The position numbers and the translations under genes are program-made. The notes under the pieces were generated by a model that ran no database searches, had not been told where the DNA came from, and worked only from the letters and a program-made list of their open reading frames with translations. 64,000 bases of DNA from an uncultured Bacteroidota bacterium (GTDB taxonomy: Bacteria; Bacteroidota; Bacteroidia; Flavobacteriales; Flavobacteriaceae). Below are positions 1-64,000 of this stretch, piece after piece; position 1 is the first letter of the stretch, and every line of letters starts with the position of its first letter. The stretch is from NCBI GenBank assembly GCA_902602415.1, contig CACKQW010000002.1, forward strand, positions 62,001 through 126,000. Reading direction: 5' to 3'.

Positions 1-299
1 CTAAAGCAAGTAAACAACAATTTAGACCAACTTTCGAAATGGCTATTTCTTATTTTTTAGGCGGCAAAGATTCTTATTGCTCAGAAGATGATGGTTTTGC
101 TATGCAACCTTGGAAAACCGTAAAATTCGAAAATCAAGGAATCTTAATCAATGAGGATTCCGCTATCGCAATGGGAAATTATTTTTTTACAGATTATAGT
201 GGAAAAACAGTTAAGGTTGAATACACATTTGGATACAAACAAAGAGGATCTACTTTGTTCATTAATCTTCACCATTCATCCATCCCTTTCAGCTCTTAG
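1..299 (+). CDS. SnoaL-like/NTF2-fold protein, 3' end only
   Basis: The reading frame is open from the left edge (first full codon at base 3) and stops at 299, so the start lies outside the window. The visible 98 residues show FEMAISYFLGG, DDGFAMQPW, AIAMGNYFFTD and a closing LHHSSIPF, a pattern I associate with a small SnoaL-like family common in marine bacteria and often labelled 'phosphoribosyl-AMP cyclohydrolase' in databases. Nothing resembling the metal-binding Cys/His pattern of true HisI is visible, so that label would probably be wrong here. An internal ATG at 39 falls inside conserved sequence and is unlikely to be the start. No catalytic function can be assigned. It converges with the CvpA gene one base away. 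Confidence 0.7.
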   Translation, partial: KASKQQFRPTFEMAISYFLGGKDSYCSEDDGFAMQPWKTVKFENQGILINEDSAIAMGNYFFTDYSGKTVKVEYTFGYKQRGSTLFINLHHSSIPFSS

Positions 300-300
300 C

Positions 301-774
301 TTAGCTTTGATTTAATATGTAATCATTTATTTTTTGGATCTTGGAAAATATTTGAGTTTCCTCAATTTTATTTGTTTCAATAAAAACAAAAAGATCATTA
401 GCTTTTGAAAAGATAAAAGTGATGATACAAAGAATTAACAAGTATTTTAACAATCCAAAGACACTCCCAATTAGTTTATTCAATAATCCTAATGCCAAAA
501 TATTTAATGTTTTTGTAATTACTTTTGAAAAAATTTTAGATAATATAATGGTTAAGGTAAAAATTAGTATTACAGAAATGAGTGAAACCAACTGGTTTGT
601 TGAGTCAAAAACTGTTGTCAAATATTTATCAACTACTAGGTAGTATGTCTTGGATAAATAAATCCCAAGAAGAATTCCAAAAAAAGACAATACTTCACTA
701 ACAATTCCATTTTTGAAACCCTTGTAGGAGCCATAAATTAAAATTATTAAACAAATAGAGTCAATTAGATTCAT
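301..774 (-). CDS. CvpA family inner-membrane protein
   Basis: The protein has about 157 residues with four hydrophobic segments and opens with a NLIDSICLIILIYGSYKGFKNG-like stretch, the usual N-terminus of CvpA (colicin V production) proteins. The family consists of small multi-pass membrane proteins needed for colicin V export in E. coli; the molecular role is unclear and may concern envelope homeostasis. The frame extends upstream to a TTG at 804, but the ATG at 774 places the start right before the first membrane helix and matches the family, so I chose it. It is divergent from pheS and ends one base from the SnoaL-like gene. Confidence 0.85.
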   Translation of the reverse strand: MNLIDSICLIILIYGSYKGFKNGIVSEVLSFFGILLGIYLSKTYYLVVDKYLTTVFDSTNQLVSLISVILIFTLTIILSKIFSKVITKTLNILALGLLNKLIGSVFGLLKYLLILCIITFIFSKANDLFVFIETNKIEETQIFSKIQKINDYILNQS

Positions 775-850
775 CCAGAATTGTTTGAAATTACAATTTA
801 ACAAATAATAAGTTCTGATTTAGTTTATCAACTTATTGATTTTGTTTTTA

Positions 851-858
851 TAAATTTG
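851..858 (+). promoter_or_regulatory. putative -7 element (TAAATTTG) of pheS
   Basis: The octamer fits the Bacteroidetes -7 consensus TAnnTTTG and ends 16 bases before the pheS start codon, which implies a very short leader. A weak -33-like TTTA lies at 824-827, 23 bases upstream, slightly farther than usual. This is a motif match only. Confidence 0.4.
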
Positions 859-874
859 AAATTATCTTTTTAAA

Positions 875-1891
875 ATGGTTGACAAAATAAATAAGAAAAT
901 TAAAGAAATTAATTCTTTTAATCCTAAATCGGAAAAAGATATTGAGGAATTTAGAATCAAATATTTAGGTAAAAAAGGGGAGCTTACATCTTTGTTTTTG
1001 GATTTCAAAAACCTTGACAATGATAAAAAGAAAACAGTAGGAAAGTTACTTAATGAATTAAAACTATTGGCTCAGTCTAAAATTGATGATTTCAAAAAAA
1101 CTTTTTCAAAAAAAGATATAAGTCAGGCTTTAAATGATATCACCCGTCCGGGTGATCCTATTGAAATTGGCTCAAGACATCCAATTTCAATTGTGAAAAA
1201 TAGAATTATTGAAATTTTTTCCGAAATAGGTTTTTCAATTAGTGAAGGACCTGAAATCGAAGATGATTGGCATAACTTTAGTGCTTTAAATTTACCAGAA
1301 CATCATCCAGCCAGAGATATGCAGGACACCTTTTTTATAGAAAAAAATCCTGATTATTTATTAAGAACACACACAAGCTCAGTTCAAATTAGGCACATGG
1401 AAAACAACAAGCCTCCAATTAGAACAATTTCCCCAGGAAGGGTGTATAGAAATGAAGCAATCTCGTCAAGATCTCACTGTTTTTTTCACCAGATTGAGGG
1501 ATTAAGTATTGACAAAGATGTAAGTTTTGCTGATTTAAAACAAACATTAGAATACTTTACATCGCAGCTGTTTGGTAAATCAAAAATCAGGCTGCGACCT
1601 TCATATTTTCCTTTTACTGAGCCAAGTGCAGAGGTTGATGTTTACTGGGGTTTAGAAAATGAAACTGATTATAGAATGACAAAAGGGACAGGTTGGTTAG
1701 AAATTATGGGTTGCGGTATGGTAGATCCCAATGTACTTAAAAATTGTAATATTGACCCAGAAATATACTCAGGATTTGCCTTTGGTCTTGGAATTGACAG
1801 AATCGCTATGCTATTACATCAAATTGATGATATAAGGCTACTAAGTGAAAACGATATCAGGTTTTTAGACCAGTTTAAATCTTCATTTTAA
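875..1891 (+). CDS. pheS: phenylalanine--tRNA ligase alpha subunit
   Basis: PheS charges tRNA-Phe with phenylalanine in the cytoplasm as an alpha2-beta2 complex with PheT. The 338 residues match the family length. The N-terminal third is a Lys-rich coiled coil (tRNA contact) containing YLGKKGELT. The class II catalytic domain follows, with [11 protein letters not shown], the motif 2 region [10 protein letters not shown]...HCFFHQIEG, and motif 3 near the end ([14 protein letters not shown]). The start is the first ATG in frame and lies just after a TAAATTTG element. pheT is not nearby; split pheS and pheT loci are common in Flavobacteriia. Its stop codon overlaps the stop of the convergent gpsA in the sequence TTAA. 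Confidence 0.97.
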
Positions 1892-2889
1892 TTTATTATA
1901 TCACTTAATTGCTTAAATATTTTCCTTGAGCTTTTTTTCTCATATAAAATTTTATATACAGCATTTAAGATTGGAGTCTTGGCTATATCTTTTTTATTAT
2001 TAAGCTGAAATGCTTTTTTCGTAGCAATATATCCTTCAGCAACCATTTTCATTTCTGATTGGGCAGCTCTCACACTGTATCCCTTACCAATCATATTTCC
2101 AAACATTCGATTCCTTGAAAATGCTGAATAACCAGTGACTAGCAGATCCCCTAAGTAAACAGAATTATTTATTTGTCTATCTTTTCTATCTCTTTTGGAT
2201 ATAAAGTATTTCATTTCTCTGATGGAATTACTCATCAAAACACTTTGAAAATTATCACCATACCCTAGTCCGTTAGAAATTCCAATTGCTAAAGCGTAAA
2301 TATTTTTCAGCATACTAGAATATTCAATTCCAATTATGTCATCTGATATATTAATATTAATGTATTTACATCTAAAGGCATAAGTAATATTTTTAAATCT
2401 TTTTACATTGTTAGATGCCATTGTTAAATATGATAGTTTTTCCATTCCTACTTCTTCAGCATGGCAAGGGCCAGATATCATAGCAATATTGCTTGAAGAA
2501 ATTTTATAATGTTTTTCTAAGTGCTCACTAAATAAAAGATTTGATTCAGGAACAATCCCTTTGATGGCGCTGATAATTATTTTTTTTGAAAAATCAATTT
2601 CAATTTTTTTCAATTCCGATTCAATGTATTTTGAAGGAACTGCAAAAATTAGTACATCACTATTTTCACAAACTTTATTTATATCAGATGAAATGTTAAG
2701 TTTTTTAATATTTAAATTTACAGAGCTTAGGTAATTTTTGTTATGCTTATTTTTTTTAATAAAATCAACGTTTTCTTTTTTTCTTATATACCAATTTATA
2801 GGGTTAATATTATCTGAAATAATTTTAATTAGTGCCGTACCCCAACTTCCACTTCCAATGATTCCAAACTTTAAATCTTTACTTTTCAT
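1888..2889 (-). CDS. gpsA: NAD(P)-dependent glycerol-3-phosphate dehydrogenase
   Basis: GpsA reduces dihydroxyacetone phosphate to sn-glycerol 3-phosphate, the backbone for phospholipid synthesis, in the cytoplasm. The Rossmann motif [12 protein letters not shown] is at the N-terminus. The family core follows: the [10 protein letters not shown] stretch, the conserved-Lys block [37 protein letters not shown], and the late [15 protein letters not shown]. The frame extends to a TTG at 2904, but the ATG at 2889 gives the normal N-terminus and was chosen. It overlaps the upstream nadD stop by 11 bases and is the last gene of the yicC-gmk-nadD-gpsA operon. Confidence 0.95.
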
Positions 2890-3466
2890 ATAAATTATTT
2901 TCAATTATGAAATTCAAAACATCCTCGTTTAAATAATTTTTTACTAAAATTTTATTTTTTATTTTTTCGCGAACCTCAGAAGAACTAACATCAACTGTTG
3001 CTCCCTCTAAATGAATAATGTTTTTCAATTTTCCAATTTCAGGTTTTTTACCACTTCCAAGTCTGGGATATATCAAAATTTTATAGTTTTCGATTATTGT
3101 TTCGTGGCTCTTCCAGGTGTTAAATTTTTCAAAATTATCTTGACCAATTATTAGACAAAATTCATAGTTTTTATATTTTTCTGAAATATAATCAAGGGTG
3201 TCAATAGTGTAGTTAGGTATGGGTAAATCTTGTTCTTCATTGCTGGGTTTAACTTTATCAATTTTATTTGTAGCAATTTGAGCCATCTTATACCTATGCT
3301 CAAAATTTGAGATTTTGATAAATTTTTTTTCTGGGTTTTGTGGAGTAATTATTAGCCAAACTTCATCTGAAAAATAATTGTTAATTATATATTTAGCCAC
3401 TTCTATATGTCCATTATGGATGGGGTCAAATGTTCCAAAAAAGAGACCAATTTTTTTATTTATCAT
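2879..3466 (-). CDS. nadD: nicotinate-nucleotide adenylyltransferase
   Basis: NadD transfers AMP from ATP to nicotinate mononucleotide, giving deamido-NAD in NAD biosynthesis. The 195-residue protein begins with the nucleotidyltransferase signature GLFFGTFDPIHNGHI, whose HxGH is at about residues 17-20, and carries the second signature SSSEVREKI near residue 165, equivalent to the ISSTxIR motif. The ATG at 3466 overlaps the 3' end of gmk by 11 bases and the 3' end overlaps gpsA, so the three genes are almost certainly cotranscribed. Confidence 0.96.
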   Translation of the reverse strand: MINKKIGLFFGTFDPIHNGHIEVAKYIINNYFSDEVWLIITPQNPEKKFIKISNFEHRYKMAQIATNKIDKVKPSNEEQDLPIPNYTIDTLDYISEKYKNYEFCLIIGQDNFEKFNTWKSHETIIENYKILIYPRLGSGKKPEIGKLKNIIHLEGATVDVSSSEVREKIKNKILVKNYLNEDVLNFIIENNLYEK

Positions 3467-4022
3467 TTACGAAATTATAAACAATATTACTTACTTCTCT
3501 GTAGCAGTCATCTAATATATTATTTTCAACTACATGGTCAAATTTATTAATTGATTGCATTTCAAGTTTTGCTTTTTTGACTCTCTCAATAATACTCGAT
3601 TCATTATCAGACATCCTAGCTCTAAGTCTTACTTCTAGCTCCTCAATACTGGGGGGTTTGATAAAAATGGTTAAACTTTTATTTGGAAATAGTTTTTTAA
3701 TATTCAGGCCACCAATAACATCAATATCAAAAACTATATTTTTAGTTGTATTTTCTAGTTCATTAATTAATGTTCCATAAAAGGTGTCTTTGTAAACTTC
3801 CTCCCATTCAACAAATTCGTTATTTTTAATTTTTTCTTTAAATTTTTCTTTTGAAAAAAAGTAGTAGTTTTTCCCATCTACTTCATTGACCCTTTTAGGC
3901 CTCGTTGTAGCTGAGGTGGAAAAATTTAATTTCAAATTATTGTCATTCAAAAGCATATTTACTATTGATGATTTTCCTGAACCTGATGGAGCAGCAATAA
4001 TGATAAATTTATTTTTACTCAT
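3456..4022 (-). CDS. gmk: guanylate kinase
   Basis: Gmk phosphorylates GMP to GDP with ATP. The P-loop APSGSGKSS lies at residues 11-19. The GMP-binding region follows: STSATTRPKR, then a VDGKNYYFF block and NNEFVEWEEVY. RLRARMSDNE supplies the arginine-rich lid. The length of 188 residues is normal. An upstream TTG at 4025 is in frame, but the ATG at 4022 overlaps the yicC stop by one base (TGATG), a typical translational-coupling arrangement, so it was chosen. Confidence 0.97.
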   Translation of the reverse strand: MSKNKFIIIAAPSGSGKSSIVNMLLNDNNLKLNFSTSATTRPKRVNEVDGKNYYFFSKEKFKEKIKNNEFVEWEEVYKDTFYGTLINELENTTKNIVFDIDVIGGLNIKKLFPNKSLTIFIKPPSIEELEVRLRARMSDNESSIIERVKKAKLEMQSINKFDHVVENNILDDCYREVSNIVYNFVNDK

Positions 4023-4879
4023 CAAAGAATATTTAAAACATTTTCTTTTATTTTCTCTAAATTATCTTTCATTTCTATAACCATCTTTTGTATTAGTGAA
4101 TCATTTGCTTTTGCCCCCAAGGTGTTTATTTCTCTGCCAATTTCTTGTGCAATGAATCCTAATTTTTTTCCTATGGGGAACTTATTATTTAATTCACTTC
4201 TAAAAAGTTTTAAATGGCTATTAAGCCTTATAACCTCTTCATTTATATCCAATTTTTCTATATAATAAATCATCTCTTGCTCCATTCTATTTTTATCAAT
4301 TAAAAGATTTAATTTATCCATTTCCTTATGAATCTTTCTTTTTTTATTTTCTATTCTTTTGGATTCTAATTTTTTTATTTCTTGTATTTTCTTTTCAATA
4401 ATTTTGACTTTCTTTTTTAAATCCAGACAAATTTCTTTTCCCTCTTTTTTTCTAAATTTTATTACATTTTCAATTAAACTAAATATTTCTTTTTCAATTT
4501 TCTTGTAATCTTTTTTTGATAAGTCGCTGTCAGAAACCTCATATGCTCCAGGCAATGTCATAGCAATTTTTAATAAATCCACTGAGCCATTTGAATTCAT
4601 TTTTTTTAATTCGTTTATGTAACTTTTAATGTTTTCTCTTATGAGTACAGCTTTCTTATTCTCCTTTTTTATTTCATTAGTTATTAAAAGTTCAATTTTA
4701 CCTCTAAATAATTTATTACCAATGATTTTTTTTAACTCAAATTCTTTTTTTCTCAAGATGTAGGGTAATTTCAAATTAAGATCTAGATATTTACTGTTGA
4801 GACACTTTAATTCAATTGTGTGATTAATCTTTCCCGTTGAAATTATACTTGAGCTATAGCCCGTCATGGATTGTATCAT
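4022..4879 (-). CDS. yicC: YicC/YloC family endoribonuclease
   Basis: The 285-residue protein starts with MIQSMTGYSSS, the family hallmark, and ends with the DUF1732-type C-terminus INTLGAKANDSLIQKMV followed by an amphipathic helix. The middle is a very Lys- and Glu-rich coiled coil. E. coli YicC is reported to act as an endoribonuclease affecting small RNA turnover; its cellular role in Bacteroidetes is not settled. It is the first gene of the operon with gmk, nadD and gpsA; the yicC-gmk-nadD order is conserved in this class. A TATATTTG element lies 23 bases upstream. Confidence 0.93.
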   Translation of the reverse strand: MIQSMTGYSSSIISTGKINHTIELKCLNSKYLDLNLKLPYILRKKEFELKKIIGNKLFRGKIELLITNEIKKENKKAVLIRENIKSYINELKKMNSNGSVDLLKIAMTLPGAYEVSDSDLSKKDYKKIEKEIFSLIENVIKFRKKEGKEICLDLKKKVKIIEKKIQEIKKLESKRIENKKRKIHKEMDKLNLLIDKNRMEQEMIYYIEKLDINEEVIRLNSHLKLFRSELNNKFPIGKKLGFIAQEIGREINTLGAKANDSLIQKMVIEMKDNLEKIKENVLNIL

Positions 4880-4901
4880 AAGAAATGATTAATATTAAAA
4901 G

Positions 4902-4909
4902 CAAATATA
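4902..4909 (-). promoter_or_regulatory. putative -7 element (TATATTTG) of the yicC operon
   Basis: On the minus strand this octamer matches TAnnTTTG exactly and ends 23 bases before the yicC start codon. No convincing -33 TTG-containing box was seen at the usual distance, so the call rests on the -7 match and position. Confidence 0.4.
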
Positions 4910-4962
4910 TAAATTGATTTTAAGTTAGTTTGTTTCATCTTTTTAATTCTTTAGATTATATA

Positions 4963-4970
4963 TACATTTG
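4963..4970 (+). promoter_or_regulatory. putative -7 element (TACATTTG) of the trans-sulfuration gene
   Basis: The octamer matches TAnnTTTG and ends 31 bases before the ATG at 5001, the expected place for a promoter between the divergent yicC and PLP-enzyme genes. The nearest TTTG upstream (4929-4932) is 30 bases away, too far for a standard -33 box. Confidence 0.35.
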
Positions 4971-5000
4971 TTTTTGTTCTAAACCCTTAATATTTCTAAA

Positions 5001-6140
5001 ATGAAATTTAATACTAAAACAATTCATGGTGGTCAACATTTAGATCCCGCATTTGGGTCCGTTATGCAGCCAATTTACCAAACCTCAACCTATGCTCAAA
5101 AAAGTCCAGGAGTACACAAAGGATATGAATACTCAAGAACACACAACCCAACACGAACAGCTTTGCAAAATTCATTTGCTAGTATTGAAAATGCAAAATA
5201 TGGGGTCGCTTTTTCATCAGGTTTAGCAGCAATTGATGCTATAATGAAATTATTAAAACCTGGTGATGAATTAATAAGCACAAATGATCTCTATGGAGGA
5301 ACTTATCGTCTCTTTTCAAAAGTTTTCAAAAATTATGATATTAAATTTCATTTTACTTCTATGTTTGATTTAAATGAAGTTGAAAGTTATATAAATGATA
5401 AAACAAGAATCATTTGGGTAGAGACACCTACGAATCCTATGATCAATATTTTTGATATAAAATCACTTTCTGATATATGTAAAAAACATAGTATTCTTTT
5501 AGTTGTAGATAATACTTTCGCTTCTCCTTATTTACAAACACCCATAAATTTAGGAGCTGATATAGTTATGCATTCAGCAACAAAATATTTGGCTGGTCAC
5601 AGTGATGTTGTTCTTGGCGCATTAATATTAAATGATGATGATTTGGCAGAAAGATTATATTTTATACAAAATGCCACTGGTGCAGTCCCTGGTCCGCAAG
5701 ATTGTTTTTTGACTTTGAGAGGTATTAAAACTTTGCATGTGAGAATACAAAGGCATTGTGAAAATGCAAGAAAAATTGCTCATTATCTGCAAGAAAATCC
5801 TAAAGTTGAAAAAGTATATTGGCCAGGCTTATCTTCACACCGAAATCACTTAGTTGCAAAAAAACAAATGTCAGATTTTGGAGGAATGTTATCATTTCAG
5901 ATAAAGAGATACGGTAAAAAAGAAACAATTTCATTCTTAGAAAAGCTAAAGTTATTTACTCTTGCCGAATCTTTGGGAGGAGTTGAATCTCTATGTGGTC
6001 ACCCAGCAACAATGACTCATGCAAGTATTCCGAAGGAAGAAAGGGAGAAATCGGGTGTTACAGATTCTTTAATAAGATTAAGCATCGGCATAGAAGATGT
6101 TGAAGACCTAATTAATGACTTAAAACAAGCATTTTTATGA
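5001..6140 (+). CDS. cystathionine gamma-synthase/lyase family PLP enzyme
   Basis: This is a 379-residue member of the Cys/Met metabolism PLP-dependent family. Visible markers are TKTIHGGQ at the start, YQTSTYAQ, YEYSRTHNPTR (phosphate/PLP-contacting Tyr and Arg), the FSSGLAAI loop, VVDNTFASPYLQ, and the PLP-binding lysine K195 in HSATKYLAGHSD. The C-terminal SLGGVESL and PATMTH motifs bind the substrate carboxylate. Members make cystathionine from an activated homoserine (MetB), cleave it (MccB/MetC), or act as methionine gamma-lyase, and sequence alone does not separate these safely. A single-gene unit divergent from yicC; no methionine gene neighbours help decide. Confidence 0.9.
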   Translation: MKFNTKTIHGGQHLDPAFGSVMQPIYQTSTYAQKSPGVHKGYEYSRTHNPTRTALQNSFASIENAKYGVAFSSGLAAIDAIMKLLKPGDELISTNDLYGGTYRLFSKVFKNYDIKFHFTSMFDLNEVESYINDKTRIIWVETPTNPMINIFDIKSLSDICKKHSILLVVDNTFASPYLQTPINLGADIVMHSATKYLAGHSDVVLGALILNDDDLAERLYFIQNATGAVPGPQDCFLTLRGIKTLHVRIQRHCENARKIAHYLQENPKVEKVYWPGLSSHRNHLVAKKQMSDFGGMLSFQIKRYGKKETISFLEKLKLFTLAESLGGVESLCGHPATMTHASIPKEEREKSGVTDSLIRLSIGIEDVEDLINDLKQAFL

Positions 6141-6245
6141 AATTCATAATTTTTATCAATTATTTTGTCAAAATAAAAATTTTAAATACCTAATTTTAAT
6201 TAATATTTATTTTTAGTATAACTAATAGCAGTAAAATATAATCAT

Positions 6246-7589
6246 ATGAAAGATAAAATTGAGGGCTTTTTAAATATTGTTAGGAAAAGAGATGGACATG
6301 AACCAGAATTTATGCAAGCTGTTGAAGAAGTTGCAGAATCTGTAATCCCATACATCATTAACAGAGAAATATACAGAGGCAAAAATATTCTTTTACGAAT
6401 GTGTGAACCTGAACGAGTGATAACATTTAGAGTTTCTTGGATTGATGATAAAGGAGAAATTTGGGTGAATAGAGGATATCGTATTCAAATGAATTCCGCA
6501 ATTGGACCTTATAAAGGTGGCCTAAGGTTTCACCCGTCTGTTAATATGAGCATACTAAAATTTTTAGCTTTTGAACAAGTTTTCAAAAATAGTTTGACCA
6601 CCTTGCCAATGGGTGGAGGTAAGGGAGGGAGTGATTTTGATCCAAAGGGAAGAAGCGATAATGAAATTATGAGATTTTGTCAAGCATTTATGACGGAGTT
6701 GTATCGTCACATTGGACCAGATACTGATGTACCAGCTGGTGATATTGGAGTTGGCAGCAGAGAAATTGGCTTTTTGTATGGGCAATATAAAAAAATGGCA
6801 AATGAATTTACAGGTGTTCTTACTGGAAAGGGAGTAACGTGGGGAGGATCTTTAATTAGACCCGAAGCCACAGGATATGGGACTGTTTATTTTGCTCAAG
6901 ATATGCTTGCTTTACAACAAAAAGAATTAAAGGGTATGAACGTTGTTATTTCTGGATCAGGAAATGTCGCCCAGTATGCAGCGGAAAAAATTATTGATTT
7001 TGGAGGTAAAGTTCTAACGATGTCTGATTCTTCAGGCTATATTTTTGATGCAGAAGGAATTGACAAAAGAAAATTAAATTTCATTATGAAATTAAAAAAT
7101 GTAAAACGTGGAAGAATAAACGAATATGTAAAAAAATATCCAAAATCAAAATTTTACAAATCTGCAACTCCTTGGTCTGTTCCTTGTGAAATTGCATTGC
7201 CATGCGCTACTCAAAATGAATTAAATTTAAAAGATGCGAAAACACTAGTAAAAAATGGCTGTATATGTGTGTCTGAGGGTGCAAATATGCCTTCTACTAA
7301 TAAAGCCATTGAATTTTTCTTAAAATCTAAAATATTATATGCCCCCGGAAAAGCATCTAATGCAGGTGGTGTAGCAACTTCTGGGTTAGAAATGACTCAA
7401 AATTCATTGAGGTATAATTGGTCAAGAGAAGAGGTTGATGAAAAGCTCAGAGAAATTATGTTAAATATCCATAATTCTTGTTTAAAACATGGAAAGGAAA
7501 AGGATGGATATATTAATTATGTTAAAGGTGCAAATATTGCAGGTTTTGTTAAAGTTGCTGACGCTATGTTAGCCCAAGGTGTTATTTAG
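6246..7589 (+). CDS. gdhA: NADP-specific glutamate dehydrogenase
   Basis: GdhA aminates 2-oxoglutarate to glutamate, a main route of ammonium assimilation. Its 447 residues fit the hexameric bacterial (E. coli type) class. Visible motifs include GPYKGGLRFHPSV, the catalytic-lysine region LPMGGGKGGSDFDPKG with K126 in the GGGKGG loop, DVPAGDIGVG, a TGYGTVYF stretch, and the Rossmann turn SGSGNVAQYAAE near residue 237. The end motif GANIAGFVKVADAMLAQG is also typical. The gene stands alone: 105 bases separate it from the upstream gene, an AT-rich stretch with no clear TAnnTTTG box. Confidence 0.96.
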   Translation: MKDKIEGFLNIVRKRDGHEPEFMQAVEEVAESVIPYIINREIYRGKNILLRMCEPERVITFRVSWIDDKGEIWVNRGYRIQMNSAIGPYKGGLRFHPSVNMSILKFLAFEQVFKNSLTTLPMGGGKGGSDFDPKGRSDNEIMRFCQAFMTELYRHIGPDTDVPAGDIGVGSREIGFLYGQYKKMANEFTGVLTGKGVTWGGSLIRPEATGYGTVYFAQDMLALQQKELKGMNVVISGSGNVAQYAAEKIIDFGGKVLTMSDSSGYIFDAEGIDKRKLNFIMKLKNVKRGRINEYVKKYPKSKFYKSATPWSVPCEIALPCATQNELNLKDAKTLVKNGCICVSEGANMPSTNKAIEFFLKSKILYAPGKASNAGGVATSGLEMTQNSLRYNWSREEVDEKLREIMLNIHNSCLKHGKEKDGYINYVKGANIAGFVKVADAMLAQGVI

Positions 7590-7614
7590 ATAAATAAAAT
7601 ACATATTATAATGA

Positions 7615-7622
7615 TATATTTG
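7615..7622 (+). promoter_or_regulatory. putative -7 element (TATATTTG) of the porZ-recO operon
   Basis: The octamer matches TAnnTTTG exactly and ends 28 bases before the ATG at 7651, in the 61-base gap after gdhA. No clear -33 box is visible. This is a motif match only. Confidence 0.35.
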
Positions 7623-7650
7623 TCGTTAGTATTAGACAGTTGTCAATTCT

Positions 7651-9999
7651 ATGCGTTTTTCATTCTTGATTTTATTTTTTCTATTTAATTTTTCCCAATC
7701 TCAGGAAAACTCCTATAATAGCTCATCAAATAACTGGAAAACATATTTTTCATATTCTGAAATATCAGACTCACAACACGAAAATAATACTATTTTTTTC
7801 TCCTCCGATAATGCACTGTTCTCTTACAATTTTTTGACTTTAGAATTAAATACATTTGATACATTATTAGGTTTTTCTGGAGATAAAATTTCCTCTTTCT
7901 TTTTCTCTGAGTTATATAATAAAATTTTAATCGGCTATGAAAATGGGCTAATACAAATTTTAGACCTTGCAGAGCTTACCGTAGTAAATATTTTAGATAT
8001 AAAAAACAAAACAACTATTCCCTCAAATAATAAAAGAATAAATAATTTCAACTTTTATAATAATATATTCTATGTTTCAACTGACTATGGTATTTCAGTT
8101 TTTTTTCTGGAGCAACTTGAATTCGGGGATACTTTTTATATTGGCAATAATGCTGGATATTTAAATGTTTCAAGTACTGTAATCGACGAGCAATATATTT
8201 ATGCAAGCTGTCTTGAAAATGGAGGTATAAGGATGGCTAATTTAAATCAAACTTTGATTAACTATACTAACTGGTCAGAAATCTTCTCAGGAAGTTTTGA
8301 CAATTTGATGAAAACCGAAAGTGGTGTTTATTTTAATGACTCAAGAAATATTTATAAAATAATTAATGGCTCAATAACAAATATAAAGTCGTTTAATTAC
8401 GATATTTTAGATTTTAAAGAAGCTGGTCTAGTTTTTACAATTACTTTTGAAGGAAAATGTTTATTGTATGATCAAACATTTACAAATCCTTTGATTACAG
8501 TAGAAAATAACGGAGAAAACAGTTTCAATACGGGACTTTTTGCTGAAAACAAGTTATACATAGGAAGTAAAGAAAACGGTGTTTTGGTTTATAACAATTC
8601 TACTTCTGAACCTGCCATCTCAATTTATCCTAATGGTCCGCTTGAAAATAATATTTTTTCTGTTGAATCTTTGGGAAGTCAAACTTGGGTTACATTTGGA
8701 AATTACACAGAGTATTTTAACCCAAGTCCTTTGAAGTATTCAGGAATTAGTAAACTTGTAGAAAATAATTGGAATAACATAGAATTTGACAGTTTACCTG
8801 AAAATTCTGTTAACCTGAATAAAATTTCAATTAATCCGTTTAATAATAGTCAAGTTTTCATAAGTTCATTTCATGGCGGTCTACTTGAATTTAATAATAA
8901 TGAATTTCAGCTTTTTGATGATATAAATAGTGATTTAGAATCTCTTTCTCTCACTAATAATCCTAGCTACCAAAGTATAAGAATTAGTGATACAGAATTT
9001 GATCGTTCAGGTATCTTATGGATTTTAAACTCTAAGGTTGACAGCCCTTTAAAATCATTTGATTTTAATGTTGGATTGTGGGACAGTTATGATTTTACAA
9101 CCATAATTCCATCTGGATTAGATGATGAGCTTGGGTTTAGTGATATTGAAATTGACGCCTATGGTACTAAATGGATCGGAGGTTTGAGGTCTGGTTTAAT
9201 AGGGTTTAATAACAGCAATGGTAGTATTAAATTAAAAAAAATTAGTAATGAAGAGCAAGCAAACCTGCCTTCAAAAAACATTAAATCATTAGCAATAGAT
9301 AAAAACAATCATTTATGGATTGGAACGATTCAAGGCCTGAGGGTATTATACAATACTTCAAACTTCTTTGAATCAAATCCGGTTACACAACAAATTATAA
9401 TTTTAGAAGATGGATTGCCCAGAGAATTGCTAGAACAACAATTTATTACTGATATTGAAGTTGATGGAGCTAATAACAAATGGGTTGGAACGATAGGGTC
9501 AGGCGTATTTTATTTTTCTCCAAATGGTCAACAAACAATATATCATTTTACAAAAGAGAATTCCCCATTACCATCCAATAATATTAATGATATAGCCATT
9601 AATGATCAAACAGGTCTAGTTTTTTTCGCGACAGATAAAGGGTTAGTAAGCTATGGCACAGGAAGTTCTTCAACAAATGAAACTTTTTCTGAAACATTCA
9701 TATATCCAAACCCAATTAGACCAGGTTTTGATATGCAAAATGAAAAAATTAAGATTTCGGGATTAACGGATAATTGTAATATAAAAATAACAGATATTGA
9801 AGGCAATCTGGTTGCTGAAGCCCAGTCAAAAACAAATAGAAGATATAACAATTTCAATTTAGAAATTGATGGAGGTACTGCTTTTTGGAATGGTAAAAAT
9901 ATACACAACAACTCTGTTTCATCTGGTGTTTATCTTGTTATGTTATCTGATTTAGATAGCTATGAGACAAAGATTTTAAAAATTATGATTATAAGATAA
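7651..9999 (+). CDS. porZ: PorZ-like T9SS beta-propeller protein
   Basis: The 782-residue protein has a signal peptide (about residues 1-17), two long beta-propeller regions with repeats of the two-component-regulator-propeller type (for example GTKWIGGLRSGLIGF, HLWIGTIQGLRVL, NKWVGTIGSGVF), and a C-terminal Por-type sorting domain from about residue 685 (FIYPNPIRPG, then GVYLVML and KILKIMI). This architecture, the length and the position directly before recO match PorZ of Porphyromonas gingivalis, a surface component of the T9SS sortase (attachment) complex that engages A-LPS. The stop overlaps the recO ATG by one base. PorZ identity is inferred from architecture plus synteny; another propeller T9SS substrate is the alternative. 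Confidence 0.82.
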   Translation: MRFSFLILFFLFNFSQSQENSYNSSSNNWKTYFSYSEISDSQHENNTIFFSSDNALFSYNFLTLELNTFDTLLGFSGDKISSFFFSELYNKILIGYENGLIQILDLAELTVVNILDIKNKTTIPSNNKRINNFNFYNNIFYVSTDYGISVFFLEQLEFGDTFYIGNNAGYLNVSSTVIDEQYIYASCLENGGIRMANLNQTLINYTNWSEIFSGSFDNLMKTESGVYFNDSRNIYKIINGSITNIKSFNYDILDFKEAGLVFTITFEGKCLLYDQTFTNPLITVENNGENSFNTGLFAENKLYIGSKENGVLVYNNSTSEPAISIYPNGPLENNIFSVESLGSQTWVTFGNYTEYFNPSPLKYSGISKLVENNWNNIEFDSLPENSVNLNKISINPFNNSQVFISSFHGGLLEFNNNEFQLFDDINSDLESLSLTNNPSYQSIRISDTEFDRSGILWILNSKVDSPLKSFDFNVGLWDSYDFTTIIPSGLDDELGFSDIEIDAYGTKWIGGLRSGLIGFNNSNGSIKLKKISNEEQANLPSKNIKSLAIDKNNHLWIGTIQGLRVLYNTSNFFESNPVTQQIIILEDGLPRELLEQQFITDIEVDGANNKWVGTIGSGVFYFSPNGQQTIYHFTKENSPLPSNNINDIAINDQTGLVFFATDKGLVSYGTGSSSTNETFSETFIYPNPIRPGFDMQNEKIKISGLTDNCNIKITDIEGNLVAEAQSKTNRRYNNFNLEIDGGTAFWNGKNIHNNSVSSGVYLVMLSDLDSYETKILKIMIIR

Positions 10000-10712
10000 T
10001 GGTAGTTTCAACATCTGCGATTGTAATAAGTAAATTAAAATATAAAGACAATGATCTGATTTTAAAATTGCTAACACGAGAATTGGGTGTTTGTAATTTT
10101 TTAGTCAGGAATCCAGCAGGTAAAAAAAGAAATAAAATCATAAATTATTTTAAGCCATTAACTATTTTAAATATAGAGTTCGAAAATCGAAATAAGTCAA
10201 AGCTTAATTATTTAAAAGATGTTGAAATTGAATATGTTTTCAAGTCTATTCATTTTGAAATTAAAAAGTCTGTAGTTGTGTTATTTATTTCTGAAATTCT
10301 AAATAAAATTTTAAACTTTCAAGAAAAAGATGAATTGTTATTTGACTTTATTAGTGACTCTTTTATTTTTTTTGATAAAAACAATTCTCAGAATTTTCAT
10401 TTATTTTTTTTGATCCATTTAACTAGATATTTTGGTTTATTCCCGCAAACTGATAATATTGATGCTTTATATTTTGATTTAGAACAGGGTGTATTTACTG
10501 TTGAGCAGCCACCAAAACATTACATTACAGGCACCAACTTAGATGTTTTTAAGAAGCTTTTAGGCATAAAATTTGATGATATTAACCATATTAATCTTAC
10601 TAATAATATGAGAAGAGATTTGATAGATGACATCATTGCATATTACAAATACCATTTTGAGTCATTTAGTAATTTGAAATCAATTGATGTTATTAGAAAA
10701 ACCTTGATATAG
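9999..10712 (+). CDS. recO: DNA repair protein RecO
   Basis: RecO is an OB-fold protein that, with RecR, loads RecA onto SSB-coated gaps in recombinational repair. The 237-residue product starts with the typical OB-fold segment, with AIVISKLKYKDNDLILKLLT followed by NFLVRNPAGKKR. A helical domain follows. The Cys4 zinc finger found in some RecO proteins is not present; the corresponding region (around residue 155-165) has no cysteines, as in other Flavobacteriia. It starts on the last base of the porZ-like stop codon and is followed two bases later by a TonB receptor gene. Confidence 0.9.
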   Translation: MVVSTSAIVISKLKYKDNDLILKLLTRELGVCNFLVRNPAGKKRNKIINYFKPLTILNIEFENRNKSKLNYLKDVEIEYVFKSIHFEIKKSVVVLFISEILNKILNFQEKDELLFDFISDSFIFFDKNNSQNFHLFFLIHLTRYFGLFPQTDNIDALYFDLEQGVFTVEQPPKHYITGTNLDVFKKLLGIKFDDINHINLTNNMRRDLIDDIIAYYKYHFESFSNLKSIDVIRKTLI

Positions 10713-10714
10713 TT

Positions 10715-12976
10715 TTGAAAATATTGTTATTCTTATTTCCATTTTTTTTTGGGATAACCTTTTCTCAAGCGGAGACAATATTCAATTCACAAGACACTAT
10801 TTCAAAGAGAAATACAAATGATATTAGTTACTTAGTTCAGGAACTAGACGAAGTTCTAGTATCACCTTCCAAATTCTTAGAATCATCAAGAGAAATTTCC
10901 AAAAAGGTTGTTTCAATTAATCGAAATACTGTTGAACTAGCAAACCCTAAAACAAGTGCTGATTTATTAGAAACTACTGGAAACATTTTTATTCAGAAAA
11001 GCCAATTGGGAGGGGGTAGCCCAATAATTCGTGGATTTTCAACAAATAGACTAGTAATTTCGATTGACGGTGTCAGACTAAATAATGCAATTTACAGAGG
11101 TGGAAACATACATAATGTAATTTCTATATCTCCAATGACTATACAAAATATTGAAGTTATTTTGGGATCGGAGTCGGTTTTGTATGGAAGTGATGCAATT
11201 GGTGGAGTAATGAATTTTTATACAAAAAGTCCAGTTTTTTCAGAAACTTTAAATAAAAAAATTAAGTCTAATATAAGTTCCAGATATTCTACAGCTGCAT
11301 CAGAAAAAATGTATCATTTTGATATTGCTTACAGCACAAAAAAAATATCATTTTTGTCTAGTATTACTCAATCTTCTTTCGGGGATTTAAGGATGGGTAG
11401 CAATGGACCCACTGATTATTTAAGAGAAAATTATGTAGTTACTTCTTACAATTATGCAGATGAAGTTGTTGAAAATTCTGATTCAAAAATTCAAAAGTTC
11501 ACAGCGTATAAGCAATTAAATTTGATGCAAAAGATTTTTTATCAGCCAAATGAAAATTTAAAATTTGATTTTGGAATTCATTTTTCTAAAACTAATCATA
11601 TTCCTAGATATGATAGGCTAATCATTGAGGATGAAAATGATAGCTTTGTTTTTTCTGAATGGTATTATGGACCTCAAAAATGGTTGCTTATAAATAATCA
11701 AATAACTATTGATTCAAAAAATAAAAAAATTTTTGATGTATTGAAAATAGGCACTTCTTTTCAGAATTTTGAGGAAAGCAGAAATAGCAGAAAATTTAGT
11801 GAAAGTAACTTAAATAGTCGTTTTGAAAGTTTAGATATCATATCATTAAATATTGACTTTCTTAAAAAGATAAATTATAAATCTAATATTAAGTATGGAG
11901 TAGAATTTATTCATAACGGGCTAGAGTCAAAGGGGAAAAGTACTGATTTAATTAATGGATTTGAAAGTTTAATTTCAACAAGATATCCCAATAATTCCTC
12001 TTTAAAATCCTTTGGTGCCTATGTTAATTTTAAAGACAAAATAATTCAGAATTTATTTCTACACTCGGGATTGAGATTTACCTTTTCAAACCTCAAAGCT
12101 GATTTATCGCAAAACAATGATTATTTTGATTTTCCTTTTGGAAATGTAAGCTTAAAAAATTCAGCCCTTGTTGGTGGCGTTGGATTAAGTTGGCTAAGAA
12201 ATAATAATAATATTTGGAAATTAAATATTAATACAGCCTTTAGATCGCCAAATATCGACGATTTAGCTAAGGTTTTTGATTCTGCACCGGGCAATGTATT
12301 AGTTCCTAATCCTGAATTGGAACCTGAAAGGTCGCTTGGATTTGAACTAGGAAGCTATTTTAAAACTATTAACAATATTGAATTAGATTTTTCGTCGTAC
12401 TTGACTTATTTATACAATGGAATGATCAGAGGGGACTTTGTTTTAGAAAATGGTTTGACTGAAATAATTTACGATGGATCTTTATCGCAGATACAAGCTC
12501 TACAAAATAGTTCAAGATCACTTATTTATGGTTTGGAAATTGGAATGAAATGGCCACTCAGTCAAAATTTAATTTTAAAAACACAACATAATATTATTGC
12601 AGGATACGAACTTAACGAATTGCCATTCTCACTTCCTGTAAGGCATATTCCACCTAATTACGGAAATTTTCATATTGTATTCAAAAAAGGTAGATTAATC
12701 TTAGATGCTTTTGTTAATTATAATTCTGAAATTCCTTTCAAAGATCTGGCAGAATCAGAAAGAGCCAAAGCATATTTATATGCCCCTGATAAAAATGGAA
12801 ATCCATATTCTCCCTCATGGCACACTATTAATTTAAGAACTAAATATTCATTTTCAGAAAATATTAATTGTAGTCTTTCGTTTGAAAATATTTCTGATAA
12901 ACTATATAGACCATATTCCTCAGGGATATCTGCTGCTGGATCAAACTTTATTTTTTCATTGAATTATGTCTATTAA
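10715..12976 (+). CDS. TonB-dependent receptor, heme/siderophore-receptor-like
   Basis: This is an outer-membrane gated porin of 753 residues with a signal peptide (to about residue 20), a TonB-box-like segment (LDEVLVSPSK), a plug domain with GGGSPIIRGFSTNRLVISID and YGSDAIGGVMNFYTK, and a 22-strand barrel ending in an aromatic residue (FSLNYVY). The GGSPIIRGF plug with NAIYRGG resembles heme and ferric-chelate receptors, but the substrate is not determined. It starts at a TTG codon 2 bases after the recO stop; no ATG exists before the signal peptide, so TTG is the probable start. There is no N-terminal carboxypeptidase-like domain. It overlaps recX by 11 bases. Confidence 0.88.
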   Translation: MKILLFLFPFFFGITFSQAETIFNSQDTISKRNTNDISYLVQELDEVLVSPSKFLESSREISKKVVSINRNTVELANPKTSADLLETTGNIFIQKSQLGGGSPIIRGFSTNRLVISIDGVRLNNAIYRGGNIHNVISISPMTIQNIEVILGSESVLYGSDAIGGVMNFYTKSPVFSETLNKKIKSNISSRYSTAASEKMYHFDIAYSTKKISFLSSITQSSFGDLRMGSNGPTDYLRENYVVTSYNYADEVVENSDSKIQKFTAYKQLNLMQKIFYQPNENLKFDFGIHFSKTNHIPRYDRLIIEDENDSFVFSEWYYGPQKWLLINNQITIDSKNKKIFDVLKIGTSFQNFEESRNSRKFSESNLNSRFESLDIISLNIDFLKKINYKSNIKYGVEFIHNGLESKGKSTDLINGFESLISTRYPNNSSLKSFGAYVNFKDKIIQNLFLHSGLRFTFSNLKADLSQNNDYFDFPFGNVSLKNSALVGGVGLSWLRNNNNIWKLNINTAFRSPNIDDLAKVFDSAPGNVLVPNPELEPERSLGFELGSYFKTINNIELDFSSYLTYLYNGMIRGDFVLENGLTEIIYDGSLSQIQALQNSSRSLIYGLEIGMKWPLSQNLILKTQHNIIAGYELNELPFSLPVRHIPPNYGNFHIVFKKGRLILDAFVNYNSEIPFKDLAESERAKAYLYAPDKNGNPYSPSWHTINLRTKYSFSENINCSLSFENISDKLYRPYSSGISAAGSNFIFSLNYVY

Positions 12977-13433
12977 ACTCTCAAAAGATGAGAAGTTAAT
13001 TCTTGAAAAAATGCGATCATATTGCATGTATCAGGAGAGATGTATTCAAGAGGTAAAAAAAAAACTTACTCGCTTACAGGTAATCCCTAAATCTAAATCA
13101 AAAATAATTAATCATCTCATTGATGATGACTATTTGAATGAAGTGCGATTTACCAAATCATTCATACAAGGAAAATTGAGAATAAAGAAATGGGGAAGGA
13201 TTAAATTAAATTATGAGCTTAAGATGAGAGGTGTAAAAAAATTTATTATTGATGAGGAAATAAATAAAATTTCTAAGCGAGATTACTACGATTATTTTAA
13301 CGAATTTTCAATTAATAAAATCAAAACTTTAAAAGGGTCAAAAGAACAAAAGAAAAGATCATTTATAAATTATTTCACATACAGGGGTTGGGAGAACAAC
13401 CTTATTTATGAAAAATTAAATGAAATTAATTAA
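12966..13433 (+). CDS. recX: regulatory protein RecX
   Basis: RecX binds RecA filaments and modulates their activity. The 155-residue, Lys-rich helical protein shows the RecX three-helix repeat pattern: YCMYQERCIQEVKKKL, LIDDDYLNEVRFTKSFI with GKLRIKKWGRIKL following, and KRSFINYFTYRGWENNLIYE. The ATG lies inside the end of the TonB receptor gene (11-base overlap), so it is part of the porZ-recO-receptor operon, together with the other recombination gene recO. Its stop shares TTAA with the stop of the convergent receptor gene. Confidence 0.85.
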   Translation: MSIKLSKDEKLILEKMRSYCMYQERCIQEVKKKLTRLQVIPKSKSKIINHLIDDDYLNEVRFTKSFIQGKLRIKKWGRIKLNYELKMRGVKKFIIDEEINKISKRDYYDYFNEFSINKIKTLKGSKEQKKRSFINYFTYRGWENNLIYEKLNEIN

Positions 13434-15286
13434 AATGAATATTTAAACTCAGCTAAAGAATTAAATCCAGGCATTGGTACGAGATTAGTTTCTGAGTATT
13501 CAGCATCTAAAATATTATTTAATATCACTGACAAAGTAAATTTGTCAAAATTATAAGAAGATCTAAAATCAATAACAGAGTATTTTTTATCATTAACTCT
13601 CTCAGCATTTTTGTATGTTAAAGTAGATGAAATTTTTTCGTTAATCTCAAATGAGTATGTGGCAGTAATATGATTTTTCAAAGAATTTAAAGCATATCTA
13701 GAAAAAGTAAAATCAGTTTCTAAAAGATTGTCATCAATATTACTAAAGCCTATATTAATACTTTGTTCCCTAAAATTACCCAAATAGAATCTATATCCCA
13801 TATTCAACTCAACACCATTGGTTATTATTTCTCTAATATTATTTGCCTGCCATTGGTCAGATTCTTCGTTCTTTACATAATCTATAATATTTGATGCATC
13901 TCTTTCATAAAGAGATATATTAATATTTAAATTATGTCTCATATACTTTAACCCGATTTCTTTGGTTATGGCTTTTTCTAGCTTCAATTCTTGGTTACCT
14001 AAAGTAGTTGGACTACTATAAAATAAATCCGTGTAAGTGGGAATCCTATAAGTATATCCAATATTGCTATAGAGTTTAAAAAATTTATTTAAATTAAAAC
14101 CAAAGTCAATTCCTGGGTAAAAGAAAAAATTCTTAAAGAAATTACTTTCAAAATTTAATTTTTCTTTAATATCAGAAAAGTAACTTAAGGCAAATCCTGG
14201 TGTTATATCAATTTTTTTATCAGCTAATTGAATTTGTTGTTCCAAAAATAAATTAATCATTGTTCTATCTCTTTGCCCTAAATTATTACTTGATAAAAAA
14301 ACTTTTGAAATGTCAAATCCAAATCCAATTGACCCAAGTGGATTTCTTTTATTTGCGTTTATGTCTATTCCTATCTTATTGGAAATATGTAAATTTCTAT
14401 ATACAGATGGATCATGCCTTAAGTAAATATAAATATCTTGATTTCTCTTCCAATAAAATTTAGGTTTAATTGTCAAGCCATTCTTTTTATATGATGTGCT
14501 AACTCCAATTAAGCTGGCTTGCGTTTCTTCATATTGATCAATTGCAGAAGGGCTTGCGTAGAAGCCATTTGCACCAAATTTTCGTTCATTAAAAGCTGCT
14601 ATTACAGACATCTTTTGATCTTTTATTTTAAAATTACTTTTGATGAAAATTTGATTGTTTTTGAAGTCTGTATTATATCTATATCCATCGGAATCTTTTC
14701 TTTTGAAGCTAAATATAAAGCCTGATTTTTCTGACTGATTTTCTACTGTAATTCCAAATCTATTTTGGTCAAAGGATCCTTTGCTTAATCCAACAGAAAT
14801 ATTATTATTTATATTTTTTTTAGTAATAATATTAACAGCTCCAGTAAAAGCATTTTGTCCGTACATTCTTCCAGCAGACCCTTTGATAATTTCAATTTTC
14901 TCTATCACTTCCAGCGGTAAAGTCATATTCATTGTGTGATGCCCTGTTTGAGGATCTTCAACTTTTATTCCGTCGATTAATAATAGTGTTTGATCAAATG
15001 ATCCACCTCTTATATAAAGATCTGCTTGCATTCCTTCAGCACCTCTTCTTCTGATATCTAATCCAGCTACTTGTTGTAGTAATTCACTAATATTTGTTGC
15101 AGTGCTGTTTTCTATTTGCTCTTTTGATATCGTAACAATATTGATAGAATTATCCGAATAGGGAATTTCAATTCTTGGACTTGATATTATTTCTACTTTT
15201 TCTAGCTCTATCTGTTTTTCAATCTGTGCAAAGCTAGAATTTAAGGATAGGTTAAATACCAAAACGATAATCAATATTTTTTTCAT
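13430..15286 (-). CDS. TonB-dependent receptor, BtuB-like
   Basis: The receptor has about 618 residues with a clear signal peptide (ILIIVLVFNLSLNSSFAQ). The plug domain includes VEIISSPRIEIPYSDNSINI, LLQQVAGLDIRRRG, LYIRGGSFDQTLLLIDGIK and GRMYGQNAFTGAVNIITKK. The barrel carries repeated Asn- and Tyr-rich strands and ends in FKYSF. The short length and plug resemble the BtuB/cobalamin receptor branch; no cobalamin riboswitch-like structure was recognised upstream, and the substrate is therefore open. Translation could begin at an ATG at 15307, but the ATG at 15286 gives a cleaner signal peptide. It is transcribed alone, convergent with recX and divergent from umuC. Confidence 0.87.
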   Translation of the reverse strand: MKKILIIVLVFNLSLNSSFAQIEKQIELEKVEIISSPRIEIPYSDNSINIVTISKEQIENSTATNISELLQQVAGLDIRRRGAEGMQADLYIRGGSFDQTLLLIDGIKVEDPQTGHHTMNMTLPLEVIEKIEIIKGSAGRMYGQNAFTGAVNIITKKNINNNISVGLSKGSFDQNRFGITVENQSEKSGFIFSFKRKDSDGYRYNTDFKNNQIFIKSNFKIKDQKMSVIAAFNERKFGANGFYASPSAIDQYEETQASLIGVSTSYKKNGLTIKPKFYWKRNQDIYIYLRHDPSVYRNLHISNKIGIDINANKRNPLGSIGFGFDISKVFLSSNNLGQRDRTMINLFLEQQIQLADKKIDITPGFALSYFSDIKEKLNFESNFFKNFFFYPGIDFGFNLNKFFKLYSNIGYTYRIPTYTDLFYSSPTTLGNQELKLEKAITKEIGLKYMRHNLNINISLYERDASNIIDYVKNEESDQWQANNIREIITNGVELNMGYRFYLGNFREQSINIGFSNIDDNLLETDFTFSRYALNSLKNHITATYSFEINEKISSTLTYKNAERVNDKKYSVIDFRSSYNFDKFTLSVILNNILDAEYSETNLVPMPGFNSLAEFKYSF

Positions 15287-15411
15287 TATTGTTTTCAATA
15301 AAATCATTGTGTTAAATGTACTTATTTACACCTATTTATCAAACTATTTTTTTATTAAATAAGTCCTTGAAATAATCTATTTTTAAGCTGATAAAAAACT
15401 ATATTTATACA

Positions 15412-16665
15412 ATGTTTGCTTTAATTGATTGTAATAATTTTTATGTCTCTTGCGAGCGGGTTTTTAATCCAAGTTTAAATGGCAAGCCTGTTATTGTTTT
15501 GTCAAATAATGATGGTTGTGCTATTTCTAGAAGTGATGAAGCTAAGAAATTAGGCATTCCAATGGGGGCGCCAGTTTTTAAATATAAATCACTAATTAAT
15601 CAGCATAATATTACTGTATTATCTTCAAATTATCCGTTGTATGCTGATATGAGTAATCGCGTAATGACAATCATTTCAAAATTTATACCTGATACCGAAA
15701 TCTACAGTATAGATGAAGCTTTTTTAAAGTTTGAAGGGTATGAAAATTATGACTTATTTTCCTATGCTTTAAAAATGAGAAGTGTAATTTTAAAGTGGAC
15801 AGGAATCCCTACTTCCATAGGAATAGCCCCAACAAAATCATTGGCAAAGATTGCAAACAAGATTGCAAGGAAGTTCCCCAGTCAAACAAAAAATGTACAC
15901 ATCTTAGACACAGATGATAAAAGGATAAAATCTCTAAAGTTTTTTGGCTTGAGCGATATATGGGGTATAGGAAGAAGGCTTTCAAGACGTCTTGAAAATA
16001 TTGGATGTAATAATGCTTTGGATTTTATGAATTTACCCGAGTCATGGGTTAGAAATAACCTGTCAATAGTTGAGTTAAAAATTCAACAGGAGTTAAAGGG
16101 CACTTCAAATTTAAATTTGGAGTCATTAAAAGTAAAAAAGTCAATAGCCACTACAAGGTCTTTTGAAAGGCCTATCTCCGATCTACATAAATTAAAAGAA
16201 AGGGTATCAACATTTTCGCTTTCTTGCGCTGAAAAGTTGAGAAGACAGAATTCTCTTGCCAATGTAATTATTGTATTTATTAGAAGTAACTTTTTTAGAA
16301 AAGATTTGAAGCAATATTCTTGTTCAAAGGTTATTACACTTCCTTACCCAACAAATTCTTCTTTTATTTTAAATCAATATGCTTTAAAGGGAATTGAGGA
16401 TATATATCGTTCTAAGATAGATTATAAAAAAGCTGGTGTTATAGTTTCTAGTTTGGTTCCAGATGACAATTATCAGCTTAGTATTTTTGAAAAACAAGAC
16501 TATAGACATAAGCCTTTAATGAAAACAATAGATTATATTAATCTGAAGCATGGAGATAAAATTAAACTAGCAAATCAGGATTTACGAAGAAAGTGGAAGA
16601 TGAAACAAGAATTCTTGTCTCCTTGCTATACAACAAAAATTAGTGACGTAATTACAATTAAGTGA
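15412..16665 (+). CDS. umuC: Y-family DNA polymerase UmuC (Pol V catalytic subunit)
   Basis: UmuC is the error-prone translesion polymerase of the SOS response. The 417-residue protein begins with FALIDCNNFYVSCERVFNP (first catalytic Asp and steric-gate aromatic region), then VVLSNNDGCAISRS-like sequence and the catalytic YSIDEAF with D101 and E102. The helix-hairpin-helix region GLSDIWGIGRRLSRRL follows, then the little-finger domain, and a clamp-binding QLSIF at residues 355-359. The family usually has about 420 residues. umuD follows with a 4-base overlap. The 104-base upstream region holds no recognisable LexA operator, though the Bacteroidetes operator is not well known to me. Confidence 0.95.
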   Translation: MFALIDCNNFYVSCERVFNPSLNGKPVIVLSNNDGCAISRSDEAKKLGIPMGAPVFKYKSLINQHNITVLSSNYPLYADMSNRVMTIISKFIPDTEIYSIDEAFLKFEGYENYDLFSYALKMRSVILKWTGIPTSIGIAPTKSLAKIANKIARKFPSQTKNVHILDTDDKRIKSLKFFGLSDIWGIGRRLSRRLENIGCNNALDFMNLPESWVRNNLSIVELKIQQELKGTSNLNLESLKVKKSIATTRSFERPISDLHKLKERVSTFSLSCAEKLRRQNSLANVIIVFIRSNFFRKDLKQYSCSKVITLPYPTNSSFILNQYALKGIEDIYRSKIDYKKAGVIVSSLVPDDNYQLSIFEKQDYRHKPLMKTIDYINLKHGDKIKLANQDLRRKWKMKQEFLSPCYTTKISDVITIK

Positions 16666-17093
16666 AAAAAAAGAATACATTAAATTTTTTTACGCCAAGT
16701 CATGGTAGCTTAGAACCAATTTTAATTAATGCAGGTATATCTGCAGGGTTTCCTTCTCCGGCCGGAGATTTTAAGCAAGAAAGAATCAGCTTAGATAAAG
16801 AATTAATTAAGAATAAAGAAGCAACTTTTTTTGCAAGAGTTTCTGGGGAATCAATGATAAATGCTGGGCTAGAGGATGGAGATTTAATTGTTATTGATAG
16901 AAGTCTTGAGCCCACAAATAATAAAATTGCTGTATGCTTTATCGATGGAGAATTTACAGTGAAAAGACTACAGGTGAAAAAAAATAAAATTTGGCTAAAG
17001 CCAGAAAATACAAACTATAAAGCTATTGAAGTGAAGGAAGACAATGAACTTATAATATGGGGTATTGTAACCAACGTAATTAAAAAGCTATAG
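16662..17093 (+). CDS. umuD: UmuD-like autocleaving subunit of Pol V (S24 peptidase)
   Basis: The 143-residue protein starts at GTG, overlapping the umuC stop by 4 bases (GTGA). It is a LexA/UmuD-type serine protease: the predicted self-cleavage site is Ala28-Gly29 in ISAGFPSPAGD, the nucleophile is S64 in VSGESMINAG, and the general base is K101 in GEFTVKRL. Cleavage stimulated by RecA filaments yields UmuD', which activates UmuC. No N-terminal DNA-binding HTH is present, so it is not LexA. The order umuC-umuD is opposite to the E. coli umuDC operon. Confidence 0.94.
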   Translation: MKKKNTLNFFTPSHGSLEPILINAGISAGFPSPAGDFKQERISLDKELIKNKEATFFARVSGESMINAGLEDGDLIVIDRSLEPTNNKIAVCFIDGEFTVKRLQVKKNKIWLKPENTNYKAIEVKEDNELIIWGIVTNVIKKL

Positions 17094-17101
17094 AAAAAAC
17101 T

Positions 17102-17377
17102 TCATTCAACAAGAGCGGTCACTTTATTGTTTTTTACTTCAACAGTTCCAGAGTTAATTTCAAGGTGGTAACCTCTGTCACCCTTTTTAAAAATATTTTT
17201 TTGGGTATCATCTAGCTTAATATTACCATAAATCTTGATAGCTCCTTTTTTTAAATTAGATACAATGGAAGCATGGTTATTAAGCATTTCAAATTCCCCA
17301 TTTACACCAGGAACTGCAACAGATGAAACTTCACCTGTAAATATTATTTTTTCAGGAGATATAATTTCTAAAACCAT
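17102..17377 (-). CDS. atpC: F1F0 ATP synthase epsilon subunit, short form
   Basis: The epsilon subunit sits in the central stalk of ATP synthase and links gamma to the c-ring. The 91 residues cover only the N-terminal beta-sandwich (LEIISPEKIIFTGEVSSVAVPG, ending EVKNNKVTALVE). The C-terminal helical hairpin of about 45 residues that inhibits ATP hydrolysis in E. coli is absent, as I recall for other Flavobacteriia. It lies 10 bases downstream of atpD and is convergent with umuD. Confidence 0.93.
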   Translation of the reverse strand: MVLEIISPEKIIFTGEVSSVAVPGVNGEFEMLNNHASIVSNLKKGAIKIYGNIKLDDTQKNIFKKGDRGYHLEINSGTVEVKNNKVTALVE

Positions 17378-17387
17378 AGGAAATTAT

Positions 17388-18890
<1,503 letters not shown>

Positions 18891-18929
18891 TTATTGGTGA
18901 GATTAATATTTAAAAGAATTATTAAGTCG

Positions 18930-18961
18930 CAAATATAATTTTTTTATAAAAAAAATTCAAT
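18930..18961 (-). promoter_or_regulatory. putative atpD promoter (ATTG-N20-TATATTTG)
   Basis: On the minus strand an ATTG (18958-18961) is followed after 20 bases by TATATTTG (18930-18937), matching the Bacteroidetes -33/-7 layout (TTTG, 19-21 bases, TAnnTTTG) at all but one base. It would give a leader of roughly 30 bases before the atpD ATG. Confidence 0.6.
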
Positions 18962-18997
18962 AGATTTTCAAACAAATAATAATGTGTTATAAACAAA

Positions 18998-19023
18998 AAA
19001 AGCCTGGAAAAATCCAGGCTTTT
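18998..19023 (-). terminator. intrinsic terminator after the GDSL-like gene
   Basis: The sequence AAAAGCCTGGA-AAAA-TCCAGGCTTTT forms an 11-base-pair perfect stem with a 4-base loop. Read on the minus strand it is followed by a T-rich tract (TTTTGTTT) and starts 26 bases past the stop of the lipoprotein gene at 19049, so it ends the receptor/lipoprotein transcript. It may also limit readthrough into atpD. Confidence 0.85.
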
Positions 19024-19048
19024 AGTTTCTAGTTTGTTTGTTGTAAAA

Positions 19049-20626
19049 CTATATTCCGTCAGGGAAATTTGTTGGGAAATCCCCAATGTTTACTCCTGAT
19101 TCAGAAAGGTTAGATCCCCAAACTGCATCAATAGCTGCCATCATTCTCTTAGCAATTAATGCGTTTCCTCTGGCTGTAGGATAGTATCCATCAAGTCCAA
19201 AGAATCCACCAAGTGCATAATCGGCAGTCATTGTAAATGTATCCATTGTTACTCCTGTTGTAACTACTTCTTCATAAAGTCCTGCTAAATCAAATAATGC
19301 CCATCCATCAGGAACAGATGAGGAGATTAGATCATTTGCAGCTGCAAGTTGTGATTGTAATGTGTCAATTTCATCAGCTGTTAATATCCAATTATCACCT
19401 GCAGGAACAGAAACTCCCCAAACTTGATTTGGGTCATTATTTAGTACCGTACCTAATAAAATGCTTGCTCCAAAACTAACCTTATCATTTTCATTAGTAT
19501 GTCTGATCTTCGGAAGATCACCTAAAGGAGTAGTAATAGCGGTAAGATTTTCATCTAAAATAAGTACAGGATTATTTCCTGCTGCGTATACAACTGTTCT
19601 TGCAGCTACCTCTTCAGCAGAAATAGCTTCAAACAAAGGATTAGGAATAGGCACACTAGCTGCGTCATCACAAGCAGCAGGAACAAAGTTACCACCAGCC
19701 GCTTGTATTCCGTTTAAACAAGGAACCTGAGTAAGCTGTAAGATAACATTATATCCTGGTGCACCTAAGCTTGGGTCTGTATTATTAAAAACACCATTAA
19801 GCTGTGCAGCTGTTGCCTCATCCAGTGGAATTGGATTCCATGGAACAGTGTTATATGTAGCTGTGATCGATGGATCAGGAAGAGTTGTAATAACTCCTGC
19901 TGGCACATTTGCAGCCAATGCTCCAATGACAGCTTGCACTCCAGCAACCATACCAAATTGACCACCCAATTCAACTTCTTCTGTGGGTCCCCCAAATAAT
20001 GCCCATTGGTTAAAATCATCACCAGGAACAAGAGTCACAAAAGATGGCGATTGAGTCAACACATCGTCAATAATTCTTGCACTAGGGCTAGAAGCAGCTC
20101 TAACAAACCAGGGATTAGCAGTTCCAGTTTGAAGACCAGATGGGTCACCGTAACCAGGTGCTACCATGTGAATTGCACTAACAAATGGAAAGCTCATATT
20201 TGAGTATGGGCCCGGTTGAAAGTCTAATGCTTCTGTTGTAATCGCTCCACTCGCACCTTGAGGTAAAAAAGTTTGTGTACTAAAGAAAAATCTTTCACCT
20301 GCAATCTCCTGTCCTGCAACAGTCATTCCGCCTACATTGTCAGCCACATAAGGTTGAGTAAACTCACCACCGCCAGCTTGTGACATAGCACCTGCTAGTA
20401 TATTCGGAAAAGAATTTAGCTGTCCAGCTATAAATAAAGAGTTATCCATAAAACCTGACGCATTTGAAGCACCAAGAGAAACATATGAGCTAAAATCTGC
20501 AGATCCAGAATCACCGACATAGGGTGCAGGTGGCACAACTGCTGTAGGGTCTTCAACATCCGTTTCACAGCTCGTTAATGAGAATAATAAAACGGAGAAA
20601 AATATATATTTAAATTTCATAATCAT
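19049..20626 (-). CDS. GDSL/SGNH hydrolase-like lipoprotein paired with a TonB receptor
   Basis: The protein has 525 residues with a lipoprotein signal ending at C20 (FSLTSC; an ATG at 20620 is an equally good start). Block I of the GDSL fold is recognisable as SLGASNASGF, with S54 at the nucleophile position but Ala in place of the usual Asp. The C-terminal block is FGLDGYYPTARGNALIAKR: the usual catalytic His of the DxxH pair is Tyr482, so the Ser-His-Asp triad looks incomplete. The protein is unusually rich in Ala, Gly and Pro for this window. It sits 14 bases after a TonB receptor gene, as such lipoproteins do in other Flavobacteriia, and is probably surface-exposed. Enzymatic activity is uncertain; a substrate-binding role is the alternative. 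Confidence 0.8.
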   Translation of the reverse strand: MIMKFKYIFFSVLLFSLTSCETDVEDPTAVVPPAPYVGDSGSADFSSYVSLGASNASGFMDNSLFIAGQLNSFPNILAGAMSQAGGGEFTQPYVADNVGGMTVAGQEIAGERFFFSTQTFLPQGASGAITTEALDFQPGPYSNMSFPFVSAIHMVAPGYGDPSGLQTGTANPWFVRAASSPSARIIDDVLTQSPSFVTLVPGDDFNQWALFGGPTEEVELGGQFGMVAGVQAVIGALAANVPAGVITTLPDPSITATYNTVPWNPIPLDEATAAQLNGVFNNTDPSLGAPGYNVILQLTQVPCLNGIQAAGGNFVPAACDDAASVPIPNPLFEAISAEEVAARTVVYAAGNNPVLILDENLTAITTPLGDLPKIRHTNENDKVSFGASILLGTVLNNDPNQVWGVSVPAGDNWILTADEIDTLQSQLAAANDLISSSVPDGWALFDLAGLYEEVVTTGVTMDTFTMTADYALGGFFGLDGYYPTARGNALIAKRMMAAIDAVWGSNLSESGVNIGDFPTNFPDGI

Positions 20627-20640
20627 TTTTGTTTAAATTA

Positions 20641-23442
20641 TTAAAAGTTATTTGCTGTCCAAGAAATATAAACTTGCTGTCCTATGTAACCAGTACCGAT
20701 GGCAGTAAAGTAATCATCACCACCTATGTTTGTAGCACCAGCTTTAAGAACGGATTTCCATTTAGGAATAGTCAAGTTAATTTGCGCATCAACTGTTCTC
20801 AGTTCAGGCACTGGACCTTCAGCAAATGTTGCTTCCCAATAGAATTCACTAGAGTATCTCCATGCAACATTAAATCCAACATTTTTGAAAATATTTCTAT
20901 TTCCAAACTGAACCTTGATTCTATGCTCTGGAGTATTCCAGTTAGTATCAAAGTCAGGATATGCATCTCTGTCAAATTCTAAAACTTGTTTTGCATAGTT
21001 AGCAGCTAAATCAAAGCTACCAACTTGTGCTTCCATACCAATCGTAGCACCCCAAGACGCAACTTCAGCATCTGCATTTGTGTATACACTCCATGCATCA
21101 AAATCATTATTGCCAATTGCTGCTACTGCAGAGCCATCAGCAACTTGTCCGTATAATGGAGTCACTACAGTAAGGGTATTAATAAAGTTTTTAAAATCAT
21201 TTCTGTAAACGTTAGCATCAATAACTAAGCTACTTACACTGTGATCATCAAATAAAAACTTACCTCTATATCCAAGCTCAAATTGAACCATTTCCTCTGG
21301 TGTTACATACTCAGCCCCTGAACTCTCAAGAATAGTTGGGTCAATATTTCCTGTAGCTGCTGCTGCTGCAAAAGCTTGAACAGATGAAACAGAATATGAA
21401 TTCATATATGCATCATCACCTGTAAGAGTAACAGCTGCAGGCATACCCATTGCTTGTCCATTTACAGAAACATCATAGTCAGCACTAAATCTTGCCGGAT
21501 TTGTTGGAGCACCACCGACGAGCTTAGCAACTCCAAGGTCAAGACCAATAAATAGTCCTTGCGTGCTTGGATTTCTAAATCCTGTTTGGTAAGAAGCTCT
21601 AATATTGTGGTTTCTATTTTCACCAGCCGTATATGCTACAGAAACCCTAGGTGTTACTCTACCATCAAAAAACTCAGATTTATCAAATCTTGCAGATGCA
21701 GTAACTTTTAATCTTTCATCTAAAAAGTCTTTTACGAGCTGAGAATAGGCACCAAATTCAGAATAATTAATTGGTGCGTCTAAGTCTGTAAATATAGACC
21801 CACTTGAGTTTAGCTCATATTGTCTGTAAGAACCACCCACTTGAACATCTGCCCAGTCCCACATGTGACTGAAATTGTAGTTAAAGTCACTGTGATAAAA
21901 TTTAGAGTTATCTTGAAATTTTGAACCAGTTGCAAAATCTGGATTTGCTAAAACAGATGCTTTAGCCTCTTCAAATTCAGCAGAACCAGGTAAAAATCTT
22001 CCCTCGTCAGCAGCAGCTCTTGCAAATGCATGTGCAGCCTCATCAGATGCACCATTTAATGTGGCAATTCCATAGTTTCCTGCATAAGTTCCGAACCAAG
22101 TATTATCATCTTTCCATGCTCTATTGATATTCCAAGATGCAAAGGCCATATCATAAGTATCACCTGCATCATCTTCTACAACATAAGCTCTGAACAAAAA
22201 GTTATCATTTTTTGCTTCTAATTTATGCTGTGTCATAAGAAAGTTTTCAATCGCATATCTATTAGTTCCTTGATAAACCGTTTGACCAGTTCCCCATTTT
22301 CCAACATAAGAAAACTCTAAGTCATCCGCGAAAGGTCTATAGTATACTCCCCAGTCAGCTTTTTTACTTTCAGCTTCATAATCAGTAAGATCAATTTCCT
22401 TATAGCCTGTTCTTGAAACAGTTACACTTGGAGTTAAGTGACTTACATCAGCAGGAAGTGCACCAGCAGCAAAGGCAGCTTGCGCAGCATTTTTAAGATT
22501 AGTAGCAACTTCATCTCCATAGATATTGACACCATCATATCCGTAATGATCTCTTGTTATATCTCTTCTAAATCTGTCGTCATAATTATTAGCGATCCAA
22601 TCAGTTCCCTCTAGGTAGGCAAAGTTAACTTTTGCAGCTAGTTTATCACTAAATTTATGACCCCATCTTAACTGAAGATCTTTAAATTCATTATCACCAG
22701 CGGCATCTTGAGAAGTAACACCTCTCTTTAATTGACCACTGATCCCTTGATGATCAAAAGGACTTTTACTATTCATTAGTAATATACCATTCATGGCATT
22801 AGCACCATAGAGTGCTGAGTTCGTCCCTGGGATTAATTCAACATTTAAAACGTCTGTTTCAGTCATACCCAATAGGTTACCTAACGGGAAATTTAAAACA
22901 GGTGCAGAGTTGTCCATTCCATCTACTAATTGTACAAATCTTGTATTAGCAAATGTTCCAAAACCTCTTGAATTTATTGCCTTGAATGTAAAACTATTTG
23001 TGTTGATATCAACACCTTTTAAGTTTTCAAGCCCATCATAAAAATCAGCAGACGCAGTGTTTTTAATGTCATTTGTATCAAATCTCTCAATAGTTACAGG
23101 AGATTCGAACACTCTTTGAGGTGTTCTAGAAGCAGAAACTACTACCTCATCAAGAGCTGTATTTTCGTTTAGTACAAAGTTAATTGTTGAACTACCAGAA
23201 ACTTCAGCTTGCATAGCCTGGAAGCCTACACTACTAGCTTCAATACGAAAAGCTTCTGAATCCTCAGTTATTGAATAATTACCATCAAAATCAGCAACTA
23301 CACCGTTTGATGAATCCACAACAATTACAGTTGCACCGGAAAGTGGTTGGCCATTACTGTCTGTAATACTACCTGTTACAGTAGTTTGAGCATAGGTAAA
23401 TACGCCAATCAACATAATAAAAATCTTAAGAATTGTTCTCAT
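20641..23442 (-). CDS. TonB-dependent receptor with carboxypeptidase-like N-terminal domain
   Basis: A 933-residue outer-membrane receptor. The signal peptide ends near residue 18 (FTYAQ), followed by a CarboxypepD_reg-like domain (TVTGSITDSNGQPLSGATV, residues 20-95), a TonB box/plug start (LDEVVVSASRTPQRV), the plug (FVQLVDGMDNSAPVL, LYGANAMNGILLM) and a large barrel. The composition is richer in Ala, Gly and Asp and less AT-biased than neighbouring genes, as expected for a highly expressed protein. A promoter with both boxes lies just upstream, and the GDSL-like lipoprotein follows in the same transcript, suggesting a receptor/lipoprotein uptake pair. The substrate is unknown. Confidence 0.9.
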   Translation of the reverse strand: MRTILKIFIMLIGVFTYAQTTVTGSITDSNGQPLSGATVIVVDSSNGVVADFDGNYSITEDSEAFRIEASSVGFQAMQAEVSGSSTINFVLNENTALDEVVVSASRTPQRVFESPVTIERFDTNDIKNTASADFYDGLENLKGVDINTNSFTFKAINSRGFGTFANTRFVQLVDGMDNSAPVLNFPLGNLLGMTETDVLNVELIPGTNSALYGANAMNGILLMNSKSPFDHQGISGQLKRGVTSQDAAGDNEFKDLQLRWGHKFSDKLAAKVNFAYLEGTDWIANNYDDRFRRDITRDHYGYDGVNIYGDEVATNLKNAAQAAFAAGALPADVSHLTPSVTVSRTGYKEIDLTDYEAESKKADWGVYYRPFADDLEFSYVGKWGTGQTVYQGTNRYAIENFLMTQHKLEAKNDNFLFRAYVVEDDAGDTYDMAFASWNINRAWKDDNTWFGTYAGNYGIATLNGASDEAAHAFARAAADEGRFLPGSAEFEEAKASVLANPDFATGSKFQDNSKFYHSDFNYNFSHMWDWADVQVGGSYRQYELNSSGSIFTDLDAPINYSEFGAYSQLVKDFLDERLKVTASARFDKSEFFDGRVTPRVSVAYTAGENRNHNIRASYQTGFRNPSTQGLFIGLDLGVAKLVGGAPTNPARFSADYDVSVNGQAMGMPAAVTLTGDDAYMNSYSVSSVQAFAAAAATGNIDPTILESSGAEYVTPEEMVQFELGYRGKFLFDDHSVSSLVIDANVYRNDFKNFINTLTVVTPLYGQVADGSAVAAIGNNDFDAWSVYTNADAEVASWGATIGMEAQVGSFDLAANYAKQVLEFDRDAYPDFDTNWNTPEHRIKVQFGNRNIFKNVGFNVAWRYSSEFYWEATFAEGPVPELRTVDAQINLTIPKWKSVLKAGATNIGGDDYFTAIGTGYIGQQVYISWTANNF

Positions 23443-23472
23443 AATTTGATTATAGTTTAATTTTTAATTGGT

Positions 23473-23503
23473 CAAATATATGTTAATAATATGTTAAGAC
23501 AAT
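23473..23503 (-). promoter_or_regulatory. putative promoter of the receptor/GDSL operon (ATTG-N19-TATATTTG)
   Basis: On the minus strand ATTG (23500-23503), a 19-base spacer and TATATTTG (23473-23480) fit the Bacteroidetes sigma consensus, 30 bases before the receptor ATG. The layout is nearly the same as that of the atpD promoter. The rest of the 224-base gap (to 23666) is AT-rich with no gene seen. Confidence 0.6.
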
Positions 23504-23666
23504 AAATAATTAAAAAAAAATGGACTTTTAAAATATAGTATTTTTAATAATTTATATCATATTTTCACGAATCTTTAAAATATATATACTTATATCATAA
23601 ATATTTAAAATTAATCTTAAAAAATTAACATATTTTATGAAGAATTATGAATGGGGTAAAATTTAC

Positions 23667-26009
23667 TTAAAAATCAACAGAAAAACCAAAAGATGGTATA
23701 ATTGTACTTCTGTCAATATCTACCTCAGAAAGTGAAATGGGATTGATAATTATACCCTGACTATCTCTCGCCAATCCATACTCACTGGGAACAGGAACTT
23801 TTTGTGCTAAAATATTTAGTATCTCAAAGTAAAAACTAAAAGAGAAAGCTTCTCGGTTCCATTTTTTATCTACTCTTATATCTAACTGATTAAAGTTTTC
23901 TAGTTTTTCATTGCCAAGTTGTGAATAATCTAATATCATATTTGGGTAGTTTTGAAGACTTTCTTCCAAGTTATATGGAACATATGGTGTTTCTCCCAAA
24001 TATCTCCACCTAGAACTAATCTCCCAATTTCTCTGGAGCTTATATCCCCCAACAAATGATATCAAGTTTCTGCTATCCCAAACAGATGGTAAATATTCTC
24101 CTGTAAGCCCAGAGAATTTACTGTGAAAATAGGTGTATGAGAATATTCCGTAAAAATTATTTAAAAGCTTTTGCTGAAATAAAAACTCTAAGCCATAAGT
24201 TTTCCCCTCTCCATTTGAAATAATTTCTTCATTTCCTAATACCTCAAAATCAGCTCCTTTGTTTGCTAAAGAGACACCATCTAAAACAGAAATCGGATAT
24301 TGGCTGTATTTTTTAAGAAACCCTTCTATTGAAATTTTTGAAGCTGCACCTAAACTGTAATCAAATCCGGTTACAACATGTTCACTTTTGGTATATTTAT
24401 TTTTCCTATTGATGAAAATTCCGGATGTATTTTTAAAACCAAGGGAAGTGTAAGTAGGGATTTTATAATATACTCCAAAACTTGAGTTCCACTTAAATTT
24501 ACCATCTTTGGATAAGTTAAGGGATTTAGAAATTCTAGGAGATACATTATCAATGTAATCAGATCCTTTAGAATAGGTATCTTCATCTGCTCTTATTCCT
24601 GCAGAAAAACTCAACTTATTATCTAAAAATTTTCGTGATACATTCGTGTAAATACCATATTTAAAAAAGTTAAGTTTTGACCCATAGGTCAAATTATTAA
24701 CTAAATCATTCGTTTCATTATAATAGTCAGAGTATTGCAAATTTCCACCCCATATTATTTTCCAATCATCAATGTAACTTATTGTTTTGGCTCTAATTTT
24801 AGTTTCCCATTCATGAGAATCATTTTTAAAATATGCATCTTCTTGATTAATATTATCATTATATCTGGTAAAAATATTTTTCAGCTTATTAGAGCTAATG
24901 GCAAGAATAAATTTCCCATTACTTTCTTTAAATTTCCTAGTCCAAGAAATGCCGAGTGTAGTTGAGTTTTGTTGAATTATGGGGACTTGTTCCAATTGAG
25001 CTTGCTGTGTTGCGTCAAAATCATCAGGCGCCTCAACTGTAAAATCATCTATGGCCCCAAGACCCACAAACGATAATGAATTATAGTCATCTATTCTGTG
25101 ATCAATTTTCCACTGATAATCCCAATAATCTGGTCGAATGGGAAGACCAATAAGTTTAAATAAAAATTGCAAGTAGCTTTTTCTTGCTGAAAAAATAAAG
25201 TTGGTTTTATTGTCAGCTGTTTTGGAAAATGGGCCATCAATGCTAATTCCTGACTCACTGGCCCCAAATCTAAAATTACTGTTAAGTGTATTTGGATTTC
25301 CTGTTCTTTGTCTAAACTGAAGCACTCCACTTAAGGGGTTATCATATTCTGCTCCAAAAGCCGAGGTCGATAAAGTTACATCTTGAATAAATGCTATATT
25401 AATCATTCCTCTTGGACCTCCAGAACTACCTTGTGTACTAAAATGATTAATATTTGGAATTTCAATTTCATCTAAATAAAAAACTGTTTCATTTGGAGCT
25501 CCACCTCTAATTATAAGATCATTTCGAAAACCACCAACAGATGGAGACAAGCCTGGCATGCTCTGCACCACTTTTGTTATGTCGTTATTTGCTCCAGGAT
25601 AGCTTTCTATTTCAACTGACGAAAAGGTATTAATAGACAGTGGTGTTTCAATAGGTTTGTTAAAAGGATTTTCAAATAACACAACTTCATCAAGCTCCTC
25701 CGCAGATTCTATTAAAAATATCTCTAACGTCTGATTCCCCTTACTTTTAACAATAGTATTGTATATTTTTTTTGATTGATAACCAACATAACTAACGATC
25801 AAATTATACGTTTTTGGATTAATATCTAAAATTTCAAAAAACCCATTTTCATCAGAAACCGCTCCTTTTTCCAGTCCTTCGATAATAATATTTGCACCCA
25901 ACAAAGGCATCTCACTTTCTGAATCGTATACATAACCGTTCAATGTACCATCAGTCTGAGAAAAAATAATGAAAGGAGTAAAAAATAGTAGTAAGAAAAT
26001 TTTCTTCAT
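23667..26009 (-). CDS. TonB-dependent receptor with carboxypeptidase-like N-terminal domain
   Basis: A 780-residue receptor with signal peptide (LFFTPFIIFSQ), CarboxypepD_reg-like domain (LNGYVYDSESEMPLLGANI, residues 24-105), a connector (ELDEVVLFENPFNKP), a plug with DLIIRGGAPNETVFYLDEIE and INHFSTQGSSGG, and a barrel ending in IIPSFGFSVDF. The plug signature (RGGAPNE, NHFSTQG) belongs to a frequent Bacteroidetes receptor subgroup of unknown substrate. No SusD-like partner is nearby, so it is probably not a polysaccharide-utilisation receptor. It starts 33 bases after the CDGSH gene stop and may share its transcript. Confidence 0.88.
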   Translation of the reverse strand: MKKIFLLLFFTPFIIFSQTDGTLNGYVYDSESEMPLLGANIIIEGLEKGAVSDENGFFEILDINPKTYNLIVSYVGYQSKKIYNTIVKSKGNQTLEIFLIESAEELDEVVLFENPFNKPIETPLSINTFSSVEIESYPGANNDITKVVQSMPGLSPSVGGFRNDLIIRGGAPNETVFYLDEIEIPNINHFSTQGSSGGPRGMINIAFIQDVTLSTSAFGAEYDNPLSGVLQFRQRTGNPNTLNSNFRFGASESGISIDGPFSKTADNKTNFIFSARKSYLQFLFKLIGLPIRPDYWDYQWKIDHRIDDYNSLSFVGLGAIDDFTVEAPDDFDATQQAQLEQVPIIQQNSTTLGISWTRKFKESNGKFILAISSNKLKNIFTRYNDNINQEDAYFKNDSHEWETKIRAKTISYIDDWKIIWGGNLQYSDYYNETNDLVNNLTYGSKLNFFKYGIYTNVSRKFLDNKLSFSAGIRADEDTYSKGSDYIDNVSPRISKSLNLSKDGKFKWNSSFGVYYKIPTYTSLGFKNTSGIFINRKNKYTKSEHVVTGFDYSLGAASKISIEGFLKKYSQYPISVLDGVSLANKGADFEVLGNEEIISNGEGKTYGLEFLFQQKLLNNFYGIFSYTYFHSKFSGLTGEYLPSVWDSRNLISFVGGYKLQRNWEISSRWRYLGETPYVPYNLEESLQNYPNMILDYSQLGNEKLENFNQLDIRVDKKWNREAFSFSFYFEILNILAQKVPVPSEYGLARDSQGIIINPISLSEVDIDRSTIIPSFGFSVDF

Positions 26010-26042
26010 AGTGATAAGTAGGCAAATTCTATACCATCAAGA

Positions 26043-26222
26043 CTAATCCAATTTATGAGAGCCATCACAAAATGGAAGTTTTTTGGACTTGGTACAACCA
26101 CATAATGTAAACTTTTCTCCATGAGGGATTTTATTTCCCTCTACATCTGTTAACTGAACTTTGCCTTGGATAACAATTTGACCTTTATCTTTTCGAAATA
26201 TATGCGGTATTTTCTTTTCCAT
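26043..26222 (-). CDS. CDGSH iron-sulfur domain protein (59 residues)
   Basis: A 59-residue protein is read on the minus strand from the ATG at 26222. It contains the complete CDGSH motif C-x-C-x2-S-x3-P-x-C-D-G-S-H: C41, C43, S46, P50, C52 and H56. Such proteins bind a redox-active, labile 2Fe-2S cluster with three Cys and one His ligand, and act in electron or cluster transfer. The N-terminal part holds a GQIVIQGKVQLTD-like strand pair typical of the small bacterial family. It begins 3 bases after the stop of the DUF819 gene, so the two are probably cotranscribed. It is short enough to be missed by automatic calling. Confidence 0.9.
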   Translation of the reverse strand: MEKKIPHIFRKDKGQIVIQGKVQLTDVEGNKIPHGEKFTLCGCTKSKKLPFCDGSHKLD

Positions 26223-26225
26223 TGA

Positions 26226-27479
26226 TTAAAGATTTGATGCGTATTCCATAATGTAGGTACAAATCATTGCTCCATATGTTCCCACAACATATCCAAATAC
26301 AGCAAGCAACACCCCGACAGTTGCTAAAGATGGATGAAAGGCTGATGCTACTATAGGAGCTGATGCAGCTCCCCCTACATTTGCTTGACTTCCCACTGCA
26401 AGAAAGAAATAAGGCGCCCTTATAATTTTAGCAACAATGATTAATAGTATCGCATGAATGGTCATCCAAATAAGTCCAATCAGCATTAGCTTTGGCTCAT
26501 CTAATATTGAACCTAAATCCATTTTCATTCCAATCGTGGCTACTAATATGTAGATGAACACGCTACCAATTTTACTAGCACCTGCACCTTCGTAATTTCT
26601 AATTTTTGTGAAAGATAGCCCAATGCCAATAAAAGTTGCAATGGAAATCATCCAGAAAAATTTAGACCCAAATGAAGATAGCCCTGAGGATTTATCTGCA
26701 ATTGCATCAAAATTTGAAATCAAAAAATTAGAAATTTGTTCGGCTCCAAAATGTGAAATTCCTACAGTCCCAAAAGCGATCGAAAGAACAATCATCAAGT
26801 CTGTTAGATTTGGAATTTTGGCAGTACTTTTTGTAAAGGAAGACACTTTTTCTTTTAACTCTTCAATGGCAGTTGTATCTGCCTTTAGCCATTTATTAAT
26901 AGAATCTCTTCTTCCAATTCCAAATAATATCATGGCCATCCAAATATTTGCTACCACAATATCCACAAGTACCATTGCTCCATATTTTTGGGGGTTGTAT
27001 TGAAATATTTCAAGCATTGCAGCTTGGTTTGCACCCCCACCGATCCAGCTACCAGCAAGTGTTGAAAGTCCACGCCAAATGGCATCAGGACCTGCTCCTC
27101 CAAAAAGTTCTGGATAGAAAGCTGAAAGAATTAATATTGCAATTGGACCACCGATTATTATACCAATGGTTCCTGTGAAAAACATAATGAGTGCTTTGTA
27201 GCCAAGGTTATAAATAGCCTTGAGATCTATGCTTAGGGTCATTAATAGCAGAGCTGCAGGAAGTAAATATCTACTGGCTATGTAGTAAGTTTCAGATTCA
27301 TCCGCTGAAATAATTCCAATGGAATTAAATATCGCTGGGATGAAATAGCACATGAGCAGCCCAGGGATGATTTTATAGAATTTCTTCCAAAAACCACTAT
27401 CCCTAGATTCTGTGTAGAACACAAAACCTAGGGATAGCATTAAAATTCCAAATACTACTGCATCATTTGTAAATGGCAT
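26226..27479 (-). CDS. DUF819 family multi-pass membrane protein
   Basis: A 417-residue polytopic inner-membrane protein with about 10-12 hydrophobic segments. Conserved DUF819 stretches include AGSWIGGGANQAAMLEIF (residues ~140-158), IGMKMDLGSILDEPKL and AVGSQANVGGAASAPIVA near residue 370. The paired Gly-Gly-Ala-Asn/Asn-Val-Gly-Gly motifs in two halves resemble secondary transporters with inverted repeats. The family's substrate is unknown to me. It lies between an Asn-rich lipoprotein gene (4-base gap) and the CDGSH gene (3-base gap). Confidence 0.87.
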   Translation of the reverse strand: MPFTNDAVVFGILMLSLGFVFYTESRDSGFWKKFYKIIPGLLMCYFIPAIFNSIGIISADESETYYIASRYLLPAALLLMTLSIDLKAIYNLGYKALIMFFTGTIGIIIGGPIAILILSAFYPELFGGAGPDAIWRGLSTLAGSWIGGGANQAAMLEIFQYNPQKYGAMVLVDIVVANIWMAMILFGIGRRDSINKWLKADTTAIEELKEKVSSFTKSTAKIPNLTDLMIVLSIAFGTVGISHFGAEQISNFLISNFDAIADKSSGLSSFGSKFFWMISIATFIGIGLSFTKIRNYEGAGASKIGSVFIYILVATIGMKMDLGSILDEPKLMLIGLIWMTIHAILLIIVAKIIRAPYFFLAVGSQANVGGAASAPIVASAFHPSLATVGVLLAVFGYVVGTYGAMICTYIMEYASNL

Positions 27480-27483
27480 TTAT

Positions 27484-28377
27484 TTAATAATAATTAATAT
27501 CAATTGTAGAGCTATAACTACCTTGAGTAACAATTACTTGTCTTGGATACCCATCCTCATTAAAATCATAGGCATAATTATATGCATATACTTCATCTTC
27601 ATCACTATATTCTATAGAGTAAGAGGTACAATTATTATACGCATTAAATTGAAGAATGTCTGACCCAAATTCTACTAGAATTAAAGCATCCATTCCAACA
27701 ATATTTTTAAATGGGCTATTTTGATTATCGTATTGAAAGGAGGCATTAACTGTTACTGTTATCGGGTTTCCAGAATTATCAACATCTTGATATGAATCAT
27801 TTCCACTAATAATATTACCATTATTATCTAATTGTAGAGTTAATGTTCCAGCATCTTCATAGTCTGAGCCAACATTATACACGTAAGAATTAGTTACTGT
27901 CCCATTTGAAGAATAAGCTAAATTATTTGTATCATATTCTTCACAGTTTCCACTGCTATCAAAGTAGCAATAATCATAAAAGGAAACTCTTCCTTGATTG
28001 TCGTATTCAAAGGTATATCTTCCTTCTATCCCTGTACTAGTATCCCCATAATATTCATCAACCCTTGAAATTTTATTATTGGTATAAATAAAATTGTATA
28101 GGTAATTGATTGCTGAATTTCCGCCTTGATATGAATATTCTTCAACTATAGAAGTTAGTTTATTACCATCATAAAAATATCTGTCGGTATATACATAGTC
28201 AGATACTTCAGCATCAGTTTCAATAATTTCAGAAACTAATAAAGCATTTCCGGTATTATTATTTCCGCCATTGTTGTTATTTCCCCCGTTGTTGTTGTTT
28301 CCATCATCAGATGAACTATCTGAAGAGCAGGAAAAAGCAAAAAGGGCAAATAGAATTAAATAAATTTTTGATTTCAT
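27484..28377 (-). CDS. Asn/Gly-rich-linker lipoprotein, YD-repeat-like
   Basis: A 297-residue lipoprotein: the signal peptide ends in LFAFSCSSD (Cys near residue 17) and is followed by a Ser/Asp stretch and a low-complexity NNNNGG linker (residues ~25-45). The rest is made of beta-rich segments such as FYDGNKLTSIVEEYSY, FEYDNQGRVSFYDY and YDFNEDGYPRQVIV that resemble YD/RHS-type or DUF4595-like repeats of flavobacterial surface proteins. No enzyme motif is visible. The negative charges after the lipid Cys suggest export to the cell surface. Function is unknown. Confidence 0.75.
   Translation of the reverse strand: MKSKIYLILFALFAFSCSSDSSSDDGNNNNGGNNNNGGNNNTGNALLVSEIIETDAEVSDYVYTDRYFYDGNKLTSIVEEYSYQGGNSAINYLYNFIYTNNKISRVDEYYGDTSTGIEGRYTFEYDNQGRVSFYDYCYFDSSGNCEEYDTNNLAYSSNGTVTNSYVYNVGSDYEDAGTLTLQLDNNGNIISGNDSYQDVDNSGNPITVTVNASFQYDNQNSPFKNIVGMDALILVEFGSDILQFNAYNNCTSYSIEYSDEDEVYAYNYAYDFNEDGYPRQVIVTQGSYSSTIDINYY
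28255..28316. repeat. imperfect tandem repeat coding the Asn/Gly linker
   Basis: About three imperfect copies of an 18-base unit (core TTGTTGTTATTTCCNCC on the plus strand) encode the repeated Asn-Asn-Asn-Asn-Gly-Gly linker after the lipid-anchor Cys of the lipoprotein. Copies in frame can be gained or lost by slippage without breaking the gene. Confidence 0.75.
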
Positions 28378-28421
28378 AATTTTTAGTTTTTTATAAAGTT
28401 AATTTTTTTTTTCACATTAAA

Positions 28422-30269
28422 TTATTCCACGGTAACTGACTTAGCCAAATTTCTTGGCTGATCAACATTTTTACCAAGCATAACAGCGATGTGATAAGAA
28501 AGTAGTTGTAGAGGAATTACCGTGATAAATGGAGTTATGGATTCAATGGAATCAGGAACTTCAATAGTGTAATCAGCAATTTTCTTAACTTCCTTATCCC
28601 CCTTAGAAACAATAGCGATAATTTGTCCTTTTCTGGATTTGATTTCTTGAATATTGCTAACGATTTTGTCATAATTTATTTTATTAGTGGCAATGACAAT
28701 CGTGGGCATATTTTTATCAATCAGAGCAATAGGGCCATGTTTCATCTCAGCTGCAGGATACCCCTCTGCATGTATGTAGGAAATTTCTTTTAGTTTCAGA
28801 GCTCCTTCAAGTGCTATAGGAAAGTTGTATCCCCTTCCTAAGTAGAGACAGTTTTTAGATCCTTTAATTTTCTTTGCAACTTTTTTAATAATATCATTAC
28901 TTGCAAGTATCTTATGAATTTTCTTGTCAATCCTTGAAATCTCAAGAATATATTTTCTATAAATCTGCTCAGAAATAATTCCCTTTGACTTACTTAATTT
29001 AACTGCCATTAAATATAAAACGGTCATTTGAGTGGTAAATGCTTTTGTTGACGCAACTCCAATTTCTGGTCCTGCATGAGTGTATGATCCCGTGTCAGAT
29101 TCTCTTGCAATTGAGGAGCCTACCACGTTACAAATCCCGTATATAAATGCTCCTTTTTCTTTGGCTAATTTTATTGCTGCTAGAGTATCTGCGGTTTCAC
29201 CTGATTGAGAAATGGCTAATACAATATCTTCTTTACCAATAACGGGCTCTCGATATCTAAACTCAGACGCATATTCAACTTCAACAGGAATTTTGGCAAT
29301 TTTTTCAAACATGTATTCCGCAACTAAGGCAGAGTGCCAAGATGTTCCACATGCAATTATTGTAATTTTTTTGGCCGATAAAAACTTGTCAATATAATCA
29401 TCCAGACCTGAAAGTTTAATCACACCCTTTTCTGCAATAATTCTTCCTCGTAATGTGTCACGAATAGCTTTTGGTTGCTCATAGATTTCCTTGAGCATGT
29501 AATGGTCAAATCCTTGTTTTTCAATTTTATCAAGGCTTAATTCTAAATTATTAATCACAGGAGAAAATGTAGTATCGTCCTTAGTTTTTCTAAAAATTGT
29601 TGATTTGTGATTTCTAATTACTGCCAGTTCTCCATCTTCTAAGTAAATTACCTTTTTAGTAAATTCTAAAAAAGGAGTAGCATCACTTCCAATAAAATGT
29701 TCTTCTTTCCCAACCCCAATACAAAGAGGACTTCCTAGCTTTGCTACGACAATTTCATCAGGCTTATTATTGTCAATAACTGCTATTGCATAAGCACCAA
29801 CAACTTTCTGTAATGCAATTTGAACTGCCTCTCCTAGCTTAACATTTTCTTTTTCTTTTACAAATTCGATTAAGTTTACTAAAACTTCAGTATCCGTCTC
29901 CGAATGAAACTCATAACCTTTTTTGATAAGACTTTCTTTAATTGAACTATAGTTTTCTATGATTCCATTATGAACTAAACACAAGTTATTTGAATTAGAA
30001 AATTGTGGGTGGGCGTTGATATCGTTAGGTACCCCATGAGTTGCCCATCTTGTATGGCCAATACCCAACTTCCCATTCAAGTTTTTTCTTTTTGCAATGC
30101 TTTTTTCAAGCTTGTTAATTTTCCCTTTTGATTTACAGGATACAATTGTAGATCCATTATAAGTGGCCACTCCGGAACTATCATATCCTCTGTATTCAAG
30201 TCTTTTCAAGCCATTTAGGATGATTGGTAGAGCTTGTTTATTTCCTATGTATCCTACTATTCCACACAT
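28422..30269 (-). CDS. glmS: glutamine--fructose-6-phosphate aminotransferase
   Basis: GlmS makes glucosamine 6-phosphate from fructose 6-phosphate and glutamine, the first step to UDP-GlcNAc for peptidoglycan and LPS. The start must be the ATG at 30269, because the mature enzyme needs Cys as residue 1 (MCGIVGYIGNK); an ATG at 30278 would add three residues before the nucleophile. The glutaminase domain (residues 1-~235) has GHTRWATHG; the two SIS domains contain CGTSWHSAL, SQSGETADT, STKAFTTQ and the closing PRNLAKSVTVE. Its 615 residues are normal. It lies downstream of the DUF4270 lipoprotein gene. Confidence 0.97.
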   Translation of the reverse strand: MCGIVGYIGNKQALPIILNGLKRLEYRGYDSSGVATYNGSTIVSCKSKGKINKLEKSIAKRKNLNGKLGIGHTRWATHGVPNDINAHPQFSNSNNLCLVHNGIIENYSSIKESLIKKGYEFHSETDTEVLVNLIEFVKEKENVKLGEAVQIALQKVVGAYAIAVIDNNKPDEIVVAKLGSPLCIGVGKEEHFIGSDATPFLEFTKKVIYLEDGELAVIRNHKSTIFRKTKDDTTFSPVINNLELSLDKIEKQGFDHYMLKEIYEQPKAIRDTLRGRIIAEKGVIKLSGLDDYIDKFLSAKKITIIACGTSWHSALVAEYMFEKIAKIPVEVEYASEFRYREPVIGKEDIVLAISQSGETADTLAAIKLAKEKGAFIYGICNVVGSSIARESDTGSYTHAGPEIGVASTKAFTTQMTVLYLMAVKLSKSKGIISEQIYRKYILEISRIDKKIHKILASNDIIKKVAKKIKGSKNCLYLGRGYNFPIALEGALKLKEISYIHAEGYPAAEMKHGPIALIDKNMPTIVIATNKINYDKIVSNIQEIKSRKGQIIAIVSKGDKEVKKIADYTIEVPDSIESITPFITVIPLQLLSYHIAVMLGKNVDQPRNLAKSVTVE

Positions 30270-30275
30270 ATGTAA

Positions 30276-30283
30276 CAAATATA
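30276..30283 (-). promoter_or_regulatory. putative -7 element (TATATTTG) abutting glmS
   Basis: The octamer matches TAnnTTTG on the minus strand and ends only 6 bases before the glmS ATG at 30269, so a transcript from it would be leaderless or nearly so. It lies across the alternative ATG at 30278, which supports the shorter start. No -33 box at standard distance was found. Confidence 0.35.
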
Positions 30284-30333
30284 TAAGAGGTTATGCAAAA
30301 TATTATAAGAATTAATGTTTATTGTAATATCTA

Positions 30334-31959
30334 CTATTCGATATCAGGCTCTGTATAGTAAATTTTGATTTTTGGTCTTTTATCCACACTATTACTCAGG
30401 CTACCATGTAGAATTGTCCCTTTTGGAGACAAAAGGGATCCGGTAACAATACTTTTTGTAGGGCCATTTTCATTTTGAATAAGCTGATTTTGAATTGCAG
30501 CGATATCAGAAATTACGGATAATCCTAATTTTGCATTGCTTGAATCTCTCAAAATTATATTATTCAAATGTTCAGTGATCCTAATTTTATATGAAATGCC
30601 CCCGTTGTTTGAAGTACTATCTCTTTTTAGTGGTTCTAAATGATTGATTTTTGCATTTATTGTTGTTGAGCTAATGGATTGATCTAAATAATAATCTATC
30701 AGTGGGGTACTATTTTCATAATTATAAATATAGATTCGATCCGGCTCATCTTCGTTACTGAAACTAGAATTTACAAAGAATTCAATGAAGGCTTCATTAA
30801 TTATCCTTTTTGGTTGATTGGTTTCCTGATCAATAAAAAAGTTTTTAAAATATTCAAACTCACTAACCTCGTCACCATTTTCATTTTCCGTTACTCCAGA
30901 AAATAAATCTAATTTTGAAATGATCCCTTGGCCACCTGACAAGTATATATTTTCATTTCCAAATTCTTCATCATTCTCAGAAAAGTTAAATAATTGCTCA
31001 TTCTCTATAATATTTACCAAATTACCAGAAAAGTTGAGTACATATTCATGTTGATTGGTTTCAATGAGGTCTACATTATCATCAACAATAACTGAGTTAT
31101 CGGAAGAGTAGTGAATAGTAATTCTAGAATTGGATGAGGCTAAATTCAATAACATCATACTTCCGTCCGAGCTATTTTGTTCAGCTTTTATATAGATGCC
31201 GCGAAAAAAATCTTTGAATTTATTTTCACTACTTAAGACTTGGTTTTCTTCATTTTCAATAAAATTTGTTTCCCAAAAGTTATCTCCCGGATTGTTTAGC
31301 TTAAATCGGATTGAAGGTGAAAGTTTCTGAGATACATATGGCTCACCAGTAGAAGTATCAATTTCGGTAAGATTGATTTGCTCGGCAGATGGAATAAAGT
31401 CATTCATTTCAAAAAGTAAATCTCCTTCAAGTTGAGTTGGGTTTAAAAATTCAGAGCTGGATAAAGATCCATCCGAAAAATATTTTTGTGAGATACCAAA
31501 TTCGGAGTAGGGATCAAATGTTCTTAAAAAGAAATTATTCCTGTAAACAGAAATTTTAATTGGGGCCTCGCCGTAAACAGAATCAATTTCATAAGTTATA
31601 TCACCATCTTCACTAGTTTCTACACCTCTAGAGTAGATAGGTATTCTCATAATAACTGAATCAATGACTGCATTATCACCAAAATTATGATTGTAATCTG
31701 CTGGAACTAGTTGTCCAACAAAACTGCTATTAATAGTACCAAATTGAGGGTGATTGTAGCTACCAAGTAAGTAGGAGGGCAACCCGTTGGATTGAACAGG
31801 ATTGAGATTTTCAGAATTATTCTTGATGGAGAACTCAAGCTGATTCGTGGAAAAGTTAATCGCATTTTCTGAATTTATAACTCCTGATTCAAAACTTATT
31901 AAATCCTTTTCACAAGAATAAATTAAGAATATAAAAAATAAAAATTTTAGAAATTTCAT
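30334..31959 (-). CDS. DUF4270 family lipoprotein
   Basis: A 541-residue lipoprotein (LFFIFLIYSC, Cys at about residue 16). The sequence opens with INFSTNQLEFSIK and SYLLGSYNHPQFGTINSSFVGQL and closes with VTGSLLSPKGTILHGS and RPKIKIYYTEPD, the recognisable frame of the Bacteroidetes DUF4270 family. These proteins are predicted outer-membrane lipoproteins of unknown function. The gene overlaps the stop of the glycogen synthase-like gene by one base; this pairing next to panC is conserved in Flavobacteriia. No catalytic motif is visible. Confidence 0.87.
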   Translation of the reverse strand: MKFLKFLFFIFLIYSCEKDLISFESGVINSENAINFSTNQLEFSIKNNSENLNPVQSNGLPSYLLGSYNHPQFGTINSSFVGQLVPADYNHNFGDNAVIDSVIMRIPIYSRGVETSEDGDITYEIDSVYGEAPIKISVYRNNFFLRTFDPYSEFGISQKYFSDGSLSSSEFLNPTQLEGDLLFEMNDFIPSAEQINLTEIDTSTGEPYVSQKLSPSIRFKLNNPGDNFWETNFIENEENQVLSSENKFKDFFRGIYIKAEQNSSDGSMMLLNLASSNSRITIHYSSDNSVIVDDNVDLIETNQHEYVLNFSGNLVNIIENEQLFNFSENDEEFGNENIYLSGGQGIISKLDLFSGVTENENGDEVSEFEYFKNFFIDQETNQPKRIINEAFIEFFVNSSFSNEDEPDRIYIYNYENSTPLIDYYLDQSISSTTINAKINHLEPLKRDSTSNNGGISYKIRITEHLNNIILRDSSNAKLGLSVISDIAAIQNQLIQNENGPTKSIVTGSLLSPKGTILHGSLSNSVDKRPKIKIYYTEPDIE

Positions 31960-32768
31960 TAGTTATCTAAGAATTTTTCATAGAATTCAAGATAGTGGTC
32001 TGAAAAAGAATCCATTGGTTGATATTCCAAGTTAGGCTTTTTGGATTGTTTTAAATAACTTGAGATTTCATCAGAAATATTTTCAGATCCAATGATTAAG
32101 CCGTCAGAAAAGTCAATAGCAACTTTCATTAAGTTTTCATAAGTGGCTTTTTTTAAAACCTCAACTTTTCCCTTATCGATTTCATCAAACATTATTTTTT
32201 TCATCATTGTGTCACTTAAAGTTTGATCAAATTCATTTTTGTACAAAGAAGTTATGATTTTACTTTTTTGGAAAATGGGTTCATTTTCATACAATTCGTT
32301 CATATATAAGGGAAGTAAAGAGGCCATCCATCCATGGATATGAATAATGTCAGGAGACCAGTTTAATCTTTTGATAGTCTCTAATACTCCTTTGGCAAAA
32401 AATATAGCCCTTTCATCGTTATCTTCGAATAACTTTCCCTCCTTGTCAAGAAAAGTAGATTTTCTTTTAAAGTATTCCTCATTGTCAATAAAATAAACTT
32501 GAATTCTCTCTTTTGGGATAGAGGCAACTTTGATGATAAGCGGCATATCTAAATCATCGATAACTAAATTAAGACCGGAAAGTCTGATGACCTCATGAAG
32601 TTGATGTCTTCTCTCATTTATATTACCATATCTCGGCATAAAAATTCTAATTTGACCACCTTGCTTGTTTACCATCTTAGGTATTTCAAATGACATTTTA
32701 GAAATTTCTGACTCAGGTAAGTATGGTACTACTTCAGAGGATACGTATAAAATCTTTCTATTTTTCAT
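31959..32768 (-). CDS. glycogen/starch synthase-like protein (GT5 N-terminal domain only)
   Basis: The 269 residues correspond to the N-terminal Rossmann half of family GT5 glycogen synthases: ILYVSSEVVPYLPESEISKM at the start, RIFMPRYGNINERR, FFAKGVLETIKRLNWSPDIIHIHGW near residue 145, and GSENISDEI at the end. In place of the K-x-G-G-L ADP-glucose contact near residue 15 the sequence reads SEISKM, and the entire C-terminal nucleotide-binding half is missing. This short form is the standard flavobacterial version next to DUF4270. Catalytic glycogen synthesis is therefore doubtful; a regulatory or different transferase role is possible. Confidence 0.82.
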   Translation of the reverse strand: MKNRKILYVSSEVVPYLPESEISKMSFEIPKMVNKQGGQIRIFMPRYGNINERRHQLHEVIRLSGLNLVIDDLDMPLIIKVASIPKERIQVYFIDNEEYFKRKSTFLDKEGKLFEDNDERAIFFAKGVLETIKRLNWSPDIIHIHGWMASLLPLYMNELYENEPIFQKSKIITSLYKNEFDQTLSDTMMKKIMFDEIDKGKVEVLKKATYENLMKVAIDFSDGLIIGSENISDEISSYLKQSKKPNLEYQPMDSFSDHYLEFYEKFLDN

Positions 32769-32802
32769 TAAATCACTGTTTTGAAGCGTCCTTTTGAGCT
32801 AG

Positions 32803-32836
32803 CAAAATTACAAAAATTATGTAGATTAATAGCAAT
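32803..32836 (-). promoter_or_regulatory. putative promoter of the GT5-like/DUF4270 operon (ATTG-N22-TAATTTTG)
   Basis: On the minus strand ATTG (32833-32836) and TAATTTTG (32803-32810) are separated by 22 bases, near the Bacteroidetes -33/-7 layout, and end 35 bases before the ATG at 32768. It lies in the 101-base divergent gap with panC, for which no comparable plus-strand motif was seen. Confidence 0.45.
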
Positions 32837-32869
32837 GTATTAAGTTTACAAATTGATAATTTTTATTAA

Positions 32870-33718
32870 ATGCTAACATTTAGAAGTATTTCAGCTTTGA
32901 CCAAGTATCTTGAAAAGTTTTCCGATGCTGAAGCTAAAATTGGATTTGTTCCCACAATGGGCTCTTTACATGATGGCCATATTTCTTTAATAGACAAATC
33001 AATAAAAAAAAGCTCGATTACCGTAGTTTCAATTTTTTTAAATCCTACCCAATTTAACGATAATAAAGACCTGCAGGAATATCCAGTTGATCACGAGGCT
33101 GATTTTAGAATATTGAAGGAATACGATAATCAACTGGTTTTATTTGTTCCTGAAACTAAAGAGATTTATGGAGATAGTATAGAGACCAAAAAATATAGCT
33201 TCAGTGGTTTAGATATGTATATGGAAGGAAGCTCAAGAGGTAATCATTTTAATGGTGTAATAACTGTAGTTGAAAAGCTTTTTGAAATAGTGAAGCCAGA
33301 TTATGCATTTTTTGGAGAAAAAGACTTTCAACAATTAAGAATTGTTGAGTCATTCGTAAAAGCAAAAAGCCTAAACATTGAAATAATCAGATGTGAAACA
33401 AAAAGAAGTTATGATGGTTTGGCCTTAAGTTCAAGAAATAAAAAATTAAATAATTCCTCAAAAAAAATTGCTTCAAATTTGTATAAAGCTCTTAGATTTG
33501 CAAGAGACAATTTTGATAAGCTTGAAATTTCTGAAATTGTTTCTAGCATAGAGAAAAAATTTCATAAAATTTCAGAAATATCTCTTGAGTATTTTTTAAT
33601 CGCTGATGAAAGTAAATTACATCCCACGAATCAAAAATATGATGGGGTTAAGTATAGGGCATTTATTGCTGCAAAAATCAATAATATAAGATTGATTGAT
33701 AATATAAATTTAAACTAA
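32870..33718 (+). CDS. panC: pantoate--beta-alanine ligase
   Basis: PanC joins pantoate and beta-alanine with ATP, giving pantothenate for coenzyme A. The 282-residue protein shows [16 protein letters not shown] with the HxxH at residues 34-37, [40 protein letters not shown] and the late KMSKS-like [10 protein letters not shown]. It is followed after one base by panD, so the two vitamin B5 enzymes form an operon. panB is not in the window. Confidence 0.97.
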
Positions 33719-33719
33719 A

Positions 33720-34070
33720 ATGAAGGTTCAAATTCTTAAATCTAAAATTCATAGAGTTAAAGTTACAGATGCAAATCTCGATTATATTGGAAGCATCACG
33801 ATTGATGAAAGATTGATGAAAGCAGCCAATATTCTAGAGGGCGAAAAAATTCAGGTTGTAAATAATAACAACGGAGAAAGGTTTGAAACCTATGTAATAA
33901 CTGGCAAATACGGGTCAGGTGAAATAACTGTCAACGGTGCAGCAGCAAGAAAGGTTAATATAGGAGATATTCTGATTTTAATCACTTACGCAATTTTGGA
34001 TTTTGATGAAGCTAAAAATTTTGAGCCTAGTGTAATTTTTCCAAATGAAGACAATAATCAATTAGAGTAA
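33720..34070 (+). CDS. panD: aspartate 1-decarboxylase (pyruvoyl type)
   Basis: PanD decarboxylates aspartate to beta-alanine, the second substrate of PanC. The proenzyme self-cleaves between G24 and S25 in [11 protein letters not shown]25 becomes the pyruvoyl group. The conserved [14 protein letters not shown] and [17 protein letters not shown] segments are present. Its 116 residues match the family. It is located one base after panC. Confidence 0.97.
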
Positions 34071-34071
34071 G

Positions 34072-35037
34072 TTGAATTTAAAAAATAAATTAAGCCTTAA
34101 AACATTTCTGCCAATTTCAATAGGCTTATTTTGTATCTATTATTCTTTTAAAGACATAAGTTTTTTAGATTTCAAAGAATTATTTATTGGAATAGATTAT
34201 AAGTGGATTTTATTAGGACTTTTGTTGGGTGCACTTAGTCATATTTCTAGGTCTTACCGTTGGAAATTTCTTGTTGACCCATTAGGCTACAAGTTGGGTT
34301 TAAAAAATAGTATTTTATCAGTTTTTGCGGCATATTTGATTAACTACACGATTCCAAGAGCAGGGGACGTTGCAAGAGCATCAATCATTTCTAATTACGA
34401 AAAGATACCATTTGAAAAATTAATAGGGACAATAATTGCAGAACGAATTGTTGATATGATTTGTATTTCTGTATTAATTTTAATTTCACTTCTTTATGAG
34501 TTTGAAAGAATTTCTGAAAAAATTATTTCTCTTCTTTCTTCAATAAAGATCGGTAGTTTACTAATACTTTTTATTACTATTCTCCTAATCATTTTTTTAA
34601 TATTTATGATCTTAAAGAGATTCGATTTTCATAAAAAATTTTCTAATTTTTTAACAGGAATAAAATCTGGATTAACAGTGATTACAAGGATGGAGCGTAA
34701 GTTTGCTTTTATAGCACATAGTATATTTATTTGGATGATGTATGTCTTTATGTTTTATGTAACATCATTTGCATTTTCTGACTTGCATGGAACCAATTTT
34801 TTCCATTTATTAATCTCATTTACTTTGGCGGCACTTTCTATTATGTTTTCCAATGGTGGTATAGGTATTTATCCATTAGCAGTAGAAGAGTCTCTTTTTT
34901 GGTATGGTATTGAAGCGGTGAATGGTTTGGCTTTTGGTTGGGTTATGTGGTTATCCCAAACAATTATGGTAATTATTTTTGGAGGGTTATCTTTATTTAT
35001 ATTACCTTTCATAAACACATCAAACTCTAGAAATTGA
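34072..35037 (+). CDS. lysylphosphatidylglycerol synthase TM-region (UPF0104) family protein
   Basis: A 321-residue polytopic membrane protein starting at TTG one base after the panD stop; no earlier ATG exists. The family signature regions are HISRSYRWKFLVDPLG, INYTIPRAGDVARASI, TIIAERIVDMICI and FSNGGIGIYPLAVEE near residue 263. It corresponds to the membrane (flippase-like) half of MprF without the synthetase domain, so it is more likely a lipid or small-molecule transporter than a lysyl-PG synthase. It is conserved after panD in Flavobacteriia. The stop overlaps the next gene's TTG by 4 bases. Confidence 0.87.
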   Translation: MNLKNKLSLKTFLPISIGLFCIYYSFKDISFLDFKELFIGIDYKWILLGLLLGALSHISRSYRWKFLVDPLGYKLGLKNSILSVFAAYLINYTIPRAGDVARASIISNYEKIPFEKLIGTIIAERIVDMICISVLILISLLYEFERISEKIISLLSSIKIGSLLILFITILLIIFLIFMILKRFDFHKKFSNFLTGIKSGLTVITRMERKFAFIAHSIFIWMMYVFMFYVTSFAFSDLHGTNFFHLLISFTLAALSIMFSNGGIGIYPLAVEESLFWYGIEAVNGLAFGWVMWLSQTIMVIIFGGLSLFILPFINTSNSRN

Positions 35038-36203
35038 AAAGGCTTTTTTTAATAATCTTTCTTATCTCATTGGGCAGTAAAGCACAACAATTAGATACAA
35101 TTACCTCTTATAGATTGCTGGATACTATATCGTCAAAATATTTGAAATCAGATCGTGCAATAAAAATCCAATTACCTAGATCATATGAAATGGAAACCAA
35201 AAAAAAATATCCACTAATGATTGTTTTGGATGGAGATTACTTATTTGATATTACCAGCGGGAGTGTGGACTATTTATCATATTGGGGTGATATTCCGGAA
35301 AATATTGTAGTTGGAGTCAACCAATTTGGGTCTAGATTTCAGGATTCAAGTGTTCTTGACGAGTTTAATTTCACTCCTATTTCTTCCACTTCTAATTTTT
35401 ATGATTTTTTGGTTAAAGAAATGTTACCCTATATTTCAAGCAAATATAGAGTATCATCTTTTTTGATTGCAGTTGGTCATGAAAGAACTGCAAATTTCAT
35501 TAATTTCTTAGTTCTTAAAGATAAACCTCTTGTTAGAGGTGCAATTTGTGTAAGTCCAAAATTCAGTGAAAATATGGAGGGATACATTGTTGATTATTTT
35601 AAAAAGTCCAAGAATAGAATTTCATATGCAATTTCTAGTTCTCAAAAAGATTTTGAATCCATTTACCAGGATGTTTACAGCGTCTCAAAATCATTAGACT
35701 CCATAGATAATAAGTATTTAAATTTTAAGTCAATAGTTCTCAAAGATGAAAATCATTATGTTGTTCCATCAGTTACTATTCCAAAATCAATAAAAAATAT
35801 TTATTCAAAATATGCTGATATTGACAAAGTTGAATATGATTCAATTATTTCCAAATTAGAAACCTCACCAATTAAGTATTTGACTGATAAATATGACTTA
35901 ATTAAAGATTTTTATGGTATTGATAAAAAAATATCTATTAATGATTTTATGGCGATTGAAAAATATATTGAGACCAATGAAAAATATAGTTTATATAACG
36001 AATTAGCTAAGATTTCAAGCAAGTTTTACTCCGAAACGATTCTCCCAAGCTATTACAAGGCAAGATATTTTGAAGAGTCTGGTAAGCCTGAAAAAGCAAT
36101 GATGCTTTATCGATCCGCTTACAACATGAAAGAGGTGCAGGGTTTAACAAAAGACTATTTGTTGAAGCTGGCTGATCAAATTCAAAGTGATTTCAATTTG
36201 TAA
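35034..36203 (+). CDS. alpha/beta-hydrolase (esterase D-like) protein lacking the nucleophile Ser
   Basis: A 389-residue exported protein: signal peptide RLFLIIFLISLGSKAQ, then an esterase-like domain (IQLPRSYEMETKKKYPLMIVLDGDYLFD, continuing to about residue 260) and a C-terminal helical region with TPR-like character (SYYKARYFEESGKPEKAMML). At the nucleophile elbow, where esterases have G-x-S-x-G, the sequence is VGHERTANF, with E150 in place of Ser. A His in DENHYVVP could be the triad His. It is therefore probably not a classical serine esterase. It starts at TTG overlapping the previous stop and abuts radA. Confidence 0.78.
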   Translation: MKRLFLIIFLISLGSKAQQLDTITSYRLLDTISSKYLKSDRAIKIQLPRSYEMETKKKYPLMIVLDGDYLFDITSGSVDYLSYWGDIPENIVVGVNQFGSRFQDSSVLDEFNFTPISSTSNFYDFLVKEMLPYISSKYRVSSFLIAVGHERTANFINFLVLKDKPLVRGAICVSPKFSENMEGYIVDYFKKSKNRISYAISSSQKDFESIYQDVYSVSKSLDSIDNKYLNFKSIVLKDENHYVVPSVTIPKSIKNIYSKYADIDKVEYDSIISKLETSPIKYLTDKYDLIKDFYGIDKKISINDFMAIEKYIETNEKYSLYNELAKISSKFYSETILPSYYKARYFEESGKPEKAMMLYRSAYNMKEVQGLTKDYLLKLADQIQSDFNL

Positions 36204-37568
36204 ATGATGATCAAAAATAAAAGTACATTTTCTTGTCATGATTGTGGAGCTCAGTATGCCAAATGGCAAGGTCAGTGTCAAAAATGTAGTAAGTGGAACA
36301 CCATTGAGGAGCAAATAGTTCAAAGTCCCACGAAAAAGATTTGGGATAACTCAAAATCAGAGCTTACCAAATCTAATTCATCACCTATTTTAATTACTGA
36401 AATTAATGTTCAAAGTGAAAATAGAATTATAACAAAGGATTCGGAATTTAACAGAGTAATGGGGGGTGGAATTGTACCTGGATCCATTGTTTTATTAGGT
36501 GGTGAACCAGGAATTGGAAAAAGTACACTTTTTTTACAATTATCATTGACTTTAAAACAAAAGGTTCTTTACGTTTCTGGTGAAGAGAGTAAAAATCAGA
36601 TAAAATTAAGGGCAGATAGGATAAGGCATTCAAAAAATAATTGTTTCATATATCCAGAAAGTAAATTAGAAAATATTTTTATTCAAGCTGAGAAAATTGG
36701 ACCAGATATAATCATAATTGATTCAATTCAAACATTGACTACAAATTCTATTGATTCTGTTCAAGGCAGTATTACACAGTTAAGATCATGTACGGCTGAG
36801 CTAATTAACTTTGCAAAAAAAACATCTATTCCAATTTTTTTAATCGGACATATTAATAAAGATGGAAATATTGCTGGCCCAAAAATTTTAGAGCATATGG
36901 TTGATACAGTTCTACAATTTGAGGGTGATAATAAGCACCTTTACAGAATTTTACGAGTTAAAAAAAATAGATTTGGTTCGACAAACGAAATTGGTATTTA
37001 TGAGATGTTCTCCGGAGGATTAAAAGAAATTTTAAATCCTTCTGAAATTTTAATTGGTAATAAAAATGAAAAGTTAAGCGGTACAGCTATTTGTGCTTCT
37101 GTTGAGGGGTCGAGACCAATCATGATTGAAGTACAAGCTTTGGTTAGTACAGCAGTCTATGGAACTCCTCAGAGAACAACAACAGGAATAAATTCTAAAA
37201 GACTTAATATGTTACTTGCTGTCTTAGAAAAAAGAGCAGGTTTTAATTTAGTCTCCAAAGATATATTTATCAATATTACAGGTGGATTAAAGGTCGAGGA
37301 TACAGCTAATGATTTAGCAATTGTTGCTGCTATACTTTCATCTAGCAGAGATAAAGTTATTGATGAGACTTATTGTTTTGCTGCTGAAATTGGTCTTTCT
37401 GGAGAGGTCAGACCGGTAAGTAGATTAGAACAAAGAATAAAAGAAGCTGAAAAATTAGGGTATTCAAAAATTTTCATTTCAAAATATTGTGATAAAATAC
37501 CAACTAATAAAATCAAAGTAATTTATTTGTCAAATATTACAGATTTGATGAATATGTTAACTATTTAG
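36204..37568 (+). CDS. radA: DNA repair protein RadA
   Basis: RadA is a RecA-like, Lon-related ATPase that promotes branch migration in recombinational repair. The 454 residues show the N-terminal Cys4 zinc finger (C11, C14, C25, C28), the P-loop GGEPGIGKST at 99-108, a Walker B region IIIIDSIQTL, the RadA-specific KKNRFGSTNEIG motif, and a C-terminal Lon-like domain with GGLKVEDTANDLAI and AEIGLSGEVRPV. It starts immediately at the end of the esterase-like gene (ATG ATG; either could serve). Confidence 0.97.
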   Translation: MMIKNKSTFSCHDCGAQYAKWQGQCQKCSKWNTIEEQIVQSPTKKIWDNSKSELTKSNSSPILITEINVQSENRIITKDSEFNRVMGGGIVPGSIVLLGGEPGIGKSTLFLQLSLTLKQKVLYVSGEESKNQIKLRADRIRHSKNNCFIYPESKLENIFIQAEKIGPDIIIIDSIQTLTTNSIDSVQGSITQLRSCTAELINFAKKTSIPIFLIGHINKDGNIAGPKILEHMVDTVLQFEGDNKHLYRILRVKKNRFGSTNEIGIYEMFSGGLKEILNPSEILIGNKNEKLSGTAICASVEGSRPIMIEVQALVSTAVYGTPQRTTTGINSKRLNMLLAVLEKRAGFNLVSKDIFINITGGLKVEDTANDLAIVAAILSSSRDKVIDETYCFAAEIGLSGEVRPVSRLEQRIKEAEKLGYSKIFISKYCDKIPTNKIKVIYLSNITDLMNMLTI

Positions 37569-37608
37569 TTTTCTTAAATTCGTAATTTCATTTTCTTAAA
37601 TTTATTCA

Positions 37609-40600
37609 ATGATTTTTCCAGAATACAAAAATTTAGATCTTTCTAAAATATCCAAGGAAGTACTTAGTTACTGGGAGGGAAATGATATTTTTAAAAAGTC
37701 AATTGAAAACTCTTCCAAGAGAAAACCTTTTGTTTTTTTTGAGGGGCCTCCCTCAGCAAATGGTCTCCCAGGAATTCATCATGTGTTGGCTAGAACAATC
37801 AAAGATATTTTCCTTCGGTTTAAAACTATGAAGGGTTATTATGTTCAAAGAAAAGCAGGATGGGATACCCACGGGCTTCCTGTTGAGCTTGGTGTTGAAA
37901 ATAGTCTTGGTATTTCTAAAGAAGATATTGGAAAAAAAATTAGTGTGGAAGAATATAATGATGCTTGCAAAAAGGCTGTCATGAAGTATACTAACATTTG
38001 GAATGATTTAACAAAAAAAATGGGGTATTGGGTTGATGTTGATGATCCATATATTACCTACTCTTCAAAATATATGGAGTCTGTTTGGTGGTTGATTTCT
38101 AATATTTATAAAAAAAATATGATGTATAAAGGTTATACAATTCAGCCATATTCTCCTAAAGCTGGGACTGCAATAAGTTCACATGAATTAAATCAACCTG
38201 GAACATATCAAGATGTTACAGACACAACAGTTACTGCACAGTTTAAGTTAGTAGAAAAAGATTTACCTGAGTTTTTACAAACTGGCTTGGAAACTTTTGT
38301 ACTAGCTTGGACAACTACCCCCTGGACATTACCAAGTAATACAGCTCTTACTGTTGGACCAAAAATCGAATATTCTTTAATAACTTCATTTAATCAATAC
38401 ACAGGCAATAAAGGAAATTTTATAGTTGCTTCAGAACTGGTTAGTAAACAGTTCTCCGGAAATTACTATGAAGTTAATCAAATCAATGAACTAGATGATT
38501 ATGAATTCGATGCAAAAAAAATTCCCTTTATGAAGTTTAGGACTTTTATGGGTTCAGATCTAGAAAATATAAAATATCATCAATTATTAGAATATTGTAT
38601 GCCCTTTCAAAGTCCAGAAAATGCATTTAGATTAATTTGTGGGGATTTTGTAACAACTTCTGACGGAACAGGAATTGTACATACGGCTCCAACATTTGGC
38701 GCTGATGATGCACTAGTTGCAAAACAAGCAAAGCCTCCCATTCCTCCAATGCTAGTCAAAAATGAAAACGGAGATTTAGTTCCACTAGTTGATTTGACTG
38801 GGAAGTTTAGAAAGGAAATGAAAGAACTTTCTGGAAAATATGTGAAAAATGAATATTATAATGATCAAAATCAGCCTGATAAATCCGTAGATGTTGAGAT
38901 TGCGATTAAATTAAAGGAAGAAAACAAAGCATTTAAAGTAGAAAAGTATAAACACAGTTATCCAAACTGTTGGAGAACAGATAAGCCTATTTTATATTAC
39001 CCTATAGATTCTTGGTTTATCAAAGCATCTTCCATTAGTGAAAAAATGGTTGATTTAAACAAGAAAATTAATTGGAAGCCTAAATCAACAGGAGAGGGAA
39101 GATTTGAAAAGTGGCTTGAAAACGTTAATGACTGGAATTTGTCGAGATCTAGGTTTTGGGGAATTCCATTGCCAATTTGGAGAACTGAGGATGGAACTGA
39201 GGAAATATGTATTGGATCAATGGAAGAATTAATCCATGCAATTCAAAACTCTGTACAAGCTGGATTCATGCAAAATAATATTTTTTCTGATTTTAAAGTA
39301 AATGATTTTAGTGAAGAGAATTATAAAAAAATAGACCTGCATAAAAACGTAGTTGATACAATAGTTCTTGTATCCAAATCTGGCAAAAAAATGTTTAGGG
39401 AGCCAGATTTAATTGATGTATGGTTTGATTCTGGAAGTATGCCATACGCACAGTGGCATTATCCTTTTGAAAACAAAGATTACATTGATAATAATAAATT
39501 TTTTCCTGCAGATTTTATTGCTGAGGGTGTAGACCAAACAAGAGGTTGGTTTTATACTTTACATGCAATTAGTTCATTGGTTTTTGATCAAATTTCATAC
39601 AAAAATGTAATTTCTAATGGCTTGGTATTAGATAAGAATGGTCAAAAAATGTCAAAAAGGCTAGGGAATGCAATTGATCCTTTTGAAACTTTAGAAAAAT
39701 ATGGTCCGGATGCTACTAGATGGTATATGATTTCAAATGCAAATCCATGGGATAATCTTAGATTCGATTTGACAGGAATAGATGAAGTCAAAAGAAAATT
39801 TTTTGGAACACTTTATAATACCTATTCTTTTTTCGCTCTTTATGCCAACATTGATAATTTTGATTTTTCTGAAAAGATAATTCCACATGATGAAAAACCT
39901 GAGCTGGATAGATGGATTATCTCTGAGCTTAATACATTAATAAAAAAAGTAGATTCTCATTACAATGATTATGAACCTACAAAAGCTGCAAGACTTATTA
40001 ATTCTTTTGTAATTGATAATTTGAGCAATTGGTATGTTAGATTAAGTAGAAGAAGGTTTTGGAAAGGGGAATACCAAGCAGATAAGATTTCAGCTTATCA
40101 AACACTACACACTGTGATGACTGATATTTGTAGACTTTCTGCCCCTTTAGCTCCTTTTTTTATGGAAAGATTATTTTCAGATTTGACCAAGAAGATAAAG
40201 ATTCATAAAAACCATTTAAGTGTTCATTTTGAAGATTTCCCCATTTCAGATATCAGTAAAATTGATCATGATCTTGAAAAGAAGGTAAGCTATGCACAAG
40301 TAATTTCATCATTAACACTATCACTCCGAGCAAAAGAAAAAATAAAAGTACGTCAGCCTTTGAATAAAATATTAATACCCATAAGTAGCAAGGAAGAAAA
40401 ACACATGATTTTGTCTGTTTCTCATGAGATTAAAAATGAAGTTAATGTAAAAAAAATTGAATTTATTGAGGGTGAGTCCGACATAATTGTTAAGTCTGTA
40501 AAACCAAATTTTAAAAAACTGGGGCCAAAGTTTGGAAAAAGCATGAATCTTATTGTTGAAGCAACAAATAAAATTGGAATATCTCAAATAAATAAGCTTC

Positions 40601-41010
40601 AAAAAAACGGGTCTATTGATTTATTAATTGATAAAAAAACAATAACTTTCTGTTTAGATGATTTTGAAATTATTACCAAAGATATTGAAGGATGGTTGGT
40701 AGCAAATGAGGGAGATATAACAGTTGCTTTGGATATTTCGATTAGTGACGCTCTTAGATCCGAAGGTATTGCCAGAGAAATTGTAAGTAAGATTCAAAAC
40801 ATGAGAAAGACAAAATATTTTGAAGTTACAGACAGAATAAACACTGTAATTTCATGTGATCAGGATACTGAAGATGCAATTAAAAAAAACCTTGATTACG
40901 TAAAAACAGAAACCTTGTCAAACAGTATAATTTTTGATAAAATTGACAATGAAGCAAATGAAATACAGTTTGATAACAAAGTGATTAAAATTTTTATTAA
41001 TAAAATTTGA
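37609..41010 (+). CDS. ileS: isoleucine--tRNA ligase
   Basis: IleS charges tRNA-Ile and edits misactivated valine. The 1133-residue protein has the class I HIGH region as GPPSANGLPGIHHVL (H57-H58), the editing CP1 domain with LAWTTTPWTLPSNTAL and GTGIVHTAPTFGADDA, WFDSGSMPYAQW, DQTRGWFYTLHAI, and KMSKR at 680-684. A long C-terminal anticodon-binding region follows. The length and the GIHH form are those of the Bacteroidetes type. It opens a run with dksA-like and uvrC genes 4 and 32 bases apart. Confidence 0.97.
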   Translation: MIFPEYKNLDLSKISKEVLSYWEGNDIFKKSIENSSKRKPFVFFEGPPSANGLPGIHHVLARTIKDIFLRFKTMKGYYVQRKAGWDTHGLPVELGVENSLGISKEDIGKKISVEEYNDACKKAVMKYTNIWNDLTKKMGYWVDVDDPYITYSSKYMESVWWLISNIYKKNMMYKGYTIQPYSPKAGTAISSHELNQPGTYQDVTDTTVTAQFKLVEKDLPEFLQTGLETFVLAWTTTPWTLPSNTALTVGPKIEYSLITSFNQYTGNKGNFIVASELVSKQFSGNYYEVNQINELDDYEFDAKKIPFMKFRTFMGSDLENIKYHQLLEYCMPFQSPENAFRLICGDFVTTSDGTGIVHTAPTFGADDALVAKQAKPPIPPMLVKNENGDLVPLVDLTGKFRKEMKELSGKYVKNEYYNDQNQPDKSVDVEIAIKLKEENKAFKVEKYKHSYPNCWRTDKPILYYPIDSWFIKASSISEKMVDLNKKINWKPKSTGEGRFEKWLENVNDWNLSRSRFWGIPLPIWRTEDGTEEICIGSMEELIHAIQNSVQAGFMQNNIFSDFKVNDFSEENYKKIDLHKNVVDTIVLVSKSGKKMFREPDLIDVWFDSGSMPYAQWHYPFENKDYIDNNKFFPADFIAEGVDQTRGWFYTLHAISSLVFDQISYKNVISNGLVLDKNGQKMSKRLGNAIDPFETLEKYGPDATRWYMISNANPWDNLRFDLTGIDEVKRKFFGTLYNTYSFFALYANIDNFDFSEKIIPHDEKPELDRWIISELNTLIKKVDSHYNDYEPTKAARLINSFVIDNLSNWYVRLSRRRFWKGEYQADKISAYQTLHTVMTDICRLSAPLAPFFMERLFSDLTKKIKIHKNHLSVHFEDFPISDISKIDHDLEKKVSYAQVISSLTLSLRAKEKIKVRQPLNKILIPISSKEEKHMILSVSHEIKNEVNVKKIEFIEGESDIIVKSVKPNFKKLGPKFGKSMNLIVEATNKIGISQINKLQKNGSIDLLIDKKTITFCLDDFEIITKDIEGWLVANEGDITVALDISISDALRSEGIAREIVSKIQNMRKTKYFEVTDRINTVISCDQDTEDAIKKNLDYVKTETLSNSIIFDKIDNEANEIQFDNKVIKIFINKI

Positions 41011-41014
41011 AAAA

Positions 41015-41398
41015 ATGAGTAAAGATGTAAATATTAGATATTCAGATTCAGATCTTTCTGAGTTCAAAAAATTGATTAATCAAAAAATTAGTAAGGCTAA
41101 ACATGATCTTAAGCTAATCAAAAGTGCATACATGAATGATCACAATAATGGAACTGAGGATACCTCACCAACTTTCAAAGCTTTTGACGAAGGAAGTACA
41201 GTTATGAGTAAAGAATCTAATTCACAGTTAGCCTTAAGACAAGAAAAATTCATAAGGGATTTGAAAACAGCTTTAATAAGAATTGAGAACAAGACGTATG
41301 GTGTTTGTAGGGTGACAGGAAAGTTAATTTCCAAAGAAAGATTAAAGCTAGTACCTCATGCTACCCTTAGTATTGAAGCAAAAAATATGCAAAAGTAG
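41015..41398 (+). CDS. TraR/DksA family protein without zinc cysteines
   Basis: A 127-residue protein with a coiled-coil N-terminal half (FKKLINQKISKAKHDLKLI), a DE-rich turn (EDTSPTFKAFDEGS) and the family C-terminus IENKTYGVCRVTGKLISKERL, ending VPHATLSIEAK. DksA binds the RNA polymerase secondary channel and mediates the stringent response with ppGpp. Here only one Cys (YGVC) of the four zinc ligands remains, as is usual in flavobacterial members. It starts 4 bases after ileS; ileS next to this gene is a conserved flavobacterial pair. Confidence 0.9.
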   Translation: MSKDVNIRYSDSDLSEFKKLINQKISKAKHDLKLIKSAYMNDHNNGTEDTSPTFKAFDEGSTVMSKESNSQLALRQEKFIRDLKTALIRIENKTYGVCRVTGKLISKERLKLVPHATLSIEAKNMQK

Positions 41399-41430
41399 AT
41401 ACATTCTTGTGTTCTTTAGATTAGCAAATA

Positions 41431-43266
41431 ATGATTAATGATCATTTAAAAGATTTAATTAAAAATTTACCTCAGAAGCCAGGCATTTATAAATTTTTGG
41501 ATAGGTCTGATAAAATAATTTACATTGGAAAGGCTAAAAATTTAAAAAAAAGAGTTGCTTCCTATTTTAATAGAAGTATTAAGGACGAAAAAACAAATAC
41601 TTTAGTTTCTAAAATCAATTCTTTTTCAATTGTTCTTGTTAAATCTGAAACAGATGCATTATTACTGGAGAATAATCTGATAAAAAAAATTAAGCCCAAG
41701 TATAATATTCTATTAAAAGATGGTAAATCTTATCCTTGGATTTGCGTTAAGAATGAAAGATTTCCGAGAATTTTTTTAACTAGAAAAGTAATTGATGATG
41801 GTTCTAGTTATTTCGGCCCATACACCAATATCAAAACTGCATATACACTTCTTGAATTAATTGATAACCTATTTCCGATACGTAAATCAAATTATAATTT
41901 TTCTGAAAAAATTATCAATAATCCCAAAAATACTTTTTACTTGAATGTTTTAAGAAAAAAAGGGCATTTTATAATAACTGGTTTTGATATGGAAAACAAC
42001 AAAATGGAAAATAATTTCATTACAGAAAGAGAATATTCTGAAATTATTATGGCTGTAAAAAATATGCTTCAGGGTAAATTCAAAAAATCTAGAGATAAAA
42101 TTAAAAAGCAGATGATGAATTACTCAAAAAATGAAGAATTTGAGTTAGCAGAAGAGTGCAAAATGAAAATAATGGCTCTTGAAAATTATCAGTCAAAATC
42201 AACTATTGTAAACCCTAAAATTAAGAATTTAGATATTTATACTATTATTTCTGACTCATCGCATGCTTTTATAAATTATATCCAAGTAAATAATGGGTCG
42301 ATTATTTGTTCTTTCAATACTTACGTAAAAAAACAATCAATCACAGACGAAAAACAAATTTTGGAGCAACTCGTTGGTCAAATTAAGTTGAAATTTAAAT
42401 CCAACTCCAACGAGATGTGTTCAAATATTCATATCGAAACTTTAAGCTATAAAAAAGCTTATGTTCCTGACATTGGAGATAAGAACCATTTAGTAAAATT
42501 GTCTTTGCTGAATATTAAAAACTACAAATTAAAGGAATTTAATAATTTAAAAAATAGATTTAAACCTAGTTCACAGTTTAGGGTTCTAAGTACATTAAAA
42601 GATGATTTAAGTTTAGAAGAATTACCTACTCATATTGAGTGTTTTGATAATTCCAATTTTCAAGGCAGCTATCCCTCATCTGCATGTGTTGTTTTTAAAA
42701 ATGGTAAACCTTTAAAATCTGAATATAGACATTTTAATATTAAATCAGTTGATAAACCTGACGATTTTGCATCTATGGAGGAAGTTGTGCTACGAAGATA
42801 CAAGAGGCTAATAAATGAGCAAAGAGATTTACCTCAACTTATAGTAATTGATGGAGGTAAAGGACAATTATCTTCTGCATTAAAGTCATTGAAACAACTT
42901 AATTTAGATAAAAAGATAACGTGTATCGGAATTGCTAAGAGATTAGAGGAAATTTATTTACCATTTGAAAGTACGCCGATATACATTGACAAAAAATCTG
43001 AATCCTTAAAATTAATTCAAAAATTAAGAGATGAGGCTCACCGATTTAGTCTAAGGCAACATAGAAAAAGAAGGGATAAGATTTTTTTAACATCAGAGCT
43101 TGAAGAAATTCATGGAATAGGTCAAAAAACAATAGCTATATTAATTAAAAACTTTAAATCAGTAAATAATATTAAAAAAGCTAATATTGATAAACTTAAC
43201 GAGGTAGTTGGATCCCAAAAAGCTGCGTTTATTTCTAATTATTTTATAAGTCAAAATGAAAAGTAA
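41431..43266 (+). CDS. uvrC: excinuclease ABC subunit C
   Basis: UvrC makes both incisions in nucleotide excision repair after UvrAB damage recognition. The 611-residue protein has the GIY-YIG nuclease (PGIYKFLDRSDKIIYIGKAKNL) near residues 17-38, an UVR helix (NEEFELAEECKMKIMALE), the RNase H-like C-terminal nuclease (ECFDNSNFQGSYPSSACVVF, LIVIDGGKGQLSSAL) and a helix-hairpin-helix (IHGIGQKTIAILIKNF). Length is normal. The DUF3108 gene starts inside its 3' end (11-base overlap). Confidence 0.97.
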   Translation: MINDHLKDLIKNLPQKPGIYKFLDRSDKIIYIGKAKNLKKRVASYFNRSIKDEKTNTLVSKINSFSIVLVKSETDALLLENNLIKKIKPKYNILLKDGKSYPWICVKNERFPRIFLTRKVIDDGSSYFGPYTNIKTAYTLLELIDNLFPIRKSNYNFSEKIINNPKNTFYLNVLRKKGHFIITGFDMENNKMENNFITEREYSEIIMAVKNMLQGKFKKSRDKIKKQMMNYSKNEEFELAEECKMKIMALENYQSKSTIVNPKIKNLDIYTIISDSSHAFINYIQVNNGSIICSFNTYVKKQSITDEKQILEQLVGQIKLKFKSNSNEMCSNIHIETLSYKKAYVPDIGDKNHLVKLSLLNIKNYKLKEFNNLKNRFKPSSQFRVLSTLKDDLSLEELPTHIECFDNSNFQGSYPSSACVVFKNGKPLKSEYRHFNIKSVDKPDDFASMEEVVLRRYKRLINEQRDLPQLIVIDGGKGQLSSALKSLKQLNLDKKITCIGIAKRLEEIYLPFESTPIYIDKKSESLKLIQKLRDEAHRFSLRQHRKRRDKIFLTSELEEIHGIGQKTIAILIKNFKSVNNIKKANIDKLNEVVGSQKAAFISNYFISQNEK

Positions 43267-44038
43267 ATTTTATTTTTTTATTGCTGTTTTTATTTTTCAT
43301 ATTAATGTTTGTTCTCAAAACCTAAATCCATTTCATCCAGGGGAGTGGTTTAAATATAAAATTACTTATAGTGGTGTTTTTAAAGCTGGAGAAGCAACTG
43401 TTGAATTGACAGATGGAGTTGTAAATAATAAAATGGTATTTCATGCTAAAATGAATGCAAGATCCACTGGACCAATAAATTTTTTTTTCAAAGTAAAAGA
43501 TAGATATGAAAGTTATTTTACCCCTGAAGAGATAATTCCATTAAAATTCATTCGTGATATTGATGAAGGTGGATACACAAAAAACCTCAATATTTTATTT
43601 GATGATAATAAAAGTACTGCTACTGTAATCGATTTTAAGAAAAATAAAAGGATGAATTTTTCAACCAATACAAACGCTCAGGATATGGTCTCTGTTTTTT
43701 ATTTTTTAAGAAGGTTTTTTAAAATGGAAGATCTCAACGAAAACAATGAAATAAGTGTTAATATGTTTTTTGATTCTGAAAATTATGTTTTGAAAGTTAA
43801 GTATTTGACAAGTGAATTTATAAATACTACTTTTGGAAAAATATATTGTTACAAAATTCAGCCTTATGTTCAGTCAGGAAGAGTTTTTAAAAAAGATGAA
43901 AGCTTGACAATGTGGATTACAGCTGACAAAAATAGAGTCCCTATCAAAATGAAAGCTGATTTATTAGTTGGATCTGTAAAAATTGATTTAGAGGCTTTTA
44001 GCAGTCTAACATATCCTTTTGAAGTTCAATTTGATTAA
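43256..44038 (+). CDS. DUF3108 domain exported protein
   Basis: A 260-residue protein with a signal peptide (FYFFIAVFIFHINVCSQ) and a DUF3108 beta-barrel-like domain: FHPGEWFKYKITYSGVFKAG, VKDRYESYF, ISVNMFFDSENYVLKVKYL and MWITADKNRVPIKMKADLLVG. The family is periplasmic or envelope-associated and of unknown function. It overlaps uvrC by 11 bases and precedes the M23 peptidase gene by one base; the pair DUF3108-M23 is a common flavobacterial arrangement and suggests a cell-wall role. Confidence 0.87.
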   Translation: MKSKFYFFIAVFIFHINVCSQNLNPFHPGEWFKYKITYSGVFKAGEATVELTDGVVNNKMVFHAKMNARSTGPINFFFKVKDRYESYFTPEEIIPLKFIRDIDEGGYTKNLNILFDDNKSTATVIDFKKNKRMNFSTNTNAQDMVSVFYFLRRFFKMEDLNENNEISVNMFFDSENYVLKVKYLTSEFINTTFGKIYCYKIQPYVQSGRVFKKDESLTMWITADKNRVPIKMKADLLVGSVKIDLEAFSSLTYPFEVQFD

Positions 44039-44039
44039 A

Positions 44040-45290
44040 ATGAAAAAGATATTTCAAATTTTCTTAATATCAATTTCAATAACCATATTAATTTATTTCA
44101 TTCAGTCTTTTTTGTCTTTTGACAGCAGTTCTATTTTATCAAATGATACCAAAGAAAAACCTAATTTACAATTTGGGTTTAATTTCAATGATTATAATGT
44201 TGAAAGAGATACGATTAAATTTGGAGATAGCTTTGGTGAAATTTTAGCTGCAAGGAATTTAAGTTATCCAAAAATTTATAAAATTGTTGAAAAAATTAAA
44301 GATTCCTTTGACGTTAGATGGTTAACAGTTGGAAAAGCATTTACAATTCTTTCCACAAAAGATTCATTAAATACTCCAAAATATTTTATTTATCAGCCTA
44401 ATTTATTGAATTATGTGGTTGTTGATTTTGCAAATCAAGATTCAATTATTGCGTACAATAAAACTAAACCTTTTAAAATTATCAGCAGAGAAACATCAGG
44501 AGTCATAAATAGTAGCCTTTCTGAAACCATGGATCAGAACGGACTGCCCTGGGAGCTAATAAATAAACTTTCTGATATTTACGCTTGGACAATTGATTTT
44601 ACCAGAATTAAAAAAGGAGATAAGTTTAAAATTGTTTACAAGGAAAGATACATTGAGGATTCAGTTTTAGTTGGAATAAAAAGTATTGATGCTGCTTATT
44701 TCGAGCATGAAGATCAAAATTTATATGCGTTTAATTTTTTAGTTGATTCAACAAAAAATGTTACTGAATTTTTTGATGAAAACGGAAAAAGTTTACAAAG
44801 AACATTTTTAAAATCTCCACTCAGATTTAGCAATATATCCTCAAGATATAACTTAAAAAGAAGGATAGCATATTATGGGAATAAGGTAAGACCCCATAGA
44901 GGAACTGATTTTGCTGCTCCAACAGGCACTCCAATTATGGCAACAGCCGCTGGAAGAGTGGTAAAATCGTCATACACAAGAGGAAATGGATATTATGTAA
45001 AAATAAAACATAATGATACTTATTCGACTCAGTATTTGCATATGCAAAAAAGAGGTAGGGTTAAGCAAGGTTCATATGTTAAGCAGGGTGATGTCATTGG
45101 AAAAATCGGAATGACAGGAAATACATCTGGTCCGCATGTTTGTTATAGATTTTGGAAAAATGGAAAGCAAGTTGACCCATTTAAACAAAAATTACCGCCA
45201 GGAAAACCAATTCCTAAAAATTTAAATTCTAAATTTACTGAGCATTTAATCCCTTTAAAAACTATTTTAGATAATATAAATTATAATTAA
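44040..45290 (+). CDS. M23 family (LytM-like) peptidase with HxC in place of HxH
   Basis: A 416-residue envelope protein: one N-terminal membrane anchor (IFQIFLISISITILIYFI), a long region with a LysM/OapA-like FGDSFGEILAARNLSYPKI segment, then the M23 domain from about residue 275. The first zinc motif HRGTD supplies H286 and D290. The second is PHVCYRF, H366-x-C368, where LytM peptidases have HxH and the second His binds zinc. M23 enzymes cut peptidoglycan cross-bridges, but here catalysis may be altered or absent. A TTG at 44019 is in frame, but the ATG at 44040 directly precedes the anchor and was chosen. It overlaps pgi by one base. Confidence 0.9.
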   Translation: MKKIFQIFLISISITILIYFIQSFLSFDSSSILSNDTKEKPNLQFGFNFNDYNVERDTIKFGDSFGEILAARNLSYPKIYKIVEKIKDSFDVRWLTVGKAFTILSTKDSLNTPKYFIYQPNLLNYVVVDFANQDSIIAYNKTKPFKIISRETSGVINSSLSETMDQNGLPWELINKLSDIYAWTIDFTRIKKGDKFKIVYKERYIEDSVLVGIKSIDAAYFEHEDQNLYAFNFLVDSTKNVTEFFDENGKSLQRTFLKSPLRFSNISSRYNLKRRIAYYGNKVRPHRGTDFAAPTGTPIMATAAGRVVKSSYTRGNGYYVKIKHNDTYSTQYLHMQKRGRVKQGSYVKQGDVIGKIGMTGNTSGPHVCYRFWKNGKQVDPFKQKLPPGKPIPKNLNSKFTEHLIPLKTILDNINYN

Positions 45291-46876
45291 TGCCTTTAAA
45301 CCAAAAAAACCCTACTCTCACTGATTCTTGGAAAAAATTAAAAGAACATTTTAATCTAATCACCAAACAAAGTATTGAGGATCATTTTAAAACAAACAAA
45401 AATAGAGGGAAGGAATTTAGCACCAATTTTAATGAAATTCACTTTGATTATTCAAAAAATAAAATAAATAGTGAAACTATTAACTTATTTAATGAATTAT
45501 TAATGGAAATTAATTTTTCTGAATCTGTTAAAAGTTACTTTGAAGGTGATAAAATTAATGATACTGAGTCTAGATCAGTGTTACACACAGCATTACGAGC
45601 AAAAGAAACTGATGAGATTTTTGTTGATGGAGTAAACATAATGCATGAAGTTATACAATCTAGAAAGAAAATGATGGATTTCTCTGACAAAGTAATTTCG
45701 GGATCTTATAAAGGCGTGGATGATGCTAAGATAACAGACATTGTTAACATAGGAATCGGAGGTTCTGATCTGGGTCCATCTATGGTCTGTGAATCCCTAT
45801 CTCATTACAAAACTAGGTTGAATGTACACTTCGTAAACAATGTCGATGGTGATCAAATTCATGAAGTGTTAAAAAGATTAACTCCTACTAGAACTTTGTT
45901 TATCATAGTTTCAAAAACATTTACAACTATTGAGACTATTACAAATGCACAAGTTGCCAAGGAATGGTTTCAATCCAATGCGAAAAAAAGTGACATTTCA
46001 AAGAATTTTGTCGGGGTTAGCAGCAACGCAAAAGCGGTTAAAGAATTTGGCATCAATCATTCTAATATTTTTCCGATGTGGGATTGGGTAGGAGGCAGGT
46101 TTTCTTTATGGGGATCAGTCGGTCTTGCGATAAATTTATTCATTGGTTCAAAAAATTTCAACGATTTGTTGATGGGAGCAAATGAGATGGATAATCATTT
46201 TAAATCAGAACCGATTTCTAAAAACATACCATTGCTTGCTGCATGTATCTCTATATGGCATAACAATTTTTTTGATTATGAAACTCATGCTATAATTCCT
46301 TACAATCAAAATATGAAGTCATTTTCAGCCTATTTACAGCAAGCATCAATGGAAAGTAATGGTAAGCAGACAAGTAGAAATGGAGAATTTATAGATTATC
46401 AGTCAGGTAGTATAATTTGGGGTCAAGTTGGAACGAATGCACAGCACTCCTTTTTCCAGCTTTTGCATCAAGGAACAAAAATTATTCCTTGTGATTTTAT
46501 TGGGTTCTCAAATCCAATGAACAACAATATTAAAAGTCATCAAATTTTAATGGCAAACTTTTTTGCCCAAACAAAGGCATTAATGATTGGTAAAAAAGAT
46601 AGCAATGCACATAAGCACTTTAAAGGAGATAGGCCAACAAATACAATTTTGATAAAGAAATTATCGCCTAAAAATCTTGGGTCTTTAGTTGCTCTTTATG
46701 AACATAAAATATTCTCTGTTGGAGTTATTTTAAATCTATTCAGTTTTGATCAATTTGGTGTTGAACTGGGAAAAAATTTAGCAAATGATATTCTAAAAGA
46801 TATTGAACAAAAATCTTCAATTAAAAACGACTCCTCAACTGAAAATCTATTAAATAAGTTTTTTGATTCTATCTGA
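45290..46876 (+). CDS. pgi: glucose-6-phosphate isomerase
   Basis: Pgi interconverts glucose 6-phosphate and fructose 6-phosphate in glycolysis and gluconeogenesis. The 528-residue protein contains NIGIGGSDLGPSMVCESL, VSKTFTTIETITNA, the signature MWDWVGGRFSLWGSVGLAI, MESNGKQTSRNG and WGQVGTNAQHSFFQLLHQG. The ATG overlaps the TAA of the M23 gene by one base, so it closes the uvrC-DUF3108-M23-pgi operon. It also supplies the substrate for glmS. Confidence 0.97.
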   Translation: MPLNQKNPTLTDSWKKLKEHFNLITKQSIEDHFKTNKNRGKEFSTNFNEIHFDYSKNKINSETINLFNELLMEINFSESVKSYFEGDKINDTESRSVLHTALRAKETDEIFVDGVNIMHEVIQSRKKMMDFSDKVISGSYKGVDDAKITDIVNIGIGGSDLGPSMVCESLSHYKTRLNVHFVNNVDGDQIHEVLKRLTPTRTLFIIVSKTFTTIETITNAQVAKEWFQSNAKKSDISKNFVGVSSNAKAVKEFGINHSNIFPMWDWVGGRFSLWGSVGLAINLFIGSKNFNDLLMGANEMDNHFKSEPISKNIPLLAACISIWHNNFFDYETHAIIPYNQNMKSFSAYLQQASMESNGKQTSRNGEFIDYQSGSIIWGQVGTNAQHSFFQLLHQGTKIIPCDFIGFSNPMNNNIKSHQILMANFFAQTKALMIGKKDSNAHKHFKGDRPTNTILIKKLSPKNLGSLVALYEHKIFSVGVILNLFSFDQFGVELGKNLANDILKDIEQKSSIKNDSSTENLLNKFFDSI

Positions 46877-47000
46877 CTTTTTGCACTATATTAATAATTA
46901 ATTAAGAATAAAAAAACAATTTATTCACTTTCAGATCACAATAAGTGGTAAATATTATATATTTTTACGGGACAAATAATAATTTAACTATTTAAAAATT

Positions 47001-49478
47001 ATGAAAAACTTTACTCAAAATTTATTTTTTGTAGCTCTCCTATTATTTGGAACTACAATTTTTTCTCAAGAGCCTGTTGAAGAAGACTCTATGGATTTAG
47101 AGGAACTTGAAGAAGTTCTTTTAATTGGAGGTGGTGTTATTGACTTAGCTGAAGACAGAAAAACACCAGTGGCTGCTACTACTATTAAAGCGGATGAAAT
47201 TCAGAAAAAGATAGGTACTCAAGATATTTCAGCGATTCTTGTAAATTCACCAAGCATCTATGTTTCAAGTCAGATGACTGGATACGGAAGTTCTAGAATG
47301 TTTGTTAGGGGATTTGAAGACGATAATACTGCTTTCTTAATAAATGGTCAGCCTATTAATAGTCAGGAAGATGGTAGAATGTATTATTCTAACTGGTCTG
47401 GAATGAGCGATATTGCAAATGTAATACAAATTCAAAGAGGACTTGGAGCTTCCAAATTAGCGATATCATCTGTTGGTGGTACAGTTAATTTTGTTATGAA
47501 ATCTGCTGAAAAAAATCAAGGAGGATTTTTTTACCAAGGTTTTGCTAATGATAATTATCTCAAAAGCACAGTTTCTTATGATACTGGCATGAATGAGAAC
47601 GGATGGGCCACAAGTCTTTTATTCACTCATTGGCAGGGAGATGGATATGCTGAAGGAACATATGGTCAAGGTCAAACCTATTTTGTTTCTGTTGGCTACA
47701 AAGCAAATGATAAACATTCTTTCAATTTCTTATTGACAGGTGCTCCTCAAAACCATGATGAACAATTTAGTCAATCTATACAATCATTTATTGATAAGGG
47801 AATAAAATTTAATGATAATATTGGATATGTTGGGAATGTTTACAAAACTGAAGAAACTAACTTTTATCATAAGCCTGTATTCAACTTCAGTTGGGATTAT
47901 AATATCAATGATAAGTCCAATTTATCTACTGTGTTATATGCTTCAACAGGAAATGGAGGTGGTACTGGTGGTCGTGGAGTTGAGCCAAGAACTGCTGAAG
48001 GATATATTGATTATGATGCTATTTATCAAATGAATTCTGAAGTTCCAAATGGTGCTGGATATTACTTTGGGGACTACGATAATTATATCACCAGAGCTTC
48101 AATGAACATGCATCAATGGGTTGGTTTAGTTTCTAACTATGAAAGAAATCTTTCTGAGAATTTAACCCTTAATGTTGGGGTAGATTTAAGAACCTATTAT
48201 GGTGAACATTTTAGAGTTGTAAAAGATTTCCATGGATTGTCATCATGGGGTGAGGATGTAAGATTAAAAGATCATATCAATAATCACCAAAATTTAGGTT
48301 CCTATGGAACTTACAAGCAAACTTATACTGAGTACTACTTGGATGCAAATGCATGGGATGCAACTTTTGCAAACATAGACGAATATGATAAAATTGCATA
48401 CAGTAATGATGAGAGAATTACATATGGAGGACTATTTACGCAAATTGAATATGCAAATGACAAATTTTCTGCATTCTTCCAAGGATCTGTTTCTAACCAA
48501 TATCATCAAAGGTTTGACCATATGAATTATGTTGATGATGCATTACTTGATGGGTCATCTCCACAATGGAATGGAACAGAATTACCTGATTATTTAACTC
48601 CAGGAACCGATTCAGAAAAAGCTGATAATTTTGGTTTTAATGCAAAAGCTGGTTTTGGTTATGAAGTTTACGACAATGCAAAAGTTTATGTTAATGTTGG
48701 TTACTATGACAGACAGCCATATCATGATAATATGTATTTAGATTATACAAATCAATTAAATCCTAATACTTCAAATGAAACAATTTTAGGTCTTGAGGCT
48801 GGCTATTCTTATTCAGTTCCAAACTTTACAACAAACATCAATGTTTACAGAACATCTTGGGCAGATAGAGTTACTTCATCCTTTGATGAGACTGATGCGG
48901 GAACATTAGAATTTACATTGAATGAAGCTGTAGAACAATTACATCAAGGTATTGAAATTGATTTTGTTGCGCAGCCTCAGCCAGAAGTCCCTTACACTGT
49001 TAGAGGATTTGTTGGTTTAGGTGATTGGAAGTATGTTGGTAATTCAATCGAAAGAGTTGTTGATGAAGATAGAAATGTTATTAGCGTCTCTGAAAATGAT
49101 ATTGATGGTGGTGAAGTTGGTGGAGCTGCCCAATTTACTGCTGGTGTTGGATTAGATATTCAAATTGCGGAAAGATTTTCATTTGATACTGATGTAAGAT
49201 TTTATGATAATTTGTATGCTGAAAGAACAGTAAAAAATAACTTGGAGCTACCAAACTATAACCTTGCAGATATGGGACTTTCCTACAAAATGTTATTGGA
49301 TAGTGGTTCTTTAGATATTAGAGTTAATGTCAAAAACGTATTTGACATGAGATATATTGAATATTTAAACACTATTGATGGAGATTCCGGAGTATTCTAT
49401 AGGGGTATTGATACTGCTAATGAGGGCCAATTTGGTTTAGGAAGGACATGGAGTGTAGGTATGAGATACAATTTCTAA
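47001..49478 (+). CDS. TonB-dependent receptor
   Basis: An 825-residue outer-membrane receptor. The signal peptide (FFVALLLFGTTIFSQ) is followed by a very acidic segment (EPVEEDSMDLEELEEVLLIGG) holding the TonB box, the plug (GYGSSRMFVRGFEDDNTAFLI, NWSGMSDIANVIQI, AISSVGGTVNFVMKS) and a barrel that ends RTWSVGMRYNF. No CarboxypepD_reg domain. It is recognisably related to the receptor at 50629 (NWSGMSD versus NWGGLND, similar spacing). Upstream a TATATTTT at 46958-46965 is one base off the -7 consensus. Regular codon usage with few rare stretches suggests good expression. Substrate unknown. Confidence 0.88.
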   Translation: MKNFTQNLFFVALLLFGTTIFSQEPVEEDSMDLEELEEVLLIGGGVIDLAEDRKTPVAATTIKADEIQKKIGTQDISAILVNSPSIYVSSQMTGYGSSRMFVRGFEDDNTAFLINGQPINSQEDGRMYYSNWSGMSDIANVIQIQRGLGASKLAISSVGGTVNFVMKSAEKNQGGFFYQGFANDNYLKSTVSYDTGMNENGWATSLLFTHWQGDGYAEGTYGQGQTYFVSVGYKANDKHSFNFLLTGAPQNHDEQFSQSIQSFIDKGIKFNDNIGYVGNVYKTEETNFYHKPVFNFSWDYNINDKSNLSTVLYASTGNGGGTGGRGVEPRTAEGYIDYDAIYQMNSEVPNGAGYYFGDYDNYITRASMNMHQWVGLVSNYERNLSENLTLNVGVDLRTYYGEHFRVVKDFHGLSSWGEDVRLKDHINNHQNLGSYGTYKQTYTEYYLDANAWDATFANIDEYDKIAYSNDERITYGGLFTQIEYANDKFSAFFQGSVSNQYHQRFDHMNYVDDALLDGSSPQWNGTELPDYLTPGTDSEKADNFGFNAKAGFGYEVYDNAKVYVNVGYYDRQPYHDNMYLDYTNQLNPNTSNETILGLEAGYSYSVPNFTTNINVYRTSWADRVTSSFDETDAGTLEFTLNEAVEQLHQGIEIDFVAQPQPEVPYTVRGFVGLGDWKYVGNSIERVVDEDRNVISVSENDIDGGEVGGAAQFTAGVGLDIQIAERFSFDTDVRFYDNLYAERTVKNNLELPNYNLADMGLSYKMLLDSGSLDIRVNVKNVFDMRYIEYLNTIDGDSGVFYRGIDTANEGQFGLGRTWSVGMRYNF

Positions 49479-49500
49479 TAAAATCTCAACTTGATAAATA

Positions 49501-49533
49501 AAAAAAGATCTACAGAAATGTAGATCTTTTTTT
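49501..49533. terminator. bidirectional intrinsic terminator
   Basis: AAAAAAGATCTACA-GAAA-TGTAGATCTTTTTT is a perfect 14-base-pair inverted repeat with a GAAA loop, with A and T tracts on both sides. It lies between two convergent genes and can stop transcription from both strands; it overlaps the stop codon (49532-49534) of the minus-strand gene. Confidence 0.85.
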
Positions 49534-50575
49534 ATTTAATCTCTTTGATAAGAAAAATGTAAGGCGGTAAATGATCGCTATAACCCCCTGTGAAAGATCC
49601 AAAGGAAAAGCTTCTAAAAGGATATCCTTTGTATTTCCCTTTTTTATTAATTAAAAAACTTTTATTAAATACACCAGCTTTAAAAAATTGGTAGTCTTTA
49701 TAATCCTTTTTTAGAAAGCCTTCAGAGATGATTATTTGATCAAATAATTGCCATTTATCCCTGTATGCGTTAGTGCCAATTCCCTGGTCAACTAAAATTG
49801 TTTCAAAAGGGTTATACATATCTTTTCTTCCAACATCTTTTCTGTTTTTTATTGCACCGAGAACTTTTTTAATGCTATTATCAAATGGGTCATCATTAAA
49901 GTCACCCATAGTTATAATTTTAGGATTCTTATAAATACTTCTCAAGGAATCAATGATCTTGTTATTGACTTTTGCTGCAGCTATTCTTTTTGTTTCATCT
50001 GCTCCTCTTGACGGCCAATGATTAACAATTAGATGAATCAATTCACCATCAATTAAACCACTTACCACTAATTGGTCTCTGGTAGGTCTTCTGTTACTTG
50101 AATTATTATCCGTAATAATAACCTCGTGTGAACTAGAACTTTTTACCTCAAAAATATTTTTTTTATAAATCAAACCAACATCAATTCCTCTATTGTCAGG
50201 GGAGTCATAGTGAACAATACCGTAATTTTCGTTTTTTAACTCTTCCTGACTAATTAGGTCTTGAACTACATTTAAATTTTCAACTTCACAAATTCCGACT
50301 ATTGATGGAGATTTTTTTGTATAGTCATATCCAATTTGAGAGATTACTTTAGCCATATTAGAAATTTTCTTTTTGTAGACATAGGATCTATTAAATTTCA
50401 TTTCCATGATAGGACTTGCTTCGTCGTTTTTATTTACATCATTAATTGTATCAAATAGATTTTCGAGATTATAAAAAGCAACGGTATGAATTTTAAAATT
50501 TCGTTTTTCTTGAGAATATTGATTGTCAGTAAATAGTAAGAAAAAAAGTAATAAATAGCAGAACAAATTTTTCAT
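49532..50575 (-). CDS. secreted endonuclease/exonuclease/phosphatase (EEP) family protein
   Basis: A 347-residue exported protein (signal peptide to about residue 21, LLLFFLLFTDNQYSQ). All EEP active-site motifs are visible: FYNLENLFD (residues 34-42), GICEVEN with metal-binding Glu (94-100), DNRGIDVGLIY, NHWPSR (185-190), MGDFNDDP with D225 and N227, and SDHLP near the C-terminus. The fold hydrolyses phosphodiesters in nucleic acids or phosphomonoesters in other substrates. The adjacent divergent TonB receptor and DUF5689 lipoprotein suggest extracellular nucleic-acid or organic-phosphate use, which is an inference from context. Confidence 0.88.
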   Translation of the reverse strand: MKNLFCYLLLFFLLFTDNQYSQEKRNFKIHTVAFYNLENLFDTINDVNKNDEASPIMEMKFNRSYVYKKKISNMAKVISQIGYDYTKKSPSIVGICEVENLNVVQDLISQEELKNENYGIVHYDSPDNRGIDVGLIYKKNIFEVKSSSSHEVIITDNNSSNRRPTRDQLVVSGLIDGELIHLIVNHWPSRGADETKRIAAAKVNNKIIDSLRSIYKNPKIITMGDFNDDPFDNSIKKVLGAIKNRKDVGRKDMYNPFETILVDQGIGTNAYRDKWQLFDQIIISEGFLKKDYKDYQFFKAGVFNKSFLINKKGKYKGYPFRSFSFGSFTGGYSDHLPPYIFLIKEIK

Positions 50576-50628
50576 AAAAAAAGTATTAGTTTATAAATAA
50601 AACGTAAATTTAAGAATTGTAAAAATAG

Positions 50629-53211
50629 ATGAAATTTTTTATTAATATGCACAAAATAAACTCACTTTGTATAGTGGTTTTTCTACTTACTATTAATTCA
50701 TTTTCCCAGTCCGAATTAAATCAGGAAACAGTTAACGATTCTATCATTAGTCTTTCTGATACAGATGATGTTGTAGATCTATTCAGTATATCTCTTTCTG
50801 ACGATGAGCTAAATGATGACACATCTGTTTCTGATAATATTTCTGGTTTATTGAACTCATCAATGGACATATTTTACAGAACTGCTGCTTACGAATTCAG
50901 TTCTTCTTTTTTTAAAGTAAGGGGCCTGGACACTGAAAATGCCTCCTTACATATTAACGGAATTAAAATGAATAAGATATATAACGGAAGACCACAGTGG
51001 AGCAATTGGGGAGGTCTGAATGATGTATTAAGAAACCAAGAGCTTTCCAATGGGTTAATACCATTGAAATATAGCTTTGGAGGAGCTTTGGGTTCCAACA
51101 ATATCAATGTAAAAGCTTCCGAATATGGACAAGGCGGCAGAGTTACTTACTCTTCGTCAAATAGAAGCTATGCAAACAGACTTATGGCATCTTATAATTC
51201 AGGGATGCTCAATGATGGGTGGGCATACTCCATTTCTATTGGAAGAAGATGGGGCGATGAAGGTTATCAAGATGCATCTTTTTATGATTCAAATTCTGCC
51301 TTTCTTTCGGTAGAAAAGATTTTAAATGATAATCACAGTTTAAACTTTGTTGCTATTTATGCACCAAATAGAAGAGGAAAAGTTTCTCCAAACACTCAAG
51401 AAGTTTATGATTTAAAAGGAACAAAATATAATGAATATTGGGGTTATCAAGATGGTGAAAAGAGAAATTCAAGGGTCAAAAGAGTTGTGGAGCCAATTGT
51501 GATTTTAAATCACGATTGGGAAATTAATGAAAGCTCATCCCTTGAAACAAGTTTGGGCTTTCAATTGGGAGAATTGGGAAATAGCAGATTAGATTATGCA
51601 GGTGGAGGAAACCCAAGTCCTGCTTATTATCAAGATCTGCCAAGTTATTTTTTAGGCGACGAGGATGGTCCAAATTATGAAGGCGCTTATCTTGCACAGG
51701 AAAATTTTGTGAATAATGGTCAAATTAATTGGAATAGAATTTATGATGCTAACCTAACCAATGCTTCCGTGAATTTAGATGCAGCATATGTCTTATATGA
51801 GGACAGAGCGGACGATAAGCAACTAAGCTTTAATAGTGTTTTTTCACATCAAATAGATGACAACATAAAAGTAAGTGCAGCGATAAATCATAGAAGTTTA
51901 TTGTCAAATAATTTCGCTGAAGTAACGGATTTATTAGGTGGGCTTTCTTATTCGAATATTGACTCTTTTGATAATTTAGATTATAATTTATTAGATCCAA
52001 ATAGTACAATTTTTGAGGGAGATAAATTTAAATATCACTATGAAATTGATGCAAAAGAGAGTAGTGTTTTTACAATTTTTAATCACTCCTATAATAAAAT
52101 AGATTTTTATTATGCACTAAACTTCACAGGAACTACCTATCAAAGAAATGGTATTTTTGAGAATGAGGCAAATGCAGGAAACTCGTCTGGAAAAGGCGAT
52201 AAAGTTTCATTTGATGGCTATGGAGTAAAAGCAGGTTTTTCTTACAAATTTTCAGGAAAGCATATTTTAGATTTTAATGCTGCATATATAGAAAAAGCAC
52301 CTTCAATAAGAAATACATTCACCAATTCTAGGGTTAATCATAATATTGTAGGAAGCGATGCAAATGGATTAATTAATAATACTCCGATCACTGAGGAAAA
52401 GATTACATCATTTGATGCAAATTATATTTTTAGAACCCCAATTTTCACGGGAAGAATTTCAGGATTCTATTCATATATCGAAGATGCAAATGAAATATCT
52501 TTTTATTATGCAGATGGATTAGTAGGCTTTTCAGAAGACAGTGAATTTGTTCAGGAGATATTACAGGGGATCAATAAAAAACATATAGGTCTAGAATTTG
52601 GAGTTGAAGCTCAAATTATACCTTCATTTAAACTAAAGGCAGCATCTTCAATTGGACAATATACATATGATAATAATCCTTATCTCTACTTGGGTGCTGA
52701 TAATTATACTGTCCCCGTTGGACCCTCGAACTTAAAAAACTATAAATTAGCTGGTGGACCTCAAAGAGCTTATTCTTTTGGATTTGAATATAGAGATCCA
52801 GATTATTGGTTTGTTGGTGTAACTTCTAATTATTTTACCAACACATACGTAGATCCAAGTCCACTAACCCGCACGCAAAATTTTTATCTTTCGCAAGATG
52901 GTCTTCCATTTAATGATTATGATTTGGATACAGCCCGAAATTTATTAAGACAAGAAAAATTTGATGATTATTCGGTATTAAATATGATTGGTGGGAAGTC
53001 TTGGAAAATAGATGATTACTACATTGGTTTTTTTGCCAGCATAAATAATATTTTGGATAAAAAATATAGAACAGGTGGTTTTGAACAAGGAAGAAATGCC
53101 AACTACAGACAACTACTTGAAGATGTGAATAAACCTAAAAGAGTTTTTGGCCCAAAATATTGGTATGGCAGAGGGACCAATTACTTTTTAAACTTATACT
53201 TTAGATTTTAA
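50629..53211 (+). CDS. TonB-dependent receptor of the DUF5689-associated group
   Basis: An 860-residue outer-membrane receptor with signal peptide (SLCIVVFLLTINSFSQ; the second Met at residue 7 is an alternative start), an acidic connector (FSISLSDDELNDDTSV), a plug with FKVRGLDTENASLHINGIK, RPQWSNWGGLNDVLRNQE and FGGALGSNNINVKAS, and a barrel ending YFLNLYFRF. The C-terminal IGFFASINNILDKKYRTGGFEQGRN region is also typical of the group. No CarboxypepD_reg domain. It is followed after 10 bases by a DUF5689 lipoprotein, a constant partner of this receptor type in Flavobacteriia, and is divergent from the EEP gene. Substrate not proven. Confidence 0.9.
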   Translation: MKFFINMHKINSLCIVVFLLTINSFSQSELNQETVNDSIISLSDTDDVVDLFSISLSDDELNDDTSVSDNISGLLNSSMDIFYRTAAYEFSSSFFKVRGLDTENASLHINGIKMNKIYNGRPQWSNWGGLNDVLRNQELSNGLIPLKYSFGGALGSNNINVKASEYGQGGRVTYSSSNRSYANRLMASYNSGMLNDGWAYSISIGRRWGDEGYQDASFYDSNSAFLSVEKILNDNHSLNFVAIYAPNRRGKVSPNTQEVYDLKGTKYNEYWGYQDGEKRNSRVKRVVEPIVILNHDWEINESSSLETSLGFQLGELGNSRLDYAGGGNPSPAYYQDLPSYFLGDEDGPNYEGAYLAQENFVNNGQINWNRIYDANLTNASVNLDAAYVLYEDRADDKQLSFNSVFSHQIDDNIKVSAAINHRSLLSNNFAEVTDLLGGLSYSNIDSFDNLDYNLLDPNSTIFEGDKFKYHYEIDAKESSVFTIFNHSYNKIDFYYALNFTGTTYQRNGIFENEANAGNSSGKGDKVSFDGYGVKAGFSYKFSGKHILDFNAAYIEKAPSIRNTFTNSRVNHNIVGSDANGLINNTPITEEKITSFDANYIFRTPIFTGRISGFYSYIEDANEISFYYADGLVGFSEDSEFVQEILQGINKKHIGLEFGVEAQIIPSFKLKAASSIGQYTYDNNPYLYLGADNYTVPVGPSNLKNYKLAGGPQRAYSFGFEYRDPDYWFVGVTSNYFTNTYVDPSPLTRTQNFYLSQDGLPFNDYDLDTARNLLRQEKFDDYSVLNMIGGKSWKIDDYYIGFFASINNILDKKYRTGGFEQGRNANYRQLLEDVNKPKRVFGPKYWYGRGTNYFLNLYFRF

Positions 53212-53221
53212 ATAAAAAAAA

Positions 53222-54571
53222 ATGGAATTAATAAAGAAAATATCAATTATAATTTTTGTATCAATTTTTACTTTTTCTTGTGTTCAGGATGATGATTATT
53301 CTGTTCCCCAAAGCGTTGGCTTGGAAGAAAATGAAAACTTAACTCAATTACTCTCTGAAATTGACAGCGGTTCAGCAGACTTGATTTCTATTTCTGAAGC
53401 CAAAAGTTATTTTATTGATGACGAAGTTAACCAGATCGAATCCAACTTAGTTGTGAAGGGATATGTTGTTTCATCTGATTTCTCTGGGAATTTTTACAAG
53501 GAGTTTTATATGCAAGACAAATATGCAAGCCCCACGTCTGGAATTAAGGTAGTAATAAACCAAGTGGACAGTTATAACCAATTTAATTTTGGAAGAGAAA
53601 TTTATGTAAAACTTCAAGGATTATATATTGGAGAAACAAATTCTGGAGATGGTGTTATTGCTATTGGTCATGCATCCCCAGGAAGCGATGAAATTGATGC
53701 AATTGCTGAAAGTAATATTCCGAGTACGATTATTAGATCTGCTAACACATTCGATGTTGCTCCTCTTGAATTAAATCTGGGTGATATTAATGACACTCAC
53801 ATTGGTATTTATACAAGTGCAATTAATTCACAATTTGCAAGCGGTTTAGAAGGATTACCTTATGTAGAGCCTACGGAGCAATATGATACTCAAAGAGATT
53901 TAGAGAGTTGTGTGGATTCTGGTTCTCTAAAGGTTGAAACGAGTGCATTCTCTAATTTTAACGATAGAATTTTACCCACTGAGGGCAGTGGATCAATTGT
54001 TGGTATTATTACAAGAGATTATTTTGGGGATAATAGAGTTATGGTATTAAATTCTGCTGATGACGTGAGTTTTGATGTGCCTAGATGTGACCCATTATTT
54101 TCAGATGATTTTTCATCAAATACATTAAATAACTGGTTTGTAAAAAGTGTAGTTGGACCACAAGAATGGGAGATTACACCTTATGGAAATCCAGCTCCAA
54201 GTGCAAAGATTTCAGGATTTAGTGGAGGTAGTGTTGAAAATGAAGATTGGTTAATAAGTAAACCTGTGAATCTAGATGGCTTATCATCTGCGACACTTAC
54301 TTTTCAATCTGTTGTTCGTTATTCAGGACCTGAACTTACAGTATATATTGGTACTGATTACAATGAGGGTAATCCAAATGATGATGGAAATTGGGATCTT
54401 ATTTCTGCTACCCTAGACACTGATGATACCAGCTGGTCTTCGTGGACAGATTCAGGAAATATTGATCTATCATCATATGTAGGTCAGACTATATATATTG
54501 CCTTTAAATATGTTTCGAATAGTTCCTCTGCGACTTATGAAATCGATAATGTTTTAGTGACTGGAGAGTAA
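53222..54571 (+). CDS. DUF5689/choice-of-anchor-J lipoprotein
   Basis: A 449-residue lipoprotein: signal peptide ending FVSIFTFSC (Cys20) and an acidic VQDDDYS start of the mature part. An OB-fold-like DUF5689 region spans roughly residues 45-290 (VKGYVVSSDFSGNFYKEFYM, GREIYVKLQGLYIG, GIITRDYFGDNRVMV). A jelly-roll, choice-of-anchor-J type region follows (SDDFSSNTLNNWF, NEDWLISKPVNL, IYIAFKYVSNSSSATYEIDN). It probably sits on the cell surface as partner of the receptor 10 bases upstream. OB folds often bind oligonucleotides or oligosaccharides; binding is inferred only. Confidence 0.85.
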   Translation: MELIKKISIIIFVSIFTFSCVQDDDYSVPQSVGLEENENLTQLLSEIDSGSADLISISEAKSYFIDDEVNQIESNLVVKGYVVSSDFSGNFYKEFYMQDKYASPTSGIKVVINQVDSYNQFNFGREIYVKLQGLYIGETNSGDGVIAIGHASPGSDEIDAIAESNIPSTIIRSANTFDVAPLELNLGDINDTHIGIYTSAINSQFASGLEGLPYVEPTEQYDTQRDLESCVDSGSLKVETSAFSNFNDRILPTEGSGSIVGIITRDYFGDNRVMVLNSADDVSFDVPRCDPLFSDDFSSNTLNNWFVKSVVGPQEWEITPYGNPAPSAKISGFSGGSVENEDWLISKPVNLDGLSSATLTFQSVVRYSGPELTVYIGTDYNEGNPNDDGNWDLISATLDTDDTSWSSWTDSGNIDLSSYVGQTIYIAFKYVSNSSSATYEIDNVLVTGE

Positions 54572-54577
54572 GTATTT

Positions 54578-54985
54578 ATGAGTCATAAAATAGAGAGCAG
54601 CTATCTAGGTGAGTTAAGAGTTTCATCAACACATTTAGCATCTAATATAGAAATTATAACTGATGCCCCAGTTGATAATAACGGTAGGGGCGAGTCTTTT
54701 TCTCCAACAGATTTAGTTGCAACTGCATTAGGGACATGCATGATCACAGTAATGGGAATTTATGCTGAGAAAAATGGAATTTTAATGCCGAATGTTTATT
54801 CAAGGACGAACAAGGTCATGTCCTCCAGTCCAAGAAAAATTTCAAAGTTAAAAATTGAAATTATCTTTGAGGGCAACCAACTTTCTGAAGTGGAAAAACA
54901 AAGCTTAAAAAATGTAGCATTAAATTGTCCTGTAGCTAAGAGTCTACATCCCAACTTAAAACAAGAAATAGAATTTAATTTTTAA
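54578..54985 (+). CDS. OsmC family peroxiredoxin-like protein
   Basis: A 135-residue protein with the OsmC/Ohr layout: the two redox cysteines are C54 in TALGTCMITVM and C117 in VALNCPVAKSL, and GRGESFSPTDLV precedes the first. OsmC and Ohr proteins reduce organic hydroperoxides with thiols in the cytoplasm. It lies 6 bases after the DUF5689 lipoprotein gene and could be cotranscribed, though the link is probably incidental. Its stop directly abuts the convergent PorE-like gene. Confidence 0.92.
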   Translation: MSHKIESSYLGELRVSSTHLASNIEIITDAPVDNNGRGESFSPTDLVATALGTCMITVMGIYAEKNGILMPNVYSRTNKVMSSSPRKISKLKIEIIFEGNQLSEVEKQSLKNVALNCPVAKSLHPNLKQEIEFNF

Positions 54986-56872
54986 TTATTCAATTATAAA
55001 TTCAGATCTTCTATTTTGAGAGTGTTGATCTTTGCTGCACCCTTTTGAACAGTCAAATAATGATTCTTCCTCTCCTTTACCAACTGCTTCAAGTCTACCT
55101 TCTGCAATTCCTTTGGAAATAACATATTGAACTGTAGCATTTGCTCTTCTTTCAGAAAGCCCTTGATTGTAAGAGGAACTTCCTCTAGAATCAGTATGAG
55201 ATTCAACGATTATATTAATATCAGGATACTTTTTCATCACAGCCACTAGCTTATCAAGCTCAAATGCAGCTTTACTTGTAATGTTAAATTTATCAAAATC
55301 AAAATAGATATTGTTTAATTCAATTTTTCTTTCTACTATCAATTCTTCAATTGGATCTAGCATAATAGTTAGCATTGGAGGATCATTTTCGGTTAATTTA
55401 ACTGCAACCGACTTAGTTTCATAACCTTCTTTACTAGCAACTAAATTAAACTCATCACCACACTCTAAAATGTATGCTACCAATCCATCAGGATCTGATT
55501 CTTTTGTATTCTCAATAACTCCAGTCCCATCACTTATTGAGGTTAAAGCTGTTTCAATTGGATTATTTGTTTTTGAATCAACAATCGTAGATTCCAATAA
55601 TATATCACATATTGGTTTTATTTTTTTCAAGGCATAGATATCATCTTTACCAATTCCTCCAGGCCTATTTGAGGAAACAAATCCATTTTCATTTTCTTCG
55701 TCAATAATGAATGCGAAGTCATCAGCACCGCTATTGACGGGAATTCCAACATTTCTTACATTAGACCATTTACCGTCAATATACCTTGAATAAAATACAT
55801 CTAGTCCACCAATTCCAAGGTGTCCGTCAGACGAAAAGTACAGCACATTGTCATTACTAAAAAATGGGAAACCTTCTTGCCCTTCAGAATTAACATTTTG
55901 TCCTAAGTTTTCCACATCAGATAAGGTTCCATCATCATTGATATTAGCTTTGTAAATGTCATACATTCCAAAACCACCAGGTCTGTTTGACGAAAAATAT
56001 AAATGTTTACCGTCTGGGCTAACCATTGGATTTTTATTAGAAAAGCTTGGATCATTAATGTCTAAAGACTCAATTATATTAAACCTGTCTTTCAATTTAG
56101 TTGCCTTGTAGATGTAGGACTGTCCATATTTATTTCTATTCTCTTCACTTTTCTCAAACTCTTTTTCATAAAAACTTTCTCTAGTAAAATAGATAGTATT
56201 ACCATCTGCAGAAAAGGATAAAATTCCTTCGTGAAATTTACTGTTTAAGTCTTCTAATAAATTTGGTTCAAGGAAAGAACCTTTTTCATTAATGGTTGAA
56301 GAGTATATGTCAAGAAATGGTTCGTCATTCCAGCCATAAGATTTTCTATCGGTATTTCTTGAAGAAGTAAAGTAAATTTTCTTGTCTTTTATGATTGAGC
56401 CAAAGTCAGAATATTCACTATTTATATCAATATTTTGAATATTAAATTTTTTTCCTCTACCAATAATTTTATCAATGTAGTTAGGGGTATTTTTAAATGC
56501 AATTGCCCTTGAATCATATGGCCGCATTTCAGAAAAAGAAGACATCCATTTATTGGATTCTTTATATTTACCATTAGCTTTTAGCATTTGTGAGTATCTG
56601 TAGATCACCTCTGGATCTTTATTTTTTATAATTTTAGCATACCACTTTTCAGCTTCTTTTGAATCGTATATATTATAGTATGAATCTGCTAGCCTTTTAA
56701 TGACATAATCAGTTTCATTATCATCTTCAATTAGTTCTAAATATTTTTCTGCAGCTTTTACAAATTCAAAACGATCAAATAGTTTATCTGCTCTTTTTGT
56801 GGAACTATCTTGTGCATTAACAAATCCAAAGCTTATTAATGCAAGTACGATTATTATTAAGTTTTTTTTCAT
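54986..56872 (-). CDS. PorE-like OmpA/PD40/TPR protein of a T9SS cluster
   Basis: A 628-residue exported protein (signal to about residue 20, FGFVNAQ). Domains in order: TPR-like repeats (residues ~25-125, FEFVKAAEKYLELI, SKEAEKWYAKII), WD40-like PD40 repeats (~150-410, including SPDGKHLYFSSNRPGG and NGFVSSNRPGGIGKD), a CarboxypepD_reg-like domain (~420-505), and a C-terminal OmpA peptidoglycan-binding domain (VESHTDSRGSSSYNQGLSERR). This is the architecture of PorE of the T9SS, which couples PorP-bound complexes to peptidoglycan. It follows a PorP/SprF gene by 17 bases, and both follow T9SS substrate genes. Confidence 0.9.
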   Translation of the reverse strand: MKKNLIIIVLALISFGFVNAQDSSTKRADKLFDRFEFVKAAEKYLELIEDDNETDYVIKRLADSYYNIYDSKEAEKWYAKIIKNKDPEVIYRYSQMLKANGKYKESNKWMSSFSEMRPYDSRAIAFKNTPNYIDKIIGRGKKFNIQNIDINSEYSDFGSIIKDKKIYFTSSRNTDRKSYGWNDEPFLDIYSSTINEKGSFLEPNLLEDLNSKFHEGILSFSADGNTIYFTRESFYEKEFEKSEENRNKYGQSYIYKATKLKDRFNIIESLDINDPSFSNKNPMVSPDGKHLYFSSNRPGGFGMYDIYKANINDDGTLSDVENLGQNVNSEGQEGFPFFSNDNVLYFSSDGHLGIGGLDVFYSRYIDGKWSNVRNVGIPVNSGADDFAFIIDEENENGFVSSNRPGGIGKDDIYALKKIKPICDILLESTIVDSKTNNPIETALTSISDGTGVIENTKESDPDGLVAYILECGDEFNLVASKEGYETKSVAVKLTENDPPMLTIMLDPIEELIVERKIELNNIYFDFDKFNITSKAAFELDKLVAVMKKYPDINIIVESHTDSRGSSSYNQGLSERRANATVQYVISKGIAEGRLEAVGKGEEESLFDCSKGCSKDQHSQNRRSEFIIE

Positions 56873-56889
56873 ATTAAGTTTTTATTAGA

Positions 56890-57801
56890 TTAAAAATATC
56901 TAGGAGATCTTGAAACTTTAGCTCTAAGGTTTATATCAAAATTTATAAAAATTTCATGTGATGCTTTTGTAATAAAATTCAGCTCGGACTGAATGCTGTC
57001 ATAGGCATAACCAATCCTGACAAAATCAGAAATTAAAAAGTTTATCATTGCTGTTACTGAATCATCTGTTCTGTAACCAATTCCAAATTCTACTAAATCA
57101 TACATAAATAAATTTGCATTAATATCAACGCTGATTGGGGTATCTAAAGCGTATTTTACAAAAGCATGAGGTTTTAGTTTAAAGTCATTATTAATGTCAA
57201 AGACATATCCAGCAGCTGCAAACATATGCCTAGTTTCTGATCCAATATTATATTCATTACTATCTAAATGAATTGATTCTAAAATGTTTGGAACTGAAAA
57301 TGAGGCATAATATTTATTTGGCTTATAAAAGTAAATTCCTGCGCCTAAATTAGGAGTATTTTCATTGATATCATTTGCAAAAAATGGATCATTAGGATCA
57401 ATTAAGTCCAGGCCAATAAGACCAATATCGTGGAAAGTTGCTCCAGCTTTTAAGCCAAGTGCAAGCCTATTACTATTAGCTAATTTCAAAGTGTATGAGA
57501 AATCAAGGTATAAATTAGTTTCGCTGACTGGTCCAATTTCATCGGAAATTGCAGAAACTCCTAAACCGATATTTTTACCAACAGGTAAATGTACATTCAT
57601 AGTTGCAGTTTTTGGTGCTCCTTCAATTCCTTCCCACTGATCTCTGTATAAAATACCAATGCTGGTTGCATCAGAGGATCCTGCATATGCTGGGTTTATG
57701 ATATTCATATTATACATGTATTGTGTATATTGAGGATCTTGTTGCCCAAAACTTTGTTTTGAAAGCAAACAAAGAAGTAAAATAAAAATGGTTTTTTTCA
57801 T
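56890..57801 (-). CDS. PorP/SprF family type IX secretion outer-membrane protein
   Basis: A 303-residue beta-barrel protein with signal peptide (FILLLCLLSKQSFGQ) and the signature QQDPQYTQYMYNMNIINPAYAG right after it. It continues with LYRDQWEGIEGAPKT and regular amphipathic strands to the end. PorP/SprF proteins associate with T9SS substrates bearing type-B sorting domains and with PorE at the outer membrane; in Flavobacterium johnsoniae SprF is needed for surface localisation of the adhesin SprB. The gene lies between substrate genes and the PorE-like gene with gaps of 10 and 17 bases, so it is most likely dedicated to the two upstream adhesins. Confidence 0.93.
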   Translation of the reverse strand: MKKTIFILLLCLLSKQSFGQQDPQYTQYMYNMNIINPAYAGSSDATSIGILYRDQWEGIEGAPKTATMNVHLPVGKNIGLGVSAISDEIGPVSETNLYLDFSYTLKLANSNRLALGLKAGATFHDIGLIGLDLIDPNDPFFANDINENTPNLGAGIYFYKPNKYYASFSVPNILESIHLDSNEYNIGSETRHMFAAAGYVFDINNDFKLKPHAFVKYALDTPISVDINANLFMYDLVEFGIGYRTDDSVTAMINFLISDFVRIGYAYDSIQSELNFITKASHEIFINFDINLRAKVSRSPRYF

Positions 57802-57811
57802 AGTTTCATAA

Positions 57812-60800
57812 TTAATAATTAACGTAAATCCAGCTTGTTAATGGTTCTTTGTCAGAATTGAAATAGATTATATAGAAGTAAGTTCCAACAGGTACCCTAT
57901 TACCCTCATTATCAAAACCGCACCATTGATCAACGTATTCATTTAGCTCGTAAATTTTAGTACCGTATCTGTTAAATACTTCAACTTTATCAATATCTTC
58001 CTCTGCTTCCAAATGGTCAAGAATCATACAATCATTTAGTCCATCATCATTTGGTGATAGACCTTGAGGTAAGTCAACGCAGTAACTATTTACATAAAAA
58101 TCAACATTAATGGTTGTACTGTTCCAACAGTAGGTTACATCATCAAATACTGTTACCGTAAATTCACCAAATTCTTCAGCACTATCACTAAGGAAATAAG
58201 TATTTTCAGGCCCGGTTTGAATATCTACTCCATCCAAAGTCCAAATGTAGGTAAGGGGATTGAGTAAATCACTATTAAGTACATCTACTTCAAGTGTAAA
58301 GCCCTCGTTAGCACATTTAACAATGTCATTGGTTACCGGAATAATATTTGGAACTTCAAAAAATTCTACTAAAATGTCATCAGAGTAGGTGCAATTTGTA
58401 TTGTCTACCGTGATTGTAGCACTATAAAATGCTGTTTGGTTTACAACAAGTGTATCCTCGTTTTGGCCGTCAATAAGAGATCCATCCATGAACCATTCAA
58501 TAGTAGAGTTATTTGGAAGTGGACTAGCATCTAGAGTAATTTCTTGGCCAGCACACAAAGCATTTCCAGAGGAAACTAATATATCCTCTCCAAGATCTAA
58601 TTGACCTAAATTAAAGCTACCTCCGTCTATAAATACTGCAGAATCAAAAGCGGAGTCTAAAGCATCTGCTATTACAAGTTTGATTGTGTATAGTTCATTG
58701 GGTATTACATCAGCTTGTGCAGTTAAAACTTCTGTATGACCAATAAAATTAGTTGGACTGATTAGTGGAGGTAAGCCGCCTGCACCATAGAAGTTGCCAA
58801 ACCATTCTTCATTTACAGAATCACATCCATCATTATATTGATTATCACGAACTGTGAAAACCGAAACTGGATCATTTGTTCCAGGAACAATCGCTAGATT
58901 AGTTGTATTTCCGGAAGAATCTGTTAGCAAAAACGCAAAAGCGTCAGAGTATCCACATTGAAATGTTCCGTACTCCTCAGCTGCAAATATGTAATCAAAG
59001 CTGATACTTGTTGAAAGTGGGACAAAGTTAAACTCTACAACAGATGCATTGTTACTATCTCCTGGATTTAAAGCATCTATATAATTCTCTAAATCTGTAT
59101 CTCCAGGCCAATCAAATCCACCATCGCTAATGGTACCACTTTCTGGTCCCACTGCATTTGCTATCTCTCCGGAGGTCATAATTAATCCATTTTCAAATGG
59201 CCAAGAAGAGCCATTTGCTTCAAAATATCCAATACCATTTGTACTACCAAAATTAGTCCCAGTTGAGTAGGTCACATTAAATGCTTGATCACATTCGGAA
59301 TCAATAAGAATATCTGTTACAATTTCATCTACTGTGTAAAGTGTAGCATTAGTTAAGATCGGAGGAGGAACTGTAAACACACAAATATCAAAAGTTGAAT
59401 TAGTAAGCTCTGCAGATCCGAATGAATACACTCGAACCAGATAATTATTACCAACTGTTAAACCATTCACAGTACTGTTGTTGTCATCACTACAATAAAG
59501 TTCAGTTAAATTACTGCAATCATCTCCTTCATAAACTACATGATAGAGGTCTTGTGTATCACCAATTACATTATACAGACTGATAGCATGATTTTCAGAA
59601 ACTGCAGTAAATTCAAACCACACATCATCATCATAACTTCCAGCACAAGTGGTTAATTCTGGAGACGGGGTTGCAGCAACTAAAGTTCCGGAGCCGAATG
59701 CATCACAAGCGTCTCCATCATTTGCATCAATTGTTATTGCGCCATCACAATTATCATTTTCGGGTGGGCATGCAAATAGTTGGATGGGGCTGCTATTGAT
59801 TACGCAGTTTACATCTTCATCATTAGATACAGTAATGATTATTTCTGTTTGGAAGGGATAAGGTCCCATTTGTGTAACACCTGTTTGTGTTACATGAACT
59901 CCAGCAGATCCTTGATTGTCGGAGATACTAACGGAGCTTGCTGATCCTAGGTCTGTTATATTCACATCAATTAAGAATTGATCTCCGTTTGCACAGTCAT
60001 CAATAACTGAATACTCTGCCGATGGGTTTACACAAGTTGCACAAGCAACGGTATAGTTTATTCCATCTAGTAAGGATGTACTTCCGCCTTGACAACTTAC
60101 TGATCCGTCTGTTGATACAGAAAAGAAAATAGTATCTCCTGAAGATTGAAAAGTAAGTCCTGTGATATCTCCTGAATTTCCATATCCATTATATAATTCT
60201 GTTACTCCGTCAGAGTCTAGAATAATAAGTTCATCAAAATTATTTTCTACCGACCCGGAGTCAATAGTTAAATTTAGTACTGATCCGTCTGAGCTAACAT
60301 ATTCAAATTGAGTGGTATCACCGTCTGGGTAACAATAAGAGCTGGATACAGGACCAGCAGTACAGTCAACTAATGTAATAGCGCAGTAGTCTTGTGTGAT
60401 AGATCCGCTGCTTACAGAGCAGTTTGCATCATCATCATTAGATACTGTTAGTTGGACATCTGTATTATTTGGAAATGGACCAAACTGTACCGTTCCAGCA
60501 TTATTTATAGACTGGCTATTCCCTTGGTTGTCAGAAATAGTTAAGCTGGAAGCAGAACCTAAATCTACTACATCAGCATCTACAAAAAACTGCGGACCAT
60601 TCAAACAATCGGAAACCATTTCAAAGTTAACTTGTGGATTAATACATGTGGCGCAAGCAGCTGTAAAAGTTATTGGTAGATACCCATTTTCTGTACAGCT
60701 TACGCTGGTATCCTCATCAACAAGGACTGTTAATGAATCACCCAACGACTGAAAAGTTAACCCACTGACATCTCCACCATTTCCATAACCATTATATAAT

Positions 60801-61042
60801 TCAGAACCGTCAGAATCCAAGACGATTAATTCATCCCAGTTTAACTCAACTTGACCTTCATCAATAGAAAGATTCAACGCACTGCCGTCATTACTAGTGA
60901 TAACAAAAGAGTTATCATCACCAGTCATGTAACAAAATGTAGTTGAGACAGGTCCAGCACTACAATCAACAGAAATATTTTCTTGGGTAAATAAATAGCT
61001 AGTTGAAATAAAAAATAAAAAAAGAAAAAATAATTTTTTCAT
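57812..61042 (-). CDS. giant T9SS type-B substrate with CUB-like repeats and choice-of-anchor-L domain
   Basis: A 1076-residue exported protein with signal peptide (LFFLFLFFISTSYLFTQ). Two copies of a ~200-residue Cys-containing module occupy about residues 23-222 and 223-426; each combines a CUB-like part (NGYGNSGDITGLTFQS) and an Ig-like part (ITDLGSASSVSISDNQGS). A PPC-like domain (DDDVWFEFTAVS) follows, then a choice-of-anchor-L domain (~600-820, FDYIFAAEEYGTF), Ig-like repeats, and a gliding-motility type C-terminal sorting domain (PQGLSPNDDGLNDCMI, VEVFNRYGTKIYE, VPVGTYFYII). It is probably a surface adhesin. Bases 59739-60627 are nearly identical to the neighbouring gene. Confidence 0.9.
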   Translation of the reverse strand: MKKLFFLFLFFISTSYLFTQENISVDCSAGPVSTTFCYMTGDDNSFVITSNDGSALNLSIDEGQVELNWDELIVLDSDGSELYNGYGNGGDVSGLTFQSLGDSLTVLVDEDTSVSCTENGYLPITFTAACATCINPQVNFEMVSDCLNGPQFFVDADVVDLGSASSLTISDNQGNSQSINNAGTVQFGPFPNNTDVQLTVSNDDDANCSVSSGSITQDYCAITLVDCTAGPVSSSYCYPDGDTTQFEYVSSDGSVLNLTIDSGSVENNFDELIILDSDGVTELYNGYGNSGDITGLTFQSSGDTIFFSVSTDGSVSCQGGSTSLLDGINYTVACATCVNPSAEYSVIDDCANGDQFLIDVNITDLGSASSVSISDNQGSAGVHVTQTGVTQMGPYPFQTEIIITVSNDEDVNCVINSSPIQLFACPPENDNCDGAITIDANDGDACDAFGSGTLVAATPSPELTTCAGSYDDDVWFEFTAVSENHAISLYNVIGDTQDLYHVVYEGDDCSNLTELYCSDDNNSTVNGLTVGNNYLVRVYSFGSAELTNSTFDICVFTVPPPILTNATLYTVDEIVTDILIDSECDQAFNVTYSTGTNFGSTNGIGYFEANGSSWPFENGLIMTSGEIANAVGPESGTISDGGFDWPGDTDLENYIDALNPGDSNNASVVEFNFVPLSTSISFDYIFAAEEYGTFQCGYSDAFAFLLTDSSGNTTNLAIVPGTNDPVSVFTVRDNQYNDGCDSVNEEWFGNFYGAGGLPPLISPTNFIGHTEVLTAQADVIPNELYTIKLVIADALDSAFDSAVFIDGGSFNLGQLDLGEDILVSSGNALCAGQEITLDASPLPNNSTIEWFMDGSLIDGQNEDTLVVNQTAFYSATITVDNTNCTYSDDILVEFFEVPNIIPVTNDIVKCANEGFTLEVDVLNSDLLNPLTYIWTLDGVDIQTGPENTYFLSDSAEEFGEFTVTVFDDVTYCWNSTTINVDFYVNSYCVDLPQGLSPNDDGLNDCMILDHLEAEEDIDKVEVFNRYGTKIYELNEYVDQWCGFDNEGNRVPVGTYFYIIYFNSDKEPLTSWIYVNY
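59739..60627. repeat. 889-base near-identical repeat, copy A
   Basis: This segment matches 63112-64000 base for base except at 60087 and 60095 (offset 3373), both within the same codon neighbourhood. It lies inside the T9SS substrate gene and covers residues ~142 to 435 (end of module 1, all of module 2 and the following PPENDNCDGAI junction). The base just left of the repeat (59738) already differs between copies, so that end is sharp. Confidence 0.97.
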
Positions 61043-61121
61043 AGTATCAATTTTATATAATGTTCAGTCAAAATAAATCTACTGTTATTTTTAATAAATT
61101 ACAAACCCCCATCTAGAATCT

Positions 61122-64000
61122 TTAATAGTTAATATACACCCATCCAGTTTTTTCCATATCATCATCGTATACCATGTGGAAGAAGTAAGTTCCAACAGGA
61201 AGCTTTTCACCCTCATCGGACTCTCCTTGCCAAGAATCATTATAATTCACAGTACTAAAAACTAATTTTCCATACCGATTAAATATTTTTAGACTTTTAA
61301 CATTATAACCTCGTAACTCAAAGGAATCATTATATCCATCATTATTTGGTGAAATACCCTGCGGAATTTGACATATCACTAAATCAAAATTAGTTATCCC
61401 ATAACATTCGTAAGCATCTGTATTTTCAACTCTTGCATATATTGTTTGCGGGTTAGAAATATTTTCATAAAGTTCATCCAAAGGATTATTTCCGTTTAAT
61501 GCATCCTCTTCGTTGAGATGATAGGTAATCTCAAAGTTTTCTATATTTTGATTTTCTAAGATGATTTCATTTTGACTTGAAAGATCAAAAATTTCAGTAT
61601 TGCCAGTGTTAGAAGGGTCACAAATCACATATTCAACAGGTGAAACTGGAGCTGGAATAGCACCTATAACCTCAATATTAAAACTTGAAATAGAATAACA
61701 CCCTGAGTTAGATCCAATAGCATCATTGTGTTCCACTCTTGCGAAAATTTCTTGTGGGTTATTACTATTTGTGTAATTGGTGTCCAAAGAATTAACCCCT
61801 TGCTGTGCATCAGATTGAGACTCGTGATAGGTGATTGTAAAATCGGCTGGATCTTGGGAACCTAAGATAGCACTATTTTGAAGGGCTAAATCAAAGTTTT
61901 CAATTCCATCATCACTACTATCATCACAAGTAATAATATCATCTGCAGTGAAAGCCTCAGATTGGGTGAACAAATTTACTTGTATTGCATCTTCAGCAAA
62001 AGAACCGCATTGTTCATCATAAACTATTACAGAGTATTCAGCCGTAGAAGTAACAATAAGATTAGATCCAGATTCATCAGGGATTATCACACCATTTTGG
62101 TACCATTCAAAATAATCTCCAAAAGGCGCGTCAGCCATAATTTCATAATCAGGGAATCCACAAAAAGTTTGATCACTTCCTAATTCAACTGAAATTTCTG
62201 CAACAGTAGATCCAGCACCAGTTTGCCCTGCATTTGTTTGTTCAATTTGAATCGTTCCTTGCTGATTTGAGTAGTTAGTTACAAGTAAAACATAAATTTC
62301 CCCAGATTGTGCATTTTCAATAGTTAAATTTTCAATACTTGCTGCATCATAGCTGCAATCTACTATGTTTCCGTAGGGATAAAAATTAGGGTTGGTTGTA
62401 TTGTTAGGACAATCAAAACCTGGTTCAGGACACCCCTGATCTAATACTCCCTCAGCACAAAAATCCTCACCTTGACTAAATGGCCCCCACAATACAAAAT
62501 CAACGTCCAAGAAATTTCCATTTGGATTTCCGTTATTATCAAAAGAAGTATTTTGTGTAATTTGGATATTTATATCACCAGAATCACCAATTTGAATTGT
62601 ATTCCAAGAAGGATTTGGGGTTGAGTACAAACATCCAATAGAACCTAGACTTGGATATCCAAAAATATTTGTACCATATAAAGCTCCCCCCTCTCCACAG
62701 AAGTTAGTTGCATTTTCACAGGTAGTATTTTCAGGCAAATTACTTACACAAAGATTGAAATCTACATTTTGAGGGTCATTTCCAACAGAAAAAATTCTTA
62801 TATGGTAGGTGGTTCCTACCGTTAAATCTTCAGCAATACTACTTGAGTTATTTACACAGTATAGCTCTTCCAAAGTCGAGCACAGAACATTTCCACTTCC
62901 TACATACAATGCATGGCCAAGATTTGTTGTACTTCCAACAATATCTGTTATCGAAATTAATTGTGCATTACTTGTGGCAGAAAATGAAAACCAAACATCG
63001 TCATCCATGTCAGATATACACTCACTTTCGTTTCCGGAGGGTGAGGCACTGGTAATTGTTCCACTAGTTACAATATTACATGTTAGGTCAGCGTTAACAG
63101 CTGCTTCAATCGCGCCATCACAATTATCATTTTCGGGTGGGCATGCAAATAGTTGGATGGGGCTGCTATTGATTACGCAGTTTACATCTTCATCATTAGA
63201 TACAGTAATGATTATTTCTGTTTGGAAGGGATAAGGTCCCATTTGTGTAACACCTGTTTGTGTTACATGAACTCCAGCAGATCCTTGATTGTCGGAGATA
63301 CTAACGGAGCTTGCTGATCCTAGGTCTGTTATATTCACATCAATTAAGAATTGATCTCCGTTTGCACAGTCATCAATAACTGAATACTCTGCCGATGGGT
63401 TTACACAAGTTGCACAAGCAACGGTATAGTTTATTCCATCTAGTAAGGATGTACTTCCGGCTTGACATCTTACTGATCCGTCTGTTGATACAGAAAAGAA
63501 AATAGTATCTCCTGAAGATTGAAAAGTAAGTCCTGTGATATCTCCTGAATTTCCATATCCATTATATAATTCTGTTACTCCGTCAGAGTCTAGAATAATA
63601 AGTTCATCAAAATTATTTTCTACCGACCCGGAGTCAATAGTTAAATTTAGTACTGATCCGTCTGAGCTAACATATTCAAATTGAGTGGTATCACCGTCTG
63701 GGTAACAATAAGAGCTGGATACAGGACCAGCAGTACAGTCAACTAATGTAATAGCGCAGTAGTCTTGTGTGATAGATCCGCTGCTTACAGAGCAGTTTGC
63801 ATCATCATCATTAGATACTGTTAGTTGGACATCTGTATTATTTGGAAATGGACCAAACTGTACCGTTCCAGCATTATTTATAGACTGGCTATTCCCTTGG
63901 TTGTCAGAAATAGTTAAGCTGGAAGCAGAACCTAAATCTACTACATCAGCATCTACAAAAAACTGCGGACCATTCAAACAATCGGAAACCATTTCAAAGT
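61122..64000 (-). CDS. second giant T9SS type-B substrate, 5' end outside window
   Basis: The frame is open to the right edge, so the N-terminus and signal peptide are missing; an internal ATG at 63992 lies within the shared module and is not the start. The visible ~958 residues contain the end of one and a full second CUB/Ig-like module, PPENDNCDGAI, a PPC-like domain (MDDDVWFSFSATS), a region with GDINIQITQNTSFDNNGNPN (secreted-lipase-like beta domain), two repeats of the type YEICDPSNTGNTEIFDLSSQ/ITCDDSSDDGIENFDLALQ, and a type-B sorting domain (GISPNNDGYNDSF, KIFNRYGKLVF, LPVGTYFFHM). It lies 79 bases upstream of its paralog and shares its first 293 residues with it almost exactly. Confidence 0.88.
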   Translation of the reverse strand, partial: FEMVSDCLNGPQFFVDADVVDLGSASSLTISDNQGNSQSINNAGTVQFGPFPNNTDVQLTVSNDDDANCSVSSGSITQDYCAITLVDCTAGPVSSSYCYPDGDTTQFEYVSSDGSVLNLTIDSGSVENNFDELIILDSDGVTELYNGYGNSGDITGLTFQSSGDTIFFSVSTDGSVRCQAGSTSLLDGINYTVACATCVNPSAEYSVIDDCANGDQFLIDVNITDLGSASSVSISDNQGSAGVHVTQTGVTQMGPYPFQTEIIITVSNDEDVNCVINSSPIQLFACPPENDNCDGAIEAAVNADLTCNIVTSGTITSASPSGNESECISDMDDDVWFSFSATSNAQLISITDIVGSTTNLGHALYVGSGNVLCSTLEELYCVNNSSSIAEDLTVGTTYHIRIFSVGNDPQNVDFNLCVSNLPENTTCENATNFCGEGGALYGTNIFGYPSLGSIGCLYSTPNPSWNTIQIGDSGDINIQITQNTSFDNNGNPNGNFLDVDFVLWGPFSQGEDFCAEGVLDQGCPEPGFDCPNNTTNPNFYPYGNIVDCSYDAASIENLTIENAQSGEIYVLLVTNYSNQQGTIQIEQTNAGQTGAGSTVAEISVELGSDQTFCGFPDYEIMADAPFGDYFEWYQNGVIIPDESGSNLIVTSTAEYSVIVYDEQCGSFAEDAIQVNLFTQSEAFTADDIITCDDSSDDGIENFDLALQNSAILGSQDPADFTITYHESQSDAQQGVNSLDTNYTNSNNPQEIFARVEHNDAIGSNSGCYSISSFNIEVIGAIPAPVSPVEYVICDPSNTGNTEIFDLSSQNEIILENQNIENFEITYHLNEEDALNGNNPLDELYENISNPQTIYARVENTDAYECYGITNFDLVICQIPQGISPNNDGYNDSFELRGYNVKSLKIFNRYGKLVFSTVNYNDSWQGESDEGEKLPVGTYFFHMVYDDDMEKTGWVYINY
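63112..64000. repeat. 889-base near-identical repeat, copy B (continues past the edge)
   Basis: Direct repeat of 59739-60627. The two differences (63460 and 63468) change Ser to Arg and Gly to Ala in the protein (VSCQGG in copy A, VRCQAG here). Identity runs right to the end of the window, so the full length is unknown. Confidence 0.97.

Follow-up and report, generated by a model that had tools for sequence, protein, structure and literature searches.

The locus described here bears on how DNA crosses the outer membrane of Bacteroidota without a pilus. In R. anatipestifer, where pilus homologues had not been found, transposon insertions in RA0C_RS04915 are reported to abolish natural transformation, and markerless deletions of RA0C_RS04915 and RA0C_RS04920, the latter encoding a DUF5689 + DUF5017 protein, to yield no transformants (PMC8459023). 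The authors speculate that RS04915 moves dsDNA and that RS04920 binds it, and they invoke a further enzyme producing single strands, which they do not name (PMC8459023). In the same report, pairs of the RS04915/RS04920 type are said to lie next to each other throughout the Flavobacteriaceae apart from two exceptions, and F. johnsoniae is described as having the homologues yet not being competent under the conditions tried (PMC8459023). Mutants of R. anatipestifer in tonBA or tonBB showed reduced transformation, the effect of tonBB being attributed by its authors, perhaps, to iron (PMC8383284). Opposite effects of phosphate removal on transformation have been published for R. anatipestifer and R. 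columbina.

The window, i.e. the whole stretch of DNA analysed, comprises 64,000 nt from an uncultured Bacteroidota bacterium of the Flavobacteriaceae (assembly GCA_902602415.1, contig CACKQW010000002.1, positions 62,001-126,000, forward strand). Three genes of the window were studied, all of them intact and with coordinates exactly as first annotated. A nuclease-like protein of the EEP superfamily (Exo_endo_phos_3; 347 aa), with a Sec-type signal peptide and predicted to be periplasmic, is encoded at 49532-50575 on the minus strand. On the plus strand, 50629-53211 encodes a TonB-dependent receptor of 860 aa, recognized by homology and Foldseek and a candidate DNA translocator; after a gap of 10 bases, it is followed by the gene of a DUF5689 lipoprotein (53222-54571, plus strand, 449 aa), a candidate DNA-binding surface protein. 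The EEP and receptor genes are divergent, and the 53 bases that separate them (50576-50628) must accommodate the control signals of both.

The EEP protein was matched end to end by PF19580 in a Pfam scan (1-311 of 311, E 2e-105). Residues N36, E38, E97, H186, D225, N227, D279, D334 and H335 did not vary among the 16 sequences aligned, which included that of the window; we take these motif residues to be catalytic, as in the superfamily. The full-length profile match and the kept motif residues together place the protein in Exo_endo_phos_3, in agreement with a preliminary description of the locus, which had proposed an exported EEP-fold protein with intact motifs. A Sec-type signal peptide was read by eye at the N-terminus of the window protein, and signal peptides were found on all 16 aligned EEPs and also on the 16 N-termini listed of 79. 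With such a signal, a cytoplasmic location is not expected, and we rejected it on the strength of the aligned and listed homologues. The window EEP lacks both a lipobox and a secretion domain at its C-terminus, and in the 16 aligned sequences the C-terminus falls shortly after the last (SDH) motif. The signal peptide, the lack of a lipid anchor in the window and the end of the protein shortly after its last motif thus favour a predicted location in the periplasm. Among the C-termini listed, a few homologues carry short extra tails. A crude pattern search gave a lipobox-like hit in 3 of 79 EEPs, apparently due in two of them to a Cys inside the hydrophobic stretch. The EEPs of two loci (L155 and L065) may be true lipoproteins, in which case the anchor would vary between relatives. 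When searched against the PDB, the EEP profile had nocturnin as its sole match (E 0.92). A nuclease activity on DNA is predicted for this protein.

The receptor of the window matched no family in the Pfam scan, and the same held for one of three receptor homologues scanned, which comes from the same genus. The other two showed CarboxypepD_reg and Plug (just under the Pfam cut-off); the window receptor lacks this N-terminal CarboxypepD_reg domain seen in relatives. An AlphaFold model made from 37 sequences had a mean pLDDT of 75.5, with low confidence in the plug region, and the best 50 matches listed by Foldseek for this model were all TonB-dependent transporters, PqqU being the top one (E 1.3e-24). 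Judged from the model, the protein has the plug and barrel of the TonB-dependent receptor fold, which agrees with the TonB receptor proposed in the preliminary description. The closest named receptor, 96% identical, comes from the metagenome-assembled genome MED-G13.

The product of the third gene matched PF18942 (DUF5689) over residues 54-282 (E 1.8e-52) and contains a lipobox-type cysteine, Cys20, after its signal, as expected of the DUF5689 lipoprotein that had been described behind the receptor. Cys20 was invariant in 68 of 68 DUF5689 relatives and is directly followed in the window by VQDDD, an acidic run resembling a surface-export signal. Such a run stands behind the Cys in about 61 of the 68 relatives, a rough count because it takes the first Cys past residue 11, which in a few rows lies earlier than the lipobox Cys. 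It is like the surface-export signal that has been described for lipoproteins of Bacteroidetes (PMC5080379). The structural model of the DUF5689 protein was confident and beta-rich (mean pLDDT 90.5). It comprised a C-terminal jelly roll at residues 287-449, matched by choice_anch_J with 65 bits, which resembled carbohydrate-binding and adhesin-like jelly rolls in structure (8jiy, Z 16.9, rmsd 2.6, 160 aligned) and came closest to the carbohydrate-binding domain of a chondroitinase and to adhesin domains of gingipains. The preliminary description had called the DUF5689 region OB-fold-like. In the search with the whole protein, the list was filled by matches of this C-terminal domain, to which the search thus applies, with no OB fold among them, and none of the 25 of 27 families listed for A4 members was an OB Pfam family. 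The jelly roll is not constant, a lamin-tail domain taking its place in two relatives. Binding of DNA at the surface is a candidate role for this protein.

The association of the three genes was surveyed in 149 genomes of the family, representing 148 genera, a receptor orthologue being defined as a match of more than 300 bits. Some receptor match was found in 141 genomes, exceeding 300 bits in 135, while DUF5689 and EEP matches occurred in 136 and 142 of the 149, respectively. The DUF5689 gene lies directly downstream of the receptor gene in 132 of 135 genomes, and the presence or absence of the two agrees in 148 of 149 (135 with both, 13 with neither). A divergent EEP gene was found within 2 kb of the receptor in 115 of the 125 genomes for which an EEP place was listed; of the ten others, two (G066 and G037) sit at contig ends, and two (G016 and G023) showed no EEP in the stretch of 10-11 kb that was read on and about the receptor gene. 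In a set of 80 named loci, the EEP gene was divergent in 79, the missing one being at a contig edge, and DUF5689 was downstream in 79 after re-check (76 at first pass), the remaining miss being again a contig edge. An apparent receptor-DUF5689 fusion in L144 was rejected, since it corresponds to an N run in the assembly and DUF5689 is present, as was the seeming absence of DUF5689 from L110 and L111, an ORF-overlap artefact in which the gene reappeared on re-scan. The grouping of the three genes is far beyond chance and bears out their co-occurrence, which the preliminary description had put forward as a check. Within the genus, median dN/dS values, obtained by a simple counting method on congener pairs with dS < 2, were 0.068 for EEP (31 of 78 pairs), 0.041 for the receptor (43 of 91) and 0.071 for DUF5689 (67 of 91), and the three genes are under strong purifying selection.

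Other neighbours were less constant in the 80 named loci (PGI in 23, OsmC in 4, a second receptor in 39). We clustered the neighbours and scanned representatives of 10 of the 14 most widespread clusters with Pfam. They included a secreted Endonuclease_1 with Ig-like domains (9 loci), an HflX-type GTPase (26), RNase E/G (9) and a penicillin-binding protein (8), as well as CHU_C, DUF3078 and DUF2480; the representatives of three clusters (50, 30 and 7 loci) matched no Pfam family. No glycan-degrading enzyme was found among the ten representatives, and hence no sign there of the linkage to polysaccharide enzymes that would have spoken against a role in nucleic-acid scavenging.

At the level of the order, the divergent EEP-receptor-DUF5689 set was found in 5 of 7 loci (4 of 4 in family f5 and one in family f3). 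In one further locus, of which 19 kb were read, EEP and receptor were found and DUF5689 was not; another had the receptor and two DUF5689 genes with no EEP seen. A search of a plasmid collection gave six receptor matches, among which the arrangement varied. In Bacteroides finegoldii, receptor, DUF5689 and EEP genes form one co-directional row, and in Aureibacter the co-directional order is receptor-DUF5689-DUF5689-Endonuclease_1-EEP-EEP. The second gene after the receptor in Flammeovirga encodes a DUF5689-Endonuclease_1 fusion (290 bits), with no EEP in the stretch read. Prevotella and Phocaeicola had receptor and DUF5689 and no EEP in the stretch read, and Persicobacter had neither EEP nor DUF5689 beside its receptor in the stretch read.

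We compared the locus with the Riemerella pair. In R. anatipestifer ATCC 11845, RA0C_RS04915 and RA0C_RS04920 are likewise an adjacent receptor and DUF5689 protein, in that order, and are described as a predicted operon (PMC8459023). They correspond to an outer-membrane CarboxypepD_reg protein, a domain that the window receptor lacks, and a DUF5689/DUF5017 choice-of-anchor-J protein (PMC8459023). The NCBIfam model lipo_M949_1556, the name of which is derived from an R. anatipestifer gene, scored 205 bits over residues 5-446 of the window lipoprotein, under its curated cut-off of 475; on the module lipoproteins of three f5 loci, it scored 706 and 789 bits, above the cut-off, and 367 bits, below it. 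Architecture, synteny, the reported adjacency and this model, with the window below its cut-off, suggest that the two pairs are homologous. The part in transformation of the homologous receptor pair had thus already been published (PMC8459023) and was missed by the preliminary description. In the available text of the Riemerella account, an EEP partner is not discussed, and 'endonuclease' appears twice in the main text, at least once in a passage on restriction enzymes (PMC8459023). In searches of the open-access literature, we noticed no paper joining EEP to the receptor/DUF5689 pair. Since a nuclease-family gene stands beside the receptor in most genomes, it is an obvious candidate for the single-strand-making enzyme invoked in Riemerella.

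If the locus served transformation in the window's genus, ComEC and DprA would be expected there as well. Of the 149 family genomes, 134 gave a ComEC match and 138 a DprA match over cut-off. Neither is present in the genome of the window, in G055 of the same genus, in G136 and G067, two relatives with small genomes, or in G142, all of which keep receptor, DUF5689 and EEP (in G067, the EEP gene is on another contig). G142 is 99% complete on one contig. In a larger sample of the genus, comprising 21 assemblies, all incomplete (56-86%, mean 70.8%; 73.8% for the window genome), neither ComEC nor DprA over cut-off was found (0 of 21 each). For an always-present gene at the mean completeness, and assuming independence, the probability of such an absence by chance is about 2e-12. 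DprA matches of 19-23 bits in nine congeners fell below the cut-off, in frames of 228-233 aa, and were left uncounted. ComEA-like HHH_3 (PF12836) was also found over cut-off in 0 of 21, the matches near 20 bits in five congeners being to frames of 1448-1457 aa; the Riemerella HHH protein may belong to another model. The receptor, by comparison, was present in 16 of the 21 genomes (14 full length and two fragments, in G152 and G163); a seventeenth match, in G161, was a paralogue only and was left out of the count. ComEC and DprA therefore appear, from these genomes, to have been lost in the genus, which, unlike Riemerella, has neither of them nor a ComEA-like HHH_3 protein over cut-off.

Across the 149 genomes, receptor and DprA were distributed as 130 with both, 5 with the receptor only, 8 with DprA only and 6 with neither, and receptor and ComEC as 127, 8, 7 and 7. 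These associations are positive (Fisher p < 1e-4, ignoring ancestry and genome reduction). Seven genomes keep ComEC and DprA and miss the receptor orthologue, so that module and transformation machinery are separable both ways.

These findings suggested a mechanism in which the surface-anchored DUF5689 lipoprotein would catch DNA and pass it to the receptor, TonB energy would drive it through the receptor into the periplasm, and the divergently encoded EEP enzyme would cut it there. Where relatives keep ComEC and DprA, some of the DNA would continue into the cytoplasm, resulting in natural transformation. With these two proteins apparently lost, the module of the window's genus would most likely feed the cell, by supplying nucleosides and phosphate. 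The low dN/dS values of the three genes and a nucleoside transporter, present in 20 of the 21 genus genomes, speak for this use, although such transporters also occur in 4 of 14 control genomes without such a locus. We consider it fairly probable that a TonB-driven importer of extracellular DNA and an EEP nuclease are used in this genus as such a feeding system. Counting against it are the likeness of the jelly roll to carbohydrate-binding and adhesin domains, the exceptions to the EEP linkage, the seven genomes with ComEC and DprA that miss the receptor orthologue, the lack of competence of F. johnsoniae in the conditions tried, the score of the window lipoprotein under the lipo_M949_1556 cut-off and the incompleteness of the genus assemblies. 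DNA is the likeliest substrate because Riemerella cannot be naturally transformed without homologues of the receptor and DUF5689 protein. Cutting after import also seems likelier than cutting at the surface, given that the window EEP has neither lipobox nor secretion domain and that long DNA must enter for transformation. The order proposed in the preliminary description, with cleavage at the surface followed by import of the products, is for the same reasons probably wrong. Of the scavenging that it had suggested, the part concerning nucleic acids gained support from the EEP linkage, the Endonuclease I fusion and gene rows, and the essentiality in Riemerella, and the part concerning organic phosphate in general found none.

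We considered whether the locus might be used for natural transformation in this genus as well, ComEC and DprA being hidden by incomplete assemblies or divergence. The incompleteness of every assembly of the genus, the essentiality of the homologous pair in R. anatipestifer and the co-occurrence of the receptor with DprA and ComEC are what such a role would lead one to expect; yet the absence of both, over cut-off, from all 21 genomes would be highly improbable by chance under independence, and the nearly complete G142 has kept the locus without them, which makes this explanation quite improbable. Another possibility is that the EEP protein cuts RNA or other phosphodiesters (nucleotides, phospholipid head groups) outside the cell and that the receptor imports small products. 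The EEP superfamily also includes enzymes that are not nucleases, and intact motifs, a signal peptide and the nucleoside transporter of 20 of the 21 genus genomes fit general scavenging of this kind. Yet DNA has to enter for the transformation in which the homologues take part, DUF5689 is elsewhere fused to or adjoins Endonuclease I, and the window EEP has no anchor or secretion domain that would hold it at the surface. We therefore regard this explanation as unlikely.

The pairing of a receptor with a lipoprotein resembles SusCD, and the jelly roll is most like domains of a chondroitinase and of gingipains. The pair might thus take up glycans or glycoconjugates, the lipoprotein binding sugar through its jelly roll and the EEP gene being an unrelated but stable neighbour. 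Against this, the jelly roll is replaced by a lamin-tail domain in two relatives, the ten neighbour representatives include no glycan-degrading enzyme, and EEP accompanies the pair even in rearranged loci; we consider glycan uptake very unlikely.

The DNA importer that we favour shares features with several known systems. In classical competence, which relies on a pilus and not on a TonB receptor, a nuclease acts at the DNA entry step (EndA in pneumococcus, NucA in Bacillus); EEP would play the same part with another enzyme fold. The multidomain extracellular nucleases YhcR (B. subtilis), ExeM (Shewanella) and Xds (Vibrio) combine OB-like, lamin-tail and nuclease domains. Some relatives of the window protein similarly fuse a lamin-tail or nuclease domain to DUF5689, and the DUF5689 profile had matches in B. 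subtilis among the 14 control genomes. In contrast to these nucleases, the domains of the present locus are for the most part encoded separately, next to the gene of an outer-membrane receptor. SusCD and BtuB-BtuG are Bacteroidota pairs of a TonB receptor and a surface lipoprotein. The plan of receptor then lipoprotein is common to them and the present locus, whereas the window lipoprotein belongs to a different family and is linked to genes of nuclease families.

More tentatively, we propose that Bacteroidota possess a pilus-free importer in which a TonB receptor works with a DUF5689 DNA-catcher and an EEP entry nuclease, the enzyme that would convert incoming dsDNA to usable fragments, and that several lineages, including the present genus with its small genomes, have dropped the transformation half and eat DNA. 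The EEP partnership and the separation of the module from transformation in this genus are apparently new. The flavobacterium Lutibacter is reported to have taken up DNA-derived carbon in sediment (PMC8289736). A lineage retaining the importer after the loss of ComEC and DprA would set the eating of DNA apart from its inheritance, and would provide a concrete route by which flavobacteria recycle DNA and phosphorus.

The first TonB receptor of the module lacks the CarboxypepD_reg domain at its N-terminus in the clade of the window (50629-50900 in the window; loci L062 and L063 compared with L064 and L069). The receptor of L064, which comes from the 99% complete, one-contig genome G142, retains this domain; that genome, too, is without ComEC and DprA. 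In the window, a second TonB receptor (47001-49478) adjoins the module and is 26% identical to the first across 37-762. A module with such a second receptor alongside was observed in the window and in 39 of the 80 named loci. In L111, the gene after this receptor encodes a lipoprotein-like product of 603 aa that has no Pfam family, and a small lipoprotein of similar appearance follows the receptor in a Persicobacter locus (L209).

An extra EEP gene was present 3' of the DUF5689 gene in many genomes (L070:9726-10700 and L071:8952-9917) and in 26/80 named loci. In L110 and L111, the extra gene is in reverse orientation relative to the DUF5689 gene, and the N-terminus of its product has no evident signal peptide. 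The window genome contains a single match to PF19580, the EEP family Exo_endo_phos_3.

The DUF5689 proteins themselves vary in domain make-up (L066:7403-10099, L064:2318-4279, L067:6871-8247). Some orthologues carry the DUF5689 domain in two or three copies, and a lamin-tail domain replaces the C-terminal jelly roll in those of L066 and L067. In Flammeovirga kamogawensis, the receptor gene adjoins one for a 1041-aa protein (L205:2706-5831) in which DUF5689 is combined with a lamin-tail domain and DUF6359, the latter in two stretches. The lipoprotein model lipo_M949_1556 is named after the R. anatipestifer gene M949_1556, which reportedly affects antigenicity and pathogenicity and may or may not be identical to the transformation gene RA0C_RS04920.

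Seven genomes (G032, G046, G064, G092, G112, G137 and G139) possess ComEC and DprA and lack a receptor orthologue. These bacteria may have a different route across the outer membrane, or no route.
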